Shown piece after piece: positions 1-34,007 of a stretch of 34,007 nt of DNA; positions within the stretch are counted from its first letter, which is position 1; each line of letters starts with the position of its first letter. The position numbers and the translations under genes are program-made. The notes under the pieces were generated by a model. The model searched no databases. It was not told the DNA's origin and saw nothing but the letters and a program-made list of their open reading frames with translations. Source of the stretch: an uncultured Clostridia bacterium (lineage in GTDB: Bacteria > Bacillota > Peptococcia > Peptococcales > Peptococcaceae); contig CALXUG010000033.1 of assembly GCA_944391625.1 (NCBI GenBank), positions 1 to 34,007 of the forward strand, written 5' to 3'.

Positions 1-82
1 AATCGGGAAACTCCCGATAAATGCGCCTTTTCCAACCATGTCCGCCACTGATGGATATTCAAAACTCATGAGTTTTGGGTAA
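1..82. other. Window-edge fragment, coding strand unresolved
   Basis: Two readings are open here and neither can be confirmed. On the plus strand a frame runs from base 2 to a TAA at 80-82 and would be the last 26 codons of a gene lying to the left, ending in SKLMSFG. On the minus strand an ATG at 69 opens a frame to the window edge, beginning MSFEYPSVADMVGKGAF, which reads like a real N-terminus but has no ribosome binding site upstream. The hairpin ATCGGGA-AAC-TCCCGAT (2-18) and the palindrome CAAAACTCATGAGTTTTG (60-77) lie inside these frames. I do not recognise either product. Confidence 0.25.
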
Positions 83-99
83 AATTGGAGGTTTATCAC

Positions 100-195
100 T
101 TGAAAGTTAAAATAAGAAATTTTCTCAATAAATGGAATAGACAAATGAACTGGAAAGGCAAAGTGGGATTGAAAAACGTGTGGTTGTTTATCTAA
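100..195 (+). CDS. Possible 31-residue basic peptide
   Basis: A short frame starts at a TTG that sits 8 bases after a good GGAGG (87-91) and ends with TAA at 193-195. The peptide is rich in Lys, Arg, Asn and Trp (KVKIRNFLNKWNRQMNWKGK) with a hydrophobic end (VWLFI). The only supports are the ribosome binding site and the composition; a short frame this size can occur by chance. If the upstream plus-strand frame ending at 82 is a real gene, this peptide would be its downstream neighbour. Function unknown. Confidence 0.2.
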   Translation: MKVKIRNFLNKWNRQMNWKGKVGLKNVWLFI

Positions 196-553
196 TAGCT
201 TGATGAATATTTTTCATAAATAATTGTATATAAATACAAGGCCATGACAATCATTCATGGATGAGGTACTCTGGTTTTATTGCTTGGTGTATGTGAGGAA
301 ATATTTTTAATTTTTCTTTAATTTGAATTTTTAGATTTTGATTGCACCAATTTATTTGAGAATATTTAGTTAAACGATAGAACCGTAAACGTATGGTTTG
401 ATATGTTGGTTGTCAGGAAACAGAATGTATAAATTCTTATTAACCAATGATTTTACCATTGCAATTATGCGAAAATTTAGGCATAATAAATATGATATAA
501 TTTTGTCTGGAAAGATATATCATGAAACCTGACGTTTCTAAGGAGGAAAAACC
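196..553. other. AT-rich intergenic region upstream of ybjQ
   Basis: No convincing gene is visible in this stretch. It is very AT-rich. Near its right end are an inverted repeat, ATTATGC (464-470) and GCATAAT (481-487) with a 10-base loop, and an extended -10 promoter. The inverted repeat overlaps the expected -35 region and could be an operator, but no regulator is known for it. Confidence 0.5.
493..501 (+). promoter_or_regulatory. Extended -10 promoter for ybjQ
   Basis: TGATATAAT matches the extended -10 form TGnTATAAT exactly. There is no good -35 hexamer 17 bases upstream, which extended -10 promoters tolerate. Transcription would begin near 508, about 45 bases before ybjQ. Confidence 0.5.
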
Positions 554-868
554 ATGTTGATTGTGACAACAGATATGATTGCCGGCAAAGAAATTGTAGA
601 GGTAAAGGGTTTGTGCAAAGGCAGTACCGTGCGCAGCAAGAATGTGGGCAGTGATATTGGGGCATCGTTAAAAGGGCTGGTTGGAGGAGAATTGAACAGC
701 TACAACGATATGCTGACAGAAGCGCGGCAGATTGCTGTTGGCCGTATGGTAGAAGATGCAGCTGCTATGGGTGCAAATGCCATCGTTGGCATGAGATTGG
801 GATCGGCAGCAGTTATGGCCGGAGCGGCAGAGATTGTTGCTTATGGCACTGCTGTGGTAATAAAATAA
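554..868 (+). CDS. ybjQ: YbjQ/UPF0145 family heavy-metal-binding-like protein
   Basis: The 104-residue protein matches the YbjQ (UPF0145, DUF74) family over its full length. It begins MLIVTTDMIAGKEIVEVKG, has the central VRSKNVGSDIGASLKGLVGG segment, and ends in the GANAIVGMR ... EIVAYGTAVVIK strands typical of the family. The family forms small oligomeric alpha/beta proteins; a heavy-metal-binding role has been proposed from structure, but the true function is unknown. There are no cysteines or histidines forming an obvious metal site apart from one Cys near residue 21. It starts at an ATG 8 bases after AAGGAGG. It is the first gene of a short run that continues into a small membrane protein and comEB. 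Confidence 0.9.
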   Translation: MLIVTTDMIAGKEIVEVKGLCKGSTVRSKNVGSDIGASLKGLVGGELNSYNDMLTEARQIAVGRMVEDAAAMGANAIVGMRLGSAAVMAGAAEIVAYGTAVVIK

Positions 869-893
869 ATTCTTTTGGGGAGTGAATGTAGTT

Positions 894-1046
894 ATGATAG
901 AATCAGTAGAATTTCTAATTTCTCTTATTTTGTGTTTGGTTTATATTGCGGTTCCGGTTGGTTTGATTGGCGGGGTCTGCTATTTCTTCGGGCAACGGCG
1001 GCAGGAGAAACGGTTGGAAGCAAAAAAAGATTACAGCAGGTATTAA
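894..1046 (+). CDS. Small single-pass membrane protein, 50 residues
   Basis: The frame encodes a 50-residue protein with a hydrophobic segment at about residues 7-32 (FLISLILCLVYIAVPVGLIG) followed by a strongly charged tail, QRRQEKRLEAKKDYSRY. This suggests one membrane helix with a cytoplasmic basic C-terminus. A GGGGAG stretch lies about 11 bases before the ATG. The stop TAA at 1044-1046 is only 3 bases before the comEB ATG, and the AGCAGG that can serve as the comEB ribosome binding site lies inside its last codons, so the two are probably translationally coupled. I do not recognise a family. The tight packing between ybjQ and comEB is the main reason to believe it; a longer frame overlapping it (875-1168) lacks sensible composition. 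Confidence 0.55.
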   Translation: MIESVEFLISLILCLVYIAVPVGLIGGVCYFFGQRRQEKRLEAKKDYSRY

Positions 1047-1049
1047 TTG

Positions 1050-1523
1050 ATGGATACTATGCCACAACGACCAGATTGGGATCAGTATTTTATGGAAATC
1101 ACATCGGTGGTTGCCAAACGGTCTACTTGCCTGCGCCGTCAAGTTGGGGCAATTCTGGTCAAAGATAAGCATATTTTAACCACTGGCTACAATGGAGCAC
1201 CTAAGCGATTGGCCCATTGCGCTGAAACTGGGTGTTTGCGGCAGCAGATGGGGATTCCGTCCGGCGAGCGGCATGAGCTGTGCCGGGCGTTGCATGCGGA
1301 GCAAAATGCTATGATTCAGGCTGCCAATTTGGGAATCTCTATTGAGGGTAGTACGTTGTACTCTACAACGGCACCATGTTCTTTATGCGCAAAAATGCTG
1401 ATTAATGCGGGTGTTGTCCGTGTGGTGTTTGCGGGAGATTATCCTGATGAACGGGCCATGGAGTTTTTTCAGCAGGCTGGGGTAGAGGTGCAGCAGCTGA
1501 AACTGCAAAATAATACTTTATAG
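1050..1523 (+). CDS. comEB: dCMP deaminase (ComEB-type cytidine/deoxycytidylate deaminase)
   Basis: This 157-residue enzyme deaminates dCMP to dUMP, the precursor for dTMP synthesis, in the cytoplasm. The catalytic zinc motif LHAEQNA (His and the proton-shuttle Glu) and the second zinc motif PCSLCAK are both intact. The N-terminal segment ([21 protein letters not shown]) and GYNGAP are typical of the dCMP deaminase group, and the internal Cys/His-rich insert ([11 protein letters not shown] ... ERHELC) resembles the extra zinc site found in dCMP deaminases of Firmicutes. Length is normal. An ATG at 1050 was chosen because AGCAGG lies 9 bases upstream; TTG 1047 and ATG 1059 are alternatives. 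In Firmicutes it is often found, as here, beside wecB and upstream of the atp operon. Confidence 0.92.
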
Positions 1524-1534
1524 GATGAGCAATT

Positions 1535-2677
1535 ATGAAAAAAATAATGTGTGTATTTGGCACCAGACCGGAGGCCATTAAGATGGCGCCGGTGGTGAAG
1601 GCTATTGAACAAAATGAAAATTTGCAAAGTGTAGTGGCTGTAACTGCGCAGCATCGTGAGATGTTGGATCAGGTACTGGAATTATTTCGTATTAAACCGG
1701 ATTTTGATTTAAACTTGATGAAAAAGAATCAAACGCTGACTGACATTACAGCTGGTGTTTTGCACGGTTTAGAGCAGATTTTGCAGCAGGAGAAGCCGGA
1801 TCTGGTGTTGGTTCATGGTGATACAACGACAACATTTGCTGCAACTTTGGCGGCATTTTATCAGCAGATTCCGGTTGGACATGTAGAAGCGGGGCTACGT
1901 TCTGGCAATATGTATTCTCCATATCCGGAAGAAGCAAATCGCAAATTGACCGGTGTTATGGCTACGCTGCATTTTTCACCGACACCGGAGGCGCGGCAGA
2001 ATCTTTTAAAAGAAAATGGAAAAGATGATGCTATTTTTGTTACCGGTAATACAGTCATTGATGCGTTGTTGGCTACTGTAAAAAATGAGTATCAGTTTAT
2101 TGATGAGGGTTTGCAGCAGTTGATGGAGAGTCCGGCTAAGAAAGTATTGATTACCGCTCATCGTCGTGAAAATCAGGGCGCGCCGATGGCGCACATTTTT
2201 CAGGCTGTGCGCAGGTTGCATGAAACATTGCCGGAAGTGCAGTTTATTTTTCCAATTCATAAAAATCCTAAGGTGCGTGAATTGGCGGCGCAGATTTTGG
2301 GGGATTTGGAACGGATTCATATTATTGAGCCGTTGGATTATGAGCCTTTTGCCAATGCGATGGCCCGTGTGGATTTGATTTTGACCGATTCGGGCGGCTT
2401 GCAGGAAGAGGCGCCGGCATTGGGTAAACCTGTGCTTGTGCTGCGGGATACTACGGAACGGCCGGAGGCTGTTACTGCCGGAACAGTGCAGCTGGTGGGC
2501 ACTGATGAAGATTTGATTTATGATACAGCGCTGCAGTTGCTGACTGATGAGGCAGCTTATCATAAGATGGCGAATGCGGTAAATCCTTATGGGGATGGAA
2601 AAGCTTGCGGACGCATTACGGACGCAATTGAATATTATTTTGGTATTAGAGAAATGCGTCCGGAAAATTGGATGTAA
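1535..2677 (+). CDS. wecB: UDP-N-acetylglucosamine 2-epimerase (non-hydrolysing)
   Basis: The 380-residue protein interconverts UDP-GlcNAc and UDP-ManNAc, supplying ManNAc units for envelope polysaccharides. It shows the standard two-Rossmann-fold pattern: GTRPEAIKMAPVV at the N-terminus, the VHGDTTTTFAA and GHVEAGLRSG segments, TAHRREN around residue 210, and the UDP-binding DSGGLQEEAPALGKPVLVLRDTTERPEA segment near 285-315. Length equals the family norm. It starts 11 bases after comEB with AGGATGAG upstream, so the two genes share a transcript. No other polysaccharide genes follow; a likely terminator and then the atp operon come next. Confidence 0.95.
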   Translation: MKKIMCVFGTRPEAIKMAPVVKAIEQNENLQSVVAVTAQHREMLDQVLELFRIKPDFDLNLMKKNQTLTDITAGVLHGLEQILQQEKPDLVLVHGDTTTTFAATLAAFYQQIPVGHVEAGLRSGNMYSPYPEEANRKLTGVMATLHFSPTPEARQNLLKENGKDDAIFVTGNTVIDALLATVKNEYQFIDEGLQQLMESPAKKVLITAHRRENQGAPMAHIFQAVRRLHETLPEVQFIFPIHKNPKVRELAAQILGDLERIHIIEPLDYEPFANAMARVDLILTDSGGLQEEAPALGKPVLVLRDTTERPEAVTAGTVQLVGTDEDLIYDTALQLLTDEAAYHKMANAVNPYGDGKACGRITDAIEYYFGIREMRPENWM

Positions 2678-2756
2678 AGGTTTGTTTTAGCAATGATAGA
2701 TGGACTGTTTAGTGTGAATGCAAGGTAAAATCTAATGAATGTGGTAGGTTTTTCTG

Positions 2757-2790
2757 TGGTGTTTGCAGTATGACAGCGCCATCTTTTTTT
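2757..2790 (+). terminator. Likely terminator after wecB
   Basis: TGGTGTT (2757-2763) pairs with AGCGCCA (2775-2781), using two G-U pairs, and is followed after two bases by seven T residues. The stem is short, so termination may be partial. Confidence 0.4.
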
Positions 2791-2892
2791 GTGCATTTTT
2801 GTTTGTTAGCTGCGATATAACGGCGGAAAAGTAATTTGGCTATTAGTGACGTATGGTTGTGCTTTATGTAGAAGAATAAATTATAGTTAGAT

Positions 2893-2926
2893 AAAAAGGA
2901 GAATTTCGGCTTGCTTTCTCTTTTTT
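2893..2926. terminator. A/T-rich hairpin, possible bidirectional terminator
   Basis: AAAAAGGAGAA (2893-2903) pairs with TTCTCTTTTTT (2916-2926) with one G-U pair, leaving a 12-base loop. The run of T on the right and run of A on the left would suit termination in either direction. There is no minus-strand gene here, so it may simply insulate the atp operon. Confidence 0.4.
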
Positions 2927-3050
2927 ATTGTATTATAGTTTATATTGCAGCTATATTCTGCAGCTTGCACAAATTTTCTTAAGTGGGACTTTCAATAAAA
3001 TAATAAATATTTATTAAGTTTTGGCAATCCTGTGAAGATTTTGTGTTGTG

Positions 3051-3079
3051 TTGACAGGCCACATCTAGTAAAATAAATA
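3051..3079 (+). promoter_or_regulatory. Candidate promoter for the atp operon
   Basis: A consensus -35 TTGACA (3051-3056) is followed after 17 bases by TAAATA (3074-3079). Transcription would begin near 3086, right on the GGTAGGAG ribosome binding site of atpZ, which is awkward, so the real start may use another promoter further upstream. Confidence 0.35.
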
Positions 3080-3095
3080 AGGTAGGAGTTATGAA

Positions 3096-3359
3096 ATGAG
3101 AGGTGCAGCTATGCCCGGTAATTTTAGAAAACCTTCCAGTGCGGGTCAATATATTGGTCTTGGCCTCAGTTTTGGAGTTACGATGTTGGTAAATGTGGCG
3201 ATTGCAGCGATGGCCGGCCGTTGGTTGGACAGTAAGCTGGGAACGCCGGATATATTTTGGCTGTTTGGGGTACTGATTGGTATCTGCGCAGGGTTTCGTC
3301 TGTTTATCGAGCAGGTGGATCAGCTGCAGCATCCAAAAGATCCAAATGAAAGAGAATAA
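3096..3359 (+). CDS. atpZ: AtpZ/AtpI-family ATP synthase assembly protein
   Basis: An 87-residue membrane protein with two hydrophobic helices (about residues 21-44 and 54-70) separated by a short charged loop, WLDSKLGTPDIFW. This is the AtpZ pattern: a small protein encoded first in many Firmicutes atp operons and thought to help F0 assembly or Mg2+ supply. The start at 3096 has GGAG 7 bases upstream; ATG 3111 with AGAGGT upstream is an alternative that shortens it by five residues. It opens the atp operon, followed by a second small assembly gene. Confidence 0.8.
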   Translation: MRGAAMPGNFRKPSSAGQYIGLGLSFGVTMLVNVAIAAMAGRWLDSKLGTPDIFWLFGVLIGICAGFRLFIEQVDQLQHPKDPNERE

Positions 3360-3422
3360 TTCAATAATAAGGATATAGAATGCAAGGTATAAGAAATATG
3401 AAGTAGCTAGAAAGGAAGAAAT

Positions 3423-3701
3423 ATGCTAGAATCTGTATTGTTTCCGGTTATTGTGGGATTTATATGGGGACTGGCTGTCAGCTTGTTCAATAATTTCTGG
3501 ACTTGGCGGGCATTCAATAGTCCTGGTGGCAAAATGAGCACTGTTGTTTTTATTTTCCGGCAGGGAATTAATGTATTGGCAATGGCGCTTGTGTATAAAA
3601 ATGTAGTGATGTTAATTGGAACAGCTTTAGGTTTGTTGGCTGTTAAAAATTATATTTTTTTGAAAAACTTAAATACTTTATTCCGTGAACGAAAGGGGTG
3701 A
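3423..3701 (+). CDS. atpI: ATP synthase subunit I (AtpI family)
   Basis: A 92-residue membrane protein with about three hydrophobic segments (residues 5-24, 42-60, 62-78) and a basic tail (FRERKG). It fits the ATP synthase I family, whose members assist c-ring assembly in the membrane. The name rests mainly on size, topology and its place directly before atpB, with only 5 bases between them. AGAAAGGAAG lies just before the ATG. Confidence 0.75.
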   Translation: MLESVLFPVIVGFIWGLAVSLFNNFWTWRAFNSPGGKMSTVVFIFRQGINVLAMALVYKNVVMLIGTALGLLAVKNYIFLKNLNTLFRERKG

Positions 3702-3706
3702 ATTGA

Positions 3707-4429
3707 ATGTTTCTGACAAATGTTGCTTATGCTAGTGCTGAACATGGTGCTTCTGCTCCACTGTTTTACATTGGGCCATTAGAAGTAACAAGCGAAATTA
3801 CTACCATGTGGGGCGTTATGCTGTTAATCGCAGTGGTATGTTTTCTGGGAACAAGAAATATGCAGCGGATTCCTTCTGGCGTGCAGAATGTTCTGGAATA
3901 TGGTATTGAAATGTATGAAAATTTCTTCTCTGACATTTTAGGGAGAAAAAGAGCTAGACAGTTTATGCCGCTTTTGGCGACTTTCTTCATTTTGATTTTA
4001 TGTTCCAACTATTCTGGTATGCTGCCAATGGCTGGTACACTGCCAGGGTTGAAACCGCCAACCAGTAACGTAAGTACGACTGCTGGTTTAGCAATCTGCG
4101 TATTCTTCTTGGTATTGTATTATAATATCAAAACAAACGGTATTATTGGTTATTGCAAACACTTAGTTGGGCCAATGCCGGCAATCGCAATTTTGATGGT
4201 TCCGCTGAACATTTTGGAACAGTTTACCAGACCATTATCTCTGGCGCTTCGTCTTTATGGGGCTATCTATGGGGAAGAAATGGTAGTAGTAAGTTTGGCT
4301 GCGTTATGTCCATTATTGTTACCGCTGTCAATGCAGTTCTTAGGTGTCTTATTTGGTGCTATCCAGGCTTTTGTATTTACTCTGTTAACCGCAATCTATT
4401 TAGAAGAGGCAACAGCAGTACATCATTAA
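3707..4429 (+). CDS. atpB: ATP synthase F0 subunit a
   Basis: The 240-residue protein is the stator channel subunit that carries protons to and from the c-ring. The essential arginine is visible at about residue 182 in LSLALRLYGAIYGEE, and the conserved helices NYSGMLPM and FVFTLLTAIYLEEA are present. The N-terminus has a short segment (LTNVAYASAEHGAS) before the first helix. Length is within the normal range for Firmicutes. It lies between atpI and atpE, with a 101-base gap before atpE that holds an apparent internal promoter. Confidence 0.95.
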   Translation: MFLTNVAYASAEHGASAPLFYIGPLEVTSEITTMWGVMLLIAVVCFLGTRNMQRIPSGVQNVLEYGIEMYENFFSDILGRKRARQFMPLLATFFILILCSNYSGMLPMAGTLPGLKPPTSNVSTTAGLAICVFFLVLYYNIKTNGIIGYCKHLVGPMPAIAILMVPLNILEQFTRPLSLALRLYGAIYGEEMVVVSLAALCPLLLPLSMQFLGVLFGAIQAFVFTLLTAIYLEEATAVHH

Positions 4430-4463
4430 GTCTTGATATATTAGGTTAATCTTATTTCAAAAC

Positions 4464-4472
4464 TGGTATAAT
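4464..4472 (+). promoter_or_regulatory. Candidate internal promoter ahead of atpE
   Basis: TGGTATAAT is a perfect extended -10 element located between atpB and atpE. There is no good -35 at 17 bases; TTAATC lies 15 bases upstream. It would give atpE and downstream genes extra transcript beginning near 4479. Confidence 0.4.
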
Positions 4473-4498
4473 TAAGCGTATATTTGTTTTGAAGATTC

Positions 4499-4513
4499 CC
4501 AATAAAGTATTGG
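4499..4513 (+). other. Small hairpin beside the atpE ribosome binding site
   Basis: CCAATA-AAG-TATTGG forms a perfect 6-bp stem that ends two bases before the very strong GGAGGGGG. It leaves the ribosome binding site free and may help translation initiation, as the atpE leader does in Escherichia coli. That role is inferred by analogy. Confidence 0.4.
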
Positions 4514-4530
4514 AAGGAGGGGGAACTTAA

Positions 4531-4752
<222 letters not shown>

Positions 4753-4807
4753 TGAACGCTTATTGATCAAGCAAGTAATCACAAACAAGGTAATGTAAGG
4801 GTCTAAG

Positions 4808-4837
4808 TAGGCGATTGGGACTTGGTCCAATCGCCTA
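4808..4837 (+). other. Intercistronic hairpin between atpE and atpF
   Basis: TAGGCGATTGG (4808-4818) and CCAATCGCCTA (4827-4837) form a perfect 11-bp stem with an 8-base loop. No T-run follows (the next bases are TATTAATATT), so it is more likely a processing or RNA-stability element, or a leaky terminator, than a full terminator, since atpF to atpC must be read through. Confidence 0.6.
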
Positions 4838-4933
4838 TATTAATATTACCGATAATTAAGAAATACGAATAAAAACACAATGTTTTGACAAATATGTATG
4901 AAAAATGACCCCGCATGAGAGGAGGTTGTATAC

Positions 4934-5419
4934 GTGGATATTAATCCATCTACAGCTATTTTTGCGATTATTAACTTCATTGTTTTGGTAGTTGTACTGA
5001 AAGTCTTTTTGTATAAACCTGTCTGCAACATGCTGGACAGCCGTAAACAGGAAGTTGTTAATAATTTGAATTCTGCCGAAGAAGCAAAACTGGAAGCTCA
5101 GAAACTGAGAGATGAATATGCAGCTCAGATTCAGAATGCCAGAGCTGAAGCGCAGGAGATTATTAATCAGGCTGCAAAAATCGGTGAACAAACAAAAGCC
5201 GATATTGTAACCGAAGCGAGAGAAGAAGCTGCAAGACTGACTGCAAAAGCGCAGGATGAAATTGCACGTGAAAAAACAGAAGCTTTAAATGAAATCAGAA
5301 ATGAAATTGCTGACCTGGCAGTGTTGGCTGCATCTAAAGTTGTTGGTAAAACAATTGATGTTGCAGATCATCAGAACATGGTCAATAACTTTGTGAAAGA
5401 GGTAGGGGAAGCGAAATGA
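4934..5419 (+). CDS. atpF: ATP synthase F0 subunit b
   Basis: The 161-residue protein forms the peripheral stalk: one N-terminal membrane helix (about residues 8-28, IFAIINFIVLVVVLKVFLY) and a long charged helix rich in Ala, Glu, Lys and Arg from residue 35 to the end. It begins with GTG, placed 8 bases after GAGGAGG; no ATG fits better. The end overlaps atpH by 4 bases, typical of coupled stalk subunits. Length is normal. Confidence 0.95.
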   Translation: MDINPSTAIFAIINFIVLVVVLKVFLYKPVCNMLDSRKQEVVNNLNSAEEAKLEAQKLRDEYAAQIQNARAEAQEIINQAAKIGEQTKADIVTEAREEAARLTAKAQDEIAREKTEALNEIRNEIADLAVLAASKVVGKTIDVADHQNMVNNFVKEVGEAK

Positions 5420-5961
5420 TGAATTCGGCAGTAGCGAAACGTTACGGGCAGGCTCTCTTACAGATTGGTCAGGAAAAAAATAGTATCGACCGGTATCAGG
5501 ATGATCTGAAAGCTGTTGTTGATACAATTGAAAATAATGCTGAATTAAAAGAAATTTTAATCAGCCAGACCGTCAGCAATGATACAAAAAAAGCAATTGT
5601 AAAACAGGTATTTGCCAGTCAGGTAGATGCCAATATCATCAATCTTCTTTGTGTAATCATTGATAAAGCCAGAGAAGAATTTATTGCTGATATTTACAAT
5701 GCTTATCGCGATTATGCTGATGAAGTCCGCAACATTGCTTATGCTGATGTCGTTTCTGCATATCCGTTAACTGCAGAGCAGGAAGCTGCTCTCAGTGCCC
5801 AGTTGGCAAGTATGTCTGGGAAAACCGTAAAACTGAACGTCAGTGTTGATGCAAGTTTGTTGGCGGGAATGATTGTAACATTTGGTGACAAGGTTTATGA
5901 CGGCACTGTAGGTGCCCGCCTTGCTGGTATGAAAAATAAATTACATGAAGTACAGTTTTAA
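5416..5961 (+). CDS. atpH: ATP synthase F1 subunit delta
   Basis: The 181-residue protein connects subunit b to the top of the alpha/beta hexamer. It shows the family pattern: N-terminal AVAKRYGQALLQIG helix, and the C-terminal half with ADVVSAYPLTAEQEAALSAQL and the closing GGM-like segment (LLAGMIVTFGDKVYDGTVGARL). It overlaps atpF by 4 bases (ATGA); the ATG at 5419 is an equally possible start. atpA follows after 22 bases. Confidence 0.95.
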   Translation: MMNSAVAKRYGQALLQIGQEKNSIDRYQDDLKAVVDTIENNAELKEILISQTVSNDTKKAIVKQVFASQVDANIINLLCVIIDKAREEFIADIYNAYRDYADEVRNIAYADVVSAYPLTAEQEAALSAQLASMSGKTVKLNVSVDASLLAGMIVTFGDKVYDGTVGARLAGMKNKLHEVQF

Positions 5962-5974
5962 AAGATTGGGGTGA

Positions 5975-7498
<1,524 letters not shown>

Positions 7499-7541
7499 GC
7501 TACGAAGTAGTTTGATTCTTTGAGAGGGTGGTGAATAAGGT

Positions 7542-8405
7542 TTGGCTAGTGGTAAGGAAATAAAACGGCGGATTCGCAGTGTCCAGAATACCGGTAAAAT
7601 CACAAAGGCGATGAAACTGGTATCTGCATCAAAACTGCGTCGTGCGCAGGGGTCTGTAGTATCCGCCCGTCCCTATAAAGATAAATTGAAAGAAGTACTT
7701 TCTCGACTTGTAGCATCTGCTGGTGCAAGTGCTACTGACCCATTGCTGGAAGTTCGAGAAGTAAAACGAGTTGGTTTCGTTATTTTTGCCTCCAACAAAG
7801 GATTGGCCGGTGGTTATAATGCTAACATCATGAAGGAAGCGCTTATGCAGGTAGAAAATACTGTAGCAAGCGGCTATGAGGTTGGTATCGTAGCAGTTGG
7901 TAAAAAAGCCAGAGATTTCTTCCAGAAACGTGGTTATACCATCGACGAAGAATTTTTGAATGTCAATGATATTCCATCTGCTGTTGACGCGGATGCCATC
8001 ACAAAAATGATAAAAACCGCTTATGTTACAGGGAAATATGATGAAGTTCACATTGTATATGCGGAATTCCGCAGTGCTATGTCACAGATTCCAAAAGCTG
8101 TGAAAGTACTCCCGATTGAAACACCGGAAAGTGAAGCTGGTGATGGTTTGGATTATATTTTTGAACCATCTCCGGATGTCGTGTTAAGTCAAATTCTGCC
8201 TTTATATTTAGCAAACCAGGTATTCAGTGCATTAACAGAAGCAAAAGCAGGGGAACATGGCGCTCGTATGACTGCAATGTCTGCTGCCAGCGATAATGCC
8301 AGTGCTCTGGTTGGTCGGTTGGATCTGGAATATAACCGTGCACGTCAGGCTGCAATTACTAACGAAATTACTGAAATTGTCGGCGGTGCAAATGCGCTGA
8401 ACTAA
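7542..8405 (+). CDS. atpG: ATP synthase F1 subunit gamma
   Basis: The 287-residue protein is the central rotor shaft. The N-terminal KRRIRSVQNTGKITKAMKLVSASKLRRAQ helix segment and the C-terminal MSAASDNASALVGRLDLEYNRARQAAITNEITEIV helix are textbook for the family. It starts with TTG; GAGGGTGG and then AAGG lie upstream, and the conserved SGKEIKRRI start supports this choice. No ATG is available near it. Confidence 0.95.
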   Translation: MASGKEIKRRIRSVQNTGKITKAMKLVSASKLRRAQGSVVSARPYKDKLKEVLSRLVASAGASATDPLLEVREVKRVGFVIFASNKGLAGGYNANIMKEALMQVENTVASGYEVGIVAVGKKARDFFQKRGYTIDEEFLNVNDIPSAVDADAITKMIKTAYVTGKYDEVHIVYAEFRSAMSQIPKAVKVLPIETPESEAGDGLDYIFEPSPDVVLSQILPLYLANQVFSALTEAKAGEHGARMTAMSAASDNASALVGRLDLEYNRARQAAITNEITEIVGGANALN

Positions 8406-8423
8406 TATAGAAGGCGATTATGA

Positions 8424-9857
<1,434 letters not shown>

Positions 9858-9870
9858 GGGGGATTGGCAA

Positions 9871-10266
9871 ATGGCTGATAAGACCCTGAAATTAGAAGTT
9901 ATTACACCGGAACAGATTGCGCTGCAGGATGTAAGTACATCTGTAGTTGTTCCAGCAGTAGATGGTGATCTTGGTATTTGGCCAAATCATGCACCATTGC
10001 TGGCAGGTTTGAAACCAGGTGTAATTACTTATAAAACAGCATCTGGCACAGAAAAACTGGTTGTGTCCGGCGGATTTATTGAAGTCTCCAATAACGTAAT
10101 CAGTATTATTGCGCCAGCAGCTGAAAAAAGTACAGATATTGATTTTGCAAGAGCGGAAGCGGCCAAAAAACGGGCGCAGGAACGAATTGCAAAAAAAGAA
10201 AATATTGACATTGCCAGAGCGCAGGCTGCCTTGGCAAGAGCAAATGCTCGCTTGAGTGTTCGCTAA
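9871..10266 (+). CDS. atpC: ATP synthase F1 subunit epsilon
   Basis: The 131-residue protein has an N-terminal beta-sandwich (KLEVITPEQIALQ ... DGDLGIWPNHAPLLAGLKPG) and a C-terminal two-helix hairpin (DFARAEAAKKRAQERI and the following ARAQAALARANARL). The C-terminal helices can inhibit ATP hydrolysis in this family. AAGGGGG lies just before the ATG. It closes the operon and is followed 6 bases later by a strong terminator. Confidence 0.95.
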   Translation: MADKTLKLEVITPEQIALQDVSTSVVVPAVDGDLGIWPNHAPLLAGLKPGVITYKTASGTEKLVVSGGFIEVSNNVISIIAPAAEKSTDIDFARAEAAKKRAQERIAKKENIDIARAQAALARANARLSVR

Positions 10267-10272
10267 TAATGA

Positions 10273-10305
10273 GAGTTGCTTCCTTACGGAGGCAGCTCTT
10301 TTTTT
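10273..10305 (+). terminator. Terminator of the atp operon
   Basis: GAGTTGCTTCC (10273-10283) and GGAGGCAGCTC (10288-10298) form an 11-bp stem with two G-U pairs and a TTAC loop, followed by seven T residues. A clear intrinsic terminator. Confidence 0.9.
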
Positions 10306-10530
10306 ATTAAATTTTGTGAAGAGAGGATTTTATTATAACGATTAAATATAGATGTAGTATAATTTAGAAACGATGTTTACAAGTTTTTTACCATGAATTA
10401 CAGGAGAAACAGAGTATTAAAATTTTTATTATCAGACGAAATATTTTGAATAAAGCGCAGACTCAGGTATAAAAATAGCGCAGGGCAGCCCATACTAGAA
10501 GTGAGAAGGCGACGGAAGGGATGAGCTGTT

Positions 10531-11196
10531 ATGAGAAAAAAAGCGGCGTTATTGACAACATTAGGTCTTATGGTAAATTTATTATTACCTCAACCAGTTA
10601 GTGCGGATTATCTTACAGGGGATTTACAACGACTGCATTGGCTATGTAATGATTATCAACTGCCAATTAAGGGTTATGTGATAGAAGGATGGTTTTCTTT
10701 ATATAATCGTCCGGGATTGCAAAATACACTGGAAGAACGGTTGCAGATAAAAGCTGGGCAATATCAGGGAAGCTTACTGGATGGCAGCACGTTAAACAGC
10801 AGTATGCTGCAGCGAGAACGTAAGCTATATGTTGAATTACAGTTGATTACAGAAGATTTTCAGACCGCACAGCATTACTATGCATTGTGGCAAGGCTTTG
10901 CAGATACTTATAAAGAATGCCAGCCTGTAGGTGTTACCATCATTACTGAATTTCCTGAATGTTTAACTATGCACACCAGAGAGCAGTTGCTTGGAGAACT
11001 ACAGCAAGGATTGGGTGTAAACGAAGCAGAACTGTACCATCTTGATTCTATACAACAGGCATCAGGATATTCCCCGCAATTGCGCCATGGCCTTAAAATA
11101 GGAGGGGAAATGATAAACTATAATTTTGCTTTTGCTGAGAGAGATTCGCGAACAATTTTGTATTTAGCTACTCCGGTCATTTATCAGCAATATTAA
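10531..11196 (+). CDS. YwmB-like exported protein
   Basis: The 221-residue protein has a Sec signal peptide (MRKKAALLTTLGLMVNLLL, probable cleavage after PVSA near residue 25) and no other membrane helix. I assign it to the YwmB family (named TATA-box-binding-like for its fold) mainly by position: in Bacillus and many Clostridia ywmB sits between the atp operon and murA, as here. The late segment LKIGGEMINYNFAFAERDSRTILYLATPVI fits a beta-rich second half of that family. Its function is unknown; in spore formers the neighbourhood is linked to spoIID. AAGGG lies about 11 bases before the ATG. Confidence 0.6.
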   Translation: MRKKAALLTTLGLMVNLLLPQPVSADYLTGDLQRLHWLCNDYQLPIKGYVIEGWFSLYNRPGLQNTLEERLQIKAGQYQGSLLDGSTLNSSMLQRERKLYVELQLITEDFQTAQHYYALWQGFADTYKECQPVGVTIITEFPECLTMHTREQLLGELQQGLGVNEAELYHLDSIQQASGYSPQLRHGLKIGGEMINYNFAFAERDSRTILYLATPVIYQQY

Positions 11197-11219
11197 CTGC
11201 ATTGTTACCAAATTTTTGT

Positions 11220-11248
11220 TTGACCAATGGACAAAAATGCGGTATCAT
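11220..11248 (+). promoter_or_regulatory. Promoter for murA
   Basis: TTGACC (11220-11225), a 17-base spacer and TATCAT (11243-11248) make a good vegetative promoter. Transcription from about 11255 would leave a leader of roughly 170 AT-rich bases before murA; I see no recognisable riboswitch in it. Confidence 0.55.
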
Positions 11249-11423
11249 TAAAAAATAGTGTGTAAATATACGTGATGAATAGCTGTTACGAACATTATAA
11301 AAAAATTTGCATATATTATACTCATAAGGTACAAGAACACATATACTTATTGATAGGATCGTAAATATGTATTCTTGTATATTATGCGTAAATAGAACTA
11401 CTCCTAGAGGGAGGTCAACAGAC

Positions 11424-12707
11424 TTGGATAAAATTATCGTAACAGGCGGAAATACCATCCGCGGAGAAGTTACAATCAGTGGAGCGAAAAACGCTGTATT
11501 GCCTATTATTGTAGGTGCATTATTAGCAGAAGATATTACTGTATTACATGATGTGCCTAAACTGTCCGATGTAGCGACTATAAAAGAAGTGCTGGAAATT
11601 TTGGGCGCTAAGGTTACCATTGAAGACCATACAATGACAATTGATAGCCGTAATCTGAATAATTACAATGCCCCATATAATTATATTCAAAAAATGAGGG
11701 CCAGTGTATTAATTATGGGGCCGTTGCTGGCCCGATTGGGCAAAGCTAAAATTTCTATGCCTGGCGGCTGTGCGATTGGTACGCGGCCTATTGATTTGCA
11801 TTTAAAAGGATTGGAAGCATTGGGTGCCGATATTCAGATCAATCACGGTGATATGAATGCAACTGTGATTGACGGAAAACTCAAAGGCGCCAGAATTTAT
11901 CTGGATTTCCCCAGTGTGGGTGCAACCGAGCATATTATGATGGCAGCTGCAACAGCAGAAGGCACTACAATTATTGAAAATGCAGCAGAGGAACCGGAAA
12001 TTGTTGATTTAGCCAATTACCTCAACAGTATGGGCGCGATGATTCGTGGCGCAGGCACCAATGTAATCAAAGTAGAAGGCGTTGAAAAATTGCATGGTAC
12101 TAATTACACAATTATACCTGACCGCATTGAGGCCGGAAGTTATATGATTGCCGCTGCCATTACCGGGGGCGATCTGACTGTCAAAAATGTGATTGTTGAT
12201 CATATCAAACCGTTGATTGCTAAATTGGTAGAGTGCGGGATGGAAATTCATGAGGAAGGCAATAATTTGCGTATTATCGGAAAACAGCCATTAAAAGCTG
12301 TGGATATTAAAACGATGCCTTATCCTGGTTTTCCAACGGATATGCAGGCGCAGTTTATGGCTTTGATGACCGTGGCAGAAGGAACCAGCGTTTTCACAGA
12401 AACGGTGTTTGAAAACCGTTTTATGCATGCAGATGAGTTGCGGCGTATGGGCGCTAATATCAAAATTGATGGGCGCAGTGCCATTGTAGAAGGCGTTTCC
12501 AGACTAACGGGCTGCAAAGTGAAAGCTACCGATTTGCGGGCGGGAGCAGCGTTGATTATTGCTGCTCTGGCAGCAGAAGGACAGACAGAAATTACAGAAC
12601 TGCAGCATATTGACCGCGGATATGAAGATTTAATTAAAAAGTTCCAAACCATTGGTGCAGATATTGTGCGCATCAATGAAGAAGAAAAAATGGATTATCG
12701 TAACTAG
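11424..12707 (+). CDS. murA: UDP-N-acetylglucosamine 1-carboxyvinyltransferase (MurA)
   Basis: The 427-residue enzyme transfers enolpyruvate from PEP to UDP-GlcNAc, the first committed step of peptidoglycan synthesis. The PEP-binding Cys is C116 in [11 protein letters not shown], the residue that fosfomycin attacks; [10 protein letters not shown] at the N-terminus and [13 protein letters not shown] near 310 are also typical. A start at TTG 11424 is chosen because GAGGGAGG lies about 9 bases upstream and it gives the canonical [13 protein letters not shown] beginning; the ATG at 11367 would add 19 residues unlike the family. It has its own promoter and terminator. Confidence 0.95.
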
Positions 12708-12713
12708 ATATGA

Positions 12714-12746
12714 AAAAAAGCTGGGCATATGCTGCTCAGCTTTTTT
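12714..12746 (+). terminator. Terminator after murA
   Basis: AAAAAAGCTGGGC (12714-12726) pairs with GCTCAGCTTTTTT (12734-12746) with one G-U pair; the stem ends in six T residues. Clear intrinsic terminator six bases after the stop codon. Confidence 0.9.
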
Positions 12747-12773
12747 GTTTGATAAGAGTTGTTTTGAATGAAC

Positions 12774-12813
12774 GAAAAAGAGCTGTACAGGTGTCTTGCA
12801 CAGCCCCTTTTTC
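12774..12813 (-). terminator. Terminator after htpG
   Basis: Read on the minus strand, GGGGCTGTGC pairs with a downstream GTACAGCTC arm, with a one-base bulge, and is followed by five T residues. It lies 17 bases past the htpG stop codon. Confidence 0.7.
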
Positions 12814-12830
12814 TTATGAGTTAAAGAATT

Positions 12831-14723
12831 CTATTTGGTCAGCAGACTGCAAACGGCATTGGCATAGGCCACAGGGTCTTCAATGGTTAACCCTTCAATC
12901 AATAATGCCTGGTTGTATAAGACATTGATATAAGCTGTTGCTTTTTGTTCATCTGCTGGATATACATTGCACAATGTCTGGAAGATTGGATGGTTGGCAT
13001 TGATTTCCAAAATTCGTTCTGCTTTATGATAATTTGGCTCAGGCATGGTATCCAATACCCGTTCCATTTCGATGGAAATTGGACCTTCGCTGGACAAGCA
13101 AACTGGATGGGTTTTTAATCTGGTGGAAAGCTTTACTGCCTTTACCTTGCCTTCCAGTGTTTTTGTGCAGAATTCCAATAAAGATTTGTTATCTTCGGCT
13201 TTTTGTGCAGCAGCTTCTTTTTCTTCAGCACTTTCTAAATCAATATCGCCATCGGCAATGGATTTGAATGGTTTTTCTTTATAATCACGAATTACTTTTA
13301 AAGCAAATTCATCTACATCATCGGTTAAATACAATACTTCATAGCCTTTTTCCTGGAACATTTCAATTTGCGGCAGCAGATTAATCTGGTCAATAGTTTT
13401 GCCGCAAGCGTAATAGATGCTGGTTTGGTCTTCTTTCATTCGTTCTACATATTCGTTTAAAGTAACCAGTTTTTTCTCGGTGGAAGAGTAGAACATAATC
13501 AAATCCTGCAGCATTTCTTTATGGGTGCCGTAGTCGCTGTAAATACCAAATTTCAGCTGCAAGCCAAAGGTTTCAAAGAATGCTTCATATTTCTCCCGAT
13601 CATTTTTCTGCAGTTTGAGCAATTCAGATTTGATTTTCTTTTCTAAGCTGGTAGCAATTAATTTTAATTGACGGTCATGCTGCAGCATTTCTCTGGAAAT
13701 ATTTAAGGATAAATCCTGAGAGTCTACCAATCCACGAACAAAGGCGAAATAATCCGGCAGTAAATCGGCGCATTTATCCATAATCAGGACACCGCTGGCA
13801 TATAGCTGTAATCCTTTTTCAAAATTTTTGCTGTAAAAATCATATGGCGGATGGGCCGGTACAAACAATAAAGCATTATAGGTAGCGGATCCTTCTGTAT
13901 TGCTGTGAATGGTCAGCATAGGATCTTCATAATCAATAAATTTTTCTTTATAGAATTTTTGATATTCTTCTTCTGAAATTTGAGCAGGCATCTTTTTCCA
14001 TAATGGTGTCATGCTGTTTACGGTCTGAATTTCGATATATGTTTCAAACTCAGGATTTTCAGGATCAGAGCCTTCTTTTACTTTGCGTTGTTCGATTGGT
14101 AAATGGATTGGATACCGAATGTAATCGGAATATTTTTTGATAATACCGCGAATATGATATGGATCCAGATAGGAATCATAGTCGTCATCTGGTGTATTAT
14201 CTTTAATGGACATGATGATTTCTGTACCAACAGTATCTTTTTGGCATGGTGTGATGGTGTAACCGTCAGCGCCGTCCGATTCCCATACATAACCCTGGGC
14301 AGAGTCTTCACTGCGCGTAATGACTTTTACGTTTTTGCTGACCATAAAGGCAGAATAGAAACCAACCCCAAATTGCCCGATAATATCAATGTCGTCACTT
14401 TTTTCCTGATTGGTTTTAAAATCCAGTGAACCGCTTTTGGCAATGGTGCCCAAATTGGTGTTCAATTCTTCTTCAGACATGCCGCAGCCATGGTCTGTAA
14501 CAGTTAAAATACGATTTTCTTTATCAATGGTTACATCAATGGAGAGTTCATCTCTGTTTAAACCAGTTTCGCCTTTTACCATAGCATTATAATAGCGTTT
14601 GTCTGTTGCATCGCTGGCATTGGAAATAATTTCTCTTAAAAAGATTTCCTTATGTGTGTAGATAGAGTTGATCATCAGATCCAACAAACGTTTTGATTCT
14701 GCTTTAAATTCAGTTTTTTCCAT
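12831..14723 (-). CDS. htpG: Molecular chaperone HtpG (bacterial Hsp90)
   Basis: The 630-residue cytosolic ATP-dependent chaperone is complete. The N-terminal GHKL ATPase domain shows LREIISNASDATDKR (catalytic Glu and Mg-binding Asn near residues 31-36), DHGCGMS (residues 98-104) and GQFGVGFYSAF (about 134-144). The middle domain and the dimerisation domain follow at normal lengths. AGGAAAGGA lies about 10 bases before the ATG. It is transcribed alone, convergent with murA and divergent from the flavoprotein genes, from a promoter overlaid by a CIRCE operator, so the HrcA repressor should control it. Confidence 0.97.
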   Translation of the reverse strand: MEKTEFKAESKRLLDLMINSIYTHKEIFLREIISNASDATDKRYYNAMVKGETGLNRDELSIDVTIDKENRILTVTDHGCGMSEEELNTNLGTIAKSGSLDFKTNQEKSDDIDIIGQFGVGFYSAFMVSKNVKVITRSEDSAQGYVWESDGADGYTITPCQKDTVGTEIIMSIKDNTPDDDYDSYLDPYHIRGIIKKYSDYIRYPIHLPIEQRKVKEGSDPENPEFETYIEIQTVNSMTPLWKKMPAQISEEEYQKFYKEKFIDYEDPMLTIHSNTEGSATYNALLFVPAHPPYDFYSKNFEKGLQLYASGVLIMDKCADLLPDYFAFVRGLVDSQDLSLNISREMLQHDRQLKLIATSLEKKIKSELLKLQKNDREKYEAFFETFGLQLKFGIYSDYGTHKEMLQDLIMFYSSTEKKLVTLNEYVERMKEDQTSIYYACGKTIDQINLLPQIEMFQEKGYEVLYLTDDVDEFALKVIRDYKEKPFKSIADGDIDLESAEEKEAAAQKAEDNKSLLEFCTKTLEGKVKAVKLSTRLKTHPVCLSSEGPISIEMERVLDTMPEPNYHKAERILEINANHPIFQTLCNVYPADEQKATAYINVLYNQALLIEGLTIEDPVAYANAVCSLLTK

Positions 14724-14782
14724 TTAAAATCGATCCTTTCCTGAAAAGTTTTATACAAATAAAATAATTAACTAAAAATTTG

Positions 14783-14809
14783 TTAGCACTCGGACTTGTT
14801 GAGTGCTAA
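14783..14809 (-). promoter_or_regulatory. CIRCE operator (HrcA binding site) of htpG
   Basis: TTAGCACTC (14783-14791) and GAGTGCTAA (14801-14809) with exactly 9 bases between them match the CIRCE consensus with no mismatch. The element begins 8 bases downstream of the htpG -10 box, so it covers the transcription start. HrcA bound here would block transcription until heat shock. The hrcA gene itself is not in the window. Confidence 0.95.
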
Positions 14810-14817
14810 CAAAACAT

Positions 14818-14846
14818 ATAATATACCTGTCATGTAAAAAAAGCAA
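14818..14846 (-). promoter_or_regulatory. htpG promoter
   Basis: On the minus strand TTGCTT (14846-14841), a 17-base spacer and TATTAT (14823-14818) form a standard vegetative promoter placed directly before the CIRCE element. Confidence 0.8.
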
Positions 14847-14931
14847 GTAGAAATCATAGATTTTTTATGAAAAAAATGTGAAGATTTTCTTGCAATTTTC
14901 TTACAAAAAATATTCTTGACCGGATTCTTAC

Positions 14932-14960
14932 TTGTATTATGGAGTACTATCCGTTATACT
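14932..14960 (+). promoter_or_regulatory. Candidate promoter for the flavoprotein cluster
   Basis: TTGTAT (14932-14937), 17 bases and TATACT (14955-14960) lie about 150 bases before the first flavoprotein gene. A second -35-like TTGACC lies slightly upstream but has no well-spaced -10. Confidence 0.5.
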
Positions 14961-15114
14961 TTTTGATGTATGGCTTTTTTGAAAAGCAGAGAGAGAATTC
15001 TTTTGCAGAGCGTTGGCGCGTCTGTAAACTGATTTACCGATTAAAAGATAAGATAGTGTCAAGTAACGTATGAAAAAAGAGGGAATCAAAAAAAGATAAT
15101 CAGGAGGATTTCAC

Positions 15115-16968
15115 ATGAACAAGCGAGTGATTGCGCTGGTACTGCTTTGTTGTTTTTTATTAACAGCTTGCGGTGGTACTGGTACAGTTGTGGAAGAGGT
15201 AATCTGGCATAACGAAACATTTAACGAAGACGCATATGATGTGATTGTAGTGGGTACTGAGCCGGAAGGGATTGCGGCTGCGGTTTCTGCTGCCCGCAAT
15301 GGGATGAAAACATTACTGTTGGGTGAAGATGAAGCACTGGGCGGTCTGATGACCATTGGAGAGTTAAATTTTATTGACATGTGCGAAAGTCGTGACAGTA
15401 CCTTGCTGACCCAAGGTTTCTTTAAAGAGTTTTATGATGCAGTGGGCGGCAGCGCCTTTGATATTACAGAGGCCCGCAATTTCTTTTTATCTGTTGTGAC
15501 TGCTGAACCGTTACTGACCTTGCGGACGCAAAATCAGTTTGTAGAACCGATTATGAACGGCAACACGATTGTTGGTGTCCGCATGGATGAAAATGGTGTG
15601 GAACGTGCTTATTATGGTTCTCGCCTGATTGATGCCACCGTTGATGCTGATGTGGCTGCGGCGGCTGGTGTGCCTTATACCTATGCCGGGGAGGATATTG
15701 GTGAGAAAGACCGGCAGATGGGTGTGACACTGGTATTTGAGTTGTCGGGTGTCAATTGGACAAAGGTTTCTCTGCATTTAAACTGGCAGCGGTTTAAAGC
15801 AGAGGTCTTAAAACAAGGCGCAGCAGATATGGGAGCGACCAAAAAAACTGCATGGGGTTATACCGAAGAAGGTTATGCATATGAGCCGCACGATTCTATG
15901 ATGCGTTTGCGCGGGTTTAATATTGCAAGACAGAATAATGGCAATGTGCTTATCAATGCGCTGATTATTTTTGGCGTAGATCCGCTTAGTGATGAAAGCA
16001 AAGCAGAAGGCATTGCACGAGCACAAGCAGAGATGGAATATTTGATTCCTTATATTCAGGAAAACTTTACTGGGTTTGAAAACGCAGAGTTGGTGGCAAC
16101 AGCAGAGCAATTGTATGTACGGGAAAGTCGGCACATAATCGGTGAATACCAGTTAACTATTGATGATGTGTTGGAGAATCGCGACCAATGGGACAAAATT
16201 GCCATTGGGGCTTATCCGGTAGATGTGCAGCCAACAGCGACACAAACCTATGGTACTGTCATCGGCAGTCCGGATCGATACGCAATTCCGTTCCGATGCT
16301 TGGTGCCTAAAATTGTAGATAATTTATTGGTTGTAGGCCGCAGCGCTTCTTATAAATCGTTGGCGGCGGGCAGTGCCCGTGTTATCCCTATTGGTATGGC
16401 AGAAGGGGAAGCAGCCGGTGTGGCTGCTGCTTACTCAGTCAATAATCAGACAGATTTCCGTACAATGAGCCAAGATAAGAATGCAATCAGCAGAGTGCAA
16501 GACACGCTAAAAAAACAGGGCGCCTATTTAGATGATTTTACAGTGCATGAGGACTTTATGGATCATTGGGCATATCCCGGTGTAAAGGTACTGCGCAGTC
16601 TGGGTATTTTGGATGGCGGTTACAGCAATGATTACAAACTGGATGAACCAATCAGCCGCTGGCGCTATCAAAACATGATCAATAATGTTTTGAAGAAAGC
16701 AGGCATTACACAGGATTATATTGAAGTGAATGATAATCCGCCAAATCGGCAGATTATTGGCACCACAGCCAGAGCCATTGCTGCTGCAGAAGGTATGAAA
16801 TACGAAAATGATTATGAGGTTTATATGAAGGCGTTGGAAGAACGCGGCATCATGACTGAGGAATTAAAAGGATATTTTTCTGACGGAGAGAAAAATCCAA
16901 ATGTAGCTGAAGTGGTGCAGCTGATGGCCAATACGTATCAATATTTACAGCAGAGTAACCAACAATAG
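15115..16968 (+). CDS. Exported FAD-dependent oxidoreductase, copy 1
   Basis: The 617-residue protein belongs to the FAD_oxidored family (PF12831 type), whose substrates are mostly unknown. Residues 1-19 are a lipoprotein signal ending in the lipobox LTAC (Cys19); there is no twin-arginine motif. The FAD-binding Rossmann start is YDVIVVGTEPEGIAAAVSAA, where the middle Gly of GxGxxG is Glu. The family block YVRESRHIIGEYQLTIDDVL and the C-terminal FAD-closing block GRSASYKSLAAGSARVIPIGMAEGEAAGVAAA are intact. From residue 484 (HWAYPGVKVLRSLGIL ... ISRWR) the sequence resembles an SLH motif, and a second weaker SLH-like unit may follow. It has a changed loop of about 10 extra residues near 222-240 relative to copies 2 and 3. 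AGGAGG precedes the ATG. Confidence 0.85.
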   Translation: MNKRVIALVLLCCFLLTACGGTGTVVEEVIWHNETFNEDAYDVIVVGTEPEGIAAAVSAARNGMKTLLLGEDEALGGLMTIGELNFIDMCESRDSTLLTQGFFKEFYDAVGGSAFDITEARNFFLSVVTAEPLLTLRTQNQFVEPIMNGNTIVGVRMDENGVERAYYGSRLIDATVDADVAAAAGVPYTYAGEDIGEKDRQMGVTLVFELSGVNWTKVSLHLNWQRFKAEVLKQGAADMGATKKTAWGYTEEGYAYEPHDSMMRLRGFNIARQNNGNVLINALIIFGVDPLSDESKAEGIARAQAEMEYLIPYIQENFTGFENAELVATAEQLYVRESRHIIGEYQLTIDDVLENRDQWDKIAIGAYPVDVQPTATQTYGTVIGSPDRYAIPFRCLVPKIVDNLLVVGRSASYKSLAAGSARVIPIGMAEGEAAGVAAAYSVNNQTDFRTMSQDKNAISRVQDTLKKQGAYLDDFTVHEDFMDHWAYPGVKVLRSLGILDGGYSNDYKLDEPISRWRYQNMINNVLKKAGITQDYIEVNDNPPNRQIIGTTARAIAAAEGMKYENDYEVYMKALEERGIMTEELKGYFSDGEKNPNVAEVVQLMANTYQYLQQSNQQ

Positions 16969-16975
16969 CAGCCAG

Positions 16976-17003
16976 GAGCCAGGTATTTTTGCCTGGCTCT
17001 TTC
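16976..17003 (+). terminator. Hairpin between flavoprotein copies 1 and 2
   Basis: GAGCCAGG (16976-16983) and CCTGGCTC (16992-16999) form a perfect 8-bp stem followed by only TTTC. It is probably a partial terminator that lowers transcript into copy 2. Confidence 0.55.
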
Positions 17004-17082
17004 AGGATACTGATCAAAAATAGGATAGGAATAAAGGGTTTATGAATTTGTTTACAAATTTTATGATACAAGGAGATTCGCA

Positions 17083-18831
17083 ATGAAACGAAGATGGATA
17101 ACAGTGCTGTTGCTTATTGTGCTGGGATTGGGGACCTGGGGCTGCAGTAATGGCGAAAAGTATGATGTAATTGTGGTCGGTGGAGATCCGGAAGGGATTT
17201 CGGCAGCGGTAACAGCTGCTCGCAATGGGATGAAAACATTATTGGTAGAGGATGACCAAGCTTTAGGCGGCTTGATGACATTGGGCGGTCTGAACTTTAT
17301 TGATATGTGCAATGGTCGGGATGGTACATTATTGACTCGGGGTACTTTTGAGGAATTTTACAATGCAGTAGGCGGTACCGCTTTTGATATTGAACTGGCC
17401 AAAGATGTGTTTATGCAGATGGTAACACAGGAAGAAAATTTGACCTTAAAGCTAAATACCCAGTTTATAGAGCCTGTGATGAAGGATAATGAAATACAGG
17501 GTGTGGTTTTACAGCAGGATGGAACGAATGTGACCTACAAGGCCAAAAGCATCATTGATGCTACGGTAGATGCAGATGTAGCCGCAGCGGCAGGCGCACA
17601 ATATACGTATCTGGGAGAAGATTACGGACAAAAAAAGGATGTTACCGGTGTAACCTTGGTATTTGAACTATCCGGTATTGATTGGCAGCAGGTTGTACAA
17701 TATTTGAACGAAGATGATAATCCAAATACCGGAGCAACGGAGAAAGCAGCTTGGGGCTATAATGAAGAAAGCTTTGCTTATGTGCCGCAGGATAAAGAGA
17801 CTCGTTTGCGGGGATTAAATATCGCCTTACAGGATGATGGCAATGTATTGGTAAACGGATTTATTATTTTTGGAGTGAATCCTTTGGACAAGGCCAGCAA
17901 AGCAGCCGGTATGGAACGGGGAAAGGCTGAATTGGAATATATTGTGCCTTATCTGCAGGAAAATTTCGTTGGATTTGCCAATGCCGAACTGGTGGGTACG
18001 GCTGAGCAGCTCTATGTGCGGGAAAGCCGCCATATTTTAGGGGAATATCAATTGACATTGGATGATGTATTGGAGAATCGTAACTTTGAGGATGTCATTG
18101 CCCTGGGTTCTTATCCGGTAGATGTGCCGCCCAATGAACGGCGTACTGTTGGGATTATTTTAGGCAATCCGGACAGATACGGTGTACCATTTCGCTGCCT
18201 TGTTCCTGTAGATATCGATGGTATGCTGGTAGTGGGCCGCAGTGCTTCTTACACTTCGTTGGCGGCAGGCAGCGCCAGAGTAATTCCGTTAGGTATGGCA
18301 GAAGGTGATGCTGCCGGTGTGGCTGCTGCTTATGGAATAAATAATAAGATGAGTTTCCGACAGATTAGTCAGGATAAGGAGGCCATTGCTTCTATTCAGC
18401 AAACGCTGAAAGAACAGGGAGCTTATTTGGAAAGCTGGCCGCCGGTACAAGAGGCAGTGGAACAGCACTGGGCTTATCCAGGTGTAAAAACGCTGCGCAG
18501 TCTGGCGTTAGTATATGGCGGATATCAAAATGATTATCGGTTGGAGGAAGCCATTACAGCGCAGGAATTAACGGAAATTGTCATGGGCCTTTGGCAGTAT
18601 CATGATGTAGAAGGTGTTATCTATTTTTCTCATACACCGTCTTGTGAAGATGTACTGAGAGAAGCGGCCAGAACAGCCGGTCTGGATATCAATACAGCCC
18701 AGCAGTCATTGATAAAAGCCAATATTTTAACAGCGCAGCTGCAGCCTTATTTTACAGATTTAACAAAAGTACCGCAGCGAGCAGAAGTTATTATGCTGCT
18801 GGCCAATGTACATCAATATTTGCAGAAATAA
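17083..18831 (+). CDS. Exported FAD-dependent oxidoreductase, copy 2
   Basis: The 582-residue paralogue shares the PF12831-type layout of its neighbours: an N-terminal hydrophobic signal (residues 5-20) with a weaker lipobox GTWGC (Cys21), the Rossmann loop YDVIVVGGDPEGISAAV with Asp replacing the middle Gly, YVRESRHILGEYQLTLDDVL, and GRSASYTSLAAGSARVIPLGMAEGDAAGVAAA. It is the most divergent of the three, for example SYPVDVPPNERRTVGIILG where copies 1 and 3 share YPxDxQPTAxQTYGTVIG. The SLH-like segment begins at about residue 462 (HWAYPGVKTLRSLALVYGGY). AAGGAG lies upstream of the ATG. It lacks a good promoter of its own and is probably read from copy 1. Confidence 0.85.
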   Translation: MKRRWITVLLLIVLGLGTWGCSNGEKYDVIVVGGDPEGISAAVTAARNGMKTLLVEDDQALGGLMTLGGLNFIDMCNGRDGTLLTRGTFEEFYNAVGGTAFDIELAKDVFMQMVTQEENLTLKLNTQFIEPVMKDNEIQGVVLQQDGTNVTYKAKSIIDATVDADVAAAAGAQYTYLGEDYGQKKDVTGVTLVFELSGIDWQQVVQYLNEDDNPNTGATEKAAWGYNEESFAYVPQDKETRLRGLNIALQDDGNVLVNGFIIFGVNPLDKASKAAGMERGKAELEYIVPYLQENFVGFANAELVGTAEQLYVRESRHILGEYQLTLDDVLENRNFEDVIALGSYPVDVPPNERRTVGIILGNPDRYGVPFRCLVPVDIDGMLVVGRSASYTSLAAGSARVIPLGMAEGDAAGVAAAYGINNKMSFRQISQDKEAIASIQQTLKEQGAYLESWPPVQEAVEQHWAYPGVKTLRSLALVYGGYQNDYRLEEAITAQELTEIVMGLWQYHDVEGVIYFSHTPSCEDVLREAARTAGLDINTAQQSLIKANILTAQLQPYFTDLTKVPQRAEVIMLLANVHQYLQK

Positions 18832-18926
18832 TGCAATCCTGAAAAGCATGGGGACTTTCTATGAGGGACAGAAATAGAACTTGTTTCGTTTGAAAGATAT
18901 GCAATTTGAATAAAAAGGAGACGACT

Positions 18927-20702
18927 ATGAAAAAACTGATTTGTATTTTATTTTGCTGCTGCCTGTTGTTGACCGGCTGCGGTAATGATACGGCTGATAC
19001 TCCAAAAGAAGCAGGTGTGGATTATGATGTGATTGTAGTAGGTGGAGATCCGGAGGGTGTTTGTGCAGCAGTATCTTCTGCCCGCAATGGTTTAAAAACA
19101 CTGTTAATTGAAGATGACGAAGCACTGGGCGGTTTGATGACATTGGGCAAATTAAACTTTATTGACATTTGCGAGAGCCGTGATGGCAGCATTCTGACCC
19201 AGGGATTATTTATGGAATTCTATAATGCAGTAGGCGGCACTGCCTTTGATGTAGAAACTGCAAAACAATTTTTTTATGATTGGGTAGCCAATGAACCCAA
19301 TGCAACCTTAAAATTGAACACTGCTTTTGTTGCACCTGTCATGGATGGTTCTCAGATTACCGGTGTGGTTGTGGAAGAAGATGGCCAACAGGTAACCTAT
19401 ACAGCCAGTCGTGTCATTGATGCCACTGTAGATGCAGATGTGGCCGCTGCTGCTGGTGCGCCCTATACCATCGCCGGTGAGGATATTGGAGAAAAAGAAC
19501 GGCATATGGGCGTGACGTTGGTTTTTGAATTGTCTGGTGTAGATTGGGATAAAGTTGTAAACTATCTGGAAAATGATGATAATGAAGGCACCGGCGCCAC
19601 TGAAAAAACAGCCTGGGGCTACACCCGAGAAGGATATGCCTATGAACCGCAGGACGAATTGATGCGGCTGCGCGGCTTTAATGTAGCCAGACAGGATAAC
19701 GGTAATGTATTGGTTAATGCGCTGATTATTTTCGGTGTAGATGCGATGAGTGAAGAAAGCAAGGAAAAGGGCATTGCCCGTGCGCAAAAAGAGTTAGAAT
19801 ACATTGTACCGTATGTACAGCAGAATTTTATAGGCTTTGAAAATGCGCAGCTGGTTGGCACTGCCAGTCAGTTGTATGTGCGGGAGAGCCGTCATATCAT
19901 TGGTGAGTACCAGCTGACCATTGATGATGTATTAGAAAATCGTGATCACTGGGACAAGATTGCCATTGTTGCCTATCCGGCTGATATTCAGCCTACCGCC
20001 GGACAAACCTATGGCACTGTCATCGGCAGTCCGGACCGTTATGCCATACCGTTTCGCTGTTTAGTGCCGTTAGAAGTAGAGAACATGCTGGTAATTGGCC
20101 GCAGTGCTTCTTATACTTCTTTAGCAGCAGGCAGTGCCCGTGTGATTCCAGTGGGCATGGCCGAAGGGGAAGCTGCTGGTGTGGCAGCTGCATATTCTCT
20201 GGAAGAACAACAAAGTTTCCGTGATATGAGTGCAGATGAAGCAGCCATTTCCAGTATACAAAAACAGCTGAAAAAACAAGGCGCTTATTTAGATGACTTT
20301 GAGGTGCATGAACCATTTATGGATCATTGGGCTTATTCCGGTGTGAAAGTAATTCGCAGTTTAGGTCTGCTGGACGGCGGCTACAGCAATGATTATCGTT
20401 TAGATGAAGCCGTTGGCAAATGGCGGCTGCAGAATATGATTAATAATGCAATGAAAAAGACTGGCAAAACAGTGCCGACGGTGGAAGTGGGCGATCCGCC
20501 AACCAATGGTGAAATGATTGCTGCCATAGCGAAAGCAGCCGGAATTAGTGCATCAGGTTATACAGAGCAATTGGAACAATTGCAGCAGCTGGGCATTATG
20601 ACCGATGAAATTATGAATCATATGGGAACTGAGCAGGAGCAGCCTTTGGCAGCAGAAGCCATTATGCTGACTGCCAATTTGTATACGTTTATAGCACAAT
20701 AA
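18927..20702 (+). CDS. Exported FAD-dependent oxidoreductase, copy 3
   Basis: The 591-residue protein is a close paralogue of copy 1. It has a lipoprotein signal with lipobox LTGC (Cys18), the Rossmann loop YDVIVVGGDPEGVCAAVSSA (Asp for Gly), YVRESRHIIGEYQLTIDDVL and GRSASYTSLAAGSARVIPVGMAEGEAAGVAAA. The SLH-like segment starts at about residue 467 (HWAYSGVKVIRSLGLLDGGY). ATG 18927 is chosen because AAAAGGAG lies 7 bases upstream; a TTG at 18906 would put that ribosome binding site inside the coding region and extend the signal peptide. A strong terminator follows, closing the three-gene cluster. Substrate and electron partner are unknown. Confidence 0.87.
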   Translation: MKKLICILFCCCLLLTGCGNDTADTPKEAGVDYDVIVVGGDPEGVCAAVSSARNGLKTLLIEDDEALGGLMTLGKLNFIDICESRDGSILTQGLFMEFYNAVGGTAFDVETAKQFFYDWVANEPNATLKLNTAFVAPVMDGSQITGVVVEEDGQQVTYTASRVIDATVDADVAAAAGAPYTIAGEDIGEKERHMGVTLVFELSGVDWDKVVNYLENDDNEGTGATEKTAWGYTREGYAYEPQDELMRLRGFNVARQDNGNVLVNALIIFGVDAMSEESKEKGIARAQKELEYIVPYVQQNFIGFENAQLVGTASQLYVRESRHIIGEYQLTIDDVLENRDHWDKIAIVAYPADIQPTAGQTYGTVIGSPDRYAIPFRCLVPLEVENMLVIGRSASYTSLAAGSARVIPVGMAEGEAAGVAAAYSLEEQQSFRDMSADEAAISSIQKQLKKQGAYLDDFEVHEPFMDHWAYSGVKVIRSLGLLDGGYSNDYRLDEAVGKWRLQNMINNAMKKTGKTVPTVEVGDPPTNGEMIAAIAKAAGISASGYTEQLEQLQQLGIMTDEIMNHMGTEQEQPLAAEAIMLTANLYTFIAQ

Positions 20703-20721
20703 AATGAAAAACCTTTTATGG

Positions 20722-20751
20722 AAAACGCAGGTCTTGTTACTTGCGTTTTTT
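20722..20751 (+). terminator. Terminator of the flavoprotein cluster
   Basis: AAAACGCAGGT (20722-20732) pairs with ACTTGCGTTTT (20739-20749) with one G-U pair, followed by further T residues. Confidence 0.85.
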
Positions 20752-20919
20752 GATTGGGTATGCTATGATTTGCAACGATATTACGATATAAAGAAAATAA
20801 AAGAAAATTTTGCTGTAGTGGGAGAAAGCAGATGCTTCCCTGTAGAAAAGACAAAAAAGTTATGATACAATTAAGTATTCGTATCAGTGTTGAAATAAGT
20901 ATTGATGGAGGATTGGTTT

Positions 20920-21993
20920 ATGTTAGAGCGTTTGCAGATATTAGAGGATAAATACGAAGAATTGAATCAGAAGATGGTTGATCCCGATGTGTTGAACAAT
21001 CCTGCTGAATTGCACAAATGTGCCAAAGCGCAGGCCGATTTAGAAGATGTGGTAATTGCGTTTCGCCAGTATAAAAAAGTACAAAGTGAATTGGATGATT
21101 CTAAAGCAATGCTGCAGGAAAAATTAGATCCGGAAATGGATGAAATGGTGAAGGCTGAGATAAAAGAATTATCTGAGCAAAAGGAAACCTTAGAACATGA
21201 GCTGACCATTCTTTTATTGCCGAAGGACCCAAATGACAGTAAAAACGTTATTATGGAAATTCGTGCAGGCACCGGTGGTGATGAAGCAGCTTTGTTTGCA
21301 GCCGACTTGTTTCGTATGTATACCCGTTATGCAGAAATGCAGGGTTGGAAAACAGAAGTAATGAACACCAACTATACAGACGTTGGCGGCTATAAAGAAA
21401 TCACTTTTATGATTGAAGGGAAAGGCGCATACAGTAAATTAAAATTTGAAGGCGGCGTACATCGTGTACAGCGTGTGCCGGCCACAGAATCCAGTGGACG
21501 AATCCATACTTCTGCAGCTACAGTAGCGGTATTGCCGGAAGCGGAAGAAGTAGAAGTGGAAATCAATATGAATGATTTGCGGATTGATGTATTCTGTTCC
21601 AGCGGCCCTGGCGGTCAGTCTGTGAATACCACCCAGTCTGCAGTGCGTGTAACCCATTTGCCGACCGGGTTAGTAGTATCATGTCAGGATGAAAAATCAC
21701 AGCAGATGAACAAAGAAAAAGCCATTAAAGTATTGCGTTCCCGCTTGTTAGAAAAATATCAGCAGGAAGCCCAGGGTGAATTATCTGCACAACGGAAAGG
21801 CATGATTGGCAGCGGCGACCGCAGCGAACGAATCCGAACCTATAACTTTCCGCAAGGCCGTGTAAGTGACCATCGCATCAATCTGACAGTGCATAATTTA
21901 GACAAAGTATTGCTGGGCAATTTGGATGAAATTATTGATGCTTTGATTACAACCGATCAGGCAGAAAAGTTAAAGAATGCGGATGAGGCTTAA
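20920..21993 (+). CDS. prfA: Peptide chain release factor 1
   Basis: The 357-residue factor ends translation at UAA and UAG. The stop-codon-reading PxT motif that marks RF1 is present ([12 protein letters not shown]), as is the peptidyl-tRNA hydrolysis motif GGQ in [17 protein letters not shown]. Start ATG 20920 is chosen because GGAGG lies 8 bases upstream; an earlier TTG/ATG at 20902/20905 would place the ribosome binding site inside the gene. The stop codon overlaps the prmC start by one base, so RF1 and the enzyme that methylates its GGQ glutamine are made together. Confidence 0.96.
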
Positions 21994-22823
21994 TGAACGG
22001 AAGAATTTTATTACAATGGGCTACTGAAAAATTAGGGAGCGAGAAGCGACTTGAAGCAGAATTACTATTGTGCCATGTATTAAATACCAATCGGGCGTTG
22101 TTATTAGCCCATGATGCCGATGAACTCAGTGACGAACAGGCAGCTGCTTTTCAGCAAATGGTGCAGCAGCGTATGCAGGATGTGCCGCTGCAGTATTTGC
22201 TAGGCACAGTGGATTTTATGGGATTAACTTTACAGGTTAGTCCTGCCGTATTAATTCCCCGATTTGACACAGAGCGGTTGGTAGAACAGGCATTAAAGCT
22301 ATTGGAAGAAACAGAGCAACCAACTGTATTGGATGTGTGTACCGGCAGCGGCGCTATTGCATTGGCTATCAGCCATTACAAACCACAGGCAACCGTATGG
22401 GCAGGGGATTTATCGGCAGAGGCTTTGGCGGTGGCCGCGCAGAACAATGAACAATGCAATACCCATGTGCAGTTTCGGCAGGGGGATTTGTTAACTCCAT
22501 TTTCGCATTTGGAAGGCGAGTTGGACCTGTTGACAGCAAATCCGCCTTATATCACCACCAGTGAAATCAATGAGCTGCCTGGCGATGTGTTGCAAGAGCC
22601 TCGCTTGGCATTATGGGGCGGCAATGATGGATTATATTTTTATCGAAAGTTAAGTGCTGCCGCGCTCAAGATGCTGCGCTCTGGCGGCTGGATCGTGTTA
22701 GAAGTGGGCTATCAGCAGGGCAAAGCGGTACAGCAGTTATTATTAGATGCAGGGCTGGTTCAGGTAGATATTTTACAGGACTGGCAAGGGTTAGATCGTG
22801 TTGTGTATGGTAGAAAACCGTAA
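21993..22823 (+). CDS. prmC: Release factor glutamine methyltransferase (PrmC)
   Basis: The 276-residue S-adenosylmethionine enzyme methylates the GGQ glutamine of release factors. The cofactor-binding motif is VLDVCTGSGAIALAI (near residues 113-127) and the catalytic motif is NPPY (in LLTANPPYIT). The N-terminal helical domain carries the usual PLQYLLGTVDFMGL segment. It is translationally coupled to prfA through TAATG. Confidence 0.95.
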   Translation: MNGRILLQWATEKLGSEKRLEAELLLCHVLNTNRALLLAHDADELSDEQAAAFQQMVQQRMQDVPLQYLLGTVDFMGLTLQVSPAVLIPRFDTERLVEQALKLLEETEQPTVLDVCTGSGAIALAISHYKPQATVWAGDLSAEALAVAAQNNEQCNTHVQFRQGDLLTPFSHLEGELDLLTANPPYITTSEINELPGDVLQEPRLALWGGNDGLYFYRKLSAAALKMLRSGGWIVLEVGYQQGKAVQQLLLDAGLVQVDILQDWQGLDRVVYGRKP

Positions 22824-22847
22824 AGCTATTTTACAATGAATGTATAA

Positions 22848-22896
22848 ATCAGACAGGATACTTTGAGGATTTTTAGAGTATTTTGTCTGATTTTTT
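22848..22896 (+). terminator. Terminator after prfA-prmC
   Basis: ATCAGACAGGATACT (22848-22862) pairs along 15 bases with AGTATTTTGTCTGAT (22877-22891), using two G-U pairs, and six T residues follow. Strong terminator. Confidence 0.9.
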
Positions 22897-22974
22897 ATTT
22901 GCTGAAAGGGCTTTTATAAAAAATAAGCGAACGAATCTATATTATTTTACTACATGTCGTATTAGTATTTGTTC

Positions 22975-23004
22975 TTGCGATAATTGGGGTGTCCATGCTA
23001 TACT
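22975..23004 (+). promoter_or_regulatory. Promoter for the coiled-coil gene
   Basis: TTGCGA (22975-22980), an 18-base spacer and TATACT (22999-23004) lie 29 bases before the start codon, with AGGAGGG between. It makes the coiled-coil gene an independent unit. Confidence 0.6.
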
Positions 23005-23032
23005 GATTACATCAAAAGAGAGGAGGGATTTT

Positions 23033-23407
23033 ATGACAAATGAAGAAAAAATCTTAGAATTGCTGATTGTGATGCAGAAGGACATTTCCGGTCTGAAAGA
23101 AGATGTAGCAGAATTGAAAGAAGATGTAGCAGAATTGAAAGAAGATGTAGCAGAATTGAAAGAAGATGTAGCAGAATTGAAGGAAGATGTAGCAGTTCTG
23201 AAAGAAGATATAGCTGGTCTAAAAGAGGATGTAGCTGGTTTGAGACGGGATGTGGATGGTTTGCAGCAGGATGTTGTATCTTTGAAAGCAGGTCAGGAAG
23301 AAATCAAAACAGAACTCAAAGAAATGAAGACAGAAGTAAAATATTTATGGGGCGATATTGGTCGGCATGAAAAGCGAATTGAAAAGCTGGAAGCCAAAGT
23401 CGGATAA
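23033..23407 (+). CDS. Heptad-repeat coiled-coil protein
   Basis: The 124-residue protein has no signal peptide, membrane helix or enzyme motif. Residues 19-81 are nine nearly identical 7-residue units of the form AELKEDV, an ideal heptad with hydrophobic Leu and Val at a and d positions and charged positions between, so a long parallel coiled coil is expected. The end (ELKEMKTEVKYLWGDIGRHEKRIEKLEAKVG) continues as charged helix. ATG 23033 is chosen for the AGGAGGG 7 bases upstream. It is flanked by its own promoter. Similar small repeated proteins occur in many anaerobes without known function; it could be a scaffold or phage-derived, but nothing here shows that. Confidence 0.75.
   Translation: MTNEEKILELLIVMQKDISGLKEDVAELKEDVAELKEDVAELKEDVAELKEDVAVLKEDIAGLKEDVAGLRRDVDGLQQDVVSLKAGQEEIKTELKEMKTEVKYLWGDIGRHEKRIEKLEAKVG
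23087..23275 (+). repeat. Nine tandem 21-bp units coding for heptads
   Basis: Nine in-frame 21-bp units run without gaps. Units 2, 3 and 4 (23108-23170) are identical and unit 5 differs by one base, while units at both edges are more diverged. Uniform cores with diverged edges indicate recent expansion by slippage or unequal recombination, and copy changes would keep the reading frame. Confidence 0.9.
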
Positions 23408-23593
23408 ATACTGCGGTTCGCTTTGTAAAAAGGAGTTACTCTATTCCAAAACTTGTGAATTGCTTTGTATCATTTGTATGTTCATCATAGCTTTATCATA
23501 GTAAGATACGTACATAACATATACATTAAGTAAAAGATACTTTTACAGGAGTTCTAATAAAATACGATGATTTAGGGTAAATTAACAAGTAGG

Positions 23594-23629
23594 AAAATTT
23601 ACGGCAAAGTAACGATGATCGTAAATTTT
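23594..23629 (+). promoter_or_regulatory. Inverted repeat upstream of superoxide reductase
   Basis: AAAATTTACG (23594-23603) and CGTAAATTTT (23620-23629) are perfect 10-bp inverted arms separated by 16 bases, ending 27 bases before the superoxide reductase start. It could be a repressor site or a leader hairpin. It does not match the PerR box I remember (TTATAATnATTATAA). Confidence 0.4.
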
Positions 23630-23656
23630 ATCATATTTTTATCAGGAGTGAGTGAT

Positions 23657-24040
23657 ATGGAAACAAAATTTTTTGTGTGCGAAACGTGCGGTAATATTGC
23701 TACCAAGCTGAAAGATTCCGGTGTTCCTTTGGTATGTTGCGGACGCCCTATGAAAGAGTTGGCGGCAAATAGTACCGAAGCTGCCGGAGAAAAGCATGTG
23801 CCTGTGGTTGAAGTCAACGGCACCAAAGTATTGGTGACAGTAGGGTCAGTAGAGCATCCAATGACAGAAGAACACCTCATTACATGGATTTATTTAGAAA
23901 CACAGCAGGGCTGTCAGAAAAAAATGCTGACTGCAGGCGATGCGCCAAAGGCTTCTTTTGCTTTGGTAGAAGGTGATGCAGTAAAAGCTGCATACGCTTA
24001 TTGTAATCTGCATGGTTTATGGAAAGCTGTTGTGCAGTAA
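23657..24040 (+). CDS. dfx: Superoxide reductase (desulfoferrodoxin)
   Basis: The 127-residue protein reduces superoxide to hydrogen peroxide without making oxygen, the usual anaerobe defence. It is the two-iron form: the N-terminal rubredoxin-like Fe(Cys)4 centre uses C8, C11, C27 and C28, and the catalytic Fe(His)4Cys centre uses H47, H67, H73, H119 and C116, with the E45-K46 pair before H47 that helps catalysis. ATG 23657 gives the standard N-terminus with CAGGAGTG upstream; a start at 23615 would add 14 hydrophobic residues not found in the family. It appears to be a single gene, with an inverted repeat upstream. Confidence 0.95.
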   Translation: METKFFVCETCGNIATKLKDSGVPLVCCGRPMKELAANSTEAAGEKHVPVVEVNGTKVLVTVGSVEHPMTEEHLITWIYLETQQGCQKKMLTAGDAPKASFALVEGDAVKAAYAYCNLHGLWKAVVQ

Positions 24041-24105
24041 ATAGTCTAAACCTTTTTTATGGTGCATACAATAAAATGGAATCATGATTAAAGGGGTCGA
24101 TGGCC

Positions 24106-25116
24106 ATGGTTACACGAATCAGGTCGCCCCATACAGCACGGCTACGTCAAAGAAAAAAACGACGTAGCCGTCTTACGTGGGTGATGGTATTATTATGCGG
24201 TGTATTTCTTTATGGAATATCTGGAGTGGTTGAGCGGTTGCCAGAAAGCGGAGAACCGGAGTTGTATTCGGGCAGAACTGTACAGGTTTATAACATGGAG
24301 ACTGCGCAGTTGATGACATTGGATTTGGAACAATATCTGACCGGCGTTGTAGCAGCAGAAATGCCGGCCAGTTTTGATGTGGAAGCATTAAAAGCGCAAG
24401 CTGTGGCAGCCAGAACCTTTACAGTCAGCCGCATGGCCAATCCCAATCCTCATGTAACAGCCTTGGATTCACGTGCGCAGCTCAGTACCAATCCGCAAAC
24501 CTGTCAGGCATGGATTAGTGATGCTGAACAAAAAAAACGTTGGGATAAAAAGTATAAAGAGTATCATCGTAAAATTGTGCAAGCAGTATCTGAAACAGCC
24601 GGGGAGGTATTGCGTTATGATGGGACGCTGATTGAACCTTTATATCATGCCAGCTGCGGCGGTGGCCGTACAGAAGATGCAGAGGAAGTATGGGGAAATG
24701 CCAAACCCTATTTGGTGAGTGTAGCCTGCAACCATTCAACCGACCCTCACACTGGTGCGCAGGCAACCATGTCTTTACAGCAAATGGGACAAAAACTGGG
24801 TGTTGACGGAGCGGCTGCTGTGGGAAATTTTGGCGACTTTATGCAGCTGTTATCCAGCACAGCTTCTGACCGAGTAAAAATATTGCGTATTGGCAATGAA
24901 ACTTTTTCGGGGACACAATTACGCAGTGCATTGGGATTAAAATCATCGTTAGTCAGTTGGGAAATAGATGGCGATGAGATTACGTTTACCACCAATGGTT
25001 ATGGGCATGGCGTGGGTTTATGTCAATATGGCGCCAATTATTATGCGGAACAGAACAATTCGTATCAACAGATATTATCCCGTTACTATCCGGGTACACA
25101 ATTGTCAAAAGAATGA
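24106..25116 (+). CDS. spoIID: SpoIID/LytB-type peptidoglycan lytic transglycosylase
   Basis: The 336-residue protein matches SpoIID, the membrane-anchored enzyme that cleaves glycan strands during engulfment in spore formers. A basic N-terminus (RQRKKRRSRL) precedes one membrane helix (about residues 23-39); the catalytic domain follows outside. The catalytic Glu is in VVAAEMPASFDVEALKAQAVAARTF (about E85). HASCGGGRTEDAEEVWG and GYGHGVGLCQYGA are further family hallmarks. ATG 24106 is preferred because AAAGGGG lies 9 bases upstream; ATG 24100 would be only 3 bases away from it. No other sporulation genes except the next one are in the window, so the host may be a spore former, or may have kept the enzyme for another wall task. 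Confidence 0.93.
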   Translation: MVTRIRSPHTARLRQRKKRRSRLTWVMVLLCGVFLYGISGVVERLPESGEPELYSGRTVQVYNMETAQLMTLDLEQYLTGVVAAEMPASFDVEALKAQAVAARTFTVSRMANPNPHVTALDSRAQLSTNPQTCQAWISDAEQKKRWDKKYKEYHRKIVQAVSETAGEVLRYDGTLIEPLYHASCGGGRTEDAEEVWGNAKPYLVSVACNHSTDPHTGAQATMSLQQMGQKLGVDGAAAVGNFGDFMQLLSSTASDRVKILRIGNETFSGTQLRSALGLKSSLVSWEIDGDEITFTTNGYGHGVGLCQYGANYYAEQNNSYQQILSRYYPGTQLSKE

Positions 25117-25166
25117 AAAAAATTGCAATGATTGTGAGAAACGATAAAAACGATTTGAATAATAGG

Positions 25167-25205
25167 CCTCCTGATTTGGCAATACTATTGTCACAGGAGG
25201 TTTTT
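25167..25205 (+). promoter_or_regulatory. Terminator-like hairpin that covers the next ribosome binding site
   Basis: CCTCCTG (25167-25173) pairs perfectly with CAGGAGG (25194-25200), with an inner CAAT/ATTG pairing, and five T residues follow. The right arm is the ribosome binding site of the gene at 25209. The element could both terminate the spoIID transcript and hold the downstream gene in a poorly translated state. Confidence 0.65.
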
Positions 25206-25208
25206 ATT

Positions 25209-25919
25209 ATGGGACGAAAAGATTTTGATTTAGATTATTTGCAGCGGCTGCAGCGAAATGCTCGTGTTTATCTGACTGGATTGGCAATTCTGTCATTTTT
25301 GATTGCACTTTCATTTTGGATGTTTTCTTCTAATCCCTGGCAGCCGCAAAAAGAAAATGGCATAGCATTTTTGGCTGATCGTGAGACAGATGAAGCGGTA
25401 GCAGAACAAGATGTACCAGAACAAAATAAAGAAACAAAGCAGAGTAATGTGAAAAACCAATCACAAAAATTGACAGCAGTACAGGAAGAAATGGTTACGG
25501 AAAAAGATACTGCGACGGATACGGTAACACAGACAGAAGGAATCGAGCCGATAGAAAAAATCGAACCGACAGTAATTACTGTTGATCCTACGCAATGGGC
25601 GGGATTTACAGCGCCATGTAATGGACAATTGCTGTATGGTTATGGTTTTGGTTATGACCCGGTTCATGAGGATTATCGTTTTCATGACAGGCTGTGCTAT
25701 TCCTCTGATGATGGTTTGGCAATTGCTGCCCAGTCAGGCATTGTGCAGAAAGTGGCATTAGAGCAACAGAACCAATTGGAGATTCGGTATGACGGTTATA
25801 CCTTAATCTACAGTGGATTACAATCCTGTGACATTAGTGCAGGGCAGAGTGTGGTATCTGGGCAGCCATTAGGTACAGTGGAGAAATATTTGTATATACA
25901 GGCAATCAAACAGCAGTGA
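25209..25919 (+). CDS. Membrane-anchored degenerate M23 (LytM) protein, SpoIIQ-like
   Basis: The 236-residue protein has one N-terminal membrane helix (about residues 20-41), a long acidic, Glu/Thr/Gln-rich linker (50-130) and a C-terminal domain of about 100 residues that resembles LytM/M23 endopeptidases: the DGLAIAAQSGIVQKVAL and GYTLIYSGLQS segments align with the conserved AxxxGxV and GYxTxYaHLs strands. The zinc ligands are missing: the HxxxD position reads HDRLC and the HxH position reads YSG, so it should be inactive. Directly after spoIID this is the place and architecture of spoIIQ, whose Bacillus version is also non-catalytic and binds SpoIIIAH. The spoIIQ name is inferred, not certain. 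Confidence 0.65.
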   Translation: MGRKDFDLDYLQRLQRNARVYLTGLAILSFLIALSFWMFSSNPWQPQKENGIAFLADRETDEAVAEQDVPEQNKETKQSNVKNQSQKLTAVQEEMVTEKDTATDTVTQTEGIEPIEKIEPTVITVDPTQWAGFTAPCNGQLLYGYGFGYDPVHEDYRFHDRLCYSSDDGLAIAAQSGIVQKVALEQQNQLEIRYDGYTLIYSGLQSCDISAGQSVVSGQPLGTVEKYLYIQAIKQQ

Positions 25920-25961
25920 TAATAGGATGGATATAAGAAAAGACAATTAAAAATGCAAAAT

Positions 25962-26013
25962 GAAACGATATATTCCTCATGGTTTTAACCAATGAAATAT
26001 ATCGTTTCTATTT
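25962..26013. terminator. Bidirectional terminator between SpoIIQ-like gene and adh
   Basis: GAAACGATATATT (25962-25974) and AATATATCGTTTC (25996-26008) are perfect 13-bp arms with further internal pairing (GGTT/AACC), followed by TATTTTT on the plus strand. It separates two convergent genes and can serve both. Confidence 0.8.
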
Positions 26014-26045
26014 TTATTGTAGTGCTATTTTTTAGTTGTTTTTGT

Positions 26046-27194
26046 TTAGTACCAGAGTTTTTTGTATAACTCGATGACATTTGCACGAGTAACTTTACGC
26101 GGATTATTTTTTGTGCAATTGTCAGCCAAAGCTTCATCAGCCATATGTGGAATTGCAGCAAAATAATCTTCTTTAGAAATAGTGCCAATTTGAGAAATGG
26201 ATAACGGCATATCTAATTCTTTTAACATAAATTGTACCCAGTTTGCTAAAGAACGGACAGTCATAATTTCATTATAGCTGTTTAATCCCAAGTTTCTTGC
26301 GATTGTGGAATAACGTTCTACAACCTGTGGGTATGAACGCTGACTTTTACTGTGTTCATTGATGTTAGAATTGTATTGAATGATGTGCGGCAGTAACATT
26401 GCATTTGCGCGACCATGTGGAATATGGAATGTTGCGCCTAATGCGTGCGCCATACCATGGTTTAAACCTAAACCAGCCGAATTAAATGCCAAACCTGCCA
26501 GGCAGGATGCAGAGTGCATTTTTTTTCTGGCATCCATATCATTGCCATCATAATAGGTACGTAACAAATGGGAGCCGACAATCTGAATGGCTTTTTCCGC
26601 CAATGCAGACGAAAATTCATTTTCGTTTGTGCTTACAAAAGCTTCTAATGCGTGTGTAAAAACGTCCATTCCGGTGTCCGCCGTGATATGCGGTGGTACA
26701 CTGCGAACCAATTCTGCATCTAAAATTGCTTCATCTGGAAGCAAACTAGGTGAGATTAATGGGTATTTTATATGACGTTCAGGATCTGTGATTACGGCAA
26801 AAGAAGTAACCTCGGAACCGGTTCCGCTTGTAGTAGGAATTGCAATCAAAGGAATCTTAGGATATCCTTCTGTTGTCATTGCAAATTCACGAATTGCCTT
26901 TGAAGCATCAATAGCAGAACCGCCGCCAACAGCGATTAAAACTTCTGGCTGATAATCCAGCAATGCTTTTACGCCTAAAACAATTTTTCCAATTGGTGGG
27001 TCTGGAACAACATCACTGAAAATCTTGAATTCGGTTTTTCCATTTTCTAACGGATGTACAATCATATCCAAAAGACCACTTGTTACAATAAATGGGTCGG
27101 TAACGATCAAAGCTTTTTTGCAGTGTAATTCACTTAAATGATCTAAAACATCATCGCCAAAGTATATTTTGGTTTGAATAGAGAAATTATCCAT
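26046..27194 (-). CDS. Iron-type alcohol dehydrogenase of the isethionate cluster
   Basis: The 382-residue cytosolic enzyme is a group III (iron-dependent) alcohol dehydrogenase. The NAD-binding loop GGGSAID is at residues 90-96, TTSGTGSEVT near 121-130, and the metal ligands fit D177, H181, H246 and H260 (in GMDVFTHALEA and NHGMAHALGATFHIPHG). It is third in the minus-strand cluster, 50 bases after islB, with GGAAGGA upstream. Two roles are plausible: reduction of sulfoacetaldehyde to isethionate, as SarD does in Bilophila, or reduction of the acetaldehyde made by IslA to ethanol. Sequence alone does not decide. No aminotransferase, acylating aldehyde dehydrogenase or transporter lies beside it. 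Confidence 0.9.
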   Translation of the reverse strand: MDNFSIQTKIYFGDDVLDHLSELHCKKALIVTDPFIVTSGLLDMIVHPLENGKTEFKIFSDVVPDPPIGKIVLGVKALLDYQPEVLIAVGGGSAIDASKAIREFAMTTEGYPKIPLIAIPTTSGTGSEVTSFAVITDPERHIKYPLISPSLLPDEAILDAELVRSVPPHITADTGMDVFTHALEAFVSTNENEFSSALAEKAIQIVGSHLLRTYYDGNDMDARKKMHSASCLAGLAFNSAGLGLNHGMAHALGATFHIPHGRANAMLLPHIIQYNSNINEHSKSQRSYPQVVERYSTIARNLGLNSYNEIMTVRSLANWVQFMLKELDMPLSISQIGTISKEDYFAAIPHMADEALADNCTKNNPRKVTRANVIELYKKLWY

Positions 27195-27244
27195 TTTGCA
27201 TTCCTTCCTAAAAAATAATTTTGTTGAGATATACGAGAAAGTAC

Positions 27245-28129
27245 TTATTGCAAGCTAATTTCTTTCAAATGATTAAACAAATCGCCATCTAAATCTTCTG
27301 TTCCCAGAGGATAGTCACGGCCAATGAATTCATATTTTGTAGAACCGTAACGGTGATAACGTAAAACTTCATAAGTTGTATTTGGGAACTGTTTTACGAA
27401 ATCGCGGATTGCAATAATATCTTCTTCTGTATCATTAAATCCTGGGATGATTGGTGTTCTGGCGACACATGGTGTATTAGGATGGGCTTCGCGCATTTTG
27501 CGGAAAGTATCCAAAATAACTTCATTGCCTTGGCCAGTCCACTCTTTATGTTTTTCTGAATTAAGGTGTTTAATATCAAAATGGATGTAATCTAAATAAT
27601 CATAAACTTCATGGCATTTTTCCCATGGAATAGCGCCGCAAGTTTCGATAGCAGTAGTAATACCTCTTTCTTTTGCATCTTTTAACAACTCAATTGCAAA
27701 TTCTGTCTGCATGGTAGGTTCCCCGCCGCTTAAAGTTAAGCCGCCTTCGGAACGAGAGTAGAAGATAGAGTCTTCTTCAACTTTATCAATAAAATATTGG
27801 GCATTGTGATGTTCCCCATATAAACTGATTGCTTTTGCAGGACAAGCTTTTGCACATGCAAGACAATGAATACAATTTTGGTGGTTAATCCACACTTTGT
27901 TTGTATCTAGCAACGACATATTTTTTTGCGGACATACCTGAGCGCACAACATGCATACATCACCAATACATTTTTCAGGATTGTAAGCAATTTGCGGTTT
28001 GGCTAGTTGTGATTCTGGATTACAACACCATTTGCAATGTAACGGACAGCCTTTTAAAAACACAATAGTACGAATTCCCGGACCGTCATGTACGGAATAT
28101 TTTTGTACATTAAATACGCAACCTTCCAT
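27245..28129 (-). CDS. islB: Glycyl radical enzyme activating enzyme (IslB)
   Basis: The 294-residue radical SAM activase installs the glycyl radical on the partner enzyme. The radical SAM cluster is C28-x3-C32-x2-C35 in KGCPLHCKWCCNPES, with an extra Cys36 where most homologues have Ser. An inserted ferredoxin-like domain binds two more 4Fe-4S clusters (C54, C59, C62, C66 and C86, C89, C92, C96). The SAM-binding SGGEP is at 134-138. A strong AAGGAGGTG precedes the ATG. Between islA and this gene lies a GC-rich hairpin that probably lowers its expression relative to islA. Confidence 0.92.
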   Translation of the reverse strand: MEGCVFNVQKYSVHDGPGIRTIVFLKGCPLHCKWCCNPESQLAKPQIAYNPEKCIGDVCMLCAQVCPQKNMSLLDTNKVWINHQNCIHCLACAKACPAKAISLYGEHHNAQYFIDKVEEDSIFYSRSEGGLTLSGGEPTMQTEFAIELLKDAKERGITTAIETCGAIPWEKCHEVYDYLDYIHFDIKHLNSEKHKEWTGQGNEVILDTFRKMREAHPNTPCVARTPIIPGFNDTEEDIIAIRDFVKQFPNTTYEVLRYHRYGSTKYEFIGRDYPLGTEDLDGDLFNHLKEISLQ

Positions 28130-28263
28130 GGCTGCACCTCCTTGTAAATTAAAAACATATGAAATAATATTTGATATTATTTATTGTACAGGATATTGGA
28201 ATATAGAACAATACTAAAATTGTATCCAAAAATAAATCAAAAGAAAAGGGACAGAACCTTAAA

Positions 28264-28288
28264 ATGGGCGGGTCTATCGCCCGCCCAT
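28264..28288 (-). terminator. Intercistronic hairpin between islA and islB
   Basis: ATGGGCGGG (28264-28272) and CCCGCCCAT (28280-28288) form a perfect 9-bp, GC-rich stem with a 7-base loop. On the minus strand it is followed by TTTTAAGG, too few T residues for full termination. It fits a partial terminator or RNA stabiliser for the islA transcript. Confidence 0.6.
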
Positions 28289-28319
28289 CTCAAAAACTAA
28301 TTATAAAATTGTTCAACAA

Positions 28320-30824
28320 TTAGATTGTTGTCTGCTGTGTACGAGCAATCAGGTCATCCTGCAGAGCTGGGGACAGGTCGCAGAAGTATGCACTGTAACC
28401 AGCAATACGAACGATTAATCCTCTGTATCTGTCTGGATCCTGCTGAGCAGCAACTAATGTTTCTTTGTTGATTACGTTAAACTGTACATGCCACAGTTTC
28501 AGGTCGCACCATGTTCTGATGAAGGAAGCCAGTTTTTTGGTACCTTCTTCGCCAGCAACTGTACTTGGGTCGAATTTGATGTTCAACAGACGAGCTGCTC
28601 TGTCATGGAAACCTGGGTTTTTGGTATGATAGTTACTTAACAGAACTGCTGTTGGACCGTGAGTATCGCAACCATGGGATGCGGAAGAACCATCAGACAG
28701 TGGGAAGTAAGCAACACGGCCGTTAGGTGTAGCACCTACAACTTTACCAAATGGTACGTGAGATGTAAATGGTACATAACGTAAGCAGTATTCAATACCC
28801 AGAGATTTGGAATATTTATCTGTAAATTCGGAGCATACTAAGTCGCAAGCTTTACCGATTTCGTCAGCATATGGATCGTTGTTACCATATTTAGGAGCGT
28901 TCAGTAAACGCTGTCTCAATACTTCGTAACCTTCGAAGTTAGCTTTCATAGCTTCTCTGATTTCTACCAGAGTGGTAACTTTTTCGTCAAATACTAATTT
29001 TTTGATAGCAGCCAGGGAGTCAACTACAGTACCGAAGCCCATGGATTCGAAGTAACCGATATCAACGCCGCCTGGGATAAATTCTGTATGCAGATCCAGA
29101 CCTTCTTTCATGCACAGGTCATGCATAGCGGACAGCAGTGGAGCTGCAAAGTGCTTTTCACGCAGTCTGTCGATGTTTTTCTGCTGAATGAAAGCATGTC
29201 TCAACAGGTTTCTAGCCTGAGCAACGTATGCATTCCATACATCATCCCAAGTTTTGAATGTTTCAACTTCGCCTGTTTCCAGACCCAGTAATTCATCACC
29301 AGTTTTGAAAGTTCTACCGTTGTACATCATCATTTCGATTGCGGATGCAAAGTTGATGTATACACCACCGGAAGTAAAGGTGTCACGGTTCGGCATTCTG
29401 GCTTCAGCACAACCGGATACAGCATAGTCAAATGCTTCTTCAATGGTAGCACCGTTGGATACTAACTGCAGAACGATTTCTTCGTCGTTTAACAGTTTAG
29501 GGAAACCGGAACCTTCTTTAACTGTTTTAGCGCATTCTTCAATGTATCTCTGTGGAGAACGAGCATGAATACGAGCAGCTAAGTCTGGGTAGTGCAGTGG
29601 GAATTCCTGTTTGGATCTCAAGAACAGGTAGGTCAGTTCATTGGTAGCATCCTGACCCTGAGGTGTCTGACCACCAATTGTAACAGCTTCCCAGTGAGCA
29701 TAACCTTCGTTGAATGCACCGCCGGTTACGGACATGTACAGGTCGATGAACTGAGCCATAGCAACCCACATGCATTCCAATAATTCCATAGCCTGTTCGT
29801 CTGTTAATTTACCAGCTTCTTTGTCAGCTTTGTAGAATGGGTACAGATACTGGTCCATACGACCGTTGGATACGATTGTACCAGTTTTCTGTTCCAAACG
29901 GGAGAACAGCTGTGTAAACCACTGAGACTGTAAAGCTTCACGGAAGTCACGAGCTGGGTTTTCTGGTACCCAACGGCAACGAGCAGCGATATCAACCATT
30001 TCCTGTTTACGAACTGGATCAGCTTCTTTTTCAGCTTCTTTTTCATACAGGTCAGCGTAACGGTTAGCCCACAGTACGATAGCGTCGCACAGAATTACGA
30101 TTGCTTCGTAGAATGGTTTCTGGTTTACGTTGTCCAGTGGATCAAATGGATCCAGAGCAGCTAATTTAGCCTGAGCTTCTTCTTTCAGACCTTTGAAACC
30201 TCTTTTCAGAACTTTTTCATAGTCTGGAACCCACTGGTTGGAGGAACGGAAAGAAGCAGTTTCATTTACGATAAATCTGGAAGTAGATTTTTCGGATGGT
30301 TCATAAGTTACTTTTAAAGTATCTTCTGGCAGTGCATCATATAAGTCATTGAAGAATGTTTTGCCTCTGCCTGTTTTAGCGTCCCAATATGGAGCAATGT
30401 CATTCAGAATTGTGTCAACAGTTTCCTGAGTCATGTTGAATGGAGATGTAACACGAGTTGGCAACAATTTGATAGCTTCTTCGAAGATATCGCCATCCAG
30501 TTCAGGATACAGAATACCATAACGACCCTGGCAGCCGATACGACCAGCCAGTAAGTTATCTTCTTCTACATAAACTGTGATGTTTTTAGCGATGTTCATC
30601 ATAGCTTTTGCCCATCTCAGTGTCAGGTGTTCGCCTTCAGTCTGAGCCATGGATTCTGTGAAGTATTTTGCACGTTCAGCATCGATAACTGGTTTCAAGT
30701 TCTGGTTACGGTCTAAAATTTTGTAAATTCTTTCTCTGCCTTTTTTGTAGTTTGTGTCCCCAGCAGCAGCGTCCATAATGTGCTGTTCATGTGGAGAGTA
30801 ACAACATTGGATTGGTTGTGTCAT
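28320..30824 (-). CDS. islA: Isethionate sulfite-lyase, glycyl radical enzyme
   Basis: The 834-residue enzyme should cleave the C-S bond of isethionate to give acetaldehyde and sulfite. The radical glycine is G809 in [10 protein letters not shown]; the thiyl Cys472 and base Glu474 lie in [13 protein letters not shown]. The sulfonate pocket residues I remember for Bilophila IslA (R189, Q193, W374, C468, E470, R678, F682, G805) correspond here to R193, Q197, W378, C472, E474, R682, F686 and G809, a constant offset of 4. This pattern separates it from choline, glycerol and hydroxyproline lyases. No N-terminal microcompartment extension is seen and no shell genes are present, so it is likely free in the cytosol. 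One difference from Bilophila is Ala for Ile between Cys and Glu. It leads the cluster, with its own promoter. Confidence 0.9.
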
Positions 30825-30875
30825 GGTGAAAAATCATCCTTTCTTAAATGAATATAAATTTAGTGTATATTTTTT

Positions 30876-30894
30876 ATTGAGGAAGGTCCTCAAT
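30876..30894 (-). promoter_or_regulatory. Palindromic operator candidate of islA
   Basis: ATTGAGGA and TCCTCAAT are perfect 8-bp arms around a 3-base centre. The site lies about 16 bases after the islA -10 box, where a bound repressor would block elongation or initiation. As RNA it would form a short hairpin about 50 bases before the start codon. The cognate regulator is not in the window. Confidence 0.6.
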
Positions 30895-30909
30895 CCTTAA
30901 CCTGGTTTT

Positions 30910-30938
30910 ATTATAGCGAATGGGAAGCATATATACAA
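30910..30938 (-). promoter_or_regulatory. islA promoter
   Basis: On the minus strand TTGTAT (30938-30933), exactly 17 bases, and a consensus TATAAT (30915-30910) form a strong vegetative promoter about 85 bases before islA. Confidence 0.8.
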
Positions 30939-31454
30939 CACATTAGTATCTCTTATTAATTTCATGCATACTTTGATTGTTACAATAAGTTGCAAGAAGA
31001 AATTGAAGATTCAAAAGAAAATGCTTAATAGAGCCAATTTGCTCCGTTAGGCTTAAGAAATACACCTGATAAAAATTGAGCGAAGAAAAAAATTTACCAA
31101 ACCTGAAGAGTAAAAGTATGGTAGAAAATTGTCAATATCATTGAATCATTGCAATAAAAAGCTGAAACAAAATAGTTTGAGTTGGCCGAATATGGATAAC
31201 AAAAAATTAATACATAAAAAAATCACAATTTATATATAGGCTAATAATTTATAAAAATTGAGATGCATAATATGTATAATCGCGTTGCTTTAATATGCCC
31301 AAAATCAGTATGTTACCGCTGGTACTCTGTTAAATAATGTGGTAAACTATACAAAGATAGCAACTGTAAAATTTATATAAAATATTGGATATACAAAATA
31401 AAATATAAATAAAATATGCGTAAAAACGATTTTGCAAAAAGGAGAAATTTGTTT
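30939..31454. other. AT-rich intergenic region between islA and glmU
   Basis: No gene can be supported in these 516 bases. Every frame is broken by stops within about 25 codons. A weak -10-like TATACA lies about 90 bases before glmU. The region separates two divergent transcripts and is markedly more AT-rich than its neighbours. Confidence 0.55.
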
Positions 31455-32810
31455 ATGAAGACAACAGCAATTATTCTGGCGGCAGGGCAAGGTACCAGAA
31501 TGAAATCAAAATTACCCAAAGTGTTGCATAAAGCACTGGGAAAACCAATGGTGCAATGGGTGATAGATTGTTTAGAAACAGCTGGCGTAGAGGATAAAAT
31601 TATTGTATTGGGGCATGGTGGCGATCAGGTTGCGCAGGTAGTAGAAAACCAGGCTGTTGCAGTTTATCAGACAGAACAATTGGGCACAGGACATGCAGTC
31701 ATGCAGGCAGCCAAAGTACTACCGGAACAAAATCAATGTGTATTGGTAATTTGCGGCGACACACCGTTGCTGCGCGCAGAAACCATTCAGCGGTTAATTG
31801 AACAGCATCAGAAAGAGAACAATGCGGTTACTGTATTAACTGCATTGGCAGAAAATCCAACCGGGTATGGACGCATCATGCGGCAGGGCGCACATATCTT
31901 TTCCATTGTAGAGCAGAAGGATGCTACCGATGAGCAAAAAAAGGTGAAAGAGATTAACACAGGAACCTACTGTTTTGACCAAGCGTTTTTACAGAAGCAT
32001 TTGGGAGATTTAAACACAAATAATGCACAGAAAGAATACTATCTGACAGATCTAATTAAAATTGCCAATGAACAGCAATTACCGGTAGGCGGTTATATTC
32101 TTGAGGATTTCAGCGAAAGTCTGGGCGTCAATAATCGGGTGCAGTTATCACAGGCAGAACAGCTTTTGCGTCAGCGTAAATGCACACAGGTTATGATGGA
32201 AGGCGTTACGTTAATGGATCCAATGCACACCTATATCGGTGCCGATGTAGTAATTGGAAATGATACCATTATTTATCCCAATGTGATTCTGGAAGGCAGT
32301 ACGGTGATTGGCAGCGATAATATCATCGGCGCTAATTGTCGATTTGCAGACAGTGTGATTGGCGATGGCAACGATATTCAAAGTACGGTTATTGTGGAAA
32401 GTACAGTGGGTAATTTCTGTAAAATTGGTCCAATGGCTTATCTGCGTCCCGGCACAAAACTGGCTGATCACGTAAAAATCGGCGACTTTGTAGAAGTAAA
32501 AAAAGCGCAGGTAGGAGAGGGCAGCAAAATTCCTCATCTTTCTTACGTTGGCGACGCTGTTGTCGGCAGCGGAGTCAATATTGGCTGCGGAACCATTACC
32601 TGCAATTACGATGGTGTCAATAAACATCAAACGATTATTGAAGATGGGGCTTTTGTTGGAAGCAACACAAACCTGGTTGCTCCGGTAACTGTAGAAGAAA
32701 ATGCTTTCATTGGCGCCGGTTCCACCATTACAAAAAATGTTCCCGCTGAAAGTTTGGCAGTTGTGAGAGCGGAATTGCGTTTGAAAGAAAACTGGAGAAA
32801 GAAAAAATAG
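31455..32810 (+). CDS. glmU: Bifunctional UDP-GlcNAc pyrophosphorylase / GlcN-1-P acetyltransferase
   Basis: The 451-residue enzyme acetylates glucosamine-1-phosphate and then couples it to UTP, making UDP-GlcNAc for peptidoglycan and envelope sugars. The N-terminal uridylyltransferase domain begins ILAAGQGTRMKSKLPKVLH, and the C-terminal left-handed beta-helix carries hexapeptide repeats and the acetyltransferase segment GCGTITCNYDGVNK near residues 376-389. ATG 31455 is chosen because AAAAAGGAG lies about 10 bases upstream; ATG 31416 would add 13 basic residues. prs follows on the same strand after 112 bases, the standard Firmicutes order. Its product is the substrate of both MurA and WecB in this window. 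Confidence 0.96.
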   Translation: MKTTAIILAAGQGTRMKSKLPKVLHKALGKPMVQWVIDCLETAGVEDKIIVLGHGGDQVAQVVENQAVAVYQTEQLGTGHAVMQAAKVLPEQNQCVLVICGDTPLLRAETIQRLIEQHQKENNAVTVLTALAENPTGYGRIMRQGAHIFSIVEQKDATDEQKKVKEINTGTYCFDQAFLQKHLGDLNTNNAQKEYYLTDLIKIANEQQLPVGGYILEDFSESLGVNNRVQLSQAEQLLRQRKCTQVMMEGVTLMDPMHTYIGADVVIGNDTIIYPNVILEGSTVIGSDNIIGANCRFADSVIGDGNDIQSTVIVESTVGNFCKIGPMAYLRPGTKLADHVKIGDFVEVKKAQVGEGSKIPHLSYVGDAVVGSGVNIGCGTITCNYDGVNKHQTIIEDGAFVGSNTNLVAPVTVEENAFIGAGSTITKNVPAESLAVVRAELRLKENWRKKK

Positions 32811-32922
32811 GTTTTTGTCGTTTTTTCTAAAGATATCGGGAAATAAAGGTTGAGTTTGCAGCGTAGATTAGTTATTATAGATATAATACAGTTTAAGATT
32901 CTGTTAGGGGGAGAACAACCAA

Positions 32923-33873
32923 ATGACTACAAGGAAAGAAGTAAGAAATTTGAAATTGTTTACTGGAAATGCCAACCCAGAATTAGCGCAGGAAATTGCC
33001 GATTATTTGGGTGTCAAATTGGGCGCAGCCAAAGTAAAACATTTTAGCGATGGAGAAATCAGCTTAATCATTGACGAAAGTGTACGCGGCAGTGATGCAT
33101 ATATTATTCAGCCGACCTGCACTCCGGTAAACGACAATCTGATGGAATTATTAATTATGATTGATGCGTTGCGCCGTGCTTCTGCAAAACGCATTACCGC
33201 AGTGCTGCCTTACTATGGATATGCAAGACAGGACAGAAAATCCCGCGGCCGTGAACCAATCACTGCCAAATTAGTAGCAAATTTAATCACAAAAGCCGGC
33301 GCTCGCCGTGTTTTGGCTATGGACTTACATGCTATGCAGATTCAGGGCTTTTTTGATGTTCCGGTGGACAACCTGTTTGGCCTGCCGATTCTGGCCGATT
33401 ACTATAAACATAAAGACACAGAAAATCTGGTAGTGGTATCTCCGGATATGGGCGGGGTAACTCGGGCAAGAAATCTGGCAGAACAGATCGGTGTTCCATT
33501 GGCTATCATTGATAAAAGAAGACCAATGCCAAATGTATCCGAAGTTATGAACATTATTGGCGATATTAAAGACAAAGAAGTTATCTTAGTTGACGATATG
33601 ATTGATACCGCCGGCACCATTACCAATGGCGCACAGGCTTTGATTGACAGAGGTGCAAAATGCGTAGATGCTTGCTGCACCCACGCAGTATTGTCCGGTC
33701 CTGCCATTGAACGGATTGAAAACTCTCCGATTCAGGAACTGGTTACAACCAATACCATTCCAATGGGAGATAAAAAGAGCGACAAAATTAAAGTATTATC
33801 CGTTGCACCAATTATCGGTGAAGCAATCTTGCGGATTCATTTAGATAATTCTGTCAGCGAATTGTTTGAATAG
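32923..33873 (+). CDS. prs: Ribose-phosphate pyrophosphokinase (PRPP synthetase)
   Basis: The 316-residue enzyme makes PRPP from ribose-5-phosphate and ATP for purine, pyrimidine, histidine and NAD synthesis. Visible marks are the ATP/Mg signature [18 protein letters not shown], the flexible loop region [17 protein letters not shown], and the PRPP-binding loop [11 protein letters not shown] near residues 223-233. Length is the family norm. TTAGGGGGAG lies about 10 bases before the ATG. A terminator follows. Confidence 0.97.
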
Positions 33874-33898
33874 TTAAAATTGAATCGTGTGCTTTCTT

Positions 33899-33931
33899 AC
33901 GCCAGTCTCCTTTGCAGAGGCTGGCGTTTTT
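33899..33931 (+). terminator. Terminator after prs
   Basis: ACGCCAGTCTC (33899-33909) pairs with GAGGCTGGCGT (33917-33927), one G-U pair, 7-base loop, then a T-run. Clear intrinsic terminator. Confidence 0.9.
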
Positions 33932-33938
33932 GGGTTCT

Positions 33939-33978
33939 ATAATAAATGTTGGGGTAGCGATTTCCCGACATTTATTAT
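33939..33978. other. Second hairpin near the right edge
   Basis: ATAATAAATGTTGGG (33939-33953) pairs over 15 bases with CCCGACATTTATTAT (33964-33978), one G-U pair, 10-base loop. It is followed by TTTAG rather than a T-run. It may be a terminator for a minus-strand gene beyond the edge or a regulatory stem; the context needed to decide is outside the window. Confidence 0.45.
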
Positions 33979-34007
33979 TTTAGAAAAAATAATAAAAAAA
34001 GAGAGCA

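Follow-up and report, generated by a model that had tools for sequence, protein, structure and literature searches.

A probable LysR-type regulator shared by unlinked islA and microcompartment operons in an uncultured Peptococcaceae bacterium

What switches on the isethionate sulfite-lyase operon of an uncultured Clostridia bacterium, and through which site? The DNA analysed here (the window) is a whole contig of 34,007 nucleotides, C33 of the genome G000. Comparison with related genomes makes it probable, in our judgement, that a LysR-type regulator jointly activates the islA operon and an unlinked microcompartment operon through a shared dyad, and that a palindrome just downstream of the islA promoter serves as a 5' hairpin of the transcript. 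The features are collected in Table 1.

Table 1. Features of the islA operon, its upstream region and the candidate regulator
Feature	Position	Strand	Remarks
5' leader hairpin (the palindrome), ATTGAGGA-CCT-TCCTCAAT, predicted	30876..30894	minus	8-bp stem, 3-nt loop; stem of 7-8 bp 14-15 nt after the -10 in all 5 species
Upstream dyad, TTGCAACTTATTGTAACAA, proposed operator	30977..30995	minus	Left arm TTGCAACTTAT invariant in 5/5 species
-35 hexamer, TTGTAT	30933..30938	minus	Invariant in 5/5 species, 17-bp spacer in all
-10 hexamer, TATAAT	30910..30915	minus	Invariant in 5/5 species although the spacer is mostly variable
26-bp block over the -35, AATAAGAGATACTAATGTGTTGTATA, proposed second (activation) site	30932..30957	minus	Longest invariant run of the alignment
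Ribosome-binding region, AAGAAAGGATG	30835..30845	minus	Within invariant run 30845-30832
islA, isethionate sulfite-lyase type glycyl radical enzyme, 834 aa	28320..30824	minus	Active-site signature as in solved IslA, unlike HpsG
islB, glycyl radical activating enzyme	27245..28129	minus	TIGR02494 above cut-off; HpsH-type equivalog NF048010 427.4 of 430 bits, just below
Iron-containing alcohol dehydrogenase, third operon gene	26046..27194	minus	PF00465, PF25137; SarD model only 199 of 700 bits
LysR-type regulator, candidate	G000:C14:10759-11658		PF00126 (HTH_1) 61.4 bits, PF03466 (LysR_substrate) 49.3 bits

The operon and its enzyme

Is the first gene of the operon really of the islA type? Its product passes the NCBIfam model NF048011 for HpsG, the (2S)-3-sulfopropanediol dehydratase, with 1435.6 bits against a cut-off of 1000. 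Among solved structures, two of IslA and that of HpsG come closest; we take 5ymr to be IslA and 6lon to be HpsG. The product carries T312 and F682 at positions occupied by A and I in 6lon, and reads T, A, N, F at all four sites at which 6lon reads A, E, Q, I. Over the substrate and catalytic residues described for IslA in excerpts of PMC8473560 (R189, Q193, T312, W374, C468, E470, R678, F682 and G805 in Bilophila wadsworthia numbering), its signature is RQTANWCERFG, as in the aligned chains of solved IslA. This signature occurs in 54 of 95 proteins and the HpsG-type RQAEQWCERIG in 16 of the 95, some loci being duplicated between collections. Since the active-site letters are of the IslA type, the name islA, given to the gene in an earlier note on this DNA, is kept despite the HpsG model. 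Automatic annotation may therefore give such enzymes the wrong name.

Three more glycyl radical enzymes are found in G000 (L021, L023 and L024; on C3 and C11), with 46-48% identity and other active-site letters. A supposed in-frame stop in L016 and L017 was dismissed, as it was located before the start codon. Elsewhere in the window, at 15115-20702, open reading frames suggest three paralogous FAD-dependent oxidoreductases in tandem, secreted or lipoprotein-like, of which the first matches PF12831.

Promoter and conserved upstream blocks

On the minus strand, TTGTAT is followed by a 17-base spacer, TATAAT, 15 bases and the palindrome (30894-30876), and islA starts at 30824. The promoter had been described as near-consensus. 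It is real and its -10 is perfect, but the -35 matches TTGACA at only 3 of 6 positions, and the promoter is absent from the listing of a sigma-70 scan that requires 4 of 6. The upstream region was aligned with that of four more congeneric species (L025-L028), Peptococcaceae metagenome-assembled genomes, three of the four from ruminant gut, in which islA is 93-96% identical. Invariant runs of at least 7 in the five species lie at 30995-30985 (left half of the dyad), 30957-30932, 30845-30832, 30827-30817 (start region) and, as a heptamer near the neighbouring gene, 31169-31163. The conserved upstream elements adjoining the promoter are thus the dyad and the -35 block. The 21-bp core of the block occurs once per genome in 5 of 8 genomes of the genus, each time at islA; and since the divergent neighbour gene of islA in L025 differs from that of the window, as read from open reading frames, the conserved block travels with islA. 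The islA operon is probably regulated.

Could promoter, hairpin and dyad be conserved by recent common descent and have no function? Five of the species are congeneric, which gives this idea its ground. However, just upstream of the dyad, in 20-base windows with starts between 31122 and 31016, the invariant fraction of columns is only 0-0.35, and the dyad geometry recurs in two other genera (see below), so that conservation of this kind is hardly credible as the explanation.

The palindrome as a probable hairpin

What, then, is the palindrome? The perfect 8-3-8 repeat that the earlier note reported after the promoter is there, 15 bases past the -10. Taken alone it is not beyond chance: the window contains 2 perfect 8-3-8 repeats, where 60 shuffles average 0.65, and when the intergenic region is shuffled 2000 times, 259 of the results include a perfect 8-bp repeat around a loop of 3-6 bases. 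With such frequencies in shuffles, the palindrome needs comparative support. The earlier note took it for a repressor operator and named lack of conservation before islA in close relatives as a refutation; the sequence is not conserved in 4 of 4 congeneric species. What stays is a repeat. In each of the five species an inverted repeat stands 14-15 bases past the -10, with a sequence peculiar to that species. Four have 8-bp stems (loops of 3, 5, 5 and 4) and one a 7-bp stem with a 5-base loop, and the total length is 19-21 nt. Only in the window and L025 is it perfect as DNA, with different sequences, and three of the four repeats other than that of the window contain G-T wobbles.

A perfect palindrome at this distance from the -10, with some repeat there in all five species, would suit an operator just past the transcription start and a repressor encoded at a distance. 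But G-T wobbles spoil a DNA palindrome and keep RNA pairing, so that the operator is unsupported, and a length varying from 19 to 21 bp is a poor fit to a rigid dimer. Nor is there a sign of the palindrome at the co-regulated promoters described below: compared with column-permuted matrices, its matrix is equalled by 1006 of 2000 in the microcompartment regions, 883 of 2000 in the regulator/exporter regions and 1045 of 2000 for the sum, and its core has a single perfect copy in the whole genome. A repressor operator at this place is therefore very unlikely.

The transcribed palindrome looks like a 5' mRNA hairpin whose pairing is kept while its sequence changes, with the limited support that five species can give. 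In the alignment, 39 of 40 cells are paired, 2 pairs are compensated on both sides, and all 4 one-sided changes give G-U. The paired fraction is 97.5% in register and at most 50% when slid by 1-3 columns. The covariation is equalled by 55 of 500 shuffles, a weak control with five close species. The five isolated hairpins have z-scores of -1.26 to -4.52, and the fold of the whole islA leader is unremarkable (z -0.73). Because 5'-proximal hairpins stabilise downstream mRNA in Bacillus subtilis, according to excerpts of PMC3997798, the hairpin is most likely a stabiliser that slows mRNA decay from the 5' end. Recognised here from its sequence, it would likewise lie within about 10 nt of the predicted 5' end. 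Might it instead be a regulated RNA element, that is, a site for a protein, a small RNA or a ligand? Its fixed place could be read so, and likewise the single-stranded stretch that precedes it, part of which is invariant (G3, T5-A7 and G9 in alignment A1). The loop, however, varies in sequence and length, Rfam gives no match to E 1 within 30700-31450, which rejects a known riboswitch or RNA family, a scan finds no terminator in the leader, and no pairing of the hairpin with the ribosome site is consistent across the five species. A regulated element is thus improbable, and we keep to the plain stabiliser.

A candidate operator and a probable distant regulator

If the palindrome is not the operator, where is it? 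The likely operator is the dyad upstream of the promoter, about 100 bases upstream of the palindrome, where its placement suits an activator. It has the form WTRCAMC-N5-GKTGYAW, with half-sites WTRCAMC and 5-base spacing. LysR boxes have a T-N11-A core; this core is missing from the islA and microcompartment 19-mers, in which the symmetric positions are mostly C and G.

The protein that might bind the dyad had to be sought elsewhere. In agreement with the earlier note, no transcription-factor gene was seen in or beside the operon, on a reading of the list of open reading frames and on Pfam scans of the alcohol dehydrogenase and the two genes behind the operon, one of which is a SpoIID gene and the other without a Pfam family. 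The closest islA outside the genus, in Gordonibacter sp. An230 (84%, L029), lies about 2 kb from a LysR-type gene. Homologues of this regulator are present in 7 of the 8 genus genomes (E <= 1e-20), with 43-46% identity in six. The regulator sits between a divergent TauE/SafE-family exporter gene and a microcompartment operon in the six genomes having it, the exporter being assigned by Pfam in five and by sequence likeness in the sixth. The protein family of the regulator is already known, and both HTH_1 and LysR_substrate are also found in the homologues of G010, G008 and Gordonibacter. The recognition-helix stretch QQSLNKSL is identical in G000 and G010 and reads QQNLNKSL in G008. The distant regulator postulated by the earlier note thus has a candidate, a LysR gene on another contig; it would not act via the palindrome, and we infer that it binds the dyad.

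The microcompartment operon of G000 encodes BMC shell proteins, EutP-type, EutN-type and cobalamin-adenosyltransferase-type proteins, an amidohydrolase, an acetylating acetaldehyde dehydrogenase (TIGR02518, 690.7 bits, cut-off 620.1), a PduS-like protein (Complex1_51K, RnfC_N, SLBB) and a PduT-like protein with a double BMC domain. PduL, the phosphotransacylase, has a profile match in L152 and is recognised by likeness in L174. No signature enzyme was recognised in the G000 operon, in which one 263-residue product has no Pfam match. An ethanolamine (EUT) microcompartment was considered and rejected: EutB has no match in G000, the E. coli control is positive, and among the 8 genus genomes only G006 has a 41-position fragment. 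The search for PduC (propanediol) was silent, as was its control. In two species, L152 (11099-15171) and L150 (2912-7018), the neighbourhood of the regulator locus contains open reading frames resembling a histidine kinase and a response regulator, together with an exporter-like gene of the YeiH type, which matches PF03601 in L152.

One dyad at two distances

Is the dyad shared between the two operons? The main matrix was made from the five islA dyads alone, and 2000 column-permuted palindromic matrices served as control. Only 2 of the 2000 did as well in the six microcompartment intergenic regions, 3 in the six regulator/exporter regions and 1 for the sum. In the 20-kb L149 the top three matches all fall within those two intergenic regions, as happens with 1 of 2000 permuted matrices. 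A matrix from the window's site alone was equalled by 2, 40 and, for the sum, 2 of 2000, and placed one of L149's three best matches in those regions. The site at the regulator gene's own promoter may be just its -35 region. Five of the six species (L149, at 11713-11731, and L150-L153, but not L154) have a further dyad-like match in the microcompartment intergenic region, which precedes the microcompartment dyad by some 190-260 bases.

A strict pattern, RCAACTNNNDGTDRCAA, occurs in G000 in exactly two places, the islA and the microcompartment promoter. Over the 8 genomes it gives 16 rows in 15 places: 5 at islA, 5 at the microcompartment operon, 3 in the amidohydrolase gene and 2 others. The reversed pattern gives 3 rows over the 8 genomes, two of them in G000, as many there as the pattern itself (one and one). 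Because the pattern was written with both sites already in view, the weight rests on the matrix test. The third match, ACAACTTACGGTTACAA, found in three genomes within the microcompartment amidohydrolase gene, was taken as a coding coincidence, and the single matches in L169 and L171 were left unused.

The spacing to the promoter is constant at each operon. The islA promoters scanned were those of five species of the genus, G010, G008 and Gordonibacter. In all seven that carry the dyad (five of the genus, G010 and G008; three genera) the distance from the dyad centre to the first base of the -35 is exactly 48 bp, with the -10 at +71 in five and +70 in two. Spacing played no part in finding the dyads of L180 and L181. 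In 6 of 6 microcompartment promoters the -35 is at +18 and the -10 at +41 from the centre. The microcompartment dyad is therefore 30 bp nearer the promoter, about three helical turns, which puts both dyad positions on nearly one face of the helix.

Other genera

Does the association hold outside the genus? Three other genera (G010, G008 and Gordonibacter) have a homologue of the regulator at a distance of 2-4 kb from islA. In G010 (L180) the order is TRAP transporter (DctP, DctQM), islA, islB, amidohydrolase, regulator, and in G008 the homologue is 4.3 kb upstream of islA, past TRAP genes. When the matrix combines islA and microcompartment sites, its top match in L180 falls upstream of islA, and its top two in L181 fall upstream of the TRAP operon and of islA; permuted matrices did as well in 10 of 2000 cases for the islA-upstream sites, 67 for TRAP and 1 for the sum. 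The islA-only matrix is weak in these genera (264, 381 and 138 of 2000, respectively). The TRAP operon of G008 is preceded by a perfect dyad with TATAAT at +40, compared with +41 at the microcompartment operons. The candidate TRAP dyad of G010 has no matching -10, and in Gordonibacter, with the regulator beside islA, there is no convincing dyad.

A regulator homologue was found at 2 of 80 islA-type loci searched, within the stretches examined. Among 150 relatives, G000 included, 8 have the regulator (E <= 1e-60) and 8 an IslA-type enzyme (G000, G001, G004, G005, G006, G008, G010 and G091), counting genomes with a homology match and then the signature, the genus being represented by L025-L028. 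Regulator and IslA-type enzyme occur together in seven genomes from three genera. G003 (82% complete) has the regulator and the microcompartment operon, and islA was not found in it; G091 has an IslA-type enzyme without this regulator; and the G009 enzyme (60%) is not IslA-type.

Might the dyad be bound by some other protein, for example a histidine kinase/response regulator pair, with the LysR protein controlling only the TauE-type exporter? Open reading frames like such a pair, recognised by eye, do lie near the regulator in G001 and G005, 2 of the 6 genomes. Against this, the pair is not seen in the stretches of G000 and G003 examined (G004 and G006 have contigs too short for a judgement), whereas the LysR gene is in all six and a homologue is near islA in three further genera. 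Another binding protein is thus unlikely, and the LysR-type regulator remains our preferred candidate.

Discussion

How would such a regulator work? LysR-type activators follow a scheme of a recognition site and an activation site. The present case shares with it the two domains and the arrangement of an upstream dyad with a second element at the -35. It differs in the position of the dyad centre, about -83 at islA and about -53 at the microcompartment operon, counted from the predicted start, in the lack of T-N11-A, and in a target operon on another contig. The regulator would bind the dyad, and probably the invariant -35 block too, and would recruit or remodel RNA polymerase to turn the islA operon on. 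It would act on the adjacent microcompartment operon through the dyad 30 bp closer to the promoter. The outcome would be coordinated production of IslA, which converts isethionate to acetaldehyde and sulfite, and of an acetaldehyde-handling organelle. The inducer may be isethionate or a metabolite of the pathway.

Is there any precedent? The microcompartment gene list of G000 resembles the IslAB cluster of B. wadsworthia without islAB. As described in excerpts of PMC8667426, that cluster likewise has an acetylating acetaldehyde dehydrogenase, a phosphotransacetylase, shell proteins, PduS/PduT-like proteins and a predicted amidohydrolase, besides IslA and its activase, and it is inducible by taurine and isethionate. 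By the same source, Bilophila has islAB and shell genes in one cluster with a regulator annotated as a PAS-domain protein, while here islA is unlinked and the candidate is of the LysR type. In Desulfovibrio alaskensis G20, knock-out of islR, a predicted regulator gene, abolished growth with isethionate, according to excerpts of PMC6386719, so control of isethionate use by a positive regulator has precedent. At the level of titles, abstract openings and term counts, and in the excerpts of PMC8667426, PMC6386719, PMC6453916 and PMC10507020, no paper was found that names a LysR-type regulator of islA.

Further along the same line, a single LysR regulator sensing a metabolite of the isethionate pathway might build an isethionate-respiring microcompartment from two operons that are not linked, by means of one dyad placed at two distances from the -35 (+48 and +18 bp) that are helically in phase; we would give this larger scheme even chances. 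A dissimilatory sulfite reductase gene, dsrA, is above the curated cut-off in G000 and three others of the 8 genus genomes, so that the freed sulfite can probably be respired. In G000 it lies at C55:6972-9169, with a second, weaker dsr-like match beside it.

What does this mean for the biology of these bacteria? Desulfonation of isethionate and taurine leads to hydrogen sulfide production in animal guts, and a concrete candidate regulator, with its candidate sites and spacing, is now available for testing. The case also illustrates that, without a comparison of relatives, one may mistake a promoter-proximal palindrome for an operator. The shared candidate operator ties a microcompartment operon in which no signature enzyme is recognised to its probable enzyme, and if the larger scheme is true, shell loci without a signature enzyme would have their function assigned by operator.
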